DNA from: Candidatus Acidiferrales bacterium
GTDB lineage: Bacteria > Acidobacteriota > Terriglobia > Acidiferrales > UBA7541
Assembly (NCBI GenBank): GCA_035934015.1
Contig: DASYYH010000020.1
Span: 1 to 64,000, forward strand
DNA: 64,000 bases
Direction of reading: 5' to 3'
In this document: positions 1 through 64,000 of the stretch, one piece after another
How the letters are laid out: each line of letters begins with the position of its first letter
Numbering within the stretch: the stretch's first letter is position 1
Notes under the pieces: generated by a model
Databases searched by the model: none
Seen by the model: the letters and a program-made list of their open reading frames with translations, nothing else
Told to the model about the DNA's origin: nothing
Position numbers and translations under genes: made by a program

Positions 1-195
1 ATTTGCCCTCAAAAACTCAATTCTAATCGCTTGTCCTATGAAGAATTAGAACTGACCGTAACTCGCACAAAACAAACAACCGGACATCGTTCTAATCGCT
101 TATTCTTTCGATTTTTTGAAAAATTTTACGATTTCGGACACTGCCCCGAGGATGGGCGGAAGCTAGGCTTTCAGGGCGTGGCGATGGATGAAATC
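1..195. promoter_or_regulatory. AT-rich left-edge region with TTCTAAT repeats; no gene
   Basis: No gene is supported here. The stretch is much richer in A and T than the rest of the window. The 12-mer TTCTAATCGCTT occurs at 21-32 and again at 90-101, and ATTAGAA, the inverted copy of TTCTAAT, lies at 45-51. Two direct copies and one inverted copy of a heptamer within 80 bp resemble an operator cluster for a gene beyond the left edge. This is an inference. No rho-independent terminator is visible for the leftward gene that ends at 196. Confidence 0.3.
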
Positions 196-1602
196 CTAAG
201 CCGTGACTGGGCTGGCTTGAAGCGGCAGGTTCGCCGATTCCCACGCAGCTATCCCGCCGGCGATTTCGCTGACGCGGCTGAAACCCCCGCGCTGCAGCAA
301 GCTGGCGGCGATGGACGACCGGTAGCCGCCCGCGCAAAAAACCACCAGGTTGCGATCCTTCGGCAGCTTTTCGAAATTCTCCGCCAGGTGATTCAGCGGA
401 ATGGGCATGCTTCCTTGAATGTGTTTCTGCGCGCGTTCGGTGGGCGTTCGAACGTCGATAGCCAGCGGCGGTTCCTTCGAGGACAAAAGTTCAGCAGCAA
501 ATGGGGCGCTCAGGCGCTCCGTCGAGACAGTCAGGTCCGGCCGCGATTTCAGGCTCTGCAGTCCATCCTTCAAATAGCCGACGATGTGATCGAAGCCGAT
601 TCGGCCCAGCCGCGTGGCCGATTCGTTTTCCCGGCCCGGGTCCGCGATGATGACGATCGGATGATTTTGATCCAGCACCGTCCCCGCCCACGTGGCGTAT
701 TGCCCGCTGAGGCCGATATTGATGCTGCCCGCGAGATGCGCCGATGCAAATTCGCCTGGGTCGCGCGTGTCGAGGATTTGTGCGCCGGAAGTTTGCAAGG
801 CGAGCACGCCATCGAGCGTCATCGGATTCAACCGGGCAAGCGCTTCATCGAGCGTGGGCCGCTCCTGGCTGTTCAGTACGGCGTCATACGTGAAATACGC
901 GGGAGCTTCCGGCTGATCGGCTGTCACAACTTTGATGAACGCTTCCTTGCTCATCGGCTGCAATGCGTAATTCGAGCGGCGCTGTTCGCCAAGTGTCGAA
1001 ACCGTTTCCTTGCTGAGCGCCTTGCCGCAGAGCGAGCCGGCGCCGTGCGCGGGATAGACAAGGCTTTGGTCGGGCAACGGAAGCAGTTTCCTGTGCAGCG
1101 AATCGAAAAGCATGCTGCCGAGGTCCGCGGCGGACCACCCAAGCGCAACGCGCAAATCGGGGCGTCCAACGTCGCCGATGAACAAAGTATCGCCGGTAAG
1201 AACCGCGTGCGGCTGAGTATCGCTTGCATTGAGATCGTAGACGAGGATGGAGACGGATTCCGGCGTGTGGCCCGGTGTTTCGAGCGCCTTCAACCGCACG
1301 CGGCCGAATTCAACAATGTCCCCATCGTGAAGCGGAGTGAATTCATACGCGGCTTTCGCGGCGGCGCCGAGATAAATTTTCGCGCCCACTCGATCGCGCA
1401 ACTCCAAATGTCCGGCGACAAAATCAGCGTGGAGATGCGTGAGAAACACGTGCTGGATCTTGAGTCCGTGCTCGGCGCAAAAAGCGATGTACTGATCCGT
1501 GTCGCGCTGCGGATCAACGACGGCCGCTGTGCCTGTCGCTTCGTCTCCGATGACGTAGGAAGCGTGCGCCAGGCACGGCAGATAAAACTGCTTCAGGATC
1601 AC
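196..1602 (-). CDS. MBL-fold hydrolase with two rhodanese domains (persulfide dioxygenase-like)
   Basis: This 468-residue protein is probably cytoplasmic and handles glutathione or protein persulfides, oxidising them or moving sulfane sulfur. Residues 1-250 form a metallo-beta-lactamase fold with the metal motif THLHADFVAGH (55-65). The histidine that follows the aspartate in classical enzymes is Phe61, a variant I believe is common in this branch. Two rhodanese domains follow, at about 262-360 and 375-462. Only the second has the active-site loop CAGGYR (Cys423); the first has an alanine-aspartate stretch there and is probably structural. The start is GTG without a strong ribosome site. It lies 27 bp downstream of the peroxiredoxin gene and is probably co-transcribed with it, which suggests a sulfide or peroxide stress unit. 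Confidence 0.88.
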   Translation of the reverse strand: MILKQFYLPCLAHASYVIGDEATGTAAVVDPQRDTDQYIAFCAEHGLKIQHVFLTHLHADFVAGHLELRDRVGAKIYLGAAAKAAYEFTPLHDGDIVEFGRVRLKALETPGHTPESVSILVYDLNASDTQPHAVLTGDTLFIGDVGRPDLRVALGWSAADLGSMLFDSLHRKLLPLPDQSLVYPAHGAGSLCGKALSKETVSTLGEQRRSNYALQPMSKEAFIKVVTADQPEAPAYFTYDAVLNSQERPTLDEALARLNPMTLDGVLALQTSGAQILDTRDPGEFASAHLAGSINIGLSGQYATWAGTVLDQNHPIVIIADPGRENESATRLGRIGFDHIVGYLKDGLQSLKSRPDLTVSTERLSAPFAAELLSSKEPPLAIDVRTPTERAQKHIQGSMPIPLNHLAENFEKLPKDRNLVVFCAGGYRSSIAASLLQRGGFSRVSEIAGGIAAWESANLPLQASPVTA

Positions 1603-1629
1603 GCAACACCGTCCTTGCCCGCTGGCCTT

Positions 1630-2289
1630 TTACTTCGGTTGCGCAACGATCCGCAAATACGGCCGCGGGGACTTCCACCCACCCGGATATTTCTGCTTGG
1701 CTTCCTCATTCGAGACGCTGCCGCTGATGATGACATCGTCGCCGGGTTTCCAGTTCACGGGAGTAGAAACCTGGTGTTTCGCTGTGAGCTGGATCGAATC
1801 GAGCACGCGCAGCACCTCATCGAAATTGCGGCCAGTGCTCATCGGGTAGCTCAGCATCAGCTTGATTTTCTTGTCAGGCCCAATCACAAAGACCGTGCGA
1901 ACTGTGGCGTTCGTCGCCGCCGTGCGTCCTTCGCAACTGTCGCCCGCGTCCGCCGGAAGCATATCGTAGAGCTTGGCGACTTTCAGTTGCGGATCGCCGA
2001 TCATCGGATACTTCACTTTGTGGCCCTGCGTTTCTTCGATGTCCACGGCCCATTTCGCGTGGCTGCTCACAGGGTCCACACTCAAGCCAATGATTTTGCA
2101 ATTGCGTCTTTCGAATTCCGAGTGTAGCCCGGCCATGTAGCCGAGCTCCGTCGTGCACACCGGAGTGAAGTCCTTCGGGTGCGAAAAAAGGACGGCCCAG
2201 CCGTTTCCAATCCACTCGTGGAAATTAACCGGGCCTTGCGAAGTTTCGGCCGTGAAGTTCGGAGCTTCATCATTGATTCGTAATGACAC
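1630..2289 (-). CDS. 1-Cys peroxiredoxin (Prx6 subfamily)
   Basis: This 219-residue thiol peroxidase reduces hydrogen peroxide and organic or lipid hydroperoxides. The peroxidatic cysteine is Cys45 in DFTPVCTTELG. The C-terminal arm, with TPVNWKPGD and a YPGGWKSP segment, is diagnostic of the Prx6 branch, and the length fits that branch. The start is GTG, preceded by AAGGAG at good spacing. The gene leads a leftward pair with the MBL-rhodanese gene and is divergent from the sigma factor at 2541, with 251 bp between them that must hold both promoters. The electron donor cannot be read from the sequence. Confidence 0.93.
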   Translation of the reverse strand: MSLRINDEAPNFTAETSQGPVNFHEWIGNGWAVLFSHPKDFTPVCTTELGYMAGLHSEFERRNCKIIGLSVDPVSSHAKWAVDIEETQGHKVKYPMIGDPQLKVAKLYDMLPADAGDSCEGRTAATNATVRTVFVIGPDKKIKLMLSYPMSTGRNFDEVLRVLDSIQLTAKHQVSTPVNWKPGDDVIISGSVSNEEAKQKYPGGWKSPRPYLRIVAQPK

Positions 2290-2540
2290 CGCGTTTCTCC
2301 TTAGTTTTGATTCACGTTCCTGCGATGCTGCTTTTTTCTTAGATCGCTTGGCCCGACTGTGGATTCGAGGTTACCAAATTTTCTTATCCCCGAAAACGGA
2401 AATCGAAATTGCGATGAGACCAGGCGGCTTATGTGGAATTCGGAGATTCCCTGCGCACCAGAGCTCGCGGTTGACTGGCCGTCGCGAATTCTTCACACTC
2501 CCACAAAATATCTGCGCCGCCCAATCGTCTACAACAGTAG

Positions 2541-3143
2541 ATGACGCCAGCGCTGAGCACAGGCGAGATGGCAGAAGAACAGGATCGGCGGATCTCGGAA
2601 ACCTTCGTGCGAGAGCAGGCTCGGCTGCGAAGCTTCATTCGCAGGCGAGTTCCGGACCGCAGCGACGCGGAAGACATTCTTCAGGATGTCTTCTCCGAAT
2701 TCGTGGAGGCCTACCGCCTGATGAAGCCGATCGAACAAGCCGGCGCGTGGTTGTTTCGCGTGGCGCGCAATCGCATCATCGATTCGTTCCGGAAGAAGAA
2801 GCCGGAGGCGCTCGCGGACCAAGCGAAGCAATCAGCCAATGGCGAATCGCTCGCACTGGAGGATTTGCTGCCGTCACCAGAGGCCGGGCCGGAAATGGCC
2901 TATGCGCGAGCGATCTTGTTCGAAGAATTGGAGGATGCGCTCGATGAATTGCCGCGAGAGCAGCGCGAAATTTTCATCGCGCACGAAATCGAAGGGCGCA
3001 GTTTCAAGGAGCTCGCAGCGAAAAGCGGACACAGCGTGAATACGCTGCTTTCGCGCAAGCATTACGCAGTGATGTATTTGCGCGAACGGCTCCGGGATAT
3101 TTATGACGAAATCAGCGCGCAATCCAATGCGCGAAGGAGATAA
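2541..3143 (+). CDS. ECF-type RNA polymerase sigma factor
   Basis: This 200-residue sigma70-family protein has only regions 2 and 4. Region 2 is at about residues 25-95, with SDAEDILQDVFSEF for core binding and WLFRVARNRIIDSFR for -10 recognition. A short linker leads to region 4 at about 135-185, with the LPREQREIF and GRSFKELAAKSGHSVNTLLS helix-turn-helix. It directs core polymerase to a small regulon. The first ATG is used here; an in-frame ATG at 2568 is an alternative. The gene is followed after 3 bp by a small membrane protein, the usual position of a cognate regulator. Confidence 0.9.
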   Translation: MTPALSTGEMAEEQDRRISETFVREQARLRSFIRRRVPDRSDAEDILQDVFSEFVEAYRLMKPIEQAGAWLFRVARNRIIDSFRKKKPEALADQAKQSANGESLALEDLLPSPEAGPEMAYARAILFEELEDALDELPREQREIFIAHEIEGRSFKELAAKSGHSVNTLLSRKHYAVMYLRERLRDIYDEISAQSNARRR

Positions 3144-3146
3144 GAC

Positions 3147-3542
3147 ATGACACCACAATCGGCGGAAGACTTCACGCGCGATGCCACACATCGCGCCACG
3201 CATCGGTTGACCAGGCTGGTGATGTTCGGCATCTTTGCCACCGCCGCATTTTTTCTGTTCGGCGAATTTGTGCACCTTTTGTGGAATTGGCTGATGCCGG
3301 CGCTCTTCCATCTTTCAAGCATTACGTATTGGCAGGGGCTCGGCGTAATCGCACTGAGTTGGATATTGTTCGGAGGACTGCGCGGCCACCGCGGGCGGTG
3401 CGGCCATGGCCATAGCCACAGCGATCCGTGGCGTCGCCGCATGCAGGAGCGCATGCGCGAGCGGTGGCAACAAATGACTCCCGAAGAGCGCGAAAAGTTC
3501 CACGAATGGATTCGCGGCCAAGACGCGCAGGCCAAGGCGTGA
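3147..3542 (+). CDS. small His-rich membrane protein, possible regulator of the upstream sigma factor
   Basis: This is a 131-residue protein of unknown family. The N-terminal 28 residues are cytoplasmic-like. Two hydrophobic segments follow, at about 25-45 and 60-78. After them comes a histidine/cysteine-rich stretch, RGRCGHGHSHSDPW, and an amphipathic tail with MTPEEREKFHEWI, a motif style seen in Spy/CpxP-like periplasmic proteins. It starts 3 bp after the sigma stop codon and is almost certainly co-transcribed with it. A role as membrane anti-sigma factor or metal/stress sensor is inferred only from position and topology; no known anti-sigma domain is visible. Confidence 0.7.
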   Translation: MTPQSAEDFTRDATHRATHRLTRLVMFGIFATAAFFLFGEFVHLLWNWLMPALFHLSSITYWQGLGVIALSWILFGGLRGHRGRCGHGHSHSDPWRRRMQERMRERWQQMTPEEREKFHEWIRGQDAQAKA

Positions 3543-3562
3543 ATGAAAGGAAGCACGGCGAT

Positions 3563-3591
3563 TTGACAGGAGAAACTTGGGCAGATATGCT
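3563..3591 (+). promoter_or_regulatory. sigma70-type promoter for prfA-prmC
   Basis: TTGACA (3563-3568) and TATGCT (3586-3591) are separated by 17 bp, a near-consensus vegetative promoter. It lies just after the small membrane protein gene and gives a leader of about 205 nt before prfA. The leader contains a bulged hairpin around 3608-3636, a duplicated ATAACAGAA, and a short GCGGG stem close to the prfA start. Confidence 0.6.
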
Positions 3592-3803
3592 GCATCTAAC
3601 TGAGTTGAGGCATGAGCGAAATATGCGACCTCAATAACAGAAATAACAGAAATGTCTGCCGCATTCTATTAGCGCTCCCACTTAGACCCTTCCCAGGGCC
3701 GTTGGCGTAGTCTTTTCAACCGTTGTTTGCCGTTTCTGAGGTTTCCATTTTCCACTCCAATTCCCGCTTCATTTTGCGGGATCGCGTTTCACGGGAGCTC
3801 GCG

Positions 3804-4931
3804 ATGAGCAATCTGAATATGTTTCAAAAACTCGAGCAGATCGAGGCGCGCTTCGAGGAACTGACAAAGGAACTTTCTTCGCAGGAAATCCATGCGGACT
3901 CGGGCCGCTACCAGAAAGTGGCGAAGATGCACGCGGAGCTTTCCGCCATCGTGGAAAAATATCGCGAGTGGAAGCAGGTCGAAAAAGGGATCGCGGGCGC
4001 GAAGCAACTGATCGCCGAAGCAGAAGACCCGGAAATGAAACAGATGGCGCACGAAGAGGAACACGCACTCGAGGCGCGGCGCGAAACCGTGGAGCGCGAG
4101 CTGAAAGTGCTGCTGCTGCCGAAGGATCCCAATGATGAGAAAAACGTCATCGTGGAAATCCGCGCCGGCACCGGCGGGGACGAAGCGTCGCTTTTTGCCG
4201 GCGAGCTGTTCCGGATGTACTCGCGCTATGCGGAAACGCAAGGCTGGCGCGTCGAGGTGCTCGAAAGTTCGGCTTCGTCGATTGGCGGCGTGAAGGAAAT
4301 CATTGCGTCGATCCAAGGGCAGAAAGTTTACTCGAAGCTGAAATACGAAAGCGGAGTGCACCGCGTGCAGCGCGTCCCGGCGACGGAGCAGCAAGGGCGG
4401 ATTCACACTTCGGCGGCGACGGTTGCTGTGCTGCCGGAAGCAGATGAAATCGACATCAAAATCGAGGCTAAGGATTTGCGCGTTGACACGTTCTGCTCGT
4501 CGGGGCCGGGCGGACAATCGGTGAACACGACCTATTCGGCCGTGCGCATCACGCACATTCCCACGGGGCTCGTGGTTTCGCAGCAAGATGAAAAATCGCA
4601 GATCAAGAATCGGGGAAAGGCCATGCGCGTCCTGCGCGCGCGGCTCTACGAAATGGAGCAGGAAAAGCAGCACCAGCAAATCGCGGCGGAGCGGCGCGGG
4701 CAAATCAAGACGGGAGACCGCTCGGAAAAAATTCGCACGTACAATTTCCCGCAGAATCGCGTCACCGACCATCGCATCGGACTGACGATTCACCAACTGA
4801 CCGAAGTGATCGATGGAAAACTCGGGCCGCTGGTCGACGGGCTTGTGACGTACTACGAAGCGGAGCGATTAAAACAGGAGTTGAGCGACAACGGCGATAG
4901 CGGTGGAAAATCCGGCGGAAAGAGTGAATGA
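3804..4931 (+). CDS. prfA: peptide chain release factor 1
   Basis: RF1 (375 residues) recognises UAA and UAG stop codons and triggers peptide release on the ribosome. The N-terminal coiled domain is followed by the codon-recognition domain and the peptidyl hydrolysis domain, whose GGQ loop ([18 protein letters not shown]) holds the glutamine that PrmC methylates. The ATG at 3804 is chosen because GGGAG precedes it and the family begins near here; upstream in-frame codons look non-coding. The gene overlaps prmC by 4 bp (ATGA), coupling the factor to its modifying enzyme. Confidence 0.98.
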
Positions 4932-5839
4932 CGGCGAACGCAAAAATTGATGCAACGTTGACGGTGCGCAGCGCGCTGCGGGACGGGATAGCGCAATTGC
5001 AGCACGCAAATACGCCGTCGTATGCGCTGGCGGCAGAATTGCTGCTCATACACGCGATCGGGCAGAACCGCACGTGGATCTACGCGCATCCGGAAGAGCC
5101 GCTTGCAGCGGAGACGGCTCGAAGATTTTTCGAACTCGTGGCGCAGCGCGGGCGCGGAGTGCCAACGCAATATCTGACTGGCAAGCAGGAATTCTGGGGA
5201 ATTGAATTCAAAGTCACGCCCGCGGTGCTGATCCCACGGCCGGAAACCGAACACGTCATTGAAGTGGCAATCGAACGGATAGGAGAGCGACGAAAAGCGG
5301 AACGGCTGCGCGTTGCGGATATCGGCACGGGATCGGGCTGTATCGCAATCGCGCTGGCGCAGGAGTTGCCGCACGCTGAAATTATCGCGACGGATATTTC
5401 TGCTGCGGCTCTGGAAGTCGCGCGGCAAAATGCTGCGCGGCACGGGACGGCTGAGCGGATTCGCTTTCTCAAATGCAAATTGCTGGATGCAATCATCCGC
5501 GAAGCGCATGAGAAAGGTGATGATGCCCGGCTCTTTGATCTCATCGTCAGCAATCCGCCATACGTTGCGCGCGACGAAGAATCGCAATTGCCGACGGACG
5601 TTCGCGAACATGAGCCCGCGCGCGCGCTTTTCGGCGGAGCATCGGGTACGGAAATTTATGCGCCACTTGTGGCGCAAGCTGCGGAGTTGCTGCGCAGCGG
5701 CGGTTTGCTTGTCGCCGAAATCGGCTATGGGCAAGCAGAACGCGTGCGCGCATTGTTCGATGACACAGTGTGGAGCGGCGTTCGCGTGACGAACGACTTG
5801 GCCGGGATTCCGCGAGTTCTCTCCGCCGAGCGCGTGTAA
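4928..5839 (+). CDS. prmC: release-factor glutamine N5-methyltransferase
   Basis: PrmC (303 residues) methylates the GGQ glutamine of RF1 and RF2 using S-adenosylmethionine. The N-terminal helical domain (1-85) carries a GVPTQYLTG motif. The Rossmann methyltransferase domain has the SAM motif [15 protein letters not shown] and the catalytic SNPPYV, which binds the amide substrate. Its start overlaps the prfA stop in ATGA. A short insertion near [20 protein letters not shown] is slightly longer than in E. coli PrmC. Confidence 0.97.
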
Positions 5840-5907
5840 GAGTCCGCCTGCCCTACAGCGCGACAGCTGCGCTTCCCTGCGTGTATCATTTTCGATAAGA
5901 GTTCATC

Positions 5908-7146
5908 GTGCCGAAACTTGCGCAATATCGCGCCAAGAAAAATGCAGCGATCGGTAGAGCGCCTGAGAATGTTTCGATTCTGCACGTCGATATGGACGCG
6001 TTTTTCGTTTCGGTGGAGCTGCTTGACCGGCCAGAACTGCGCGGCATGCCCGTGGTGGTGGGCGGACAGAAAAATCAGCGCGGAGTGGTGACTTCGGCGA
6101 GCTACGAAGCGCGCAAGTACGGGATTCATTCGGCGATGGCGCTGCGGACGGCCGGAAAACTCTGCCCACACGCGATTTTTCTCGACAATCGGCACGAACT
6201 TTATTCGCAGTGGAGCGACCGCGTGGCGGTGATTCTGGCGAAATTTTCGCCGGTGGTCGAAATGGCGTCGATTGACGAGGCGTACATCGATCTGAGGGGC
6301 ACAGAGCGGTTGCTTGGGCCTGCGTTTGCGGCGGCGGACAAGCTGCTGCGCGAAATCACGCGCGCGACGGGACTGCCGTGCTCGGGCGGCCTCGCGAGCA
6401 CGCGGCTGGTGGCGAAAGTCGCAAGCGACCAGGCGAAGCCGCGCGGGCTCGTCTGGGTGCCATCGGGGAGCGAGGAGATTTTTCTCGCGCCGCTCAGCGT
6501 GCGCAACATTCCGGGCATCGGGAAAGCGACAGAAGCTGCGCTCAACGCGCTGGGCATCGAAAAAGTGCACCAACTCGCAGCGGTTTCTCTCGAGCGGCTG
6601 GAAGAACTTTTCGGGCGATGGGGAACGGCGCTGCACCGCAAGGCGCTGGGGCAGGATACGTATGAATTTTTCGTCGACGCCGAGCCGAAATCGATTTCGC
6701 ACAATTGCACTTTTGGGGAGGACACGGCGAATCGCGACGCGTTGGAATCGATGCTCAGCCTGCTGACGCAAAAGGCGGGCAAGCGGCTGCGCGATGCGGG
6801 ACTATTCTGCCGCACGATTACGCTGACGCTGCGCTACACGAATTTTCAGACCATTACGCGCGGCCACACTCTGACGGAGCCGACGAATCTGGATGCAGCG
6901 ATCCTCGCAACGATCCAAGAATTATTTCGCGCAACGTGGAACGGCACGGCGAAGATCCGCCTGGTGGGCGTGGCACTGACTTCGTTTCTTGCCGCTTCGT
7001 CGGCGACGGGGCAGCTCGAATTGCTGGACACGGGACGGCGCGAAAAGCTCGAACGGCTGGCAAAAACGGCTGACCGATTGCGCGACCGTTTCGGTTTTTC
7101 GAAGATTCAGCTGGGCGGCTCGCTGCGTGCGTCACGCGACGATTAA
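5908..7146 (+). CDS. dinB: DNA polymerase IV (Y family)
   Basis: This 412-residue translesion polymerase extends damaged or misaligned primer ends. The metal-binding sites are visible: the first aspartates in LHVDMDAFFVSVE (about 27-39) and the Asp-Glu pair in ASIDEAYIDL (about 115-124). Helix-hairpin-helix NIPGIGKATEAAL and a little-finger domain follow. The start is GTG. No canonical beta-clamp motif stood out at the C terminus. The gene stands alone; I could not recognise a LexA operator upstream. Confidence 0.96.
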   Translation: MPKLAQYRAKKNAAIGRAPENVSILHVDMDAFFVSVELLDRPELRGMPVVVGGQKNQRGVVTSASYEARKYGIHSAMALRTAGKLCPHAIFLDNRHELYSQWSDRVAVILAKFSPVVEMASIDEAYIDLRGTERLLGPAFAAADKLLREITRATGLPCSGGLASTRLVAKVASDQAKPRGLVWVPSGSEEIFLAPLSVRNIPGIGKATEAALNALGIEKVHQLAAVSLERLEELFGRWGTALHRKALGQDTYEFFVDAEPKSISHNCTFGEDTANRDALESMLSLLTQKAGKRLRDAGLFCRTITLTLRYTNFQTITRGHTLTEPTNLDAAILATIQELFRATWNGTAKIRLVGVALTSFLAASSATGQLELLDTGRREKLERLAKTADRLRDRFGFSKIQLGGSLRASRDD

Positions 7147-7244
7147 TTCTTTAATCCATCGGCGAAAACGAGGCGCCGGAAAACGCGGACTAAACGTTCC
7201 TTCAAAACACGAAGATGGCGAAAGTTTCGCACCGAGGAATCACG

Positions 7245-7250
7245 TATAAT
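7245..7250 (+). promoter_or_regulatory. -10 box for the PP2C gene, probably leaderless
   Basis: A perfect TATAAT lies 9 nt before the ATG at 7260. Initiation 6-9 nt downstream would put the 5' end at or beside the start codon. No good -35 box is visible. This supports ATG 7260 over the upstream in-frame ATG at 7215. Confidence 0.4.
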
Positions 7251-7259
7251 CGCTCGACA

Positions 7260-8417
7260 ATGAGTGCCACAGGAACAAATTATTCCGCGCCCGGGAATCG
7301 GCCGCCTCAGCGGGGTTCTTTGCGCGATTTTTGGCAGCGCGTCACGGAAGGGATGAAAATCCAGCAGCTCTGGGGGCAGATGAAGGCGGACGCGCGTTCG
7401 ACGTATTCGTTCTATGCGCACGACGTGGATTGGGAATCGGTAAATAAAGGCGGACGATTGAGGCGATTTTTCCGCGGGGCGTGGGCCCTTTTTCAGGCCA
7501 TGCTGATGAAGCTTACGCCGGCGCGGCGCGTGCTGCTGCTAATCGCGTGCGTTTTCCTTTTTTTGGATTTCCGATTCAACTTTGGCAATCTGCAATACGC
7601 TATCGATTTCGGCGGATTCGGCACATTCATTTTGTTCGTCCTGCTTGCGCTGGAGCTGGCGGATCGCGTAACGATGAAGCGGGACCTGCAAATCGCAAGA
7701 GAAATTCAAAACTGGCTCGTGCCGGATCATCCGCCGGTAGTTCCCGGCGTGGACATTGCTTTTGCCACGCGGCCGCAGAATACGGTGGCCGGCGATTACT
7801 ATGACGCTTTTCTGCGCAGCGGGCCGGAAGGACACGCAGGGCAGTCGCTATTGCTCGTGGTCGCCGATGTCGCGGGTAAAAGCGTGCCTGCGGCGATCCT
7901 GATGGCGACGTTTCAGGCCAGCATTCACTCGCTGGCGGCGCGGCCGGGCAGCCTGGACGGGCTTGCGCGTGACCTGAATCGTTATGCCTGCGATCATAGC
8001 CTTTCGGGAATGCGCTTCACGACGGCGTTTCTTGCGGAATACGACCCCTCATCGCGGCGCATGGGTTACATCAATGCAGGACATAATGCGCCATTTCTTC
8101 GGCGCGCTTCCGGTGCGATGGAACGGCTGAGCCAGGGCGGGGTTCCCTTTGGCATTGATCCGTCTGCCGATTGCCGTTCGCAGGCCGCGGAGGTTGGCCG
8201 GGGCGATCTGCTGGTGATTTTCACCGATGGGCTGCCAGAAGCGGTAAATACCGCCGATGTGGAATATGGCGAAGAGCGAATCGAGCGACGCGTCGCGACG
8301 CTGGCGCATGAATCGGCAGCTTTGGTGTTGTCGATGCTGATGAATGACGTCGATACCTACGTGGGGCCGGCGCGGCAGCACGACGACATCACCTGCATGG
8401 CCGTACGCTTCCTGTAG
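7260..8417 (+). CDS. membrane-anchored PP2C/SpoIIE-type serine phosphatase
   Basis: This 385-residue protein dephosphorylates Ser/Thr sites, typically on anti-anti-sigma (STAS) proteins in partner-switching pathways. The N-terminal 85 residues are cytoplasmic. Two hydrophobic segments (about 89-103 and 116-136) are followed by the RsbU/SpoIIE catalytic domain (about 150-385), with metal-binding aspartates in VVADVAGKSVPA, IFTDGLPEA and the final HDDITCMAV. No GAF, PAS or HAMP sensor is recognisable, so the input signal is unknown. No anti-sigma partner gene lies next to it. Confidence 0.9.
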   Translation: MSATGTNYSAPGNRPPQRGSLRDFWQRVTEGMKIQQLWGQMKADARSTYSFYAHDVDWESVNKGGRLRRFFRGAWALFQAMLMKLTPARRVLLLIACVFLFLDFRFNFGNLQYAIDFGGFGTFILFVLLALELADRVTMKRDLQIAREIQNWLVPDHPPVVPGVDIAFATRPQNTVAGDYYDAFLRSGPEGHAGQSLLLVVADVAGKSVPAAILMATFQASIHSLAARPGSLDGLARDLNRYACDHSLSGMRFTTAFLAEYDPSSRRMGYINAGHNAPFLRRASGAMERLSQGGVPFGIDPSADCRSQAAEVGRGDLLVIFTDGLPEAVNTADVEYGEERIERRVATLAHESAALVLSMLMNDVDTYVGPARQHDDITCMAVRFL

Positions 8418-8473
8418 ACATCTTACACACATCCAGATTTGCGTGGGCCGAAGCTCAGGCAGATAATCCGACT

Positions 8474-9805
8474 ATGAATGCGCGCGACACCGCCGAACGG
8501 ATTTGCGCAAGACTGCGCGAGGCAGGCTATCAAGCGCTGCTCGTGGGCGGCTGCGTGCGGGATCTCATTTTGGGGCGAGAGCCGGCCGATTATGACGTGG
8601 CGACGGATGCGACGCCAGAACGCGTGCTGGAGCTTTTTCCAGGCAGCCTGGCGGTGGGAGCCCAGTTTGGTGTCGTGATTGTGGTGGAAGGCGCGGTGCA
8701 GGTGGAAGTTGCGACGTTTCGCGCCGATTTGGGCTATGAAGACGGGCGGCATCCGGTCCGCGTGGAATTTTCTTCTTCACCGAAACAAGATGCACTGCGG
8801 CGAGACTTCACGATCAATGGGCTGATGATGGATCCGCGCGACGGGCGCGTGCTGGATTTTGTCAAAGGGCAGGAAGATCTGCAGGCGCGGATCATCCGTG
8901 CGATTGGAGATCCCAAGAGACGATTTGAAGAAGACAAACTGCGGATGGTTCGCGCCATCCGGTTCGCGTCGCGCTTCGGTTACTCCATTGAAGAAAGCAC
9001 GCATGCAGCGATCGTCTTGCGCGCGGCACAGATCTTGCAGGTGTCGCAGGAACGGCTGCGCGACGAGCTGACGAAGCTGCTGACCGAAGGCGCGGCGCGG
9101 CGGGCGTTCGAGTTGCTGGACAGCACGCATTTGCTCGAACCGCTCCTGCCGGAAATTGCGCGCATGCAAGGAGTCAAACAGCCGCCGCAATTTCATCCGG
9201 AGGGAGACGTCTGGACGCACACGCTGCTGATGCTCGAAAAGCTTCCGGCGGGCGTATCGCCGACGCTGGCATGGGGCGTGTTGCTCCACGATGTGGGCAA
9301 ACCGCCGACATTCACGCCGCCTTCAAATCCGGCGGACCGCATCCGATTCAATGAGCACGTGGAGGTGGGCGTACGGATGGCCGAGCATATCTGCCGGCGG
9401 TTTCGCTTTTCGAATGACGACACAGAACAGATCTGCGCGCTGGTGGCAAACCATATGCGGTTCAAGGATGTACAGCAGATGCGCGCGTCTACGCTTAAGC
9501 GACTCGTGCGCCTTCCGCAGTTCGAGGAGCACCTCGAACTGCACCGCATTGACTGCCTTTCGAGTCACGGCGGCCTGGAAAATTATGACTTCGTGAAGAA
9601 ATTCCTCGCACAAACGCCTCCGGAAGACGTGCGGCCGCCACGGTTGCTGACCGGCGAAAACTTAAAGGATTTAGGATACGCGCCGGGGCCGGTATTCAAG
9701 GAAATCCTGCAGGCTGTAGAGGATGCACAATTGGAGGGAGCAATCCACAGCCGGGACGAAGCGATCGAGTTCGTAAAGAGCCAATTAAGACGCAAATCCG
9801 TCTAA
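8474..9805 (+). CDS. CCA tRNA nucleotidyltransferase with HD domain
   Basis: This 443-residue protein adds or repairs the CCA 3' end of tRNAs. The class II nucleotidyltransferase head has LLVGGCVRDLILG and the catalytic DYDVATDATP. The RRDFTINGLMMD and EDKLRMVRAIRFASRF motifs, typical of CCA enzymes and poly(A) polymerases, come next. The C-terminal half holds an HD phosphohydrolase domain (H at WTHTLL, HDVGKP, and a histidine in VANHMRF). Poly(A) polymerase activity cannot be excluded from sequence. GATAAT (8462-8467) lies 6 nt before the ATG, a possible leaderless arrangement. Confidence 0.92.
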   Translation: MNARDTAERICARLREAGYQALLVGGCVRDLILGREPADYDVATDATPERVLELFPGSLAVGAQFGVVIVVEGAVQVEVATFRADLGYEDGRHPVRVEFSSSPKQDALRRDFTINGLMMDPRDGRVLDFVKGQEDLQARIIRAIGDPKRRFEEDKLRMVRAIRFASRFGYSIEESTHAAIVLRAAQILQVSQERLRDELTKLLTEGAARRAFELLDSTHLLEPLLPEIARMQGVKQPPQFHPEGDVWTHTLLMLEKLPAGVSPTLAWGVLLHDVGKPPTFTPPSNPADRIRFNEHVEVGVRMAEHICRRFRFSNDDTEQICALVANHMRFKDVQQMRASTLKRLVRLPQFEEHLELHRIDCLSSHGGLENYDFVKKFLAQTPPEDVRPPRLLTGENLKDLGYAPGPVFKEILQAVEDAQLEGAIHSRDEAIEFVKSQLRRKSV

Positions 9806-10001
9806 AGCTGGCGCATGGGCATTCCGATGATGGGCGATTGAAGATACGAGAAGAAGGGATGATTTTTTAGAAACATAAAGAAACAACTAGGGTTAGACTG
9901 AGGTGGAAAAATATTAGTATAACATGCTAAGATTTATTGATAGCTAGCCTATAGAGCGGTGTAACGCATGGGAGTGTGGATGCATCGAAGTTAAGTGGAC
10001 C

Positions 10002-10032
10002 TGCCGCCTCGGGGGAGTTTTCCGAGCCGGCA
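10002..10032 (+). promoter_or_regulatory. hairpin in the lon leader next to the ribosome site
   Basis: TGCCGCCTCGG (10002-10012) and CCGAGCCGGCA (10022-10032) pair over 11 bp with one mismatch around a 9-nt loop. The 3' arm ends exactly where the ribosome site AAGGAAGG (10032-10039) begins, upstream of the lon ATG at 10048. A TATAAC box at 9918-9923 may be the promoter. The arrangement could modulate lon translation. This is an inference; no CIRCE element is present. Confidence 0.4.
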
Positions 10033-10047
10033 AGGAAGGTTTGATTT

Positions 10048-12465
10048 ATGGTTAAAAGGCCTACAAAAACAGTCCCGGCGGAACTGCCGATTTTGCCGCT
10101 GAGAGACACGGTCTTGTTTCCCGGCGCGGTGATGCCGCTGACGGTGGGGCGAGAGAGTTCACTGGCGCTGCTGGATTCCCTGCAGGGCGACGACAAAGTG
10201 CTGGGCGTGGTGGCGCAGCTTGATCCGCGCATTGAAGATCCGGTGGGTACGGACCTGCATGCCGTGGGCACCCTGGGCAAAGTGCACAAGATGGTGCGCA
10301 CGCCCGGGGGCAATGTAGTGGTTTTCCTGGAAGGCGTGACGCGGATTCGCGTGGTTGAGATTTTGGGGATCAAACCGTTTCTGCGCGCGCGTGTGGAGGA
10401 AATGGCGGATGTAACCAATGACGTTCCGGAGGCAGAGCTGACGGCGCTCTATCGCAACTCGCAAGAGTTGTTTCGCGAAGTTGTCGCGCGGTCGTCACAG
10501 CTTTCCGATGATTTGCAAGGCGTGGCTGCGAACATGGAATCGCCAGCAGCGCTGGCGGACTTCATTGCGGGAACCTTGCCGTCGCTGACGACGCTGCTGC
10601 GGCAAGAACTTCTCGAGACGGCCAGCATTCGGCGCAGGCTGGAAACGCTGATCCGCGAGCTGACCAAGGAAAAAGAGGTTCTCGAGCTGCGCGCCAAGAT
10701 TCACGAGCAGGTGCAAGAGCAAGTGAACCAGTCGCAGCGTGAATTTCTGCTGCGCGAGCAGCTCAAGGCGATTCAAAAAGAACTGGGCGACGCGGACGAC
10801 AGCGGAGCGGAAGTTTCCGAGCTGCGCGAGAAAGTGGAATCTTCGGGGATGTCTGCGGAAGCGAAGAAAGAGTGCGAGCGCGAACTCAAACGGCTTTCGC
10901 GCATGACCCCGGCTTCCGCAGAATACATGGTTTCGCGGACGTATCTTGAATGGATGACTTCGCTGCCGTGGGCAAAAACCTCTGGCACGGAGGACATCGA
11001 CATTTCCAAAGCGCAACAGATCCTCGATGAAGATCACTACGATCTCGAGAAAGTCAAACAACGGATTCTCGATTACCTGGCGGTGAAGAAGCTACAGCCG
11101 GGGATGAAGGGTCCGATTTTGTGCTTCCTTGGGCCTCCGGGAGTGGGGAAAACTTCTCTCGGCAAGTCCATTGCACGGGCCTTGGGACGGAAATTCGTGC
11201 GCATTTCGCTCGGCGGTATGCATGACGAAGCGGAAATCCGCGGGCACCGCCGCACGTACATCGGCGCGCTGCCGGGGCAAGTCATTCAGGGAATCCGGCG
11301 CGCGGAGACGACGGACCCGGTCTGCATGCTCGACGAAGTGGACAAGCTCGGTCGCGATTTCCGCGGCGATCCCTCCGCGGCGCTGATGGAGGTGCTGGAC
11401 CCGGAGCAGAACTCGACATTCCGCGATCATTATCTGGACGTTCCGTTCGATCTCTCGAAGGTTCTGTTCATCGCCACGGCGAACTGGATGGATCCGATTC
11501 CCGAACCGCTGCGCGACCGCATGGAGATCATCGAACTTCCTGGCTACACGGAGGAAGAAAAGATTCACATCGCCAAGCGCTTCCTGGTTCCGCGCCAGTG
11601 CGCGGAAAACGGACTGAAACCGGGCGAGCAGATCGAATTCAGCGACGAAGGGCTGCGCGAAATCATCCACGGCTATACGCGAGAAGCAGGCGTGCGCAAC
11701 CTGGAGCGCGAAATTGCGACGCTCGTGCGCAAGCAGGCGCGGCGCATCGCCGAGGGCAAGACGGACAAGCTCATGGTCACGCCGGAAGTCGTGCGCGATG
11801 TGCTGGGCGTCCCCAAGATCCGCAACGAGAAAGAAGTCGAGGAGCGTGTGGCGCGGCCAGGCGTTTCGGTGGGACTGGTGTGGACACCGGTGGGCGGAGA
11901 TATCGTCTTCATCGAAGCGAGCACGATGCGCGGCGGAAAGCAGTTCACGATGACCGGGCACCTGGGCGAAGTGATGCAGGAGTCCATGCGCGCGGCGCTA
12001 TCGTGGGTGCGGTCGAACGCCGAGATGTACGGCATCGATCCGGACTTTTTCCGCAAGCAGGACTTGCACATCCACGTGCCGTCGGGGGCGATTCCGAAAG
12101 ATGGGCCGTCGGCGGGCGTGGCGATGGTGACGGCGCTCGTGAGCCTGCTGAGCGGACATGCAGTGCGGCCGCGGGTGGCCATGACTGGAGAGATTTCGCT
12201 CACGGGAGTCGTTCTGCCGGTGGGTGGGATCAAGGAAAAAGTGCTGGGCGCGAAGCGGGCGGGAATCAAAGAAGTGATCCTTCCCGCGGAAAACGAGGCG
12301 AACGTGAGCGAGGATCTGCCCACTGAACTGCTGGGAGATTTGCAGATTCACTGCGTGCACAACATCGACGAAGCGCTGCGCATCGCCCTCGGGCCGATCG
12401 AGCCGTGGGCGCAGCCGGTATCCGCGCCGCGCGAGAAGCGGCCAGCAGCAAGCCCGGTTCACTGA
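10048..12465 (+). CDS. lon: ATP-dependent Lon protease
   Basis: Lon (805 residues) is a cytoplasmic homohexameric AAA+ protease that degrades misfolded and regulatory proteins. The LON substrate domain covers residues 1-205. A coiled linker (about 205-300) leads to the AAA+ module, with Walker A GPPGVGKT near 361 and Walker B VCMLDEVDKLG. The C-terminal protease domain has the Ser-Lys dyad: Ser near 688 in KDGPSAGVAM and Lys in GGIKEKVLGA. Length is normal for bacterial Lon. AAGGAAGG gives strong initiation, and a terminator follows 36 bp after the stop codon. Confidence 0.98.
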   Translation: MVKRPTKTVPAELPILPLRDTVLFPGAVMPLTVGRESSLALLDSLQGDDKVLGVVAQLDPRIEDPVGTDLHAVGTLGKVHKMVRTPGGNVVVFLEGVTRIRVVEILGIKPFLRARVEEMADVTNDVPEAELTALYRNSQELFREVVARSSQLSDDLQGVAANMESPAALADFIAGTLPSLTTLLRQELLETASIRRRLETLIRELTKEKEVLELRAKIHEQVQEQVNQSQREFLLREQLKAIQKELGDADDSGAEVSELREKVESSGMSAEAKKECERELKRLSRMTPASAEYMVSRTYLEWMTSLPWAKTSGTEDIDISKAQQILDEDHYDLEKVKQRILDYLAVKKLQPGMKGPILCFLGPPGVGKTSLGKSIARALGRKFVRISLGGMHDEAEIRGHRRTYIGALPGQVIQGIRRAETTDPVCMLDEVDKLGRDFRGDPSAALMEVLDPEQNSTFRDHYLDVPFDLSKVLFIATANWMDPIPEPLRDRMEIIELPGYTEEEKIHIAKRFLVPRQCAENGLKPGEQIEFSDEGLREIIHGYTREAGVRNLEREIATLVRKQARRIAEGKTDKLMVTPEVVRDVLGVPKIRNEKEVEERVARPGVSVGLVWTPVGGDIVFIEASTMRGGKQFTMTGHLGEVMQESMRAALSWVRSNAEMYGIDPDFFRKQDLHIHVPSGAIPKDGPSAGVAMVTALVSLLSGHAVRPRVAMTGEISLTGVVLPVGGIKEKVLGAKRAGIKEVILPAENEANVSEDLPTELLGDLQIHCVHNIDEALRIALGPIEPWAQPVSAPREKRPAASPVH

Positions 12466-12500
12466 GCACAAAAAAATAAGCGGAAGCGTTGCATAATGAG

Positions 12501-12537
12501 GAGCCCGGAGGACGTTTGCCGGGCTCTTCCTTTTTTT
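12501..12537 (+). terminator. rho-independent terminator of lon
   Basis: GAGCCCGG (12501-12508) and CCGGGCTC (12519-12526) form a perfect 8-bp GC-rich stem, followed by TTCC and seven T residues. It ends only 10 bp before the next predicted start codon. Confidence 0.9.
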
Positions 12538-12547
12538 AACAGAGTTC

Positions 12548-13333
12548 ATGGGAGTCTTCTTGGCGTCGCGAAAGCACAAGCTTCGACGTAAACGCGCGCT
12601 GCGCACAAAGCGCACGGGGCGCATGCGAAAACGATCTCCCTCGAAGAGAATCTCTCCACGGAAAGTCAAAGCGCGAAAGCCTGCAAAGCGAAAAACAGAA
12701 TTGCACCAGCGGGGATTGCCCGCGAAACGCAAGGTGCGCGCGGCAGCTTTGCTTCGTCCACGGCAGGTGGCGATTCGCGCGCAGGAAACGGCGTTTTCGG
12801 TGCTGGCGGCGCTGGACCGCGGCGGGCTCGTGCCGGAATTCTTGCGGCGATACGCCATCGAAAACCAGCGGCCCGGGCGCATCGCCAATCCGCTGCGCTA
12901 CCGCGAACTGGTTGAAACGGTTCGCCGGGAAGCGTTGCTGGTTCTGGCACTACAGATCGACGATGAAATGCCGCAACGGCTTGGCGTGCGCATCGCACAA
13001 AAAATTACTCCCGCACAAAAGGAGCTGGTGAACCTCTTCCGCGATGAGTTTTTCGTAACGCTGGGCCGCAGCCTCAACTGGGGGGACGAGGAATTTCAAG
13101 CGTTTTGCAATGACCTTGAACTTTACCTTTCGCTGCGCGCGGCTGTGGCGCGGTCTTCGCGACATCGAGAAGCTTCGACTCCACCCGCCGGGCCGTTCGC
13201 CGACCGCTGCGGATTCCTGATTGACGCGCCGATGCTCGACCAAGGGCGGCGAGCCGCTGCGCGATTCGAAGCGGAACTGATTGCCACAGCCTCGCGAGTC
13301 CTGAAGAAAATCTTCTCCCAGCGCGGTTTCTGA
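12548..13333 (+). CDS. hypothetical protein with basic N-terminal tail
   Basis: I do not recognise this 261-residue protein. Residues 1-65 are extremely rich in Lys and Arg and resemble a nucleic-acid-binding disordered tail. The rest is predicted to be mostly helical, with no membrane segment, cysteine cluster or recognised motif. The ATG at 12548 sits just behind the lon terminator and has only weak ribosome-site character, so the true start might be the ATG at 12623. CATAAT at 12492-12497 could be a -10 box, which would place the lon terminator hairpin in this gene's leader. Confidence 0.65.
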   Translation: MGVFLASRKHKLRRKRALRTKRTGRMRKRSPSKRISPRKVKARKPAKRKTELHQRGLPAKRKVRAAALLRPRQVAIRAQETAFSVLAALDRGGLVPEFLRRYAIENQRPGRIANPLRYRELVETVRREALLVLALQIDDEMPQRLGVRIAQKITPAQKELVNLFRDEFFVTLGRSLNWGDEEFQAFCNDLELYLSLRAAVARSSRHREASTPPAGPFADRCGFLIDAPMLDQGRRAAARFEAELIATASRVLKKIFSQRGF

Positions 13334-13395
13334 ACCGTAATCTCACCTGTCCGAAAGAACAAATGACTCATTGACGTCGCCCGAGCTGTTGACCA

Positions 13396-13423
13396 TTGGC
13401 TGAGGCAAGGAATCCGCTATGCT
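13396..13423 (+). promoter_or_regulatory. promoter of the GT2 gene
   Basis: TTGGCT (13396-13401) and TATGCT (13418-13423) are separated by 16 bp. The -10 box ends 8 nt before the ATG at 13432, so the transcript is probably leaderless or nearly so. Confidence 0.4.
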
Positions 13424-13431
13424 GAGGGCAG

Positions 13432-14625
13432 ATGCTGACGCTTTTCTACATTCTCGTCTGGCAGCAGATCGCACAGGGCCTGGTCTCGCTATGGGACGGC
13501 TGGAAATGGTTCACATCGGTACGCGGGCGGCTGACCGCGCATTCGGGCTTTTATGCTCCTCGCGTGGCCGTGATTTGCCCATGCAAAGGGTCGGAGACCG
13601 GCCTAGAGCCTAATCTTTCGGCGCTGGTGAATTTTGACTATCCGACGTACGAGGTTTTCTTTGTGGTGGCGAGCGCGCTGGATCCGGCGCGGATGGTCAT
13701 TGACCGCGTTTCCGCGACTGCCAAAAAACCGACGCACATTCTTGTCGCCGGATCGCCCAAGGAATGCGGCGAAAAGGTGAACAATTTGCGCGCGGGAGTG
13801 CGTGAAGCAGGCGACAAGTTCGACGTGTATGTTTTTGTGGATTCCGATGCGCGGCTTTCGCGCGGATGGCTGACGCACCTGGTCGCGCCGCTGGCCGATG
13901 CGCACGCGGGCGCGGCCACGACGTATCGCTGGCTTTTCCCGAACCACGGAGGTTTTGCCAGCGCGCTGCTTTCCACGTGGAACGCGGCGATCGCCACGCA
14001 GCTCGGCGACCACGACCACAATTTCTGCTGGGGCGGGGGCACGGCCATACGCCGCGAAGCATTCACAAAAGCCGGTATTCTCGAAGCATGGCAAGGCGCC
14101 GTGAGCGACGATTGGGCGGTCACAGCGGCACTGGAGCGCGCCGGACTGCGTATTCTTTTCGTGCCGGAATGCCTGGCGCCAACACTCGTGGACGTCAATC
14201 CGGAGCAACTTATCGAATTTACGAACCGGCAGATGATCCTGACGCGCGTTTATTCACCGCGACGCTGGGGAATGGCGGCGCTCACGCATCTTTCATACTG
14301 CGTTACGGTGCTTTTTTCGATCTTCTTTATTTTCTATCGCATGCTCACGGGCGATTCCTGGACGGGGATTCTGCTGCTGGCGTTTTTTGTGGTCCTGCTA
14401 GCCGCGGGCAAAGGCGCGATGCGCGCCGTGGCGATTCAAGACCTGCTGCACGAATGGCGCTCGAAATGCGAAAGCTGGAGCTGGGCGTGGATCGCGCTTG
14501 CGCCGGTCGTGCCATTTCTCTTCCTTTGGAACTTCTCCATCTCTGCGTTTGAGCGCCAGATTCGCTGGCGCGGCGTGCGCTATGAGCTCATCTCCGAGAC
14601 GCAGACGCGCGTCCTTTCGCACTAG
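13432..14625 (+). CDS. GT2 glycosyltransferase, ceramide-glucosyltransferase/HpnI-like
   Basis: This 397-residue membrane glycosyltransferase transfers a sugar from a nucleotide donor, probably to a lipid. An N-terminal hydrophobic segment is followed by a GT-A domain with VICPCKGSE, the metal-binding DSDAR, GGGTAIRREAF and the acidic SDDWAVTAAL. A Q-x-x-x-R-like NRQMILTRVYSPRRW element stands where processive and ceramide-type enzymes have QxxRW. Three hydrophobic segments close the protein (about 280-300, 310-325 and 350-370). Family resemblance is to ceramide glucosyltransferase and hopanoid HpnI. No hopanoid or sphingolipid genes are nearby, so the acceptor is unknown. Confidence 0.85.
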   Translation: MLTLFYILVWQQIAQGLVSLWDGWKWFTSVRGRLTAHSGFYAPRVAVICPCKGSETGLEPNLSALVNFDYPTYEVFFVVASALDPARMVIDRVSATAKKPTHILVAGSPKECGEKVNNLRAGVREAGDKFDVYVFVDSDARLSRGWLTHLVAPLADAHAGAATTYRWLFPNHGGFASALLSTWNAAIATQLGDHDHNFCWGGGTAIRREAFTKAGILEAWQGAVSDDWAVTAALERAGLRILFVPECLAPTLVDVNPEQLIEFTNRQMILTRVYSPRRWGMAALTHLSYCVTVLFSIFFIFYRMLTGDSWTGILLLAFFVVLLAAGKGAMRAVAIQDLLHEWRSKCESWSWAWIALAPVVPFLFLWNFSISAFERQIRWRGVRYELISETQTRVLSH

Positions 14626-14640
14626 ATTCAGATTCAAAGT

Positions 14641-15426
14641 TCAGCGCGCAATGCTGCTGAGAAATGGGTAGTGCTCCGCAGCGGCCATGAAAAAAAGCAT
14701 CGGAAACGAAAGCCAGAATGCCGTGCGCGAAGCGAAGCTCGCAAACTCCATCATCTTGGCCGCTTTCCCCGGAATGGGTGTGCCGTTTTCGGCGTTGGCG
14801 CGCGTCCACTGAATCATGCGCTTCTGCACGCGCCAGACGATGCCCCAGACGTTCATCATCATGATCAGCCCCAAACCTCCGCCGATGCTGATGGAGAGAT
14901 GCGCGTTGGACACGCTGGAACCGGCATTCCACTCCAGCATCAGCCACGATGCCGCAACAACGACCACAGCGATCAGCATTGCACGCAGCCAGCCGCTCCC
15001 GGCTGGCCAATTCAGTGGCATTTGCAGAGCGTAGACGACGGCGTAAGCGAGAATCCAAACCAGGAACCATTCGCCGAACCAGCGCCACAGAAGGCCCGGA
15101 TCACCGGCATTGTCGGCATCGGCTTGAAGCAGAATCGTGTAGTAACGCAGACCGACAAGAACGGTTACGAGAGCGGACCAGCGGAACCACGCCATCCCGC
15201 GAGATATCAGCGCAGGATAAATTTTTGAACGCGTGGCGCTGTCGAGAGTTTTCATAGCCGGCGTGCCGACCAGATTGAAAAAGTAGAGCAGGCCAATCCA
15301 CAGGATGCCGGACACGATGTGGATCCAACGCAGGACGATTTCTTCGTTGGAAGTGGCGTTTTCGGGAAAGCTGAAGTGGGGATGAAATGCGATGGGATGA
15401 AATGCCAGCGAACTCGCAGCGATCAT
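14641..15426 (-). CDS. PuuD/urate-oxidase-N-like multi-pass membrane protein
   Basis: This is a 261-residue integral membrane protein. The segment WIHIVSGILWIGLLYFFNL and the later MPLNWPAGSG and MMNVWGIVWRVQKR regions resemble the membrane domain of PuuD-type urate hydroxylases. Six or seven hydrophobic segments are visible. The cytochrome c domain of full-length PuuD, with its CxxCH haem motif, is absent, so urate oxidation is doubtful. The start at 15426 is supported by GGAGGA. It is convergent with the glycosyltransferase (15 bp apart) and 53 bp downstream of queG, possibly in the same transcript. Confidence 0.72.
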   Translation of the reverse strand: MIAASSLAFHPIAFHPHFSFPENATSNEEIVLRWIHIVSGILWIGLLYFFNLVGTPAMKTLDSATRSKIYPALISRGMAWFRWSALVTVLVGLRYYTILLQADADNAGDPGLLWRWFGEWFLVWILAYAVVYALQMPLNWPAGSGWLRAMLIAVVVVAASWLMLEWNAGSSVSNAHLSISIGGGLGLIMMMNVWGIVWRVQKRMIQWTRANAENGTPIPGKAAKMMEFASFASRTAFWLSFPMLFFMAAAEHYPFLSSIAR

Positions 15427-15479
15427 GATTCCTCCAAAAAGGCGTACTATCGCCAGTGCAAAATAGTCTAAAAATTCCG

Positions 15480-16658
15480 CTAAGACAATCCATCCGAGCG
15501 CGGCGCGGAATCTCGCAAACGCAATTGTTCGAGCGCCCAGCGAGCATGCTCGGCGATGATTGCATCCTCCAATTTGGAAAGCGCTTCCAGCCGCGCGGAG
15601 ATTCCGGCGAACGCGGGACTTTTGCGGGTCAGATGCGAATTCCCGGCGGCGATACAGGCATTGCGGATCAGACCGCGAAACTTGGCGCGCTTCACGGGAC
15701 TGCCGTGAAGGGCGATTCGATATTCTTCTTCGGTCAGCGAAAGCAGCCAATCAAGGCGTGGAGCAAGGAGCGTTTCGGAAGAACCCGGTGAAACGGCGCG
15801 CGGCTGAAATTCAGGAATCGTGGCTGCGGGCGCTCTGCGATTCCACGGACAAACATCCTGACAAATATCGCAGCCGAAGACCATCGATCCCATGGAAGCG
15901 CGGAATTCCTGAGGAATCGGGCCGCGAAGCTCAATGGTCAAGTACGCAATGCACCGGCGCGCATCGAGGACATAAGGCTCGACGAAAGCGTTCGTCGGGC
16001 AGGCATCAATGCAGCGGCTGCACGTGCCGCACATGTCGCGCGGCGGCGCCTCGGCCGGCGCCAGACTGGGAGTCAATTCAAGATCCGTGAGAATGACGCC
16101 CAGGAAAAGCCACGAGCCCATGCGCTGATTGATGAGACAGGTATTTTTCGCCAGCCAGCCGAGGCCCGCGTATTTCGCGGCAACACGTTCGAGAACCGGA
16201 CCTGTGTCCACATATTCGCGCGCAAGAAAATCCTCGCCGAATTCGGCGCGCATCCAGGCTAGAAGAGTTTTGAGTTTGGGGCCAAGGACATGGTGATAAT
16301 CGCTTCCCCATGCGTAGCGCGAAATCCAACCGCGAGGACTGTCAGCGTTTGCTTCGCTGCCAGCGCCCGCCGAAGCGGAATCTGCGGCAATGGCTGTCGA
16401 ATATGGCGCCGCGGTATTATAGTTCAACGCGCAGACAATCACGGAGCGTGCGCCGGGCACGACGACTTCCGCGTGCATGCGCCGGTCATCCTGCAAATAA
16501 TGCATCTCGCCCGCGTAGCCCCGCGCGAGCCATTCGGGCAGCTTTTGCAGCTCGGGAAATTCTTCCGCACGCGCAACGCCGCACAAATCGAATCCAATGG
16601 TTCGCGCCTGCTCGATAAGGCGCTCGGTCCTTTCGCCGCGCATGGCTTTTGCCAGCAT
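15480..16658 (-). CDS. queG: epoxyqueuosine reductase
   Basis: QueG (about 392 residues) carries out the last step of queuosine tRNA modification, reducing epoxyqueuosine to queuosine with cobalamin and two [4Fe-4S] clusters. Visible landmarks are ARSVIVCALNY, the SRYAWGSDYHHVLG substrate region, DTGPVLERVAAKYAGLGW, and two ferredoxin-like clusters: CGTCSRCIDACP and CDICQDVCPWN. A HEAT-like C-terminal region follows. Starts at 16658 and 16643 are both possible and neither has a clear ribosome site. A serine/alanine-rich insertion (about 95-115) is unusual. It is divergent from the gene at 16731. The cobO product at 41519 acts in the corrinoid supply that QueG needs. Confidence 0.95.
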   Translation of the reverse strand: MLAKAMRGERTERLIEQARTIGFDLCGVARAEEFPELQKLPEWLARGYAGEMHYLQDDRRMHAEVVVPGARSVIVCALNYNTAAPYSTAIAADSASAGAGSEANADSPRGWISRYAWGSDYHHVLGPKLKTLLAWMRAEFGEDFLAREYVDTGPVLERVAAKYAGLGWLAKNTCLINQRMGSWLFLGVILTDLELTPSLAPAEAPPRDMCGTCSRCIDACPTNAFVEPYVLDARRCIAYLTIELRGPIPQEFRASMGSMVFGCDICQDVCPWNRRAPAATIPEFQPRAVSPGSSETLLAPRLDWLLSLTEEEYRIALHGSPVKRAKFRGLIRNACIAAGNSHLTRKSPAFAGISARLEALSKLEDAIIAEHARWALEQLRLRDSAPRSDGLS

Positions 16659-16730
16659 GAAACTATCATGCACTAAAATTCGCGTGGCTGCTCTGGAATG
16701 CCTCGCCGAGCGTTGATACAATTCGCAGAT

Positions 16731-17942
16731 ATGGCAAACTGGCGGCAGATTCAAGGACGCATCCGGCGGGCGCGCACGAGCGGAGACCCCGTCGCCAAGC
16801 TCACCGAACTATTTCAAAAGACGCGCGACGCGATGGTGGCATTCGAGGTCGGCTCGCTCGAAGAGAAGGCCGGCCACAACGATGAAGCAATTCGCTGGTT
16901 CAAAGCCGCTGCGGAACGCTTCCGGCGCGCGGATTGGAAAAAGAAAGCTGCGGACGCACTGACGCGTCTGGGCGCGGCAGTGCCCGAAGGACTGTCCGCG
17001 CGCGCGGCGGTTTCCACCGAGGCGACTGAACACGCGGCAAACGAAGGCGGAGAAAGCCTCGTTGAGGAAGAGGACGTGCAAAATTCGGAAATGATGGGAA
17101 ATTTGGAAACGGAGAAACTAGGCGTGAATCTTGAGCCGGAAGTGATTCACGAAGATCCGCAAGATCAGATCTTCAACCGCGAGCAGCCGCCGAGCGCCGT
17201 AGCGCGCGCGGCAAGCCAACGGCAGCCCGCCACCGAGCGCCGGGGACGGAGGCGCGGGCGGCGCGGAGGCCGAAGGCACAAGCGCCACGGAGAGGCTGGC
17301 AAGCCGGGAATGGAGCGTCCGACCGTGACGCCCGCAAGACCACCGGTGGAGCGAACATCCCGCTCCGGCATGGACGAGCGCGTGTATGCGCAGTCGGGCC
17401 GTCAGTCGCCGGCGGCACAGATTTCCGCATCTGCCCCTGTAGAAACTCCAGAGAGCGCGGCGACGCCCGCTTCGCGGTTTGTGCCGGAACCGAGCGGACC
17501 ATTCGTGGAACGCACTACGTTCATCCGCGCGGGCGATCCGGCGCTTGCTTCGCGCTTCGCGCAACTGGAATCGCTTTTGCGGCGGTTGATTTCCGCGCCG
17601 CTGCATCGCATCGATGAGATCGCTGAAGCGCCCGCCGGACCCGGCGTCTTTCTTCTTTCGGATTCTGATTTGATGACCAATTACTACGTTGAGGCATGCC
17701 AGACGCTGCGCATCGGGACGAGCCAGCTGGCGCGCGCAGGACGCGCCGGGCGAGGGGCGCGCGCGGAAGGGAAAGCTTCCCTTCGGGCGCAACTTGCTGA
17801 ACATCTGGAAATCAACGACACGCAAGTGAACGACTACCTGAAGAAGCACTGTGTGGTCCGCTGGCTGCAGCTCGATGAAGACGCACCGCACGTGGCGCAT
17901 TTTGCCATCGCCGTGCTGCGGCCGGCGCTGAACACGCAATGA
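16731..17942 (+). CDS. hypothetical protein: TPR-like N terminus, Arg-rich linker, GIY-YIG-like C terminus
   Basis: This 403-residue protein belongs to no family I can name with certainty. Residues 1-82 form helical pairs resembling one or two TPR units (KAGHNDEAIRWFKAAAERF). Residues 85-290 look disordered and include a strongly basic patch, RRGRRRGRRGGRRHKR. The last 100 residues show a GIY-YIG-like pattern: PGVFLLSDSD, YYVEACQTLR, LRAQLAEHL, and HFAIAVLRPALN. The glycine of YIG and the usual catalytic glutamate are missing, so it is probably a non-catalytic nucleic-acid-binding fold. TACAAT (16717-16722) lies 8 nt before the ATG. Confidence 0.75.
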   Translation: MANWRQIQGRIRRARTSGDPVAKLTELFQKTRDAMVAFEVGSLEEKAGHNDEAIRWFKAAAERFRRADWKKKAADALTRLGAAVPEGLSARAAVSTEATEHAANEGGESLVEEEDVQNSEMMGNLETEKLGVNLEPEVIHEDPQDQIFNREQPPSAVARAASQRQPATERRGRRRGRRGGRRHKRHGEAGKPGMERPTVTPARPPVERTSRSGMDERVYAQSGRQSPAAQISASAPVETPESAATPASRFVPEPSGPFVERTTFIRAGDPALASRFAQLESLLRRLISAPLHRIDEIAEAPAGPGVFLLSDSDLMTNYYVEACQTLRIGTSQLARAGRAGRGARAEGKASLRAQLAEHLEINDTQVNDYLKKHCVVRWLQLDEDAPHVAHFAIAVLRPALNTQ

Positions 17943-17995
17943 GGGGAATGATCTGACAATACAAAGTGAAAGGCGGCGCTGTGAATGCACAAAAT

Positions 17996-18033
17996 AAAAA
18001 AGGCCCCCGCGGGGACTGCTGCAGGGGCCTTTT
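17996..18033. terminator. bidirectional terminator between the hypothetical gene and the TonB receptor
   Basis: AAAAAGGCCCC (from 17996) and GGGGCCTTTT (ending 18033) form a perfect stem, with A-rich and T-rich flanks on both sides. It serves the rightward gene ending at 17942 and the leftward receptor gene ending at 18072. Confidence 0.9.
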
Positions 18034-18071
18034 GATCTTCTGTGCGCTCTTTGCGCTGCGGAACGCGCTCC

Positions 18072-21000
18072 TTAGAACGTCAAATGCAGAGCCATGGAAA
18101 TAAATCGTGGGCTTCCGAGCGCGTTTTGAATGAATCCTTCCCCCGGAGGCACCATGTTATTCCCAATCATCCCGGAGCTGCCAACTCCTGCCGTCGCTCC
18201 ATACCACTGACAAACAAAACCATTTGAAATCAAGAAGTTGTTGGGGCTTGACTGGATGTTCGGCCCAAAACAACCGTCGAGGCTGAAGTTGTTCGAAGGT
18301 GCGTCAAAGCTGGGATGATTGAAGAGATTGAAAAACTGCGCGTCGTAACGCAGGCGGAAGCGTTCATTGATCTTGATGTTCTTGAACACGCCAAAATCAA
18401 AGCGGGTCTGAAACGGTCCGCGGAAGGGGTTGCGAGGTGCATTCCCCGTTGCGAAACCGCTTTCAGAGTAATCGCACGCCGCAGTTGGATTCGCGGGCTC
18501 ATCCGTGGTGGGACCGCACGGAGGAACGCCGTTCGTTCCCGGAGCATTCAGGTTTGCACCAAACGCCGCCCCGTTAATGACCGGATTATTGGGATTCACG
18601 CCCGTCGTGCCCTGGAGCTGGACGCTGTGAACACTGCCGTTGATGATCGTAAGGAGCGGATTGGTGATGAAATTGTCTCCGGCGCCAAAATATTGGGACG
18701 CCACGTCGCCAGAGAAGTCATAGATGCTGTACGGATTGCCGCTCTCGGCCACGGTGACGCCACTAATTCCCCAGTCGTTGAGCGCCTTCGCCGCAAAACC
18801 TTCTGACTTGATCAAATTGGGCACGTTGTAAACGTAATTGATGGTCAAAACATGGGTACGGTCATAACCTGCGCTGCCGTAACCAGATCGGGGGTCCAGA
18901 GGGTTATTGCCGTTATAGAAAAGTCCTTCCGCGAGTCCGCTGCCCTCGTCGAGGGCGTGAGACCAGGTGTACGAAATATTGAGTTGCAATCCATGGCTCA
19001 TGCGCTTGGTCATATTGAGTTGCAGAGCGTTGTAATTGGAAACCCCCTCCGCTTCCCAATAATCAGAGTTGGGGTTGTAGCCGATGTAGGGCACGCGAAG
19101 GGCTGTGTTGCCGTCGGCTCCCGTGAATTCGCCGATGGTGGTCATCACCTGCTCGGTCTGCAATGCGCCAAATCCTCCGTCGGCATCGGTGGCCTGAAAT
19201 CCATACGAGTAGGTCTGGCCATTGATCGGTTTCCCGGGAATAGCAATCCCCGGCTGATTGAACGGAACCGGGATCAGTTCATGTTGGCCGTGATTCCCAA
19301 CATAACCAATGTCAAAAAGGAGCGTGTTGTACGGCTGCCACTGCACGTCGAGCGTCCAATTCTCGGAGTAGGGCAACGTATTTTTCGGATCATAGCCGCC
19401 AAAAAGGAATGCAAAGAGCGGCGTGCTGGTTGGCGTGCAAGTGGGCGTCACAGGCTCCGGGCAACCGCTCAACCCGGATTGATTATGAACGAGAGATGCG
19501 ACGGAATTGGGACCCGTCAGTGTATTGGGCGGAGGGGGCAAAGGTGACGTGCCGAATGGATTGTTCTGCAAGCATTGCACGCCGGTACAGCTGTTATGGA
19601 CCGGAACCGTAAAGGGTTCTTCTGTGGTCACTCCGAACGGGCCGCTGATGCCCAGGCCAGCGCTCGGGGAAAACTCCGTAAAGAACTCTCCGCGGTCGGC
19701 GTATATACCGTAGCCGGCGCGAACGGTCACGTTCTTTACAAAGGATGGGCTCCAGGCAAGCCCCAGCCGCGGCTCAAACATCCATTGACGCCCGGTCAGA
19801 GTGGAATTATTGGCGCAGTTGCTCGACTTCGTGGCGCAGAACTCCTTGTTATTTCCCGCGATCACCAAGCCAATGTTGTTGACCGTGTCGGAAGCCAGAT
19901 CATAGGAATAGGAGCTGGGATAGAAGTTCGTGAGCAGTCCGTTCTTTTCATAAAGCGGGCCATCCCAGTCCCAACGCAGGCCAAGATCCACGGTCAGGTT
20001 TGACTTTAGCTTCCAATGATCCTGAGCGAAAAGCCCTGCTTGCCGCGAGCGGAAATAGCGGTTCGTTTCGCCGTTTAGAATCGTGCCTCCGCTCCTGCCA
20101 CCCAGATTGCCCGTAAGGAAATTCGCGAAGTTATTGAAAGTGAATGTGGCAACCTGATTTTCGCGATTGATGACATTGAGCTGGCCGTAATCGAAGATGC
20201 CACCGAAAGACAAATCGTGGTGGCCGTGGACCCAATCGTAGTTTGAGGCACCTTCAAATTGATTCTGAAAAACACCGGCATTTGCAAAATTGTTCGCCGG
20301 ACCAATACGCAAGCCGTCGAATGTTCCTGAACCCGCGTTGCTAATCGTGATTCCGGGGAAGAAATTGCTGCCGAGGAGGTTGATTCCCGCCGTTGTGGGC
20401 GAAAGCTGCTGGCTCGTACCTGCATCCGCGATTTCGCGAATGAAACCGAGGCGCTGCTCCCAGGTCGAATTCGCATTCACGACCGTTGTGTTATCCAAGG
20501 ACAGGACCTGGCTGCCGGCATGAAGAGTTTGCGGAAATCCAAGGACCTGGCTTACAGCAAAGGGACTCGTGGAAGGGTTCCGTTGATAATAATACTTGCC
20601 AGACATGCGATCCCTGGCGCTGAATTCGTAATCGATATTGGCATTGATCTGGTCTGCATGGAATGTACTTGAAGGACCCTGCTCCACGGCGTTGCCGCCA
20701 AGCTGACTGATCTCACTCACATTCGTGATGTTCTGCGAAGGAATGAGGTACTGCCCGCTTGGAGTCTTTGCCTGCATGACGGCCAAGGCGACATTGTCGA
20801 TGTTCCCTTGGGGAACGCCGGCCAAAGTTGCGAGTGTTGCGGCGCTGCGGTCATTTGTCAGACCGCTAGGTACATTGACGATTGCTGTCGCGCCATTGGA
20901 TGCGTCCGTTACTCTCACACCTTGATACGATCCAAAGAAAAATAGCTTGTCGCGAATAATGGGGCCGCCAAGCGTGCCTCCGAACGTGTTTCTGTGAAGC

Positions 21001-21989
21001 GCAGGGCGCGGCAGCAGCGGTTCTCCGGTGTTCGGATCGACTCCCGCAGCGTTAAAGAAGAAAGGCGCCGCATTCCAACCAGTGGTCTGATGATATTCGT
21101 AGAGCTGTCCGTGCAAATCATTGGTTCCGGACTTCGTGGTCAACTCGACGTGCGCGCCGCTGTTGGCTCCCTGCGAAGCGTCGTACATAGAGGTATTCAC
21201 ATGGAGTTCCTCGATCGTCTCCTGTGGCGGCGTGGGGAGGCCCTCGCCGATCGCGTCGTAAACGGAAGTGTTCGTCTGGATTTGACCGCCCGCCAGGAAC
21301 TGCTCATTGGTGTTCAGGACGTAACGCGCCTCGCCAACCTGACTCGAAGACTGCCCATTGAACAAATTGTTCGCGTTGACGGAATTAAAGCTGAAGCTGT
21401 TGCTGGTGTCTCGCTGGCCATTCGCGAAAATATCCTGGTTGCCCAGTCCCGTGTTGGTTCCCGAGCCGCCGAGCAGATCGGCATTGACGCCGGGGGCCAA
21501 AATAGCGAGCTGAGTAAAACTGCCAGTGCCGAGAGGAATCGTCTGAATCACCTCAGGCCCGAGCGTGTAGCCGTTGGTCGTGTCCGTCTGGTTCATCAGC
21601 GGCGTTGCGCTCACGGTGATCGTTGTTGTTACTTCGCCGGCCTGCAATGTGACGTTCACAGTCGAGGCCAAATTTCCGCGAACCAAAATGTTCGAGTGGA
21701 CCTCGGTCTTGAAGCCTTGCTTGGAAATCGTGACGGTGTACGTGCCAATGGGAAGATCGACGATGTTGTAGGAGCCGTCATTTTGCGTGTTGGCGCTGAC
21801 GGTTAGCCCTGTGTCGACGTTCTTCGCTTGAACCTGCGCTTTGCCAACGACCGCGCCGGAGGTGTCCGTGACTGTGCCGTTGATGGAGCCGAGCGTTTGC
21901 TGTGCGCGAAGCGTCAGCGGGACGAGAGCGCTGAGGCATAGCGATACGCACAAGAACACCAAACCACGCAGAAAATTATTCAGCTTCAT
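18072..21989 (-). CDS. TonB-dependent receptor with carboxypeptidase-regulatory domain (Oar-like)
   Basis: This 1305-residue outer-membrane receptor has a signal peptide at 1-29, cut after LTLRAQ. A carboxypeptidase-regulatory-like beta-sandwich spans about 33-115 (GSINGTVTDTSGAVV, IGTYTVTISKQGF). A plug domain spans roughly 125-300 and includes VELTTKSGTNDLHGQLYEY. A large barrel ends in SMALHLTF with a C-terminal Phe, as outer-membrane proteins require for assembly. This architecture is expanded in Acidobacteriota and linked to uptake of oligosaccharides or other polymers; the substrate is not readable here. No SusD-like partner is adjacent. The start is supported by GGGAG. Confidence 0.93.
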   Translation of the reverse strand: MKLNNFLRGLVFLCVSLCLSALVPLTLRAQQTLGSINGTVTDTSGAVVGKAQVQAKNVDTGLTVSANTQNDGSYNIVDLPIGTYTVTISKQGFKTEVHSNILVRGNLASTVNVTLQAGEVTTTITVSATPLMNQTDTTNGYTLGPEVIQTIPLGTGSFTQLAILAPGVNADLLGGSGTNTGLGNQDIFANGQRDTSNSFSFNSVNANNLFNGQSSSQVGEARYVLNTNEQFLAGGQIQTNTSVYDAIGEGLPTPPQETIEELHVNTSMYDASQGANSGAHVELTTKSGTNDLHGQLYEYHQTTGWNAAPFFFNAAGVDPNTGEPLLPRPALHRNTFGGTLGGPIIRDKLFFFGSYQGVRVTDASNGATAIVNVPSGLTNDRSAATLATLAGVPQGNIDNVALAVMQAKTPSGQYLIPSQNITNVSEISQLGGNAVEQGPSSTFHADQINANIDYEFSARDRMSGKYYYQRNPSTSPFAVSQVLGFPQTLHAGSQVLSLDNTTVVNANSTWEQRLGFIREIADAGTSQQLSPTTAGINLLGSNFFPGITISNAGSGTFDGLRIGPANNFANAGVFQNQFEGASNYDWVHGHHDLSFGGIFDYGQLNVINRENQVATFTFNNFANFLTGNLGGRSGGTILNGETNRYFRSRQAGLFAQDHWKLKSNLTVDLGLRWDWDGPLYEKNGLLTNFYPSSYSYDLASDTVNNIGLVIAGNNKEFCATKSSNCANNSTLTGRQWMFEPRLGLAWSPSFVKNVTVRAGYGIYADRGEFFTEFSPSAGLGISGPFGVTTEEPFTVPVHNSCTGVQCLQNNPFGTSPLPPPPNTLTGPNSVASLVHNQSGLSGCPEPVTPTCTPTSTPLFAFLFGGYDPKNTLPYSENWTLDVQWQPYNTLLFDIGYVGNHGQHELIPVPFNQPGIAIPGKPINGQTYSYGFQATDADGGFGALQTEQVMTTIGEFTGADGNTALRVPYIGYNPNSDYWEAEGVSNYNALQLNMTKRMSHGLQLNISYTWSHALDEGSGLAEGLFYNGNNPLDPRSGYGSAGYDRTHVLTINYVYNVPNLIKSEGFAAKALNDWGISGVTVAESGNPYSIYDFSGDVASQYFGAGDNFITNPLLTIINGSVHSVQLQGTTGVNPNNPVINGAAFGANLNAPGTNGVPPCGPTTDEPANPTAACDYSESGFATGNAPRNPFRGPFQTRFDFGVFKNIKINERFRLRYDAQFFNLFNHPSFDAPSNNFSLDGCFGPNIQSSPNNFLISNGFVCQWYGATAGVGSSGMIGNNMVPPGEGFIQNALGSPRFISMALHLTF

Positions 21990-22616
21990 AAGTTTTATCT
22001 CCCACCACTTTAAGATAGTGACTGCTTCTACTACCAGTGCGATGGAGCGTCAAGACGACCTGTGAATATCTCTGGGACAAACACCCTCCAAGGCAGGTCC
22101 AAAGCCTCATCGAATAGAGACGAAGAATCTTGCGGACCTGACATTGCAGCTTCATATCTAGCGTGTTACGAGATAATGAAAGGCCAAGGGAAAGCTAACG
22201 GAAACAGGATCCTGATTACGCATGATGAGCTGAAATTGAGATGTGATTCAGCGGCAGAAGCGATTCAGCCACCTGGACTCGCACGACCACACCTTTTGGG
22301 AGAAGGAGTAGACCGGATTGAGATAGCAGGCAAAACTGACTTTGCCCAGCTTCCTAGGGCTGTTTATTCAGGCTTTCGACCGGCTGGGGCTTCGGATTAG
22401 CGTCCCACTGGCTGCCCCAGAGCGCCACTTAACCTCGAAAACAACCGTTTGGCTGTTTGTGCTGGACGAGCACCGGAAAAGCCTGCAAACTGTGGTGCGG
22501 TAAAGATTTAGGAGCTTTCTGTCCAGGGGATACGGGGATGGATGGCTTCGCTGGGATAATAAAAATACAGGGCAATCAAGAGTCTTCTTAATTCTGAGGA
22601 AAGCGAGGTTCGAGCC
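21990..22616. other. 627-bp intergenic region with an inverted repeat; no convincing gene
   Basis: This gap separates the divergent TonB receptor and radical SAM genes. An open frame of 112 codons (22062-22400, plus) has no family resemblance or ribosome site and is not called. CTGGGGC (22384-22390) and GCCCCAG (22414-22420) form a perfect 7-bp stem, and GTGCT/AGCAC pair around 22457-22472. An extended -10 box TGGGATAAT ends at 22560, about 56 nt before the radical SAM start, and may drive that gene. I matched no known riboswitch class. Confidence 0.4.
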
Positions 22617-24806
22617 ATGTCTCTTACGGTTCGCAACCGCATCTGGAAATCAATCGATTGGGCAGCATGCAAGGCTGCCGGCGCGACGTTCAACACGATT
22701 CAGTTCTTCAACAAGTACAATCCGAATCCTTCCTTCACGCCGAAGTGGTCGGACAAACCCATCCTGAAGTCATGGGAAAAGAGCAAGCCGACGCTCGGCT
22801 GGCCGCGGACGACCGATTCCCTCTGCCCAGGCTGTGTGAAGGAAGCACGCGAAGCCATCATCAATGGCAAAAAGGACTGGACGGATCTCGTCCACGAGAA
22901 GGTCGGCGAGATCAAGGCGCAAATCATCGAGCGCGATGGCCAGGTCTGGATGGTGAAAGAGTGCCCCCTCCACGGCAAGTTCGAAGACCTGATGGCCGTC
23001 GACGCGAAATTCCTCGAATGGATCGAGAAGAATTTCCCCGGCCGCGACATTCCGGCGCACAACGATGAGGATCTGCACAAGCATGGTTCCAGCACGGTTC
23101 GTTACGGCCGCGGCGCAGTCTTGACCGTGGACCTCACCAACCGGTGCAACATGATGTGCGATCCCTGCTTCATGGACGCCAACCAAGTTGGCTATGTGCA
23201 CGAGTTGAGCTGGGAGGAAGTGCAGGAAATTCTGGACAATGCGCTCAAAATCAAGCCGCGCCGGCAGATGTCCGTGCAGTTCTCCGGCGGCGAGCCGACG
23301 ATGAGCCCCTATTTTATCGATGCAGTGCGCTACGCCCGCAAGGTCGGATACAACAGCGTGCAGGCGGCGACGAACGGTATCGAGTTCGCCAAGAGCAAGG
23401 AGTTCTCCAAGAAGGCCTTTGAGGCCGGCCTCCGCTATGCCTACCTGCAATTCGACGGCATCGGCAACGACGCGAACAGCCACCGGCAGGTCGGCAACTT
23501 GTTCGATGTGAAGCTGCGCGCCATCGAGAACATGCACGAAGCGGGCATTGAAATCGTTCTCGTGACGACCATCGTCAACAACGTGAACAACGACCAGGTG
23601 GGACCGATCGTTAAGTTCGCGATGGAGAATCCGAAGAAAATCGCGTTCGTATCGTTCCAGCCGGTTTCGTTCACGGGCCGCGACGAAGACATCACGCCAG
23701 AACGGCGCATGCGCCAGCGCTACACACTTTCGCATCTGGCCAAGGACGTTAGTCATCAAGTGGGGCAAATCGAGCCGACGCGCGACTGGTTTCCGCTGTC
23801 GTTCATCGCGCCGTTTTCAAACTTCGCGGATCACGTTCATGGCCCGGATGCCATGTGGGGTTCACTTTCCTGCGGATGCCATCCGAACTGTGGCGTGGGC
23901 ACGGCACTGATGGTTCACAAGGAAACCAAGGAGTGGGCGCCGATTTCCCGCTTCTTGAACGCCACGCAACTGGCAAAAGATGTGAACGCCATCACCGATG
24001 CGGCTCGCGGCAAGAAGTTTTCTGCGTTCATGCTCGCGCTGGCGATGCTCAGGAACTACAGCCCGTTCCAGGCGCCGCCGAACCTGCGCATCAAGGACAT
24101 CCTGAAGAAGTTCGACAAGACGTGGGCCGTTTCGGAGAACTCGGACAAAAAGTACGGGCGCACCAATCCAAACCGCACCTACGAAGACGCCATGAAGCGC
24201 CGCAGCGAAGATCCGTGGAACATGCTGTTTATCGCCGGCATGTGGTTCCAGGATCTTTTCAACTACGATTTCCGGCGCACAGAGATGTGCATCATCCCGT
24301 ACGCGACGCAGCAGGGCGAAATTTCTTTCTGCGCGTACAACACGGGAATTGGCTGGCGCAAGATCATCGAGAACATGCACAAGAACGCGACCGTGGCGCA
24401 ATGGTACAAGGAACACGGTCGGCACGAAATCTACGCCAAGGGCAAGAAGGTGAACCTCGAGCATTACGAGCATTCGCTCAAAGTCGACTCCGCTGACGCC
24501 GCGCGCGTTCGCCATCTCGAGCACGACATTCCTCTTACCGCAGCCGAGGAAGACCGCGCACGCCGCCGCAAGGCCATGGAAGAGGCGGCCAAGGTTCGCG
24601 CGATCTACGAGGAATTGGTCCTCAAGAAGCCTTCGACGACCGAGGGCGTCGTGCAAATTGGCACGCTTTCGGCGATCAAGGAGGCTGTGCCTGGCGGCAC
24701 CAAGCCTGTGCAGATCACGGGCGCAAACGGGAACGGCAACGGGGCGAACGGCCACGACGCTGCGAAACGCGAAGTCACCGAGGCGGAAACCGTCGCAGGC
24801 GACTAG
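22617..24806 (+). CDS. radical SAM protein resembling tetraether/membrane-spanning lipid synthase (Tes/Mss-like)
   Basis: This 729-residue radical SAM enzyme has the cluster motif Cys177-x3-Cys181-x2-Cys184 (NRCNMMCDPCF) and SGGEPT at 223-228. The N-terminal part carries CPGC (70-73) and KECPLHGKF around Cys116, the metal-site layout seen in tetraether lipid synthases and their relatives. More cysteines lie at 419, 421 and 425 (SCGCHPNCG) and at 558 and 572, consistent with auxiliary iron sites. Such enzymes join two lipid tails carbon to carbon, giving membrane-spanning lipids. Acidobacteria are known to make iso-diabolic acid and related lipids, so this role is plausible here. It is inferred, not proven. 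The Lys/Ala-rich last 110 residues look like a flexible extension. It is a single-gene unit with its own terminator. Confidence 0.78.
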   Translation: MSLTVRNRIWKSIDWAACKAAGATFNTIQFFNKYNPNPSFTPKWSDKPILKSWEKSKPTLGWPRTTDSLCPGCVKEAREAIINGKKDWTDLVHEKVGEIKAQIIERDGQVWMVKECPLHGKFEDLMAVDAKFLEWIEKNFPGRDIPAHNDEDLHKHGSSTVRYGRGAVLTVDLTNRCNMMCDPCFMDANQVGYVHELSWEEVQEILDNALKIKPRRQMSVQFSGGEPTMSPYFIDAVRYARKVGYNSVQAATNGIEFAKSKEFSKKAFEAGLRYAYLQFDGIGNDANSHRQVGNLFDVKLRAIENMHEAGIEIVLVTTIVNNVNNDQVGPIVKFAMENPKKIAFVSFQPVSFTGRDEDITPERRMRQRYTLSHLAKDVSHQVGQIEPTRDWFPLSFIAPFSNFADHVHGPDAMWGSLSCGCHPNCGVGTALMVHKETKEWAPISRFLNATQLAKDVNAITDAARGKKFSAFMLALAMLRNYSPFQAPPNLRIKDILKKFDKTWAVSENSDKKYGRTNPNRTYEDAMKRRSEDPWNMLFIAGMWFQDLFNYDFRRTEMCIIPYATQQGEISFCAYNTGIGWRKIIENMHKNATVAQWYKEHGRHEIYAKGKKVNLEHYEHSLKVDSADAARVRHLEHDIPLTAAEEDRARRRKAMEEAAKVRAIYEELVLKKPSTTEGVVQIGTLSAIKEAVPGGTKPVQITGANGNGNGANGHDAAKREVTEAETVAGD

Positions 24807-24836
24807 GTCGTTCGAAGCAATTTCAACCTGAATTTC

Positions 24837-24869
24837 AAAACGGCTCCGGTTCCTGCTGGAGCCGTTTTT
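24837..24869 (+). terminator. rho-independent terminator of the radical SAM gene
   Basis: CGGCTCC (24841-24847) and GGAGCCG (24858-24864) form a perfect stem flanked by AAAA and TTTTT. Confidence 0.88.
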
Positions 24870-24972
24870 GTTCATGTGAGAAGGCTATGCCGAGCGTGTG
24901 ACTTTGCGGCGCGGCAAATCTCTGATAGGATTATAGTTTCATTAAATGCAAAGCCTTTGAATTGGAGCATTC

Positions 24973-25164
24973 ATGTCACTGGCATGTGAAATTTGCGGCA
25001 AGAAGCCGAGCTACGGAAATGTTGTGAGCCATGCGAACAACCTGCGGAGGCGCCGATGGAATCCGAATCTGCGCCGCGTGAAGGCGCTCGTCGGCGGTGC
25101 GCGCAAACACATTCGCGTGTGCACAGCGTGTATCCGAGCCGGGCGCGTCAAGAAAGCTGCCTGA
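24973..25164 (+). CDS. rpmB: 50S ribosomal protein L28
   Basis: L28 (63 residues) is a structural protein of the large ribosomal subunit. [21 protein letters not shown] and the [12 protein letters not shown] core are diagnostic. Two cysteine pairs, CEIC and CTAC, show the zinc-binding (C+) form. TTGGAG precedes the ATG. A TATAGT-like -10 box lies near 24932. It is followed after 38 bp by the PpiC-type lipoprotein gene. Confidence 0.97.
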
Positions 25165-25202
25165 ACCTGTCCTCCCATTTCGCCAATCGAAGGAGTTCCT
25201 CC

Positions 25203-26252
25203 GTGTTGAAACGAACAGCTCTTTTCGCCGCCTTCCTGGCGTGCGCTCTGACGATTTCGTGCAGGAGCCAGCAGGCTCCGAACCAGAACGTGTGGGCTAC
25301 GGTGAACGGAGCGGAGATCAACCGCGCGGAGGTCGACAAATACTACCGCAGCAGAGTGCAGGCGCAGGGCGCCGTGCCGTCGCACGACGAGGCGCTGTCG
25401 CTCAAGCTGAGCATTCTCGATCAGTTGATTGACAACGAGCTTTTGTATCAACGCGCGAAAACGCTGAATTTGATCGCGACGGACAGTGAAGTCCAGGACA
25501 AGTTCAATCAGTCAAAGGCACCCTTCACCGAGGATGAATTTCAAAGTAAGCTCAAGGAAAGCAGCCTGACAGTGGACGACCTGAAGAACGAAATTCGGCG
25601 CGAGCTTTCGATTCAAAAGCTGATGAACCGGGAAGTGGTGGCGAAGATTACCGTCTCTGACGCGGACGTGGCCGATTTTTACGCGAAAAACCAAGCGCAA
25701 TTTAACGTGGCTGAGCCGCAGTACCACGTCGCGCAGATCGTCGTCACTCCACACCCCGACCCGGGAATTCACAATCGTAAAAACGACAACGCCACAACTC
25801 CCGAGCAGGCGAAGCGTAAAGTGACGATGATCGAACAGCAGCTCGGTGCCGGGGCGGATTTCGCCCAGGAAGCGATGGACTACTCCGAAGATACCAACTC
25901 CTCAAACGGCGGCGATTTGGGCTTTATTCCGCAATCGTCGCTCAATCAGACCGATCCTGCCCTCAAGACCGCTGTGCTGGCTTTGCAGCCCGGACAAGTG
26001 AGCAAGCCGATCGAGCTCAAGGACGGCTATCACATCATCAAACTGATTGCGCGCGAGCCGGCGGGGCAGCGTTTGCTTTCCGATCCGCAGGTGCAGCAAT
26101 CGATCCGCACGACGCTGCAAAACAGGCGAGAACAATTGCTCCGTGAAGCCTATGTGAGCTCGGCGCGCGACCAGGCGCATGTGGTCAATTATCTCGCCAA
26201 GGAAGTTCTCGAATCGGCGGGCAAGCTTCCGAGCGACGACGCGGGCAACTAG
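25203..26252 (+). CDS. SurA/PpiC-type peptidyl-prolyl isomerase lipoprotein
   Basis: This 349-residue periplasmic chaperone and prolyl isomerase has a lipoprotein signal peptide: MLKRTALFAAFLACALTISC gives the lipidated Cys20. A SurA-type N-terminal chaperone domain (about 27-175) precedes a parvulin domain (about 180-295) with YHVAQIVVTP, SSNGGDLGFIPQ and LKDGYHIIKL. It probably helps fold outer-membrane proteins such as the large TonB receptors. The start is GTG at 25203, preceded by AAGGAG and matching the signal peptide; the longer open frame upstream overlaps rpmB and is not coding. Confidence 0.93.
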   Translation: MLKRTALFAAFLACALTISCRSQQAPNQNVWATVNGAEINRAEVDKYYRSRVQAQGAVPSHDEALSLKLSILDQLIDNELLYQRAKTLNLIATDSEVQDKFNQSKAPFTEDEFQSKLKESSLTVDDLKNEIRRELSIQKLMNREVVAKITVSDADVADFYAKNQAQFNVAEPQYHVAQIVVTPHPDPGIHNRKNDNATTPEQAKRKVTMIEQQLGAGADFAQEAMDYSEDTNSSNGGDLGFIPQSSLNQTDPALKTAVLALQPGQVSKPIELKDGYHIIKLIAREPAGQRLLSDPQVQQSIRTTLQNRREQLLREAYVSSARDQAHVVNYLAKEVLESAGKLPSDDAGN

Positions 26253-26312
26253 CGAAACGAACGGTTTCAATTTGAAGCGTGAGTTTTTTCCTGCAGATTT
26301 ATTTGCTCGGTT

Positions 26313-26810
26313 TCAGGCGATTACAGCGAGAATTTCTCCGGCATTCACTGCCTGACCTTCTTTCACGTCGAGGCGTTCGATTTTTCCGGCTTTCGGCGAT
26401 TTGATTTCATTTTGCATCTTCATCGCTTCGACAACGATCAGGCCTTGCCCGATTTCCACCGAATCTTCATTCTTGACCAAGAGGCGCACAATCTTTCCCG
26501 GCATAGGCGCGATTATGGACTGCTTCCCTTCCGCTCCGGCCACTCCGCGGCGGCCGCGATTCCATCGCCGGGGATCGACAACTTCAAAGGGAAATTCGTG
26601 TTCGCCAATCATGACGCGAGAGCTTGTTGAATCGGCCGTGACGCTCGCTTCGAATGCCTGCCCTCCGATAAGAACGGAATAGACTCCCGGCTGCACCTCA
26701 ACCAAATCCGCTGCGACCTCGCGACCATCGAGAAAATTTAGCACTTTTTCACCGTTACGGGCGATTTCCACGGTCCGATCGCGGCGGCCTATTTTTACAT
26801 TAAGTTTCAT
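26313..26810 (-). CDS. biotin carboxyl carrier protein of an acyl-CoA carboxylase
   Basis: This 165-residue protein carries the biotin that shuttles CO2 between the biotin carboxylase and carboxyltransferase encoded just upstream. The C-terminal biotinyl domain (about 95-165) has APMPGKIVRLLVK and the biotinylation motif EAMKMQNE, with the modified lysine between the methionines. The N-terminal 90 residues resemble the linker region of propionyl- or methylcrotonyl-CoA carboxylase alpha chains, here made as a separate protein. The ATG shares its first base with the accC-like stop (TGATG). Confidence 0.93.
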   Translation of the reverse strand: MKLNVKIGRRDRTVEIARNGEKVLNFLDGREVAADLVEVQPGVYSVLIGGQAFEASVTADSTSSRVMIGEHEFPFEVVDPRRWNRGRRGVAGAEGKQSIIAPMPGKIVRLLVKNEDSVEIGQGLIVVEAMKMQNEIKSPKAGKIERLDVKEGQAVNAGEILAVIA

Positions 26811-28357
26811 CAGCGCTCGGGAATGCCGGCTAATTGATCTTGCCGACCCTGGATTTTCCATCGCGAGGGAGTTTCCGGCGAACCATTCGCAGGTTTGTTT
26901 GGAATAGCGTCGTGATTTGCATACCAAAAAGCAGCAACTAAAGCGGCGGCGTCTTCCGCGAGCGCCGCGCCGGCTCTGTGCTTGCCAAACTCTGGCTGTC
27001 CTGCCGCCGGCCTAGCGAGCAATTCGTCGAGCCATTTCGTGTAGATTTCCCCGCGGAGGAATTCAGGCTCGGAAAGAATCCGTCGAAAAAGGCCGATATT
27101 CGTCTTGATTCCGCGTGCGTAATATTCGCCGAGCGCACCCTGCAGCCGCGCAATGGCTTCCGCGCGATCTTTGCCCGAGGCAATCAATTTGCCGAGCATG
27201 GGGTCGTAATCCGTCGGCACGACCCAGCCGGAATAAGCGCCATTGTCCATGCGAATGCCCGGGCCGGAGGGAACGCGAAGGCCGAGAATCTTTCCCGGCG
27301 ACGGGAAAAAGTTGTTGCCCGGGTCTTCCGCGTAAATCCGGCACTCGATGGCATGACCGCGCAACTGGACGTCTTCTTGTTTGAAAAGCAGCGGTTTTCC
27401 GGCGGCGATTTCGATTTGCAGCTTCACAAGATCAACTGACGCGACCAATTCCGTGACGGGATGCTCGACTTGCAGCCGCGTGTTCATTTCGAGGAAATAA
27501 AAATTGCGCTGCGCGTCGACCAGAAATTCCATAGTTCCTGCGTTCGTATAGCCACCCGCGCGCGCCAAGCCGACAGCCGCTTCGCCCATGACGCGGCGCA
27601 AATCGGGAGTCATGATCGGCGAAGGCGCCTCCTCGATGACCTTCTGATAGCGCCGCTGGACGGAACATTCGCGTTCGCCAAGATAAATGACGTGGCCATG
27701 ATCGTCGCCGAGGATTTGGATTTCGATGTGACGCGGATGGAAGAGGAACTTCTCCAGGTACAGCCGGCCATCGCCGAAGGCGTTTGTCGCTTCTGAAGCC
27801 GCATCGCGCCAGGCAGATCCCAGTTCCTGTTCCCGTTCGACGAGGCGCATGCCCTTGCCTCCACCGCCCGCCACGGCCTTGAGCACGATGGGAAACCCGA
27901 TTTCTCGCGCTTTTTCGAGAGCCGCGTCAAGTTGCTCAATGGGATGGAGCGTTCCCGGAACGGTGGGTACACCGGTTTCGCGCGCGAGCTGCCGCGCAGC
28001 TGTTTTCGAGCCGAGACGCTCCATGGCGGCGGCCGTGGGTCCGATGAAGGCGATGCCCGCATCGGCGCAAGCGCGCGGGAGGCGCGGATTTTCGGCGAGG
28101 AACCCGTAGCCCGGGTGCAGCGCGTCGCATCCGGAGGAGTGCGCGACGCCTATGATTTTATCGATGACCAGATAGCTCTCGCGCGAGGGAGCTGTGCCGA
28201 TGCGATAGGCCTCGTCCGCCAACCGAACGTGAAGCGAGGCGCGGTCGGCGTCGCTGTAAACGACCACGGCGGGAATTCCCATTTCGCGGCACGCGCGCAG
28301 AATGCGCACGGCGATTTCACCACGATTGGCGATGAGAATTTTTTTGAACATGGTCAA
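26810..28357 (-). CDS. biotin carboxylase subunit of an acyl-CoA carboxylase
   Basis: This 515-residue protein carboxylates biotin with ATP and bicarbonate. The biotin carboxylase N domain ([16 protein letters not shown]) is followed by an ATP-grasp domain with the glycine-rich [14 protein letters not shown], the catalytic [14 protein letters not shown], and the C domain with [10 protein letters not shown]. The last 60 residues extend beyond the usual AccC length of about 450 and look flexible. The start overlaps the stop of the carboxyltransferase gene (ATGA), so translation is coupled. The downstream BCCP completes the complex. Confidence 0.95.
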
Positions 28358-29922
28358 AGAGGAATATTGCCGTGCTTCTTCCGTGGAGTTGTGTCTCGCT
28401 TATTTTCGAGCGAGCGGAGCGCGGCGATAAGCTTCGTGCGCGTCTCGGAAGGTTTGATGACGGCGTCGATATAGCCGCGCTCGGCTGCGACGTAGGGATT
28501 CGCAAACCGTTCGCGGAACTCAGCGACCTTTTCCTCCCGCAGGCGCGTGCGATCAGACTCCGGCGCCTGTTCGATTTCGCGTCGATAAACGATGTTGACC
28601 GCGCCCTCGGGACCCATCACGGCGATTTCCGCCGTGGGCCAGGCGAAATTGATGTCCGTGCGAATGTGCTTCGACGACATGACACAATAGGCGCCGCCAT
28701 AAGCCTTGCGCGTAATCACCGTGATTTTCGGCACCGTGGCTTCCGCAAAGGCGAAAAGCAACTTCGCACCGTGCTTGATAATGCCGCCGAATTCCTGCTG
28801 CGTGCCGGGCAAAAAACCGGGCACGTCCTCGAAGGTGACCAGCGGGATATTAAATGCGTCGCAAAAACGAACGAAACGAGCGCCTTTGACGGATGCGTTG
28901 ATATCCAGCACGCCGGCCAGAAACGCAGGCTGATTGGCGACGATTCCCACTGGCTGGCCATCCAGGCGAGCAAATCCGACCACGATATTTTTCGCGAAAT
29001 GCTCGTGCACTTCGAAAAAATAGTTGTCGTCGACGATGGCATGAATCACGCCCTTTATGTCGTAGGGCTGCATCGGATCCTCGGGCACGATGGAATCGAG
29101 CGCGGTGTCGGCGCGGTTGGCAGGGTCGTTGGTGGTGCGGCGCGGAGCGTCGTCGAGGTTGTTCGACGGTAGGAAACTGAGAAGCTCGCGAATCATCGCC
29201 AGGCATTCTTTGTCGTCGTGCGCGACAAAATGCGCGACGCCGCTTTTGGCATTATGCGTCATCGCGCCGCCGAGCTCGTGCTTGGTGACTTCCTCATGCG
29301 TGACGGTCTTGATGACGTCGGGTCCGGTGACGAACATGTACGAGGTCTTTTCGGTCATGAAAACGAAATCGGTGATGGCCGGCGAATAGACCGCGCCGCC
29401 GGCGCAAGGGCCCATGATGGCGCTAATCTGCGGAACGACACCGCTCGCGAGCGTATTGAGCAGAAAAATATCCGCATAGCCGGCCAGAGACATCACTCCT
29501 TCCTGGATGCGCGCGCCTCCCGAATCATTCAAGCCGATGACGGGCGCGCCATTGTTCATGGCCAGCTTCATGATCTTCGAGATTTTTCCGGCGTTGGCTT
29601 CGGAGAGAGACCCGCCAAACACGGTGAAATCCTGCGCAAAAACGTAAATCAGGCGGCCATCGATGCGGCCAAAGCCGGAAACAAATCCGTCGCCCGAGGG
29701 GCGCTGGTCGGCCATGCCGAAATCCGTGCCACGATGCTTGACGAACTTGTCGAGCTCCTCGAACGAGCCTTCATCCAGGAGCAGTTCGATTCGCTCGCGC
29801 GCGCTGAGCTTGCCTTCTTTGTGTTCGCGCTCGCGGCGAGCCGCGCCTCCGCCAGCTTCCGCCTCGGCGCTGCGCCGCCGCAATTCCTCAAGCGGGTCGT
29901 GATGATGTTTTCTCATGTTCAT
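28354..29922 (-). CDS. acyl-CoA carboxylase carboxyltransferase beta subunit (PccB/MmdA family)
   Basis: This 522-residue protein moves the carboxyl group from carboxybiotin to an acyl-CoA, most likely propionyl- or acetyl-CoA. Two crotonase-like halves are visible. The first has [18 protein letters not shown] and [13 protein letters not shown]; the second has [12 protein letters not shown] and [13 protein letters not shown], the oxyanion-hole glycines of the family. The short N-terminal segment is His-rich. It leads a three-gene operon with biotin carboxylase and BCCP, distinct from the fatty-acid AccD encoded at 40651. Propionyl-CoA is the best guess for substrate. A sodium-pump decarboxylase role is unlikely, as no membrane beta subunit is present. 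Confidence 0.93.
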
Positions 29923-29979
29923 AGCCGGAGGGTTAGCGTGCCACAGCCGGGCGGGCGCGGCAAGGTGAGAACGAGAAAA

Positions 29980-30240
29980 TTATTTCTGCGCAGCTGCGAG
30001 AAAAACAAACGTGCGCACGGTGAGGTAGATTGCGAGCATGAGCAAGCCGGTTCCGAACACTACATCCGCCGTTCCAGCAAGGACTCGAATGACAGGAGAA
30101 CTCATCGCGATGACACGCACCGTGGCCTCAAGCAAGAGTGCAACCGCACTAAGAAGAATCGCGAGGCCGAGCGCGACCGAGAGTATTTGCTTGCCGACTT
30201 GCCTTGAGGTGAGTGGAGGCAAATTATTGATCATTGTCAT
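29980..30240 (-). CDS. small membrane protein
   Basis: This 86-residue protein has two long hydrophobic segments (about 18-45 and 48-80) and no known motif. A 9-bp direct repeat ATTGATCAT (30226-30234 and 30239-30247) straddles the start codon. It lies between the carboxylase operon and a second small membrane protein of the same orientation. Function unknown. Confidence 0.55.
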   Translation of the reverse strand: MTMINNLPPLTSRQVGKQILSVALGLAILLSAVALLLEATVRVIAMSSPVIRVLAGTADVVFGTGLLMLAIYLTVRTFVFLAAAQK

Positions 30241-30295
30241 TGATCATCGATTGATTGGTCGCAAGCGTTTCAGGATCGAATCGCGCTGAAGGCAA

Positions 30296-30748
30296 TTAAC
30301 TCAATCCAGACCAATCGTCCGCGAGTAAGATCGAATTGCCGGGATTCGCGGGGTCGTACTTCACGCCCACGGGCTGGCCGGCGACGACGCGTTCGAGGCA
30401 TGCGCGCTCTTCGAGTCCAGTGATGTCCTGCGCCGCCTCGTAGGTGACTCCGGAAATCGAATAGGTATAAAGGAGGAGTCTATGATTACCAGCATTTCCT
30501 TTCCTGTGGCGCTTGCCCATTAAGGCCGCGCTCGAAGCGGCCTCGGATTCCGAAGCTTTTTCCACAATTTCCAGGACCTGGCCGTCGACGATGCGCCCCA
30601 CGCGATTGACATACGAGCGCCGCTCGCGCTCGATTTCCGCAAAATCCTTCCCACGGCCGAATTTCAGAGCAACGGCCGCCGCTGCAATGAACAACACGGC
30701 AACGACGGCGTAGGCGATTTCATGCCAGTCTGCAATCAGGTGTTTCAA
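30296..30748 (-). CDS. DUF3592-like membrane-anchored protein
   Basis: This 150-residue protein has one N-terminal transmembrane helix (about 10-30) and a small beta-rich domain. The pattern YTYSISGVTYEA followed by GQPVGVKYDPANPGNS resembles the DUF3592 family, whose function is unknown. A basic loop, GKRHRKGNAGNHR, interrupts the domain. It is probably co-oriented with the 86-residue membrane protein downstream. Confidence 0.65.
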   Translation of the reverse strand: MKHLIADWHEIAYAVVAVLFIAAAAVALKFGRGKDFAEIERERRSYVNRVGRIVDGQVLEIVEKASESEAASSAALMGKRHRKGNAGNHRLLLYTYSISGVTYEAAQDITGLEERACLERVVAGQPVGVKYDPANPGNSILLADDWSGLS

Positions 30749-30833
30749 CGAATGCCTTTGCGCCGGGCGGCTTTTCCTTCAGCGGCCCGCGCACGTCTTT
30801 CGCAAGTTCAATTCGCGCACCCACATTCGGCGA

Positions 30834-31628
30834 TCAATCAGCCGCAACAACTCTGTTCCGCAACGTGCCAATACCGCCCACGCTGACTTCGACGACATCG
30901 CCTGCAACGAGTGGCCCGACACCTGATGGAGTCCCTGTGGCAATTACGTCGCCGGGCAGAAGCGTCATGACTTGCGAAATCCATCGAATTATAACATCTA
31001 CGGGAAAAATCATTTCCGCGATGCGCGCGGCTTGCCGTTTCTTTTTGTTAACAAAGGTTTCGACCATCGCCGTGGTTAAATCGAGGTCCGTTTCCAACAC
31101 TGGGCCAAAGGGGCAGAAGGTGTCAAAGCCCTTGGCGCGCGTGAACTGTACATCCTTTTTTTGCAGGTCGCGGGCGGTGACATCATTCAAGCAGGTATAG
31201 CCGAGGATGTAGGGGCGAACGTCGTCGGACGGTTTCAAGCGGGCGCAGCGCTTTCCGATAATGATGGCGAGTTCGCCTTCATAATCCACACGTTCGGAAA
31301 GCGGCGTGAGCACAATAGGGTCTTCCGGCGCGAGTATCGCGGAAGGAGGCTTCAGGAAAATAAGCGGCTCCCTGGGGACATCGCTGCCGAGTTCCGCGGC
31401 ATGTTCCGCGTAATTCCTTCCAACGCAGACGATTTTCGAGGGTTCGGAAGGCGCCAGGAGTTTTACGCTCGCTAGTTGCCAGTTTTTTCCAGTTTTTTGA
31501 CGCGGCTCAAATGGTCCGAGAATCTCAACAACCTGATCGCCTTCAATCATTCCGTAATGCGCGCGAGCACCGGCATGCTCCGGTGCACTACTCTCGTAAT
31601 CTGAAATTTGGAAGCGGCAAAGTTTCAT
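30834..31628 (-). CDS. fumarylacetoacetate hydrolase family protein
   Basis: This 264-residue metal-dependent enzyme of the FAH superfamily hydrolyses, decarboxylates or isomerises small diketo or hydroxy-keto acids. The core has IVCVGRNYAEHAAELG, a metal-binding VDYEGELAIIIGK (Glu residues) and GYTCLNDVTARDLQ, with the GTPSGVGPL turn near the C terminus. The N-terminal 60 residues form the usual accessory domain. The substrate cannot be assigned, and no aromatic degradation genes are adjacent. Confidence 0.92.
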   Translation of the reverse strand: MKLCRFQISDYESSAPEHAGARAHYGMIEGDQVVEILGPFEPRQKTGKNWQLASVKLLAPSEPSKIVCVGRNYAEHAAELGSDVPREPLIFLKPPSAILAPEDPIVLTPLSERVDYEGELAIIIGKRCARLKPSDDVRPYILGYTCLNDVTARDLQKKDVQFTRAKGFDTFCPFGPVLETDLDLTTAMVETFVNKKKRQAARIAEMIFPVDVIIRWISQVMTLLPGDVIATGTPSGVGPLVAGDVVEVSVGGIGTLRNRVVAAD

Positions 31629-31680
31629 CGGGCGGGATGGAAATCGATTGCGCAGCAGAATCGCGCAAAGAATTGGCCCA

Positions 31681-32922
31681 TCATTCCTCCTTATCGTTTG
31701 GTACCGGAATCGTTACAGCCACCGGAGCGCTTGGCGCGCTTTCGTTTCCGGAGCTATCCACGGCTGTGACCTGATAAAAGTATTGCTGTTCCGGCAGTGC
31801 TGAGATATCGCGAAACACAGGGGTAAGCAACAGGCTGCTATTGAGGCGTGTTCCGGCCCCCGCTTCGGTCTGGCTGCGATAGATATTGTAGCCTGCAATA
31901 CCGCTTTCCCCCGAAATAGCCCACGAGAGGTCAACTTCCAACGCGTTGGTTCCGGCATTCGAAACCACCGCGGCAACGAGGTCGTTAGGCACCTCGGGAG
32001 CAAAGGTATCCCGCGGAGTTATTTCGATTGTCGCCGATTCCTCGGATTCGACCGACATATCTTCAAATTTCGCCACGCTGACCACGTAATACGCGTACGT
32101 CTCGCCAAATTTGAAACCTGTGTCGTTATAGAAGGGGGAATTTGTTTCGGCGATCTGGCCGAACGGAAGCGACGCCGCTATGCCTTGTGTATTCGAACTA
32201 GATGGCGAAGCGTTCGTCGGTGGATTCGCAACGTTGCTTGAGCGAAATATTCGATAAAGGACCGAGCCGGCGGGCAGCGAACCTGCCGAGGGAATTGGCA
32301 CCGCAGTCCAGGAGAGTTTGATTGCCGATCGTGTAACTTCCGCGCGCAAGTCCTGAATTGGCTGAGGCGCCGGAAAAATGCGGACACTCGCGACGTTTGA
32401 ATCAGCCGAGGCGTGGCCGGAAATCCGTGTGCGAACCATGTAGAAAACATTTCCTCCGGTGTGCGCGGCAATGTCGGCGGGCGCTAATGCATCGCGAAAC
32501 TGAAATTGATTCCCCGCGCGATATTGCGCGGACATTTCAGGAGGAATTTTGACTGCGGGCCGCAAAGAAGATGAGGCAAACACATTCTCTGAAGACGGCG
32601 AAGAAGCGCCGCCCGGTAAAAAGCCCCGAAAAACTTGGATTTCCGGCGTCTTTCTGAGCGGGTTCCCCTGAACCGTTTCCGCGGGCAGAGTGAATTCCAG
32701 AACAACGGCGTCTCCCGACTGGCGCACGGCAAGGTCCGTGATCGCCTTTGGCGCGGCAGGGCGCCGCGCAACCGGCGCTCCCGGGGCAGCGCAGCCTGCG
32801 AGGCAAACGCAGAGCGAAAAAAACGCAACAGATACTCGATGATCTGAGAAAAGCGACGCTTTGCGGGCAAGCGTATCCGGATTTTCTTCCGAGGATCGAA
32901 TCTCCATCAGCGAAATTCGCAC
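31681..32922 (-). CDS. lipoprotein with fibronectin type III domains
   Basis: This 413-residue secreted lipoprotein has a hydrophobic stretch VAFFSLCVCLAGC, forming a lipobox with the modified cysteine near residue 44. Three fibronectin type III repeats follow, at about 60-190, 195-310 and 315-410, with typical IKLSWTAVP, LSWAISGESGIAGYNIYR and YFYQVTAVDSSGNESAPS elements. It probably binds or displays something at the cell surface. The start is GTG 3 bp after hslU; the ATG at 32907 is an alternative and gives a more usual signal peptide length. Confidence 0.82.
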   Translation of the reverse strand: MRISLMEIRSSEENPDTLARKASLFSDHRVSVAFFSLCVCLAGCAAPGAPVARRPAAPKAITDLAVRQSGDAVVLEFTLPAETVQGNPLRKTPEIQVFRGFLPGGASSPSSENVFASSSLRPAVKIPPEMSAQYRAGNQFQFRDALAPADIAAHTGGNVFYMVRTRISGHASADSNVASVRIFPAPQPIQDLRAEVTRSAIKLSWTAVPIPSAGSLPAGSVLYRIFRSSNVANPPTNASPSSSNTQGIAASLPFGQIAETNSPFYNDTGFKFGETYAYYVVSVAKFEDMSVESEESATIEITPRDTFAPEVPNDLVAAVVSNAGTNALEVDLSWAISGESGIAGYNIYRSQTEAGAGTRLNSSLLLTPVFRDISALPEQQYFYQVTAVDSSGNESAPSAPVAVTIPVPNDKEE

Positions 32923-32925
32923 GCT

Positions 32926-34341
32926 TCAGAGAATATAACGGCTGAGGTCCTGATCCTTGACAATGTCGGTGAGCTGCTTTTGCACATAAGCCGCATCGAT
33001 TTTCAGGCTGCGCTTCTTCATGTCCGGAGCTTCAAACGAAATCTCTTCAAGAACTTTCTCAAGAATCGTGTGCAGGCGCCGTGCGCCGATGTTTTCCGTC
33101 TGCTCGTTGACGAGAGCGGCAAATCGCGCGATTGCCGCCACGCCATCGTCACTGAAAGTCATTTTCAATCCTTCGGTATCGAGCAAGGCGATGTACTGCT
33201 TAATCAGCGCGTTCTTCGGCTCGGTCAAGATGCGGACGAAATCCGCTTCCGTGAGCGAACTCAACTCGACACGAATCGGAAAGCGCCCTTGCAGTTCAGG
33301 AATCAGGTCGGAGGGTTTCGTGGTATGGAATGCGCCCGCAGCAATGAACAAGATGTGGTCTGTGCGCACCATGCCGTAGCGCGTATTGACCGTGGTGCCT
33401 TCGACGATCGGCAGGATGTCGCGCTGCACGCCTTCGCGCGACACATCCGGTCCGTGGCCGGATTCGCGTCCGGCGACTTTGTCGACCTCGTCAATGAAAA
33501 GGATGCCCATTTGCTCGGTACGGTCGACGGCGATGCGCGTCACCTGATCCATGTCGAGCAGCTTATTTTCTTCTTCCTGGATCAAGTAATCGTAGGCTTC
33601 GGCAACAGTCATTTTGCGTTTCTTTTTCTGCTGGCCAAAGATGCCGGAGAGCATGTCCTTGACGTTGATGTCCATTTCTTCCACGCCCTGGCTTGAAACG
33701 ATCTCGAACGCCGGCGTCATGCGCTCGCGAACTTCCACCTCGACCATGCGCTGGTCCAGCTTTCCTTCGCGCAACTGGGCGCGCAGCTTTTCGCGCGTGC
33801 GCTGCGCAGCCTCTTTGTGCTGGGCTTCCACGGCTGGCGTGGAGCCCTCGATTGTTGGAGGAGGCGGGGAAGAGGGCAGCAGCAAATCGAGCAAGCGTTC
33901 TTCTGCCGCTTGTTCGGCGCGTTCGGCTACTTCGTCCAGTTTTTCCTCGCGGACCATGTCGATGGCTACCTCCACAAGGTCGCGCACCATGGATTCCACG
34001 TCGCGGCCCACGTAGCCAACTTCAGTGTATTTCGAGGCTTCGACCTTCACGAACGGGCATCCGGCGAGACGCGCGAGCCGCCGCGCGATTTCTGTCTTTC
34101 CCACGCCGGTCGGCCCGATCATGAGGATATTCTTGGGGAGAATATCTTCGGCCATTTCGGGCTGTAGTTTCTGCCGGCGCACGCGGTTTCGCAACGCGAC
34201 CGCCACGGCGCGTTTCGCCGGAGTCTGGCCCACGATGTACTTGTCGAGCTCGGCGACGATTTCTCGCGGCGTCAGCTCGTCAAATGACGGCATCGGTTCT
34301 GGCTCCGCCGCAGGCGACTCACCATTGAGATAAATCACCAT
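32926..34341 (-). CDS. hslU: HslUV protease ATPase subunit
   Basis: HslU (471 residues) is the AAA+ unfoldase that feeds substrates to the HslV peptidase. [17 protein letters not shown] begins the conserved part. Walker [14 protein letters not shown], pore-region [16 protein letters not shown], Walker [13 protein letters not shown] and the C-terminal EISFEAPD and RYIL tail that docks into HslV are all present. The ATG at 34341 is preferred because AAGGAC precedes it; an in-frame GTG at 34371 is possible. It follows hslV at 52 bp. Confidence 0.97.
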
Positions 34342-34393
34342 ATTCTTTTCGTCCTTGCCCTTTTCACTCACGGCCTCTGGCCTGCCTGTTCGC

Positions 34394-34945
34394 TCACAAC
34401 TCTTCGACGGTGAAATTTGCGTTCGTAAAAATGCAGATTTCGCTCGCGATACGCATGGCTTCCTGAGCGATGTCTTTGGCGCTCATTTTCGTGTGCTTCG
34501 CCAGAGCGCGAGCCGCTGAGAGAGCATAAGGCCCGCCGGAGCCGATGGCGCAGATGCCATCATCGGGTTCGATGACATCGCCATTGCCGCTCAAAAGAAA
34601 CGTGGACTTCGCATCCGCAACGATGAGCAGCGCCTCCAAATGCCGCAGCGAACGGTCCGTGCGCCATTCCTTGGACAACTCCACCGCGGCACGCGCGAGA
34701 TTGCCATGAAACTCCTGCAGTTTGTTCTCAAAGCGCGTGAAAAGGGAAAGCGCGTCCGCGGTGCTTCCCGCAAATCCCGCTAGAATCTTGTCGCTGAAGA
34801 GGCGGCGAATCTTTTTGGCGTTGTGCTTCACGACGCCCTCTCCAAGCGTCACCTGTCCGTCGCCGGCCATCACGACGTGACTGTCTTTTCGCACGCACAG
34901 CACCGTCGTGCTGCGTATCTGCGGTTTGCTATGCTTCCTTGGCAT
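34394..34945 (-). CDS. hslV: HslUV protease peptidase subunit
   Basis: HslV (183 residues) is the proteasome-like N-terminal threonine peptidase. Alignment by eye with E. coli HslV places the catalytic Thr at residue 13 ([10 protein letters not shown]), so a 12-residue propeptide must be removed. [23 protein letters not shown] and [16 protein letters not shown] are diagnostic. It leads the hslVU pair, with a TATAAT box 6 nt upstream of the ATG. Confidence 0.97.
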
Positions 34946-34951
34946 CTTGCG

Positions 34952-34957
34952 ATTATA
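34952..34957 (-). promoter_or_regulatory. -10 box of hslV, probable leaderless start
   Basis: TATAAT on the minus strand ends 6 nt before the hslV ATG (34945), so transcription should start at the initiation codon itself. No ribosome site is visible in that space. Confidence 0.5.
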
Positions 34958-35056
34958 CCCGGCATCCGCTCGGAAACGAAAAACCTAAAGGCGGTGGAAG
35001 TGAGAATCAAATCGCAGCAAATTTGAACGAGGAAATTGATTGAGTAGACGGTGTTT

Positions 35057-35929
35057 CTACGGTCCGGAGGCGTCTTTCGCCTTGGCTTCTTTGGCTTTGT
35101 CCTTCTTGCTCTTCTTGCCGACCTTTGCCCAGCGCTCGTCCAGCGATGCCTTGGTGAACAGAGAATCCTGAAGGCCGGTATTAAATTTGCAGCCGTCCGG
35201 AATGTAGGAAACCGTGAACATCTTTAGCCCATTGCGCATATGGGTTTGGTCGAAGTACATCATGACGCCATCGACAAAATGAAAATTCGAATAGTAATCG
35301 ACCTCTTCGAGGCGCATGTGCGTGATGGGATCGCGCGAATCAACCTCTTTGCGAATCGGCAAATGATCCAAGCGGCCGATGGCGATGCGGATTTGGTGCC
35401 CCTGAGGATCGTCGATTTCAACCCAGTCCGCTTCTTTCAGGTCTACGACGTCAGGCCCGTCGTAGCGGAAAATCATGTTGGGTTCTTTCATGCGATACCG
35501 CAGGATGTAATCCAGATCCGTCTGCAACTGACTCTCGTTGTCCTTGATCTGGCTGGCATCGGCGTCACTGACGCCTCCGCGATCGAGGACCCAGCCCTGA
35601 TTACCATTGAATATTTGAATGATATTGCGTTTCTTGGAGAACTCCGTGCGATCCTTATCGGGAAACTTCACGAAATCCCAGAATTGATCATACGATTGCA
35701 GCGCTCCGGAATGGCCGAACTGTCCGAGATAGCCCGTGCAACTTGAATCTTTCACATCCTGGTATGCGTTGCCTCCCAGAGCTTGTATCGTCTGCTGAAG
35801 CAATTGTCTGGCTTTCGCCGCGCTCTGCTCGGGCATCAGGATTTGTGCATCATCTTGCGCGCGGGCAGGAACGCAGGCCGCGCAAACGATCGCCGTGGAG
35901 ATGGCCAGCAGCGAAATTGGGCGGCGCAT
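35057..35929 (-). CDS. exported protein with LolA-like fold (hypothetical)
   Basis: This 290-residue exported protein has a signal peptide (MRRPISLLAISTAIVCAACVPARAQ). The body is beta-rich, with repeating two-strand elements such as DRTEFSKKRNIIQIFNGNQGWVL. It resembles outer-membrane lipoprotein-sorting (LolA/LolB-like) domains common as unknowns in Acidobacteria. The C terminus is a lysine-rich tail. The ATG overlaps the stop of the reductase gene (TGATG); an upstream GTG at 35938 is less likely. Function unknown. Confidence 0.72.
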   Translation of the reverse strand: MRRPISLLAISTAIVCAACVPARAQDDAQILMPEQSAAKARQLLQQTIQALGGNAYQDVKDSSCTGYLGQFGHSGALQSYDQFWDFVKFPDKDRTEFSKKRNIIQIFNGNQGWVLDRGGVSDADASQIKDNESQLQTDLDYILRYRMKEPNMIFRYDGPDVVDLKEADWVEIDDPQGHQIRIAIGRLDHLPIRKEVDSRDPITHMRLEEVDYYSNFHFVDGVMMYFDQTHMRNGLKMFTVSYIPDGCKFNTGLQDSLFTKASLDERWAKVGKKSKKDKAKEAKAKDASGP

Positions 35930-36693
35930 CAACCGCACAGGACGGCGCCTCCATTGACATTCAAGATTTCTCCAGTCATGAACGTGGCGAGATCGGAAGC
36001 GAGAAACAAAATCGGCCCGGCAATCTCTTCCGCTGTTGCGGGACGGCCCAGCGGAATCACGCTAGTCGCGAATTTCCAGCCTTTTTTCGTGTGCAATACG
36101 GACTCCGACATTTCTGTGTCCACCCATCCAGGAGCCACGCAGTTTACAAGAATGTTATGACGCCCGAGCTCTGTGGCAAGACTCTTTACGAGGCTGATGA
36201 TTCCGCCTTTCGACGCGGCATAGTGAGAGTGGAAGGACTCACCGCGCTGGCCCGCCGTGGAGCTGATGGCGATGATGCGCCCGCTTTTCTGCGCGATCAT
36301 ATGTGGGACAACATAGCGAATCGCAGCATAAATGCTTTTCAAATTGACGCGCATCATTTCGTCCCATTCGCGCTCCGACATCCTGGCAATCGATATATCC
36401 TCTGCATTCCAGATGCCCGCATTGGCAACGAGGATGTCCAAGCGGCCCAGCCGATCGCGCGCAAATTCCGCCAGTTTTTTCCCCTCGGCCACTTTTCCCA
36501 GATCGGCCTTGAATGATTCGATGCGCGTGCCGTGCTTGCGCGCCTCCTGCTGTAATTGTTCGGCGGCTTCCTTATTCTTGTGATAATTGAAGACTACATC
36601 TGCACCAGCCTGGGCGAATCTGCGCACCGTTGCGGCGCCGATGCCTCGCGAGCCGCCAGTAATCAGCGCTGCTTTTCCCGCCAGAGAAATCAT
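35929..36693 (-). CDS. SDR-family oxidoreductase (3-oxoacyl-ACP reductase-like)
   Basis: This 254-residue NAD(P)-dependent short-chain dehydrogenase has the cofactor loop ITGGSRGIGAATVRRFA (TGxxxGxG), NAG in VANAGIWN, the catalytic Ser in IAISSTAGQRG, and YxxxK in SHYAASKGG. The FabG-like tail DLATFMTGEILNVNGG closes the fold. It could reduce 3-oxoacyl-ACP or another ketone; the position next to a LolA-like protein is not informative. AGGGGAG-like bases precede the ATG. Confidence 0.92.
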   Translation of the reverse strand: MISLAGKAALITGGSRGIGAATVRRFAQAGADVVFNYHKNKEAAEQLQQEARKHGTRIESFKADLGKVAEGKKLAEFARDRLGRLDILVANAGIWNAEDISIARMSEREWDEMMRVNLKSIYAAIRYVVPHMIAQKSGRIIAISSTAGQRGESFHSHYAASKGGIISLVKSLATELGRHNILVNCVAPGWVDTEMSESVLHTKKGWKFATSVIPLGRPATAEEIAGPILFLASDLATFMTGEILNVNGGAVLCG

Positions 36694-36772
36694 GATTCTC
36701 CCCGGATGAATTCCTTTGATTCAACTTTTCGTTATTGCAAAAAAAATGTATCTCTGGCCTTTGATGCCTCAA

Positions 36773-37546
36773 CTAATCGCGAACAGCCACTTCGCGCGCT
36801 GCGGCAATCAACTCCTGAAAGAGAGCGTGCGCCAGCGTATCATCCGCCATTCGCTCCGGATGCCATTGAACGCCCATGACCCAATTCCCGTCGCCAACCC
36901 ATTCCACGGCTTCAACCACGCCATCCGGCGCACGCCCGACAATGCGAAGATTCTTGCCCAAGTCACGAACTGACTGATGATGCGAACTGTTCAGGCGCAC
37001 TGCGGATGCGCCCGCGAGCTCTGCAAATCGTGAATCTTCCTCCAGCCGGGCCAAATGAAATGGCTCAGGCTTGCCCTTATCTCGTCCCTTCCAGGCGTGT
37101 TCGATCGGGCTATGCAGTTCGCCCGAAATATCCTGGATCAAACTTCCACCAAGATAGACGTTTAGAATCTGCACGCCGTAACAAATCGCCAAAATCGGTT
37201 TGCCTTCACCAAAGGCATGTTCGAGCAGCGCAATGTCCGTGCGTTCGCGATTCGGGTCGGCTGCGGCGGATTCGCGGTCGCGCAGCTCGTGATAGAGCGA
37301 CGGGTCAACGTCCGCCGGGCTTCCGGGAAGAAGGACAGCATCCAGAGTGCGTGCCAGCTCCTGAAGCTCTTGTGTGGGTAAGCTGAGAGAGATTTCGACT
37401 GGCGATCCGCCCGCCCGCTCGATGGACTTGAGGTAAGTGTCGTATTTTCCACGACTTCCTCTAACTTCTTCATCGTGTGTACGATACGGGACACCCACGC
37501 GCGGGGCAAGCTGCCTTTCGGCAATCGATTGGGCTGGCATAACCAT
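36773..37546 (-). CDS. class I glutamine amidotransferase-like peptidase C26 family protein
   Basis: This 257-residue protein belongs to the gamma-glutamyl-gamma-aminobutyrate hydrolase family. The nucleophile cysteine is in LAICYGVQILNVYLGG, and the histidine-glutamate pair in MGVQWHPERM. LLPGSPADVDPSLY and LNSSHHQSV are typical of the family. It should cleave gamma-glutamyl amides. Polyamine-pathway (puu) genes are not nearby, so the true substrate is open. Confidence 0.92.
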   Translation of the reverse strand: MVMPAQSIAERQLAPRVGVPYRTHDEEVRGSRGKYDTYLKSIERAGGSPVEISLSLPTQELQELARTLDAVLLPGSPADVDPSLYHELRDRESAAADPNRERTDIALLEHAFGEGKPILAICYGVQILNVYLGGSLIQDISGELHSPIEHAWKGRDKGKPEPFHLARLEEDSRFAELAGASAVRLNSSHHQSVRDLGKNLRIVGRAPDGVVEAVEWVGDGNWVMGVQWHPERMADDTLAHALFQELIAAAREVAVRD

Positions 37547-37608
37547 TTTATCCTACCATTGGCATTTACCGGCGGCAACTCAACGAAGCTGTGGAGATGT
37601 CTGCAAAA

Positions 37609-38361
37609 CTACCATGCGATAGACGTCGCGAAACGCCGGATGGCATCGCAAAAAGCTTCGGGCTGATCAATATTCGACAGATGGAAAGCCTTTGGGATCA
37701 CTTCGAGCTTGCCGTGCTGCGCAGCGGCCAGAAATTTTCGCTCATTCAACCGGAAACCAAGATCCCGCTTTCCGTTTAGCAACAAAACTGGTCCGGGAAA
37801 CAAGGCAAGTCTGAAACAGAATTCTTTCCCGAATATCTGGCGCAGGCCCTGGGACGCCCCGCGCATGAAAAAGCCCGGTGCAATCAGAGGTTCAGCACGC
37901 TGCGTGCCGTAAAAGAGCAGGAAAAATGTCCTGCTGATCCAGTCGAGCCACGAGGCCGGCAGCTTGGCCATCAGCAAAGCGGCGATTTGATACGGCACGG
38001 CATGCCAGCCGCGAGGCTCGACAGTTGCGCTTGCCACAACGAGTCCGGTCACTTTTTCTGGGTGTGTCGCGGCGAATTCCATGGCAACGTAACCACCGAG
38101 TGACAGTCCGACGACTAGCGCGCGACCTCTATCTTCTTGATCAATCACTCGCGCAATTTCTCGCACGGCGCCATCCATTTGGAAAGGGACGGCTTTCAAC
38201 GCGCCATGTCCGGGCAGATCCATAGCGACAACGCGGTATTCATCGGCCAGCCGCTCCATTTGCGGCTGCCACATGCGCCGCGTGACGCGCATTCCATGAA
38301 GAAATAGGATGGGGTGAGCGCCTTGCGGACCCGCAACATCGCAGCTCTGCGAATCTGCCAT
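37609..38361 (-). CDS. alpha/beta hydrolase
   Basis: This 250-residue alpha/beta-hydrolase fold enzyme has the oxyanion motif LFLHGMRVTRRMW, the nucleophile elbow VVGLSLGGYVAME (catalytic Ser) and a cap region (about 125-175). The acid is probably the Asp in LLNGKRDLGF and the base the His in KAFHLSNIDQP. No signal peptide is present. The substrate is not predictable; family members include esterases, lactonases and 3-oxoadipate enol-lactonase-like enzymes. Confidence 0.9.
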   Translation of the reverse strand: MADSQSCDVAGPQGAHPILFLHGMRVTRRMWQPQMERLADEYRVVAMDLPGHGALKAVPFQMDGAVREIARVIDQEDRGRALVVGLSLGGYVAMEFAATHPEKVTGLVVASATVEPRGWHAVPYQIAALLMAKLPASWLDWISRTFFLLFYGTQRAEPLIAPGFFMRGASQGLRQIFGKEFCFRLALFPGPVLLLNGKRDLGFRLNERKFLAAAQHGKLEVIPKAFHLSNIDQPEAFCDAIRRFATSIAW

Positions 38362-38450
38362 ATTGCCTTCGGGAGATTTTAAACCTGACCGTCTGCCCGC
38401 GCGAAGAGATTGCTATTCGGCACGAGAAATCCCTAAGTAGGTGAACAATC

Positions 38451-39026
38451 TCAGTCAGCGAACTCCATGACCTGCGCGAAGGGCGCAAGCACGTTTTCCT
38501 TCATTTCGAGAGGAGCGGCCGGGTGCGTCGCCGGTTTGCGGGGTTGATGTGTCTTCAGCCAGAGAGAATGGTTCTGGCGAATCTGCTCGACGTGATGCGG
38601 GATGTGGCGCGCCTGCATTTTCAGCCATTCGTCAAGCGTCAGCGTGCCTTTTTTCGAATGATTCGCTGTGTGTTCCCAGACGCCGTCCGGAAGATAACGA
38701 AGGACTTGATAGGTCATGCGCCTGAGGCGAACAATCAATCCCAGGGCTTCCCGTGTGCTCTGGTGGAAATAGCCCAGCATGTTGGCCCAAGCAGCAGGGT
38801 CGTACGCTGCCGCGTCTAAGCCTGGTTCGGCGATGAATTGACGGCAACGAATGTAAGATTCAGCCTCGCTGTCTGCCAAATGCAGAATAATCTCGTGGAT
38901 ACTCCAGCGATCGGCCGAGGGCCGATACAGCCACATCTTCTTGGGACAGCGTGAAAGTGCCTCAGAAAGAAATATCGGTCCACGACCGAAAGTTTCCAAA
39001 CTTTGTTGCCGCTCCTGTGGCTGCAT
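38451..39026 (-). CDS. DinB-like four-helix-bundle protein
   Basis: This 191-residue protein of the DinB/YfiT-like superfamily has metal-binding histidines in WSIHEIILHLADSE and ARHIPHHVEQI, matching the usual three-His site. Members include thiol-dependent S-transferases. The function of this branch is unknown. It is unrelated to DNA polymerase IV despite the name. The ATG at 39026 is preceded by GAGGGA; the longer frame upstream is not coding-like. Confidence 0.85.
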   Translation of the reverse strand: MQPQERQQSLETFGRGPIFLSEALSRCPKKMWLYRPSADRWSIHEIILHLADSEAESYIRCRQFIAEPGLDAAAYDPAAWANMLGYFHQSTREALGLIVRLRRMTYQVLRYLPDGVWEHTANHSKKGTLTLDEWLKMQARHIPHHVEQIRQNHSLWLKTHQPRKPATHPAAPLEMKENVLAPFAQVMEFAD

Positions 39027-39278
39027 ACTGAATTCCCTCACAAGCTCATTAGACGCAAAAAATGCATTTTTGTTGCCTACAAATTCGCCAAAATCGTTAT
39101 AGGTCCACAATAATTACTAACCTCTAATTTGAATCTGGATTTTCATGGTTCTATGGATGTCCATCATTGGGATTGCGTGTCCGATATTGGGAAGAAGAGT
39201 GTCAATTGATATAATTTCGCGAGGGACGATGAGTAGAATTTGCATTTCGATTTGCGACAGCTCGAATGCGGAAACAGT
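39027..39278. other. AT-rich intergenic stretch; no supported gene
   Basis: This 252-bp region is more AT-rich than its surroundings. A TATAAT box on the plus strand (39210-39215) is followed by GAGGGA and an ATG at 39229 with 45 codons that run into the end of folC in antisense. It has no recognised product. On the minus strand it must hold the promoter of the DinB-like gene. Confidence 0.35.
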
Positions 39279-40649
39279 TTATTTTAAGTCGAGCGATGTA
39301 GAAATGGTCGATGCGTTCAGTTTCGAACGGCGCTTCGCATGTTCGCGCAGGGCGCCAACCAAATAAAGAGAACCCGTCACAAATATTGCGTCATCGGATG
39401 CCGCAGAAGAAATCGCCTCATCAAACGCCTCCGTGGGGTCAGGTACGATTCGGCAGCGACGCGCGAGGTGTGACGTCATTTCCGCTAGCAGTGGAGCGGA
39501 AATCGATCGGCCCTGGGAAGGTTCCGTGAAGATGACCTCATAAGCCAGGGGGAACAGCAAGCCTGCTATTTCGTCGACGGCTTTGTCGCGCATTGCTCCG
39601 TAAACGAGCCAAACGCGTTTCCCGGTGAGGTGTTCCTGCCAGAAAGCAGCAAGTTCGCGCGCGGCGGCCGGATTGTGTGCGCCGTCAAAATAGATGAAAG
39701 GCTCTTCGCAAAGACGCTCCAGCCGGCCGGGCCAGCGAGCGTTCTCAATGCCCCGCGTGATTGCTTCGTCGCTGATGGAAAATCCCCGCGCAGCCAAGAG
39801 TTGCGCCGCTGTCGCTGCGGCTAGCGCATTGCGTATCTGGAATTTTCCTCGCAGGGGAATTTTCAAGCTGAGCTGCTTATTCGAATTCGCCGGCGTTGCC
39901 GTCACGCGATAAAATCCGTCCAAATCATTTGCCGATTCGATCCTCCACGCCGAATCGATTTCTACGAGACGCGCATCGAGCTCTGCCGCGCGGCGTGCAA
40001 TCACGGCGCGAGCTTCCGGCCGCTCCGCTGAACTGACCACCCAGCCTCCGGGCTTGATAATCCCGGCCTTCTCCGCAGCGATTTCGGCAATGGAATGGCC
40101 CAGGAAATTTTCATGGTCCATGTCCACTTGCGTGATTACGGCGACTTGCGGCTCCAGAATGTTCGTCGAATCCAACCGCCCGCCCATACCGACTTCGTAC
40201 ACCGCAAAATCCACCGGCCGCCGCGCGAACGCTGCGAAAGCCATAGCGGTCATGCACTCGAAGAAAGTGGGATGGGCGGCAAGCTGGCCGGACGCTAGCA
40301 GAGTCTCGATGGCCGATTGCACTGTGGAAAATACTCCTGCAAATTCTTCGTCGGAAATTGATTCGCCATTGAATTGAATCCGCTCGTTGATGCGTTCCAG
40401 ATGGGGCGAAATAAACAACCCTGTTGAAAGGCCCGCTGCCCGCAAAATCGATTCCAGCATTGCCGCCGTGGAGCCCTTGCCATTTGTCCCGGCGATGTGC
40501 GCTGAGGGCACGGCGCGATGCGGAGCGCCAAGATGCTTCGAGAGAACACGAATATTTTCGAGGTCGAATTTCTGGACATGCGCTTGCCGCGGCGCTGCGA
40601 GCTCCTTGCCGAGGGCGAGGAGCATTCGGACCGCTCTTTCGTAGTTCAC
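39279..40649 (-). CDS. folC: folylpolyglutamate synthase / dihydrofolate synthase
   Basis: FolC (456 residues) ligates glutamate to dihydropteroate and then to reduced folates using ATP. The P loop is HIAGTNGKGSTAAML, followed by FISPHLERINERIQ, YEVGMGGRLDSTN and TQVDMDHENFLG, with the Mur-ligase C domain carrying YFDGAHNPAAA. The GTG at 40649, directly after the accD stop, is chosen because the product then begins (M)NYERAVRMLLALG, as the family does. An ATG at 40685 would overlap accD by 35 bp. Confidence 0.95.
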   Translation of the reverse strand: MNYERAVRMLLALGKELAAPRQAHVQKFDLENIRVLSKHLGAPHRAVPSAHIAGTNGKGSTAAMLESILRAAGLSTGLFISPHLERINERIQFNGESISDEEFAGVFSTVQSAIETLLASGQLAAHPTFFECMTAMAFAAFARRPVDFAVYEVGMGGRLDSTNILEPQVAVITQVDMDHENFLGHSIAEIAAEKAGIIKPGGWVVSSAERPEARAVIARRAAELDARLVEIDSAWRIESANDLDGFYRVTATPANSNKQLSLKIPLRGKFQIRNALAAATAAQLLAARGFSISDEAITRGIENARWPGRLERLCEEPFIYFDGAHNPAAARELAAFWQEHLTGKRVWLVYGAMRDKAVDEIAGLLFPLAYEVIFTEPSQGRSISAPLLAEMTSHLARRCRIVPDPTEAFDEAISSAASDDAIFVTGSLYLVGALREHAKRRSKLNASTISTSLDLK

Positions 40650-40650
40650 A

Positions 40651-41499
40651 TTACCCGACGAAGAAATCGAGGGAGCGCGAGACATAGCGTTTCAGATCCT
40701 TGCGGTGCACTATCGCATCGAGGAAACCATGAGACAGCAGAAATTCGGCGCGCTGGAAGCCTTCGGGCAGCTTTTGCCGGATGGTTTGTTCAATGACGCG
40801 CGGTCCTGCGAAGCCAATCAATGCGCCAGGTTCGGCGATATTCAAATCCCCGAGCATGGCAAAACTTGCTGTTACGCCACCGGTTGTGGGATCGGTGAGG
40901 ATGGAGATGTACGGGACGCGTGATTCATCCAGCCGCGCGAGAGCGGCGGAGACTTTGGCGAGCTGCATTAGGCTCACCATGCCCTCCTGCATGCGCGCGC
41001 CGCCCGAGCAGGAAACGATAATGAGCGGCATCTTGCGTTCGGCGGAACGCTCCGCCGCGCGCGTGACCTTTTCTCCGACCACCGCTCCCATCGAGCCACC
41101 GGCAAAGGCAAATTCCATCGAGCAACAGTTCACCGGGCGCCCATTCATGCGGCCTTCAACGCTGATCACGGCATCGTTGATGCCCAGCTTGTCCTGCGCT
41201 TCCCGCAACCGCTTCGAGTAAGGTTTCGTGTCGACGAATTTCAGCGGATCGGTCGACGCCAGGTCTGCGTCGTATTCGGTCCATTTGCCATCGTCCAGCA
41301 GAAGCTCAAGACGTCGTTTGGCGTCGAGCCGGAAATGATTCTCGCATTTGGGGCAAACTTCCCAATTCGCTTCGAGGTCTTTTTTCCAGATAATGGCGCG
41401 GCAGTTCTCGCACTTTACCCACAGACCTTCCGTCTTCACGCGCCGCTCTTCACTGGGCGGCGTTTCGGTCGGCTTGTTTTCCTTTTTGAACCAGGCCAT
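40651..41499 (-). CDS. accD: acetyl-CoA carboxylase carboxyltransferase subunit beta
   Basis: AccD (282 residues) forms the carboxyltransferase with AccA (not in the window) and makes malonyl-CoA for fatty acid synthesis. It has the zinc ribbon CENC...CPKC in the first 60 residues and a crotonase-like core with [18 protein letters not shown] and [18 protein letters not shown]. The start MAWFKKEN is typical of the family. It lies between cobO (19 bp upstream) and folC, probably in one operon. Confidence 0.97.
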
Positions 41500-41518
41500 A
41501 GTCGGAAAACTTTCCCGT

Positions 41519-42055
41519 TCAGTAGTCGATTCCGCGCTGTGCAAGAATTCCTTTGGTGTACGGATGCTTCACTTCGCGCATTTCCGTCACCAAGTCTGCC
41601 AGTTCCACCAATTTCGGATGGGCATTCCGTCCGGTGCAGATAACGTGAACATGGCCAGGCCGCTTTGCCAGCGCCCCGACGACTTTTTCCGGATCGAGAA
41701 TCTTATAACTGATTACATAGTTGATTTCGTCCAGAATCACCAGATCATATTTGCCGCTGTAAATCTGCTCGCGGCCGTAATTCCAGCATTCTTCGCATAA
41801 CTTCTGATCTTCCGGATCCGTTTCCGCTCCGCCGATCTTGATGAACCCGCGGCCCATGGGACGTATCTCGAATTTGTCGTCGCCCAGCATTTTTGCAGCG
41901 TCGAGCTCGCCATAATGCCATGAGCCCTTGATAAACTGCACCATGAGCACGCGTAGCCCCTGGCCCACCGCGCGGAACGCCGTCCCGAGAGCGCAGGTCG
42001 TCTTGCCCTTGCCCGGCCCGGTATAAACGATCAGCAGGCCTTTCCCTTCCGGCAT
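41519..42055 (-). CDS. cobO: cob(I)yrinic acid a,c-diamide adenosyltransferase
   Basis: This 178-residue CobA/CobO/BtuR-type enzyme adds the 5'-deoxyadenosyl group to corrinoids. The P loop is [14 protein letters not shown]. The family elements [19 protein letters not shown] and [21 protein letters not shown] are present. GAGGTG supports the ATG. It probably leads the cobO-accD-folC transcript. No other corrinoid synthesis genes lie in the window; the B12-dependent QueG is one local consumer. Confidence 0.95.
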
Positions 42056-42173
42056 TTCACCTCGCAGGATATTTCACCAGTCTGGCCGCTGGCACAGAAA
42101 ACGTCAAGCATTCGAGGCACAATTTGCAGACAGTCATCCGCAAAAGGCGAATGAGACGACACGCGCGTCTTCT

Positions 42174-42551
42174 TCAGGAAGTCCCTAAATTCGTTCGCAC
42201 AGATTCCGCGGCACCGGCCACACGCGCACGAGCCTCAGAAGACATCTCATTTTGTTCGCTGCCAGTCTCGCGCACCACGATCCAGATTCCCGGCCGATGA
42301 GCGCCATTGTCGTGACAAATCGCGCCAGTGAGTTGTTCGATCTTAAGGCCATGGTCGGCGAACTCCCGCTCCAGAATCGCGCGCGCTTCGTCAATCAAGT
42401 CCTTGAATCCCTGCGAAGCCAGCATGGGATCGACATCGCGCGGCGTCGGCGCTTCGATCTCGATGAGGTCATAGTCCTCTAATGGCCGCGTGATCATCAA
42501 TTCCACTGATGCGGTCGGCGCGTGCGCGTCGTGGATTATGCGAATGGACAT
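42174..42551 (-). CDS. hypothetical protein
   Basis: This 125-residue soluble protein is of no recognised family. It begins MSIRIIHDAHAPTASVE and has a mixed alpha/beta pattern, without cysteine clusters or membrane segments. GAICHDNGAHRPGIWIVVR is the most distinctive stretch. It lies 37 bp downstream of rlmH on the same strand, at the end of the ribosome-assembly operon, and may be co-transcribed with it. Confidence 0.65.
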   Translation of the reverse strand: MSIRIIHDAHAPTASVELMITRPLEDYDLIEIEAPTPRDVDPMLASQGFKDLIDEARAILEREFADHGLKIEQLTGAICHDNGAHRPGIWIVVRETGSEQNEMSSEARARVAGAAESVRTNLGTS

Positions 42552-42588
42552 ATGCGCTATTCTCGCAAATTGCTTTTGCCGAATCAGC

Positions 42589-43020
42589 TTATTTCGGATA
42601 AGGATGGCCAGCCAGAATCGCAAACGCGCGGTAGATTTGCTCGGCGAGCACCACTCGCGCGAACTCATGCGGCATGGTCAGCGTCGAAAGCGAAATTCGG
42701 TTTTTCGCTCCGGAGCGTATCTCTTTTGGAAAGCCCTCGGCATCGCCGCAGAAAAAAACAATTTCGCGCACGCCCCGGTCGCGCAGACTTCCCAGCCAGT
42801 GCGCGAACTCTGTGGAAGTGAATTGCTTGCCCGCCGCGTCGAGCAAGACGGTCGTCGCGCTGGGATCGATTTTCAGCTTGTGCAAGGACGTCTGGTTCGG
42901 CGCGCGAATTTCTGTGATTTCCATTTCCGCGTAATGGCGAATTCGCGCGACGTAGTCATCCATCAGCGCGCGAATCTCCGGGCGGCGAGTCCGGCCGAGC
43001 AGGACGAAGCGTATTTTCAT
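42589..43020 (-). CDS. rlmH: 23S rRNA pseudouridine-1915 N3-methyltransferase
   Basis: RlmH (143 residues) is a SPOUT-class enzyme that methylates the pseudouridine at position 1915 in helix 69 of 23S rRNA on 70S ribosomes. The knot region has IVFFCGDAEGFP for SAM binding, and the C terminus LAEQIYRAFAILAGHPYPK is diagnostic. The ATG at 43020 matches the family start MKIRFVLLG. It follows the sigma54 activator by 37 bp. Confidence 0.95.
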   Translation of the reverse strand: MKIRFVLLGRTRRPEIRALMDDYVARIRHYAEMEITEIRAPNQTSLHKLKIDPSATTVLLDAAGKQFTSTEFAHWLGSLRDRGVREIVFFCGDAEGFPKEIRSGAKNRISLSTLTMPHEFARVVLAEQIYRAFAILAGHPYPK

Positions 43021-43057
43021 TTTCGTGCCGAGCAAATCAGATGTTTCGCTCGATCTC

Positions 43058-43996
43058 TCAGACGAGGCCGTATTTCTTGCGTTTTTCGAGCAGCGTCTTG
43101 CGGCTGATTCCAAGGATTTCCGCGGCTCGCGCGATTTTGTAGTGCGTGGCGTCGAGCGTCGCGCGGATCGCTTCCTTCTCTAGCTCTTCCAGTGAGGCGA
43201 GTTGTCCACCGCTGTCCATTGCGCTGCTTGCTGCCTGCAGAATCGCCGGAAAATCTTCCCGGCACAGCGTGTCGCTCTTGGCGAAAATCAGCGCGTGCTC
43301 GACGGCATTCTTCAACTCGCGCACATTCCCAGGCCAAGAGTAAACTTCCAACGCGCGCATCGCGGCCGCATCAATCTTCGCGCCGGCATGCCCGTGCACA
43401 GGGCCAAAGCGCGCAAGGAAATGTTCTGCCAGCAAGCGAATGTCGGTTCCCCGTTCGCGCAACGGCGGAATTGGCAGGACGAGAACGTTCAGCCGGAAAT
43501 ACAAGTCCTCGCGGAAACAACCACTCCGCACGGCACGTTCGAGATCCGCGTTCGTCAGTGCGATAAGCCGGGCGTCCATCTCGAGAGTATCCGTGCCGCC
43601 GAGGCGCTCAAATTTCCGTTCTTCGAGCACGCGCAACAACTTCGATTGCACGCCGGGCGCGAGCGCAGCTATTTCATCGAGAACGATTGTGCCCTTTTGC
43701 GCGAGTTCGAACCGGCCTGGCTTGCGGGCGACCGCGCCTGTGAAAGCACCTCGCTCATGGCCAAAAAGCTCGGATTCCACGAGCCCCGCGGGAAGGCTCG
43801 CGCAGTCAATTTTGAGGAATGGTGCATCACGACGCTCGCCAGCTTCGTGAATCCATCGCGCCAAATGATCCTTGCCGGTGCCACTCTCGCCCGTGATGAG
43901 AATGGTCGTCGAGGTATCAGCAACTTTCGCGGCGATTTCTAACAATCGCTGAGTCGCAGGATCAGAGCCGGTCCATTCCAGGCGCGCCTCGCTCAT
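43058..43996 (-). CDS. sigma54-dependent transcriptional activator lacking a sensor domain
   Basis: This 312-residue AAA+ enhancer-binding protein remodels sigma54 polymerase to open promoters. Walker A GESGTGKD is at 36-43. The sigma54-contact loop GAFTGA is at 83-88, intact. Walker B is TIVLDEIAAL, and the sensor and arginine-finger region FREDLYFRLNVL follows. A Fis-type helix-turn-helix ends the protein (about 275-312, KIARAAEILGISRKTLLEK). There is no receiver, GAF or PAS domain; the AAA domain begins within the first 12 residues. Its ATG overlaps the rsfS stop (ATGA), embedding it in the rplU-to-rlmH operon. Confidence 0.94.
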   Translation of the reverse strand: MSEARLEWTGSDPATQRLLEIAAKVADTSTTILITGESGTGKDHLARWIHEAGERRDAPFLKIDCASLPAGLVESELFGHERGAFTGAVARKPGRFELAQKGTIVLDEIAALAPGVQSKLLRVLEERKFERLGGTDTLEMDARLIALTNADLERAVRSGCFREDLYFRLNVLVLPIPPLRERGTDIRLLAEHFLARFGPVHGHAGAKIDAAAMRALEVYSWPGNVRELKNAVEHALIFAKSDTLCREDFPAILQAASSAMDSGGQLASLEELEKEAIRATLDATHYKIARAAEILGISRKTLLEKRKKYGLV

Positions 43997-44372
43997 GACC
44001 CGGTTCCCGGCACCGCCGACCGGCTGGCGTCGAAATCAACACGCTTCGCGGCGCGCCAAAGCCGTTCGATGTCGTAGAACAATCTCGCTTTCTCGCTGAA
44101 GATGTGGATCACGAAATTGCCGTAATCGAGCAGCAGCCATTCCGTACCTGCGCGGCCTTCGCGATGTGGCAAACGCATCCCTTGGGCTCGCAGCTTTTCC
44201 TCCACGGCATCTCCGATGGCCTCGATCTGCCGGATGCTCTCCGCCGAGCAAATCAGGAAATACTCCGCAAATGCACCCAGGCCGGCGAGGTTCAAAACGG
44301 TAACCGCCACCGCCTTTTTGTCCTCGGCCGCTTCGACGGCCCAAACAATGGCATTAGGTAACGAGTTCAGAT

Positions 44373-44376
<4 letters not shown>
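43993..44376 (-). CDS. rsfS: ribosome silencing factor
   Basis: RsfS (127 residues) binds L14 and blocks subunit joining when nutrients are low. The family signature is visible in AEYFLICSAESIRQIEAI and EWLLLDYGNFVIHIFSEKARLFYDIERLW. It overlaps nadD upstream and the sigma54 activator downstream by 4 bp each, a translationally coupled trio. The nadD-rsfS neighbourhood is conserved in many bacteria. Confidence 0.96.
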
Positions 44377-46228
<1,852 letters not shown>

Positions 46229-46304
46229 TTACCGGAAATACAAAGGAACAGAACGGGAAGCCACCACATCCACGGAAGCAATACCCGGGATTCAGGAAGG
46301 CCGT

Positions 46305-46595
46305 CTACGCAGAGGTCGTCTTAGGCGACGCTTTCGTTTCTTCCACAGGCAAAACGCTGATAAAGCGGCCCTTCTGACCCTTGTCTTCAAATCGCACAAT
46401 GCCCGTAATCAACGCAAAAAGCGTGTCATCCTTCGCGCGGCTGACGTTTTTGCCGGGCTTATAGCGCGTTCCGCGCTGGCGTATCAGAATGCTTCCGCCG
46501 TTCACGAGCTGTCCGCCGAAGCGCTTCACGCCCAGCCGCTGCCCGTGCGAGTCACGTCCGTTTACCGATGAACCGCCGCCCTTCTTGTGTGCCAT
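46305..46595 (-). CDS. rpmA: 50S ribosomal protein L27
   Basis: L27 (96 residues) lies near the peptidyl-transferase centre. [20 protein letters not shown] is the classical N terminus, with no cleavable extension of the Firmicutes type. It lies 11 bp after rplU and 118 bp before obgE, the usual rplU-rpmA-obgE order. Confidence 0.98.
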
Positions 46596-46606
46596 GCCGA
46601 AAACCT

Positions 46607-46921
46607 CTATTCGATCTTGATGTCGCCGACTTCCACGGCCGTGTAGCTCTGCCGGTGTCCGCGCGTAATCTTGTATTGGCCGCCCGTCTTGTATTTCATG
46701 ACCAGGCGTTTCGTCCCGCGGCCTTGTTCCACGATTTTGCCCGTCACCGTGGCCTTTCCGGCCTTGACTCCCGCAAGCAGCTTCTTATCGTCTCCTTGCA
46801 CGGCCAGCACTTCGTGAAATGTCACTTTGCCGCCGACTTTCCCGGCCAGCTTCTCGACACGTACGGTCTCTCCCGGCGCGACCCGGTACTGCTTGCCCCC
46901 GCTGCGAATCACCGCGTACAT
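46607..46921 (-). CDS. rplU: 50S ribosomal protein L21
   Basis: L21 (104 residues) is a 23S rRNA-binding large-subunit protein. [18 protein letters not shown] and [16 protein letters not shown] are diagnostic. AGGAGG precedes the ATG at 46921. It leads the operon rplU-rpmA-obgE-nadD-rsfS-activator-rlmH. Confidence 0.98.
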
Positions 46922-46951
46922 ACAGCCTCCTGAAGCAAACGCGAATTCTTG

Positions 46952-46981
46952 ATTATACGAGTTTCCCGGCTTATTCGTCAA
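46952..46981 (-). promoter_or_regulatory. promoter of the rplU operon
   Basis: On the minus strand, TTGACG (46981-46976) and a perfect TATAAT (46957-46952) are spaced by 18 bp. Initiation near 46945 would leave a leader of about 24 nt containing AGGAGG. This is the strongest vegetative promoter I can see in the window. Confidence 0.75.
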
Positions 46982-47099
46982 CGAATACACGGCATCCCCG
47001 GCCTATTTTCGCAGCCCGCAAATGCGTCGAAGACGCACATGAGACGCCACATCGTAAATCAGTTAGACATGCTGCAAACTCGTCTTGGCGGCGAAGAAT

Positions 47100-48074
47100 T
47101 CAGGCGTGAGGGTGCGATTTGTCGTAAACCGCCATGAGCTGATCGATGGTGGCATGAGTATAGCGCTGTGTCGTCGAAAGCGATGTATGCCCGAGCAGCT
47201 CTTGAATGGAGCGCAAATCCGCGCCATCGGCCAGGAGATGCGTGGCAAATGCATGCCGCAAAGAATGCGGATGTAATTCGCTATTCTGCAGCAGCAATCG
47301 GGCGTATCGCTTCACGACGTTCAAAATCGTCCGCTTCGTCAATCGGCCGCCATTGAGGTTTAAAAAAACGGCTTTGAAATTCTCTCGATCGCCCGCGCGC
47401 GCCAGGATCTCCTCGCGAGCAGGCCAGTAATTTTCTAGCGCCTTGCCCGCCTTCCCTCCATACGGAACCATACGCTCCTTGCGTCGTTTGCCAAACACGT
47501 GCAGCATTTCCTCTTCGCGATTGATGCTGGTCATATCCAGGCCGGTGAGCTCGCTCACGCGCAATCCTGAGGAATAAAGAAGTTCCAAAATCGCCCGGTC
47601 GCGCGCAAGGATCATTTCCGCATTCCGCATCTGCCGCGCGGTTTTTGGCTTCACTCTGGTGGCCGAAACTTCTGTGGCCGACGCCGTGGTCATTTCGTCC
47701 AGCATTCGATTGATCTCTTCCGCGGTCAATACGCTGGGCACGCGCTTTGGCAGTTTCGGTCTGGCCACCAGCCGGGCGGGGTTTTGCTTCAGCGTCCCTT
47801 CGCGAACGCAATACTGCAACATCGATCGCAGAGCGGAAAGCTTCCGTGCGACGGAAGTTTTTTGCAAATTCCGGTCGTAGAGTTGGCCCAGAAATTCCCG
47901 GATCACGAGATGGTCAATTTGCGTGAGGGCCATCGGCCGCTCGCCGGGCGGCGTAACGTAGGCCAGGAACTGCTCAAGATCGATCTTGTAATTTTCAATT
48001 GTTTTGGGCGAAGCATTCCGCACGTATTCCAGATAGTGCAAATACTTGCCGATCATCGTCTTTAGAGTCGCCAT
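47100..48074 (-). CDS. tyrosine recombinase XerC/XerD family
   Basis: This 324-residue site-specific recombinase probably resolves chromosome dimers at a dif site. The SAM-like N-terminal domain (5-95) is followed by the catalytic domain with Arg172 (SSGLRVSEL), Lys in GKRRKERMVP, His270 and Arg273 in HPHSLRHAFATHLL, His296 in LLGHTSLSTTQ and the nucleophile Tyr305 in RYTH. An insertion of about 20 residues (130-150) is unusual. The ATG at 48074 fits the family start; XerC is the likelier label from the topA-xerC order. Confidence 0.94.
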   Translation of the reverse strand: MATLKTMIGKYLHYLEYVRNASPKTIENYKIDLEQFLAYVTPPGERPMALTQIDHLVIREFLGQLYDRNLQKTSVARKLSALRSMLQYCVREGTLKQNPARLVARPKLPKRVPSVLTAEEINRMLDEMTTASATEVSATRVKPKTARQMRNAEMILARDRAILELLYSSGLRVSELTGLDMTSINREEEMLHVFGKRRKERMVPYGGKAGKALENYWPAREEILARAGDRENFKAVFLNLNGGRLTKRTILNVVKRYARLLLQNSELHPHSLRHAFATHLLADGADLRSIQELLGHTSLSTTQRYTHATIDQLMAVYDKSHPHA

Positions 48075-48087
48075 GAGGGTCTTGATG

Positions 48088-48093
48088 ATTATA
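48088..48093 (-). promoter_or_regulatory. -10 box upstream of the xer gene
   Basis: TATAAT on the minus strand ends 13 nt before the ATG at 48074, inside the 73-bp gap after topA. No clear -35 box is visible. It may allow the recombinase to be expressed apart from topA. Confidence 0.35.
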
Positions 48094-48147
48094 CGCGCTG
48101 CGGCGAGGTGCACTGCGAAAGCGCGCGTCGAACAGCCTCGCCGAGGC

Positions 48148-50769
48148 TCACGTCTTGGCAGGAACTTCCATGGCCGGCTCCAAAGCCGGCGATGGAGATG
48201 CGTTTGCCGCTTCTTCTTGCACCGCAACTTCGTAGTCGCATCCCTCGTTCAAGCACGCTCGGTATGTGCCCTGTTTCGTCCGCTTCATCACGGTGAATGG
48301 TGCGCCGCACTTTGGGCATGGCCCTGGAATCGGCTCATGGGGCGTTGTAAAGTCGCAATCCGGATAGCGGCTGCAGCCGTAGAAAATGCGGCCTCGGCCG
48401 CGACCTTTCGCCGCGCCGCGCCGGACAAATTCTCCTTCACCGCACTTGGGACACTTGATGCCCAGCGTGATGGGCCGCGTGTACTTGCACTTTGGATACT
48501 TCGAGCAACCGATGAATTCTCCAAACCTTCCGTGGCGTTTTAAGAGCTGCTCGCCGCACTTCGGACACTTCTCGTCCAGCGGCTCGTCTGGCTGTCGCGC
48601 TTTTTTCGTACCCGCGGCCAATCGCCTCGTGGTCTTACAATCGGGATAGCCCGAGCATGCCAGGAATTGCCCGAACCGTCCGCGCTTGATTACCATCTCG
48701 CGCCCGCAATTGTGGCAATACTCGACGGTATTTTCGCCCTCGACCTCTTCCGTCCCCGTGTCCGAAATATCGCGAATGTAATCGCACTCAGGATAGCGCT
48801 CGCACCCAAGGAAGAATCCATGGCGGCTGATGCGTTCGAGCAATTTGCCTTTCCCGCATTTCGGGCAAACTTCATCCGTCGGTATTCCGGCCTTGTAGGA
48901 CTCCATCTCGCCTTCGGCCTTTTCCAGGTCGTCTTCGAAATGCTTCCAGAAACCCTTTACTGATTTTCGCCAGGGCAATTTGCCCTCTTCGATTTCGTCG
49001 AGTTCGTCTTCCAGGCGCGCCGTGAAGCCCACGTCGAAGATGTCCTCGAAACTTTTCACCAGCAGCGTGCTGACCTTCTCGCCGAGCAGCGTGGGCGTGA
49101 ATCTGCCCTGATCTTTGGTCACGTATTCGCGCTCGACAATCGTCGAAATAATCGTCGCGTAGGTCGAGGGCCGTCCAATCCCTTTTTCTTCCAGCTCCTT
49201 GACCAGCGTCGCTTCCGTGTAGCGCGGCGGCGGCTCGGTGAAATGTTGTTCAGGACGAATTTTTTCTAGTCGCAGCTTCTCTCCTTCGCTCACGCGCGGC
49301 AGACTTCGGCCTTCGGCATCCGCATCATCTTCCGCTGCAGGCGCAGCGCCTGGCACAGCATCCGCCGCTTCCCCTTTGTCTTCATCTTCTCGTGACGCCG
49401 AATAGGCCGCCAAATAGCCATCGAACTTCTGCACTGATCCGCTGGCCCGGAACACATAATCGCCCGCGGCAATATCAATGGTTGTCTGATCGAAAACCGC
49501 CGGGACCATCTGCGAAGCGACAAATCGCTGCCAGATCAACTGATACAGCTTGAACATGTCCTCATCGAGGCAGCGCTTCACGTCTTCCGGTGAGCGCGAC
49601 ACATCCGTCGGGCGAATGGCTTCGTGCGCCTCTTGCGCTTGTTTTTTCGACTTAAAGAAGTTCGGCTTCTCCGGCAAATAGCCCGGGCCGTAGCTCGTCC
49701 CGATGAAATCGCGCGCTTGCGCCAGCGCCTCGTTCGAGACGTGCACGGAATCCGTGCGCATATAGGTGATCAGCGCAACGGAGCCTTCCTCCCCAAGTTC
49801 GACACCTTCATACAGGCGTTGCGCCAGCGTCATCGTGCGCTTAGCGGAAAATCGCAGCCGGTTGTACGCCGCCTGCTGCAGCTTTGAAGTCGTGAACGGC
49901 GGCGGCGCCCAGCGGCGCTTTTCCTTCTGCACAACGCTGGAAACCACCCAATTGGCCTTCTCCACGGCGCCGACAATTTCCTGCGCCTTGGCTTCGCTGG
50001 GAATCTCGATCTCCTCGCCCTTATAGCGCCATAGCTTGGCCTCAAACGCGGGCGGTTCTCCGGCAGCCAGCAGAACGTGAATCGTCCAGTACTCTTTTGG
50101 ATTGAATGCGCGAATTTCGCGCTCGCGATCGACAATCAGTCGCAGCGCCACCGTCTGCACGCGCCCGGCCGAAAGCCCCCGTCGCACTTTGTCCCACAAC
50201 AAGGGCGAGATCTTGTAACCGACCAGCCGGTCAAGCACCCGCCGTGCCTGTTGCGCATCCACGAGGTTCGTATTCAATGTGCTCGCGTGTTCGAACGCCG
50301 CTTTGATGGCTTTCGGTGTGATTTCATGGAACATCACGCGAAAAACCTTGCGTTTGTCGACCTTGCTCTTCGGCACCTTCTTGGTCGTGACGTTCCCATT
50401 CGACTTGTTCTTCTTTTGGCCTGTGCCGTTTGACCTTTCCTCGCCCTCGGGCTCCACAGCGATTTCGCTGCCCGTAAGGAATTCGACCAGATGCGCCCCG
50501 ATGGCTTCTCCCTCGCGGTCCGGGTCGGTCGCCACGTAAATCGCATCCGCTTCCTTCCCGATTTTCTTGAGTTCGTTCAGAATTTTCGACTTGCCCGGGA
50601 GCACGGTATACGTCGGCTCGAAATCTTTCTTGATGTCTATCCCGAGCTCTTTTTTCGGCAGATCCTTCACATGCCCGTACGAAGCACGCACGGCGTAATT
50701 GCGCCCGAGATATTTGTTGATCGTCTTCGCCTTGGTTGGCGATTCCACGATCACGAGTGAACGTCCCAT
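48148..50769 (-). CDS. topA: DNA topoisomerase I
   Basis: TopA (873 residues) relaxes negative supercoils. The Toprim domain begins SLVIVESPTKAKTINKYLG and has ATDPDREGEAIG as its acidic metal site. It is interrupted by a Lys/Asn-rich insertion (about 103-135). The active-site tyrosine is in LITYMRTDSVHVSNEAL. An Asp/Glu/Ala-rich insertion near 460-490 is also non-standard. The C terminus carries five C4 zinc ribbons, more than the three of E. coli, ending in an Ala-rich tail. AAGGGA precedes the ATG. dprA lies 29 bp upstream. Confidence 0.97.
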   Translation of the reverse strand: MGRSLVIVESPTKAKTINKYLGRNYAVRASYGHVKDLPKKELGIDIKKDFEPTYTVLPGKSKILNELKKIGKEADAIYVATDPDREGEAIGAHLVEFLTGSEIAVEPEGEERSNGTGQKKNKSNGNVTTKKVPKSKVDKRKVFRVMFHEITPKAIKAAFEHASTLNTNLVDAQQARRVLDRLVGYKISPLLWDKVRRGLSAGRVQTVALRLIVDREREIRAFNPKEYWTIHVLLAAGEPPAFEAKLWRYKGEEIEIPSEAKAQEIVGAVEKANWVVSSVVQKEKRRWAPPPFTTSKLQQAAYNRLRFSAKRTMTLAQRLYEGVELGEEGSVALITYMRTDSVHVSNEALAQARDFIGTSYGPGYLPEKPNFFKSKKQAQEAHEAIRPTDVSRSPEDVKRCLDEDMFKLYQLIWQRFVASQMVPAVFDQTTIDIAAGDYVFRASGSVQKFDGYLAAYSASREDEDKGEAADAVPGAAPAAEDDADAEGRSLPRVSEGEKLRLEKIRPEQHFTEPPPRYTEATLVKELEEKGIGRPSTYATIISTIVEREYVTKDQGRFTPTLLGEKVSTLLVKSFEDIFDVGFTARLEDELDEIEEGKLPWRKSVKGFWKHFEDDLEKAEGEMESYKAGIPTDEVCPKCGKGKLLERISRHGFFLGCERYPECDYIRDISDTGTEEVEGENTVEYCHNCGREMVIKRGRFGQFLACSGYPDCKTTRRLAAGTKKARQPDEPLDEKCPKCGEQLLKRHGRFGEFIGCSKYPKCKYTRPITLGIKCPKCGEGEFVRRGAAKGRGRGRIFYGCSRYPDCDFTTPHEPIPGPCPKCGAPFTVMKRTKQGTYRACLNEGCDYEVAVQEEAANASPSPALEPAMEVPAKT

Positions 50770-50798
50770 AATCCCTTGTTTTTCCTTCCTGCTCTTCT

Positions 50799-51926
50799 TT
50801 ACAGCATCACTTTCAAGAACTGCTTGCCGGGCAATTGCTGCACCAGCCCTTTCATCTCCAACTCAAAGAGCGCCGAGAGTACTTCCGACGAACTCATCCC
50901 CGAGTGTTCTACCAAATCATCCACGTGCCTAGCGCTATCGACCTCTAGCATCGCATAAAGTGTCCTCTCAGCCGGCTCCAGGTTCTGTTCCGCCAATGAT
51001 GCGCGCTCTGCGCTATCCGTTGTTTCAATGGGAACCAGCTCCGCGCGAATCGGTGTCGGCAATTCTTCAATGACATCTTCCCAGCTTGTCACCAGCTTCG
51101 CGCCCTGCTTGATCAATTGGTTCGGCCCGAAGCTGACGGGCTGCGTCACGTTCCCCGGCACTGCAAAGACTTCGCGTCCCGATTCCATCGCCAGCCGCGC
51201 CGTGATCAGCGACCCCGAATACTGAGCGCCCTCGACCACAACCACTCCCCGCGCCATTCCCGCGATAATCCTGTTTCGAATCGGGAAATTCTGGGGCGCA
51301 GGGAACGTCCCCAGAGGAAACTCCGTTATGATGACCCCGCGCTCCTCTATTTCAGCAAAAATTTTTCGGTTCTCTTTCGGATAGATAACGTCTATCCCGC
51401 AGCCGAGGACCCCTACCGTCCCGCCGATAGCCGAACTGATTGCTCCTCTGTGTGCGCAGGCGTCAATTCCGCGGGCCAATCCGCTGACAATCACCAGCCC
51501 GCGCGCCGCCAGATCCCGCGCCAACCTCTCCGCCATTTGATTCCCATAGGGTGTCGGACGTCGCGTGCCCACCATCGCGATGGCGTGGCGATTTAGAAGT
51601 TCAACGTTTCCTTTGACATAGAGCAATGGCGGTGGATCGTAAATTTCTTTGAGCAGTTGCGGATAGCAAGGCTCGTCCCAAGTAACCAGGCGGCATTTCG
51701 CCGCTTCTGCCTGTGCCAATTCCTTGGCTGCGGCGCTCATTGGCTGGCGCGAATGAATCGCCTGGGCCACTGCCGCGGGCAACTGTTGCGCTTCGAGCGA
51801 GGTCAGTGAAGCATTGAAAATCGCCTCCGGGCTGCCGAACGCACGCAGGAGTTTGCCTGCCATGCGCGCGCCCAATCCTGGGGTGAGCGCGAGCGCCAAC
51901 CATCCCAAGTATTGGCCGGGCTCCAT
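50799..51926 (-). CDS. dprA: DNA processing protein DprA
   Basis: DprA (375 residues) loads RecA on incoming single-stranded DNA during natural transformation. A helical N-terminal domain (1-75) is followed by the Rossmann core with AMVGTRRPTPYG, IVSGLARGIDACAHRGAI and GVVVVEGAQYSGSLITARLA. A DprA winged-helix domain ends it (about 310-375, VDDLVEHSGMSSSEVLSALF). The ATG at 51926 has no ribosome site and lies about 14 nt from the predicted transcription start. Confidence 0.96.
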   Translation of the reverse strand: MEPGQYLGWLALALTPGLGARMAGKLLRAFGSPEAIFNASLTSLEAQQLPAAVAQAIHSRQPMSAAAKELAQAEAAKCRLVTWDEPCYPQLLKEIYDPPPLLYVKGNVELLNRHAIAMVGTRRPTPYGNQMAERLARDLAARGLVIVSGLARGIDACAHRGAISSAIGGTVGVLGCGIDVIYPKENRKIFAEIEERGVIITEFPLGTFPAPQNFPIRNRIIAGMARGVVVVEGAQYSGSLITARLAMESGREVFAVPGNVTQPVSFGPNQLIKQGAKLVTSWEDVIEELPTPIRAELVPIETTDSAERASLAEQNLEPAERTLYAMLEVDSARHVDDLVEHSGMSSSEVLSALFELEMKGLVQQLPGKQFLKVML

Positions 51927-51947
51927 GGGGTCGAATGCCGACGCGTG

Positions 51948-51977
51948 AGCCTAGGCGCGGCTATGCGCTATTGTCAA
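51948..51977 (-). promoter_or_regulatory. promoter of dprA-topA
   Basis: On the minus strand, TTGACA (51977-51972) and TAGGCT (51953-51948) are separated by 18 bp, giving initiation near 51940. Confidence 0.5.
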
Positions 51978-52013
51978 GGATGATGATTTGCAAAGTGGTT
52001 ATGAGAAGCCGGT

Positions 52014-52042
52014 TGCGTCCGAGCGAATCCAAGCCGGACGCA
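52014..52042. repeat. perfect 8-bp inverted repeat between the metalloprotease and dprA genes
   Basis: TGCGTCCG (52014-52021) and CGGACGCA (52035-52042) flank a 13-nt loop. Neither side has a T-tract, so it is not a standard terminator. It might still protect or end the leftward metalloprotease transcript, which stops at 52082, or act as a protein site upstream of dprA. Confidence 0.35.
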
Positions 52043-52081
52043 CTCCGCCGCTTCCTACGCTCGCCTCGCTACCTCAAAAAT

Positions 52082-54547
52082 CTATTGCCAGCCGTCGTCG
52101 CCGATGGGATCTCCCGCTGGTGGCGGCGCGGGAAGAGTCAAATGCACGCCGCCTGGATTCTTTTCGAAATGCTCGATCTCCTGCGCAGCGAAAAACAATT
52201 GCGCGCGACGACTCTCATTCATCGTTGTTTTGCTCTGAGCTGTAATCCAATCCTTTAGTTCATCGAGTTTGAGCGATGCAATCGCACGCGTCTCTGCGGC
52301 CGCTTTCTCATCACTGGCCAGCGCCATCAAATATTCAAGCATAACCGCATCAACGGTTTGCTGAATCGCGCCGCCATATCCTGCCTCAGGCTTGGCTTTC
52401 CACGTCGCCGCGAGCATATCGTCCACCAGCTCCGCGAAGCCCGGATACTGCGCGTCGCGGGCATGGTATTCAATCATCCGCTCCGCGCGATTCGGCTCCA
52501 GCAGCAGGCTCGCGCTGATTTCTGCCGCCGCTTCAGCCGGCGCCAGCGAATCGAATGCTGGCGACGTGCGCCGCGCGAAATTCTCTTGAGTGTCCGGAAA
52601 TTCGGGTGGCCGTGGCGGAATCAGCTTCAATATCCGCTCGGGCAGCGCCAGCACGTCCGGCTGCAATGTGTCGAGCACGGCATGAATCGCTTCGCGCTGC
52701 TCCGTGCCGGGCACGATTTCAGCGTCCTTCTGAATGTCGCCGCGCACATTAAAAGAATAATCGAGCCCGCCAATCATCTTCGTCACCGCTGTGATCTGGT
52801 AACGGTGATAGAGATAGATGGGAACCAGCACATCTTCCAGTGTCGCCATCGGCGCGTTCTCCGGAATTGCACTTTCCGAGAAATTCTTCAACGCCGCCGC
52901 GCGAACAGCCATTACTTGCTTCAATCCGTCGAGGTCATTGCTCCCCACGTCCCACAGATGCGCCACAGGGCTCGCCGATCCGAGCGGCCGCGCATCCTGA
53001 TCGGTCATGTAAATCTGCCCATGCGAAAAAGCGCCATCGAGGATCTTGTTGAGCGCCTGCTTCTCGTTCGCCCCTTGGGGGAACTCGCGATAGCCATAGT
53101 CAATCGAAACTTTGTCCCATGAACCAATTCCCGTAGCATACGCGTTAGAAACATCCGGCATCCCATCCGCGCCAACGGTGATGACCGGCGCGGGATAATC
53201 CATCACTGAACTTCGATTCACGATGCTTCCTGCAAAATTGTGCATCAGCCCGATTGTGTGGCCTGTTTCGTGCGCTGCCAGTTGCCGAATCCTCGCCAGC
53301 GCCATTTCATTTGCTTCGCGCAACTTCGCGGGATCGTTTCCGAATGGGTCGAGCAATCCCTGCGCAATCAAAAACACTTGCCGGATGCGCAGGGCATCCA
53401 GATTCACGTGTCCGTTGATGATTTCTCCCGTCCGCGGATCAATGATTGCGCTTCCGTACGACCATCCGCGGGTTCTGCGCGGGACCCACTCAATCACGTT
53501 GTACCGGATATCCATCGGGTCCACGCCTTCCGGCAGCAACTTCACCTGAAATCCGTTGATGAATCCCGCCGCGGTAAACGCTTGATTCCACCAGCTCGCG
53601 CCTTCCATCAGCGCGGAGCGAATTGGTTCCGGCACCGCGCGGTCGACGTAATAGACAATCGGCTTCACGGGTTCGCTCATCGCCGCCGCCGGATCTTTCT
53701 TTTCGATTCGCCAGTGCACGATGTAGCGCTTCTGAATCGATTGGTCCACCGGAGTTGCAAAATCCATGTACTCGATGCCAAAGAAACTCGACCTTGGATC
53801 GTATTCGCGCATGTGGAATCCGGGCGGCGGCGCCTGCACAAAGGAAAAATGCTCGTGAACCGTAACCGCAGTTGGGTCCGGCGTGACTTCATCCACCCAG
53901 CGGCCCGGATTCTCGCTCGTGAAAGTCAGCGTCGCCTCCACGTCCGTGTTTTCGGGAAAGCTTTTCGTGCGCGGCAAATAGATCGCGCAACGCGACGGAT
54001 CCAAGTGAAACGAACCCTGATGTATCGCCTGTAGTTTGAGAGCGACGTTATGCGCGTCGTGCAGGGAAAATGACGTCGCGTCCACCAGCACCGTATCGCC
54101 GTCTTCGGCCGCCACGTCGAATCCCCATAGCACCGACTGTGCGAACGCCTCCTTGACCGCCTGTTGCTGAGTCGCATCGTCGGTCACGGCCCGATAGCCT
54201 TCATTCTCCGCCACCAGCAGCACGCGCGGCCCGCTGCGCTCGAAGTGCACGACCTGCGTTTCGCCGGGTTGGCCGCGATCGAGTCCGATGTCGTTTGAGC
54301 CCACGCCATATGGCAACGATTCCACATAGAGAAACTGCATATTCCACTTGTCGATTTGCAGCCAGATTTTCCCCGCGCGTGCATCCCAGTAGTCCGTAAA
54401 AAATCCCGGCATCTTCTCCATGCCGGCGGTCTTTTCCTCAATGCTCGGCAGCGCCTTCTCTTGTGCTCCTTGTGCGGCGCTTCGTTTGGCAGCGGGAATT
54501 GCAAAAACGAAAAGAAATAGCGAACACAAAATGAGAGCGCGTTTCAT
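52082..54547 (-). CDS. secreted zinc metalloprotease (DUF5117/DUF4953 family)
   Basis: This 821-residue secreted metalloprotease of the metzincin type has a signal peptide (about 1-25). Residues 35-290 correspond to the family's N-terminal beta-rich domains. The zinc site HETGHTIGLMHN (426-437) matches HExxHxxGxxH, and the Met-turn lies in SVMDYP (Met449). The remaining 370 residues form the C-terminal helical region. Length and layout match the large unknown metalloproteases frequent in Acidobacteriota and Bacteroidetes. The ATG at 54547 is supported by GGAGGAG. Substrate unknown. Confidence 0.93.
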   Translation of the reverse strand: MKRALILCSLFLFVFAIPAAKRSAAQGAQEKALPSIEEKTAGMEKMPGFFTDYWDARAGKIWLQIDKWNMQFLYVESLPYGVGSNDIGLDRGQPGETQVVHFERSGPRVLLVAENEGYRAVTDDATQQQAVKEAFAQSVLWGFDVAAEDGDTVLVDATSFSLHDAHNVALKLQAIHQGSFHLDPSRCAIYLPRTKSFPENTDVEATLTFTSENPGRWVDEVTPDPTAVTVHEHFSFVQAPPPGFHMREYDPRSSFFGIEYMDFATPVDQSIQKRYIVHWRIEKKDPAAAMSEPVKPIVYYVDRAVPEPIRSALMEGASWWNQAFTAAGFINGFQVKLLPEGVDPMDIRYNVIEWVPRRTRGWSYGSAIIDPRTGEIINGHVNLDALRIRQVFLIAQGLLDPFGNDPAKLREANEMALARIRQLAAHETGHTIGLMHNFAGSIVNRSSVMDYPAPVITVGADGMPDVSNAYATGIGSWDKVSIDYGYREFPQGANEKQALNKILDGAFSHGQIYMTDQDARPLGSASPVAHLWDVGSNDLDGLKQVMAVRAAALKNFSESAIPENAPMATLEDVLVPIYLYHRYQITAVTKMIGGLDYSFNVRGDIQKDAEIVPGTEQREAIHAVLDTLQPDVLALPERILKLIPPRPPEFPDTQENFARRTSPAFDSLAPAEAAAEISASLLLEPNRAERMIEYHARDAQYPGFAELVDDMLAATWKAKPEAGYGGAIQQTVDAVMLEYLMALASDEKAAAETRAIASLKLDELKDWITAQSKTTMNESRRAQLFFAAQEIEHFEKNPGGVHLTLPAPPPAGDPIGDDGWQ

Positions 54548-54670
54548 GAATCTCCTCCGTTGAAACAATTGGCCGTTCGTCTTTATATCAGAATCGGGGT
54601 GGCTCGGAAGAACGTTTCTGCGGATTCTTCAAAAAGGAATTCGCCGGTTCGGATGGCGGCGCGCCGATGG

Positions 54671-55951
54671 TTATTGATTGGAAACCGAATAGACAATCCG
54701 CCCCTGGCGGAATGTGTAGGTCACATCGGCGAGATTGGAAATATCCTGCTGCGGATCCTTTCCCAGGACGACCAAGTCTGCTTCCATCCCCACCCGAATT
54801 TGTCCGCGTGTGGCCGATTCGTCCAACCGCTTTGCCGGCGCAGTCGTCAGCGAATCCAGAATTTGGTTAAGCGTCAGTCCGGCTCGCTGCAGAATGAGAT
54901 ATTCGTCCGTCGGATTGAAGCTCGGCAGGAAGCCCGCGTCGGTTCCGAACAAAATGGGCCCGTGCATGTCGGCGTAGTCGTCCACTTCTTCCATGATGTC
55001 CGCGATATTCGAATCATGTGAGAAAAGGGCCAGCGTGGGAATCATCCACATGCCCTGGTCCTTCATGCGCTTCAGGTACGACTCCTTCCATCCGCGCAGA
55101 TCCTCGACCGCGTGAGCCAGCACATCCACGTGCGCTTGCAGCGCGATCTGGAAGCCCGCCACATTCGACGGATGAGCCCAGACGAGCTTGCCGTGTTTGT
55201 GCGCCTCCGCGACGGCCGCCTCCGCCACATCGAGAGGCATTGTCACGGCCTGTCCTTTCGCCACCCACGACCCCGTAAATAGCTTGATGATGTCGGCTCC
55301 ATCAGCGATGCGTTCATCCACGATGCGGATCGCTTCCGCCGGCGTCTTCGGCTGCGCCAGTTGTTTCCAGATCTCCTCGGGGATGGAATTTTTCAGATAG
55401 TAAGGAAAGCCATTGGGAGGATAAAGCGGCGAGCCGGAAGTCAGGATTCGCGGTCCGGCAACTTCTCCCGAATTGATTCGATTCCGAATTGCCTCCGTGT
55501 TGGCGAGGTCCGAGCCGGTATCCACCACGGTCGTAAATCCGTACCGGACCAAATTCATTTCCAATAGTTGCGTCAGTTGCGCGGCGGGCAGCTTCGCCGC
55601 GTTATTCCATATTGGCTGCGTGAAGTGCACATGGCTGTTTTGAAATCCCGCCATGACGTACATTCCCCGGCAATCCAGCTCTCCGGTTCCTTCCGGCACG
55701 TCTGCTTTTGCGTGCTTTCCGACCGCAGCGATTTTCCCGTCGCGAATCAGGATGACGCCGTTTTCGATCGGTGCGACAAGAGGCGAGATGTAGATCCGCT
55801 CGCCCACCAACGCGATTGGGATGTTTGTGCTGCCAACCTGCTGAGGCTGCGCGAAGCTCTTTCGGGCCACGAGAATCGCGAGGACCATCGTGACGGCAAT
55901 CGCCACGAAGACCATCGGCCAGGTTACGCGCTTCAACAACGCTTCGCTCAT
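54671..55951 (-). CDS. membrane-anchored amidohydrolase
   Basis: This 426-residue amidohydrolase-superfamily protein has an N-terminal membrane anchor or uncleaved signal (about 12-32), so its active site is outside the cytoplasm. Metal ligands are visible: FQNSHVHF, a carboxylated-Lys candidate in DIIKLFTGS, histidines in KLVWAHPSN and VLAHAVEDL, and Asp in LFGTDAGF. The C-terminal RIGQIRVGMEADLVVLGKDP-type segment closes the composite beta domain. Relatives include imidazolonepropionase-like and prolidase-like enzymes. AGAGGA supports the ATG at 55951. Confidence 0.9.
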   Translation of the reverse strand: MSEALLKRVTWPMVFVAIAVTMVLAILVARKSFAQPQQVGSTNIPIALVGERIYISPLVAPIENGVILIRDGKIAAVGKHAKADVPEGTGELDCRGMYVMAGFQNSHVHFTQPIWNNAAKLPAAQLTQLLEMNLVRYGFTTVVDTGSDLANTEAIRNRINSGEVAGPRILTSGSPLYPPNGFPYYLKNSIPEEIWKQLAQPKTPAEAIRIVDERIADGADIIKLFTGSWVAKGQAVTMPLDVAEAAVAEAHKHGKLVWAHPSNVAGFQIALQAHVDVLAHAVEDLRGWKESYLKRMKDQGMWMIPTLALFSHDSNIADIMEEVDDYADMHGPILFGTDAGFLPSFNPTDEYLILQRAGLTLNQILDSLTTAPAKRLDESATRGQIRVGMEADLVVLGKDPQQDISNLADVTYTFRQGRIVYSVSNQ

Positions 55952-56099
55952 CGTCCTCTGAGCAGGCTCATTCCCGTTTTCTTGTCGTGAGCCGCTTCGT
56001 TGGATCGCATGCATTCCTGGCATCATATGCTGCGCCGCCCGTCCGTTTCAATCTGCATACGCGCTTTGTGCTATATTGGCAATTCGGCTCTTCCACAAA

Positions 56100-57029
56100 A
56101 TGCCCATGAGCAAACTCCGAATCTCCATCGTGGAGTATTTGAACACCGCGCCGCTCGTGTGGGGCTTCACAGAAGGCTCCCTCGCGGGCAAATACAACCT
56201 GTCGTTCACGGTGCCGTCCCAGTGCGCGGAGTCCTTGCGCGTCGGCGACGTGGATGTCGCGATCATTCCTGCGATCGAATACCAAAGGATCAACGGCCTC
56301 GTTGCTCTGCCGGGAATGGCTATCGCCGCCAAGGGCGAAGTGCGCAGTATCCTGGTCGTGTCGAAGAAACCAATTGACATGGTCAAGCGCCTCGCGCTGG
56401 ATACCAGCTCGCGCAGTTCCGCCGCACTCGTCCGATTGCTCGCCGCCGAAGAATGGGGCATCCAGCCCGAATTCATCAACGCCGCTCCGGATCCTTCCGC
56501 AATGCTTTCGGAAGCCGATGCCGCACTCGTAATCGGCGATCCGGCGCTTCGCATCGCCGTGAAGCTCGATTATCTGGCGGAAAAGAAGCCTCGCGAGGGC
56601 GCATGCTGCCAGGGCGATCCCGAAGACATGCCCGTTCCTGGCTATCCCACGCTGTTCGTCTATGACGTTGCCTACCAGTGGCGCCAAATGACCGGCAAGC
56701 CGTGCGTTCTGGCTATCTGGGCCGGACATCGCGACAGGCTCACGCCTGAAGTCGTCGCCGATTTCCAGGCGTCGAAGCAATTCGGCCTTGCCCATATCGA
56801 AGACATCGCCGAGGCTGCCTCCGTCAAGCTCGATCTGCCGTCGAAGTCCCTGGAAACCTATCTTCGCGACAATATCGATTTTTCTCTCGACGAGCCGAAT
56901 CTCGAAGGCTTGCGTTTGTACTACGAGAAGTGCGCCGCAGCCGGTCTGATTCCTGGCGCCCGGCCGCTCGAATTTGCTTCAGGTTCCACGGTCCTACCGG
57001 CTCAATCCACGGCCCGGCAGGGAGCCTGA
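56100..57029 (+). CDS. mqnA: chorismate dehydratase, futalosine menaquinone pathway
   Basis: MqnA (309 residues) converts chorismate to 3-[(1-carboxyvinyl)oxy]benzoate, the first step of the futalosine route to menaquinone. It has a periplasmic-binding-protein-like fold without signal peptide: RISIVEYLNTAPLVWG, PSQCAESLRVGDVDVAIIPAIEY, LDTSSRSSAALVRLL and AALVIGDPALRI are characteristic. ATGs at 56100 and 56106 are both possible. TATATT at 56072-56077 may be its -10 box. It is followed within 5 bp by the MOSC gene and then by mqnC, so the three are probably one operon. Confidence 0.93.
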   Translation: MPMSKLRISIVEYLNTAPLVWGFTEGSLAGKYNLSFTVPSQCAESLRVGDVDVAIIPAIEYQRINGLVALPGMAIAAKGEVRSILVVSKKPIDMVKRLALDTSSRSSAALVRLLAAEEWGIQPEFINAAPDPSAMLSEADAALVIGDPALRIAVKLDYLAEKKPREGACCQGDPEDMPVPGYPTLFVYDVAYQWRQMTGKPCVLAIWAGHRDRLTPEVVADFQASKQFGLAHIEDIAEAASVKLDLPSKSLETYLRDNIDFSLDEPNLEGLRLYYEKCAAAGLIPGARPLEFASGSTVLPAQSTARQGA

Positions 57030-57033
57030 TTTT

Positions 57034-57786
57034 TTGGATTCCCAAGCAACTTCCACAAAGCTCGGTAGTCTGGAAATTCTTCGCCGCTATCCCTTTAAGG
57101 GTATGCGTGGCGAGGATATTGGCGAAGTATTCGTCACGTATCCCGGCCTCATCGGTGACCGCGCCTACGCCTTCGTCGATCCCAGCCGCCCGGCGAATCT
57201 TCCGTGGATGACCGGCAGACTGGCGCGCGAAATGATTCTTTTTCAGCCGCGCTTCCTGACTGCTCCCGACCCAAAGCAAGAGCGTCCCTCACCCAGGGAT
57301 TTCCTTGCCGAGGTCACCACGCCCGAAGGCGAAAAGCTTTCTCTGCAAGATTCCGGCTTCACGGCATATTTCGAAAAGCGTTTTGGCCGCGCGCTTGAAC
57401 TGCGCTTTTCCGAGCGCGCCATGCAGGATGCATGCCCGGTTTCCTTGCTTGGCCTCGATAGCGTCGACAAACTCTCCGACGAAGCGGGCTTTCTGCTGGA
57501 TCATCGCCGATTTCGCGCCAATTTTTACGTCCGCTGGGAAAATCGCAAGCCGTTCTACGAGCACGAACTTGTCGGCGCAAAACTGCGCATCGGCGAAAAA
57601 CTGATCATCACGGTTGTCAAAAACGATCAGCGATGCGTTATCATCAATCTTGACCCCGCGACGGCAGAAGCGAACCCGAAAGTGCTCGAAGCCGTCACGC
57701 ACAATCACGCAAGTTGCTGCGGCATTTACGCTTCGGTTGTGCGCGAAGGAATCGTCCGACGCGGTGATTCGGTTTGTGCGGTGTGA
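57034..57786 (+). CDS. MOSC domain protein
   Basis: This 250-residue protein has an N-terminal MOSC beta-barrel domain (LGSLEILRRYPFKGMRGED) and a C-terminal MOSC core with SLLGLDSVDKLSDEAG, RANFYVRW and the conserved cysteine in QRCVIINLDP. MOSC proteins carry sulfur or reduce N-hydroxylated compounds with a molybdenum cofactor. No molybdenum genes are adjacent. A TTG start at 57034, 10 nt after GGGAG, gives the product MDSQATSTKLGSLE and avoids overlap with mqnA. Its position between mqnA and mqnC is notable. Confidence 0.85.
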   Translation: MDSQATSTKLGSLEILRRYPFKGMRGEDIGEVFVTYPGLIGDRAYAFVDPSRPANLPWMTGRLAREMILFQPRFLTAPDPKQERPSPRDFLAEVTTPEGEKLSLQDSGFTAYFEKRFGRALELRFSERAMQDACPVSLLGLDSVDKLSDEAGFLLDHRRFRANFYVRWENRKPFYEHELVGAKLRIGEKLIITVVKNDQRCVIINLDPATAEANPKVLEAVTHNHASCCGIYASVVREGIVRRGDSVCAV

Positions 57787-57814
57787 CTGAGGAGAAAGCG
57801 GAGCCAATTCGTTT

Positions 57815-58849
57815 ATGAGCATCACCCAACAGGAAGCGCTGGAACTCTTCAACTCCGACGACCTCGTCGGCGTCGGCATGGCCGCGAACGAGGTTCGCCG
57901 CAAGAAGAACGATCCCCGCGTCGCCACGTATCAGATCGACCGCAACATCAATTACACGAATTTCTGCACCGAATACTGCTCCTTCTGCGCCTTTTATCGC
58001 CCGCTTGGCGCGAAGGACGGCTACATCCTGCCTTTTGAAGAAATCTATCGGAAGATTGAAGAAACCATCGAGCTCGGCGGCACGGGCATATTGATGCAGG
58101 GCGGCCTGCATCCGGATTTGCGCATCGACTATTTCGAAAATCTGCTCAGTTCTATCAAGCAGCGCTACCCGCAGATTCATCTGCACTGTTTTTCTGCGCC
58201 GGAAATCACTTGCATCGCTGAAGTCTCTGGCCTTTCGATTCGCGACACGATTCTGCGTCTCGCCGATGCCGGGCTCGATTCGATTCCCGGCGGCGGCGCG
58301 GAAATTCTCGACGATGAAATCCGGTCGCGTATCTCCCGGCTGAAATGCTCCGCTGACGAATGGGAAATTGTCCATCGCACGGCTCATTCGCTCGGCATGC
58401 GCACCACTGCCACGATGATGTTCGGCTGCGGCGAGGAATATCGCCATCGCGTCAATCATTTTGAGCGCGTCCGCCGTATTCAGGAAGAGACCGGCGGCTT
58501 CACCGCATTTATTCCCTGGATGTTTGCGCCGGAAAACACCCCGCTCGGCAAGAAAGTCCCGGAAGCGACGGCTGTCGAGTATCTGAAAACGCTCGCCATC
58601 AGCCGCCTTTATCTCGACAATATCGACCATATCCAGTCGAGCTGGCTGACGCCGGGAATTAAAGTCTGTCAGGTTGGCTTGCAGTTCGGCGCCGACGACG
58701 TCGGCAGCATCTTGATTGAAGAAAATGTCGTTTATGCCGCCGGCGTGCGCAATCGCACCAACGAAGCCGAGCTTCGCCGCGTGATCTCCGATGCTGGCTT
58801 CATCCCCGCGCAGCGCGACACGCTCTACCGCGCGTACTATCTCAAGTAG
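57815..58849 (+). CDS. mqnC: cyclic dehypoxanthinyl futalosine synthase, radical SAM
   Basis: MqnC (344 residues) cyclises dehypoxanthine futalosine by radical SAM chemistry in menaquinone synthesis. The [4Fe-4S] cluster ligands are Cys51, Cys55 and Cys58 in NFCTEYCSFCAF. TGILMQGGLHPDLRIDYFE, GGGAEILDDEIR and TTATMMFGCGEEY are typical of MqnC, and TPGIKVCQVGLQFGADDVGS distinguishes it from MqnE. It is 28 bp after the MOSC gene. Other pathway genes (mqnB, D, E) are not in the window. Confidence 0.95.
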   Translation: MSITQQEALELFNSDDLVGVGMAANEVRRKKNDPRVATYQIDRNINYTNFCTEYCSFCAFYRPLGAKDGYILPFEEIYRKIEETIELGGTGILMQGGLHPDLRIDYFENLLSSIKQRYPQIHLHCFSAPEITCIAEVSGLSIRDTILRLADAGLDSIPGGGAEILDDEIRSRISRLKCSADEWEIVHRTAHSLGMRTTATMMFGCGEEYRHRVNHFERVRRIQEETGGFTAFIPWMFAPENTPLGKKVPEATAVEYLKTLAISRLYLDNIDHIQSSWLTPGIKVCQVGLQFGADDVGSILIEENVVYAAGVRNRTNEAELRRVISDAGFIPAQRDTLYRAYYLK

Positions 58850-58943
58850 CGGATTCTTCGCAGTCAAATCTGCTGTCGATGGATCACCGCGTCTTCCATT
58901 CCCGAATCAATGTTGTGGATTCTGTCTGGCGGAAAAGTGATTT

Positions 58944-60953
58944 TCAATTCGTGGTGTGAATCATGCCGTGTCCGGTCGCAACCGGCACTTCAACGGTCAC
59001 GCTCGCGCCATAGGGCTGGCGATTTGCCAGGTGCACATCTCCCCCGCACTCGCGCACGATGCCGTAGCAAATGCTCAGTCCCAGGCCGGTCCCCTTGCCC
59101 ACGGGCTTCGTTGTGTAAAAGGGATCGAACGCGCGGTTCAAATCCAGGAATCCTGGTCCGCTGTCCTCGAATCCGAAGATGACCCGCCCGTCGCGGCGGC
59201 TTGCGTGAATGCGGATCACTCGCTTCCGGCTTTCTTCGAGCGAGTCGCACGAGTTATTCAGCAGATTCAGCAGAATTTGTTTCAATTCGTCTTCGCCGAT
59301 GGATAGCGGCGGCAGTATGGGATCGATTTCCGTTTGCACGTCGATTCCCAGTTTCCGTACGTGGAATTCCCGTAGTTGCAGAACGTCGCGCAAAATCCCT
59401 TCAAAATTCGAAGCCCGCTCGGTCGAATTGTTCTGACGCGCGAAACGTAATAGCCCGCTCAGGATTCGATGCATCCTTCGCGCTTCGTTCCCGAGTTTGG
59501 CGACTTTCCGTGACGCATTTTCGTCTTTTACTTGTTCCGCCAGCAATTCCGAATACCCGATGATTCCGGTCAGCGGATTGTTCAATTCGTGCGCCACGCC
59601 TGCCACAAGCTGCCCCAGCGCCGCCAGCTTTTCTGATCTTACGAGTTGATGATGCAGGCGCGTATTCTCGATGGTGACAGCCAGGTCCGCAGCCAGCATT
59701 TCCACCTTCATGACTTCGGACGAATTCAGCCCGTCGGTACCGATAGGCAGCAGCACGATCCATCCGAGGCATGTCCCTCGCCTCGTCACGAGCGGCACGA
59801 CGATCTCCGAGCCATCGGATGATTTCGCCGCGCTCTGCCCATCGCTGACAATGGAAGCGTTCGGCGGCAATTGGAACGAATTGCTCGCCACCTTTTGCCC
59901 CGCCGCGCAGAGTTCGCCGACGCGCCCGGGGCTCCAATGGACTGCCAGCCTCCCTAGAGTCTCCTGCTCCGCTGGCGAAAATCCGCTCGATCCGGCGAGA
60001 ACCAGCAAACCATCTTCGTGCGCCAGGATTACTGCCGCACGTCGCACTCCCACGGTCTCCGTGAGCGCATCCGTGGCTTCGCTGCATACCGTCGCTGGAT
60101 CCGCGCCGCTCAATAGCCGGGAAGTAATCCGTGAAAATCGTGTCAGCAGCGCATTTTCGGCATGCTCGCGCGCGCCATTTTCTTCCACGATCCGCGATTT
60201 TTCTTCGAGAGCGGAGAGAATCATGCCAAGAGCCACGATGAACTTGGGAACATTCCAAAGATCCTGATTCACCTGCATATGCGGATAGAATTGGTCCACC
60301 AGCGCGCCGATGGGAAAGATCGCGCCCCATGCGTAAAATCCGCCAGAAACTGTCATCACGCCCGCCGTCCGGCGTGGAAATCGCATCCAGTAGAGGAAAC
60401 CGCAAACTCCGAAAGTCATTGCCAGAATCGCATGCACGCCCGGATTGAAATCCCCTTTCCATTGCGCGCGAACGGTGTAGATTCCCACCGCCATGAAGAG
60501 CAGCGCCAGAATCGTATTCGAACGCGAGCGCTTCTCATGGGCAAACAGCGCGAACCCTGCGATCCCGAAAAAGAAAATCGCCAGGGCGCCGGAAAGCGCC
60601 CAGCGGTTCTGCCATCCAAACGTGATCGCAAAGGAATGAAAGGTGGCCGCCGGCCCTAGAATCGCCAGCAGAATGTTCCTGCGCAGATGGTCGTCCACGG
60701 AACGCGCCAGCGAAACCAGAAAAATCACGCCCGCGAGGTCCAGCGCCGCCAGGTCCACCGACTCAATGATGTTCTCAACGAAGCCCGTATGCGTTTCGAA
60801 AATCTGCACGAAAAAATGCAGAAAGATCAGCGTCCAGGCGAAGATCCACAGCCTCGTTCGCACCGACGGGGAATGTTTTCGCAATGAAATGAACGTTCCC
60901 ACAAGTACCGCGAGAACCAGAATCGTCGGCATTTTTTGGAGTAAATTGGCCAT
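58944..60953 (-). CDS. sensor histidine kinase with N-terminal membrane domain and GAF domain
   Basis: This 669-residue kinase has about seven hydrophobic segments in residues 5-240, resembling an integral-membrane sensor. A coiled linker leads to a GAF domain (about 265-425). The HisKA domain has the phosphoacceptor His in VAGVAHELNNPLTGIIGY. The ATPase domain has the N box LLNLLNNSCDSLEE, G1 FEDSGPGFLD and G2 GKGTGLGLSICYGIV. No receiver domain or response regulator gene is adjacent, so its partner is elsewhere. The start at 60953 begins MANLLQKMPTILVLAVL; an upstream ATG at 61001 is possible. Confidence 0.92.
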   Translation of the reverse strand: MANLLQKMPTILVLAVLVGTFISLRKHSPSVRTRLWIFAWTLIFLHFFVQIFETHTGFVENIIESVDLAALDLAGVIFLVSLARSVDDHLRRNILLAILGPAATFHSFAITFGWQNRWALSGALAIFFFGIAGFALFAHEKRSRSNTILALLFMAVGIYTVRAQWKGDFNPGVHAILAMTFGVCGFLYWMRFPRRTAGVMTVSGGFYAWGAIFPIGALVDQFYPHMQVNQDLWNVPKFIVALGMILSALEEKSRIVEENGAREHAENALLTRFSRITSRLLSGADPATVCSEATDALTETVGVRRAAVILAHEDGLLVLAGSSGFSPAEQETLGRLAVHWSPGRVGELCAAGQKVASNSFQLPPNASIVSDGQSAAKSSDGSEIVVPLVTRRGTCLGWIVLLPIGTDGLNSSEVMKVEMLAADLAVTIENTRLHHQLVRSEKLAALGQLVAGVAHELNNPLTGIIGYSELLAEQVKDENASRKVAKLGNEARRMHRILSGLLRFARQNNSTERASNFEGILRDVLQLREFHVRKLGIDVQTEIDPILPPLSIGEDELKQILLNLLNNSCDSLEESRKRVIRIHASRRDGRVIFGFEDSGPGFLDLNRAFDPFYTTKPVGKGTGLGLSICYGIVRECGGDVHLANRQPYGASVTVEVPVATGHGMIHTTN

Positions 60954-61078
60954 GGGTCGCCGCTTGCTCTTCTTCTGTGCTGAGCGAGCGTAGCAATGCA
61001 ATCACGCAGTCATCAATCCATCGAAGGTACTATTTGATGATTTTGTTTATGAGAGCAACTGTTGGGTAACTGATTGAA

Positions 61079-61729
61079 TTATTTGGAGATGCGGAATTTC
61101 AATTCTACCGTCGCGCCTTCCGGAAGCCGCACTTCTTCGCCCGGAATGAAAACCCCGCCGCTGAAGCGCGCGGTGACTCGCCCTGATTCAGATGTTTCAT
61201 TGGAGCCCTGCTTGCTCATTTTCGCGTTCATCCGTTCCCGGTAGCTCACGCTGCCCGTGCGGTCGAGCGCCAGGTTTGCCAGCGCATCCGCTTCGCTGTT
61301 CATTTCCCTCGCCACATGCTCGATCACGAAATAATCCAGCGCCCGCGAAAGCTTCTGCGCTCGCTCGTGGAGCGATTTGAGCTCCGCGTTCTTCACTTTG
61401 TAGCGGCCTTGCATCTGCCGCACGATCAATTCGGAATCGCTTCGCACGCGCAGCGCGCGAATCTGATGCGCCGCTGCGTAATCGAGCGCCGCAATCAACG
61501 CGTAGTACTCCGCTGCGTTATTGGTCTCGCGCCCGATGTACTTGCTCAGCTCGGAAATTTTATCTCCATTGGGTCCGCGCAGCACAAGCGCGTACGCCGC
61601 CGGGCCGGGGTTCCCGCGCGACGCCCCATCGATATCGGCGATGTGCACGCCCGCCGGCGCTGCGTCCGCATGAGAATCCGCGAATAGCCGCGCGTTCGAT
61701 GGCGGAGAGGATTTTGAGGAGTGTCGCAT
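61079..61729 (-). CDS. RNase HI-like protein with DUF104/antitoxin-like C-terminal tail
   Basis: This 216-residue RNase H-fold protein has an N-terminal Ser/Ala-rich stretch (1-27) followed by the catalytic core. The carboxylates are Asp34 (IDGASRGNPGP), Glu74 (NNAAEYYAL), Asp98 (RSDSELIVRQM) and Asp148 (SEADALANLAL). It should cleave RNA in RNA-DNA hybrids. The last 32 residues (about 184-214, VTARFSGGVFIPGEEVRLPEG) resemble the DUF104/AF2212-type antitoxin fold, which typically reads GxFxPxExVxLPEGxxV. This is an unusual fusion. It is 87 bp downstream of the zinc-ribbon coiled-coil gene, in the same orientation. Confidence 0.88.
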   Translation of the reverse strand: MRHSSKSSPPSNARLFADSHADAAPAGVHIADIDGASRGNPGPAAYALVLRGPNGDKISELSKYIGRETNNAAEYYALIAALDYAAAHQIRALRVRSDSELIVRQMQGRYKVKNAELKSLHERAQKLSRALDYFVIEHVAREMNSEADALANLALDRTGSVSYRERMNAKMSKQGSNETSESGRVTARFSGGVFIPGEEVRLPEGATVELKFRISK

Positions 61730-61816
61730 TATGCGATTTCGCGAGAATGATCGCCGCCAAAATCAGAAAAGAAGCTTCGGAGCAAAATCACCGCGCCTCT
61801 ATTGCAAACTTGCCCT

Positions 61817-62587
61817 TCAACTCTCACTGGATTGCGCGCCTGAGGTTTGCGCTGCCGCCTGCGCAGCGGGCGGTTCGAAGTAATAAAGGATTCGCGTGCA
61901 CAATTCGCAGTGATACAGCTCCTGCTGGTTGTCGTCGCGGCTGAGAATCTGAAACACATGCGGCCGAATTCGCGCCCCGCAGGCCGAGCACGCTTCGCCG
62001 CGCACTTCCGCCACGGCCACGCCGCCGTGCCTTTTTGCGATGCGCTCGTAGTGCTCCATCATCTCTTCGGGAATCGTTGCAACGATCTTCGCGCGTTCCG
62101 CTTCCACGGCTGCGCGTACTTTTTCTGCAGCGACTTTTTCGCTTTCGATTTGCGCCCGCTCGGCGCGCATCTGTTCTTCGATCTGCTTGAACGATTTCTC
62201 CGCCGCTTTCACCTGGCGGTCATATTGCTCGCTGGAGACCATTTCTTCCAGCAAACGGTCCTCGGCCTTGGCAATTTCCGCTTCCGCCATTTCGATTTCA
62301 TGCTGAAGCGTCTTGTATGCTTCGTTGGTTTTAACCTGAAAGGCCTGGTCTTTGTACTTGCGGACTCTCTCTTTCCACTGCTCCACGTCCAGCTCGTACT
62401 TCTTGCGTTCCTTGAGTGCCGTCGTATGCGACTCTTTGTTTTTTTCCAACTCCGCTTTGCCGGCCGCCAGGCGTGCATCCACGCTGCCCAGCCGTTTCGG
62501 GAATGTGGCCAGCTGGTCACGGACCGCGTTCAACCGCTTGTCGACGTCCTGAAGTCCCAGGAGTTCCTTGAGGATTGCTCTCACCAC
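61817..62587 (-). CDS. coiled-coil zinc-ribbon protein (CT398/DUF164-like)
   Basis: This 256-residue cytoplasmic protein has a long antiparallel coiled coil (about 10-175) rich in Glu, Lys and Ala, followed by a C4 zinc ribbon with CSAC and CELC (about 198-230). Relatives such as Chlamydia CT398 bind sigma54 and other partners, and have been linked to rod-shape and flagellar or secretion functions. The role here is not defined. Its neighbour is the RNase HI-like gene, a pairing I recall from other bacteria. Confidence 0.85.
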   Translation of the reverse strand: MVRAILKELLGLQDVDKRLNAVRDQLATFPKRLGSVDARLAAGKAELEKNKESHTTALKERKKYELDVEQWKERVRKYKDQAFQVKTNEAYKTLQHEIEMAEAEIAKAEDRLLEEMVSSEQYDRQVKAAEKSFKQIEEQMRAERAQIESEKVAAEKVRAAVEAERAKIVATIPEEMMEHYERIAKRHGGVAVAEVRGEACSACGARIRPHVFQILSRDDNQQELYHCELCTRILYYFEPPAAQAAAQTSGAQSSES

Positions 62588-62641
62588 GCTTCATCTTAGC
62601 ACAGCGGACAGCTTGCACTCGCCGTTACTTCCCGTCTCGCG

Positions 62642-62935
62642 TCAGAGGGTTTTTTCAAGGAACGCAACCGCACGGCCATTCGCGTCCACCGAAAATGTCA
62701 CGCGATCCGGCTCAGTCCCTTCCTTACGAAATGTCGCCTGCCTGCGGCGCGCATCATCAGCGTCACGCTCGGACCTCATCAACCAGAAAAGCCCCATCGC
62801 GTCCAGTCCGCGATATGTTCCTTCGCACGATTCCGGCTTTGAAGGATCGACGCATCCATCCTCATCCGTCTCGAAAACGGCGCGCTTCCTCGCCTCAGTT
62901 TCTTCGTTCGTTTCCTGTGCGTCCTTTTTCCCGCC
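62642..62935 (-). pseudogene. remnant of an acyl-CoA thioesterase/BAAT N-terminal domain
   Basis: Translating the minus strand of this gap by hand gives about 98 codons, between stops at 62936-62938 and 62642-62644, with no start codon at the 5' side. The product contains FETDEDGCVDPSKP, GTYRGLDAMGLFWLM and VTFSVDANGRAVAFLEKTL. This reads like the N-terminal domain of bile-acid-CoA:amino acid N-acyltransferase and acyl-CoA thioesterases, whose hallmark is GxYxGxDxMGLxWSM. The alpha/beta-hydrolase part is missing, and the zinc-ribbon and ECF sigma genes flank the fragment. It is best read as a decayed gene. The family match is by eye. Confidence 0.55.
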
Positions 62936-62952
62936 TCAAACGTATCTCGGAT

Positions 62953-63558
62953 ATGATGGCTGAGGCGGCACTTTCGATGGAGGTGCTCGTGGGTCTCGAA
63001 GCCGAGGTTTCCAGACTTCGACGCGGAGACCTGGATGCGCTCGCGGAACTCGTGACGCGCTACCAGCACCGCCTGTATCGTTATCTGCTGCGCATCGTGC
63101 GCCAGCCTGCCGAAGCCGAAGATCTTTTCCAGCAAACCTGGCTGCGCGTCGCCACGCAAATCCGCCACTTCGATCCACACAGAAGCTTCGAAGCGTGGCT
63201 GTTTACTTTGGCGCGCAATTTGGCCATCGATTATCTCCGGCGCGTGCGTCCCGAAAGCCTCGACGAACGCGAAGAAAAGGATTATTCAACACCGGCTTCG
63301 TTGCGAGTCTCCGATCCCCCGGCGCTCGAAGTCGTGATCGCGCGCGAACGCATGCAGCAGATTGCCGAGGCTATGGACGCTCTGCCTGTGATGTACCGGG
63401 AAGTTCTGGCGCTGCGATTCGAAGAAGAAATGAAGCTCGAGGAAATCGCCGAAGTCTTGAATGCGCCCATCTCGACGGTGAAAAGCCGCCTGCGCCGCGG
63501 TCTTGAGAGCCTCCGTCAAGGGCTCGAAGCACGTTTCCCTGGAGCCGAGTGGCAATGA
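62953..63558 (+). CDS. ECF-type RNA polymerase sigma factor
   Basis: This 201-residue sigma factor has region 2 (about 25-95), with AELVTRYQHRLYRYLLRIV, AEAEDLFQQTWLRV and FEAWLFTLARNLAIDYLRR. Region 4 (about 130-190) has LPVMYREVLALRFEEEMKL and ISTVKSRLRRGLESLR. The ATG at 62953 is used; ATG 62956 and 62977 are alternatives. The in-frame extension further upstream is Arg/Pro-rich and overlaps the pseudogene, so it is not coding. It overlaps the anti-sigma gene by 4 bp. Confidence 0.92.
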   Translation: MMAEAALSMEVLVGLEAEVSRLRRGDLDALAELVTRYQHRLYRYLLRIVRQPAEAEDLFQQTWLRVATQIRHFDPHRSFEAWLFTLARNLAIDYLRRVRPESLDEREEKDYSTPASLRVSDPPALEVVIARERMQQIAEAMDALPVMYREVLALRFEEEMKLEEIAEVLNAPISTVKSRLRRGLESLRQGLEARFPGAEWQ

Positions 63559-64000
63559 ACGAAGAGAAGAAAATGGTCGAACACGACGAAATTCGCGAGC
63601 TGCTGTCGCTCGCGGCAGCAGGTGGGCTCGACGCAAAGGAAGACCAACGCGTGGCAGCTCATCTGCGCTCCTGTTTGGCTTGCGCTCTGGCGCTCGCTTC
63701 CTGGCAGGCACTTGAGAGCGGGCTTCGCCGCATCGCCACTCCACAAGCACCAGCGGCGCTTGTCGCTCGAACGATCGCGCTTGCGCAAATGCGCTTCGTG
63801 GAAGAATCAGACCGCCGCTCGCAGCGCAAGGTGCTTGCACTGACCATCGTGTTTTCCTGGATTTTTGTAGCGCTCAGTTGGCCGCTGGCTCAACTTCTGG
63901 GCCACGGATGGCTCAGCCTGCTGGGATTTGGCTTCGAGCAGGGCTGGAAGAATTTCGCCGTCTTCACGGCATTTTGCTGGATAGCGGGCGCCGCTGCGGC
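63555..64000 (+). CDS. anti-sigma factor with zinc-binding domain (partial, cut by window end)
   Basis: The ATG overlaps the sigma stop (ATGA), and the frame stays open to the window end, giving at least 148 residues. The N terminus holds a zinc-binding anti-sigma motif, His-x3-Cys-x2-Cys, in AAHLRSCLACAL. Hydrophobic segments follow, in KVLALTIVFSWIFVALSWPL and near the window edge. This is the layout of a membrane-bound anti-sigma factor that sequesters the upstream sigma factor until stress. The C-terminal portion is not in the window. Confidence 0.85.
   Translation, partial: MNEEKKMVEHDEIRELLSLAAAGGLDAKEDQRVAAHLRSCLACALALASWQALESGLRRIATPQAPAALVARTIALAQMRFVEESDRRSQRKVLALTIVFSWIFVALSWPLAQLLGHGWLSLLGFGFEQGWKNFAVFTAFCWIAGAAA

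Follow-up and report, generated by a model that had tools for sequence, protein, structure and literature searches.

The window, the whole stretch of 64,000 nucleotides of a Candidatus Acidiferrales genome analysed here, carries at 22617..24806 (+ strand) the gene of a radical SAM enzyme from a Tes-related acidobacterial clade that we call type B, assigned from Pfam, NCBIfam and PDB matches, predicted fold and tree. We propose, with a probability of roughly 60%, that type B is the radical SAM enzyme with which this lineage couples acyl chains tail to tail into iso-diabolic acid, probably on ester lipids. Widely used palaeothermometers for soils and lakes are based on acidobacterial membrane-spanning lipids and, to our knowledge, the enzyme joining the tails of these lipids in Acidobacteriota is so far unproven. 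A nearly universal and well conserved candidate, distinct from the rare true Tes, makes this tail-joining enzyme testable. Besides, type B is in itself a natural experiment that can tell if the chemistry needs the N-terminal cluster of Tes.

Earlier work has already suggested that acidobacterial homologues as a whole have a role in spanning lipids. Bacterial Tes homologues were proposed as the makers of bacterial spanning lipids (Zeng et al., PMC8941075), and two Tes homologues of S. usitatus, a microbe that makes brGDGTs, were proposed for the same purpose (Halamka et al., PMC10087280). An earlier note on this DNA described the bacterial enzymes as only partly characterised. The present analysis adds the division of the homologues into two kinds, the consistent loss of one cluster in one of them and its near-universal presence in the class.

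The gene and its surroundings

The open reading frame (22617-24806, + strand) is intact: it opens with an ATG and codes for 729 amino acids. Pfam detected in the protein a Radical_SAM domain (2.3e-18, residues 173-335) and Zn_ribbon_HMPTM (PF23545, 5.4e-15, residues 63-127), a name derived from the old annotation of the M. jannaschii enzyme. These matches, together with those to NCBIfam models and the residues kept in about 164 orthologues, indicate that the frame did not arise by chance. The gene had been described as monocistronic, with its own terminator and a large leader, and all of this held. There is no operon partner, the leader has 627 bp, counted from the coding start of the divergent upstream gene at 21989, and a strong intrinsic terminator follows at 24837..24868 (+ strand; perfect 11-bp stem plus T-run, detected core 24847-24864). 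Directly beyond it lie rpmB, coding for ribosomal protein L28 (24973-25164), and then a gene for a SurA-like PPIase lipoprotein. The listed open reading frame at 24993-26252 has its start placed too early and overlaps rpmB.

We found no lipid genes among the neighbours of the Tes-like gene, and no conserved downstream neighbours among the orthologue loci, where the rpmB, PPIase and carboxylase genes of the window do not appear. The sole recurrent upstream neighbour codes for a conserved protein without assignment; the window copy is located at 16698-17939 and has no Pfam match. In most near relatives its gene precedes the Tes-like gene by 235-390 bp. In the window and two other loci (L011 and L016) the distance exceeds 4 kb, and in the window an outer-membrane receptor gene (18072-21989) separates the two.

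The leader contains three direct repeats CC[AG][CT]T (22405..22449, + strand) that are 20 bp apart and lie about 210 bp before the ATG. The same triple repeat, with a spacing of about 20 bp and located some 190-265 bp before the start, is common to Acidiferrales relatives. It was found in 25 of 125 upstream regions (a count in which the window locus figures three times), against 0.04% of shuffles, and its strict form occurs a single time in the whole window genome, at the Tes-like gene. The triple repeat is possibly a gene-specific operator. No known RNA element was detected in the leader or the gene at E<=1, and no sigma-70 consensus promoter was found.

Relation to Tes, TrsS and Mss

Among the NCBIfam models the best match was the tetraether lipid synthase Tes (NF045702), with 326.3 bits (E=2.8e-97) against a curated cut-off of 450, so that the protein falls outside the Tes equivalog. 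The model for TrsS (NF045646) gave 224.7 bits, with its best stretch at residues 98-384, and its cut-off of 490 was not reached over the full length either. By sequence, the sole close solved structures were 7tol and 7tom, both of GDGT-MAS (E=1.8e-62). The genome of T. maritima, the source of Mss, had no match to the Tes profile at 1e-35 or to the TrsS profile at 1e-25. As far as these profile searches can tell, the window protein therefore groups with Tes and not with the Mss that has been proven.

The earlier note had read the protein as Tes/Mss-like. The first half of this reading was borne out by the profile, the PDB sequence match, the fold, the catalytic residues and the tree, with the qualification that the protein scores below the Tes equivalog cut-off, forms its own clade and lacks one of the four metal sites of the solved enzyme, a loss that the note had overlooked. 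For membership of the Mss family we found no support. The protein is a real and conserved member of the Tes superfamily outside the Tes equivalog, and judging from the residues that it retains it is probably active as an enzyme.

Metal sites and active-site residues

The structure of the M. jannaschii enzyme provides the reference (Lloyd et al., PMC9433317). It has a rubredoxin-type Fe site (C9, C12, C33, H36), an N-terminal [4Fe-4S] cluster (C73, C77, C80 and a His), the radical SAM cluster and a C-terminal [4Fe-4S] cluster with the labile Met439, with Tyr459 near the substrate; an intermediate forms a bond between a substrate carbon and a cluster sulphur (PMC9433317). Residue equivalences were obtained by aligning the type B rows with 7tol, and this alignment also served for the check, proposed in the earlier note, on whether the cysteines gather around iron. 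The cysteines pointed out in the earlier note are all present: C70 and C73 of the CPGC motif, C116 (with H119) of KECPLHG, C177, C181 and C184, C419, C421 and C425, C558 and C572. They are kept at about 98% or more in the ~164 orthologues, which range from about 50 to 95% identity.

The first four of these ligands form a rubredoxin-type metal site, C70-x2-C73-x42-C116-x2-H119 (22824..22973, + strand; PF23545 and site alignment), corresponding to C9, C12, C33 and H36 with a loop some 22 residues longer in the window protein. The radical SAM motif CxxxCxxC (C177, C181, C184; Pfam and site alignment) is encoded at 23145..23168 (+ strand). Further on, in the motif CGCHPNC (23871..23891, + strand; site alignment), C425 aligns with C338, a probable ligand of the C-terminal [4Fe-4S] cluster, and C419 and C421 are extra cysteines, nearly invariant in type B. 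The stretch at 24240..24332 (+ strand; site alignment, PMC9433317) completes the set, with M542 equivalent to the labile Met439, C558 to C455, Y562 to Tyr459 and C572 to C470. C338, C455 and C470 are probably the C-terminal cluster ligands, as read from the conserved cysteines; the text of the paper names only Met439. Each of the rubredoxin-type ligands, the radical SAM cysteines, C425, C558, C572, M542 and Y562 is found in about 99% of the type B rows.

The N-terminal auxiliary [4Fe-4S] site of archaeal Tes (C73, C77, C80, H83) is missing from the corresponding region of the window protein (23067..23105, + strand; site alignment). All type B proteins (~164 orthologues) have lost its ligands, and 19 of the 19 acidobacterial true Tes homologues examined, which we call type A, keep them. 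One seeming type B exception with this cluster (L003_B) proved to be a fragment of a true Tes under a wrong label and was set aside. Arg210, which binds 5'-dAH, is also replaced in type B. The retained active-site residues all point to a Tes-like way of working, and two defining features of Tes are lacking, a score above the cut-off and the N-terminal cluster.

Predicted structure

The AlphaFold2 model computed on the orthologue alignment had a mean pLDDT of 89.7 and a pTM of 0.88. When it was compared with the PDB by Foldseek, 7tom and 7tol came first (E ~1e-36; TM 0.87 and 0.89 by target length), and the next match by E-value was MoaA, with a TM of 0.53. A structure prediction had been suggested as a check on the Tes-like reading, and as regards the fold it returned that of Tes, with a TM of 0.89 over 7tol. 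Since nearly the whole of 7tol is covered by the match, the predicted fold probably includes the lipid-binding cap.

Two parts of the model lie at the ends of the chain. An N-terminal helix, residues 3-32 (22623..22712, + strand; predicted structure and hydrophobic moment), has amphipathic character in the set of 155 orthologues (medians of 0.38 for the hydrophobic moment and 0.01 for the shuffle p), but not significantly so in the window protein itself (p 0.16). Contact of this helix with the membrane is possible. The C-terminal extension, residues ~590-729 (24384..24803, + strand; predicted structure and alignment), corresponds to the roughly 110 residues that the earlier note could not assign, and it has no family assignment here either. 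Beyond the YNT motif the tail has a median of about 115 residues in type B compared to 29 in true Tes. It is predicted to contain helices at 593-600, 625-629 and 642-667 and to be disordered from residue 694, and its conservation holds to about residue 620 and then decays.

Distribution and phylogeny

The best 80 relatives from named genomes are acidobacterial MAGs, in agreement with the link to Acidobacteriota made at the outset, and the nearest of them is a Candidatus Acidiferrales with 95% identity. They include records named Sulfopaludibacter (which we take to belong to subdivision 3), Pyrinomonadaceae, Blastocatellia and Chloracidobacterium. An orthologue 80% identical was also found under a Betaproteobacteria label (CAJCHZ010000004.1, locus L030), probably a mislabelled acidobacterial MAG.

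The window genome (3.37 Mb, 98.6% complete) has one copy of the gene, the only other match being a weak radical SAM protein. Within its family all of the 29 high-quality genomes have a strong match, counted from the match list; at the search threshold every genome matches through other radical SAM proteins. At the level of the class, 119 of 121 genomes have a match to the Tes profile at E<=1e-35, and 13 of the 121 encode a protein that scores above the Tes cut-off. Of the 297 genomes sampled from the phylum, 168 have a match at E<=1e-20 and 129 have none. Some genomes carry two or three members of the Tes superfamily. Plasmid-borne relatives amounted to two weak halobacterial matches.

The two kinds separate cleanly, type A being above the cut-off and mostly 530-560 residues long and type B mostly 620-760. 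In a maximum-likelihood tree of 89 rows all type B sequences are found on one side of a branch with SH-aLRT 100, beside the type A rows; a tree had been proposed as a check, and its Tes part places the window protein in a fully supported clade adjoining true Tes. The stem of the type B clade is long (2.42 changes per column), and long branches may have influenced which type A rows it joins, according to a program warning. The gene tree does not simply track class labels. A diverged second type B copy, 51-58% identical, exists in some families (for example f21 and f29: L169-L173, L150 and L151), often beside the main copy in the same genome, and would reflect an ancient duplication or a transfer. 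A third, Tes/TrsS-like kind was seen in two genomes (L183 and L184, in G038 and G008), with about 480 residues and scores below both the TrsS and the Tes cut-offs; it keeps the rubredoxin-type and N-terminal cluster cysteines and is devoid of the C-terminal cluster ligands.

Proposed function

Iso-diabolic acid has been found in subdivisions 1, 3, 4 and 6 and makes up 20-40% of the fatty acids in subdivisions 1 and 3 (PMC13274423). This spread agrees with the orthologues in Sulfopaludibacter, Pyrinomonadaceae, Blastocatellia and Chloracidobacterium, and the genomes of the class presumably include isolates of subdivision 1. A product of such abundance calls for a nearly universal coupling enzyme, and true Tes is too rare to be that enzyme. 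The brGDGT producer Edaphobacter aggregans has one Tes homologue, with 32% identity, and those of Solibacter and Koribacter have 40-42% (PMC8941075). From these identities and the near universality of type B in the class, we infer that the E. aggregans homologue would fit type B and those of Solibacter and Koribacter type A. The tail-coupling reading is thus suggested by the match to Tes in sequence and fold, the C-terminal cluster residues kept and the position of the clade beside Tes, and also by the matches in 119 of 121 class genomes, the single copy in the window genome, the spread of iso-diabolic acid and the E. aggregans homologue.

In the reaction that we propose, SAM reduced on the cluster of C177, C181 and C184 would give a 5'-deoxyadenosyl radical, which would abstract hydrogen from an iso-branched acyl tail at its terminal methyl group. 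A first tail would be held on the C-terminal [4Fe-4S] cluster (C425, C558, C572 and the labile M542) and the radical of a second tail would attack it there, making an sp3-sp3 carbon bond. With two iso-C15 tails, this coupling would yield 13,16-dimethyl octacosanedioic (iso-diabolic) acid. Electrons would probably pass through the rubredoxin-type site, with the N-terminal auxiliary cluster of archaeal Tes unused.

As for the substrate, no DUF2229 protein was detected in the window genome, with the matches of T. maritima as control. DUF2229 is a part of PlsA/Ger. The window genome has only a single-domain BcrAD_BadFG protein of 322 residues. The window genome is without a PlsA/Ger-type ether-forming protein, so the product would probably be ester-bound rather than a full brGDGT. 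This same absence, and the small number of reported brGDGT producers compared to a type B nearly universal in the class, make it rather unlikely that type B is the actual brGDGT synthase, coupling tails of ether lipids or of lipids that already span in part, with ethers supplied by enzymes other than PlsA/Ger, such as ElbD or Agps. Such a role would be consistent with a fold and reactive cluster like those of Tes, with the ester and ether substrates that Tes and Mss are said to accept (PMC13274423) and with the brGDGTs of S. usitatus (PMC10087280).

Several features speak against tail coupling itself: the protein lacks a metal site that the model enzyme has, Arg210 is replaced and no lipid genes adjoin the gene. 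The lost cluster and the changed Arg210, together with the long stem of the clade and the new CxCxxxC and tail, might be expected if a Tes-fold enzyme had turned to another radical reaction on membrane lipids or a hydrophobic substrate (e.g. methylation, cross-linking at another position or oxidation). We consider this improbable, as the complete C-terminal cluster with its labile Met and the equivalent of Tyr459 are kept at 99%, and the earlier assignment of the M. jannaschii enzyme as a methylase was uncorroborated (PMC9433317). Finally, iso-diabolic acid could come from a distinct Mss homologue, leaving type B accessory or unrelated, in line with the Mss homologues reported in Acidobacteria (PMC11868695) and with a T. 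maritima Mss outside the Tes-like family by profile, but a near-universal type B with an intact catalytic set renders this very improbable.

Tail coupling by type B may be extended to a wider proposal, for which we see the chances as evenly balanced. Type B would be the general iso-diabolic acid synthase of Acidobacteriota, a Tes derivative forming the sp3-sp3 carbon bond on ester phospholipids that dispenses with the N-terminal [4Fe-4S] cluster, draws electrons through the rubredoxin-type site and possibly a new site linked to CxCxxxC, and is controlled through a gene-specific three-repeat operator.

Comparison with known systems

The radical SAM (seleno)protein TrsS shares with the window protein the N-terminal and radical SAM parts, but not the C-terminal cluster part. 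The Mss of Thermotoga maritima, demonstrated by expressing it in E. coli (PMC11604127), shares the proposed reaction, in which acyl chains are coupled tail to tail, and has a reported Tes-like architecture (PMC13274423). The likeness to archaeal Tes/GDGT-MAS (MJ0619; PDB 7tol, 7tom) extends to the fold, the rubredoxin-type, radical SAM and C-terminal [4Fe-4S] ligands, the labile Met and the Tyr. However, the identity is about 29%, the N-terminal [4Fe-4S] site is missing and Arg210 is replaced, and the window protein has a longer Fe loop, an N-terminal helix, a C-terminal tail and the extra CxCxxxC. A further close system is the bacterial type A Tes (e.g. L120, L134), of the same phylum and a neighbouring lineage, with the core shared with type B and probably the same as the 40-42% homologues of Koribacter and Solibacter (PMC8941075). 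Type A differs from type B in having 530-560 residues, in keeping the N-terminal cluster (19/19) and in being rare in the class (13/121).
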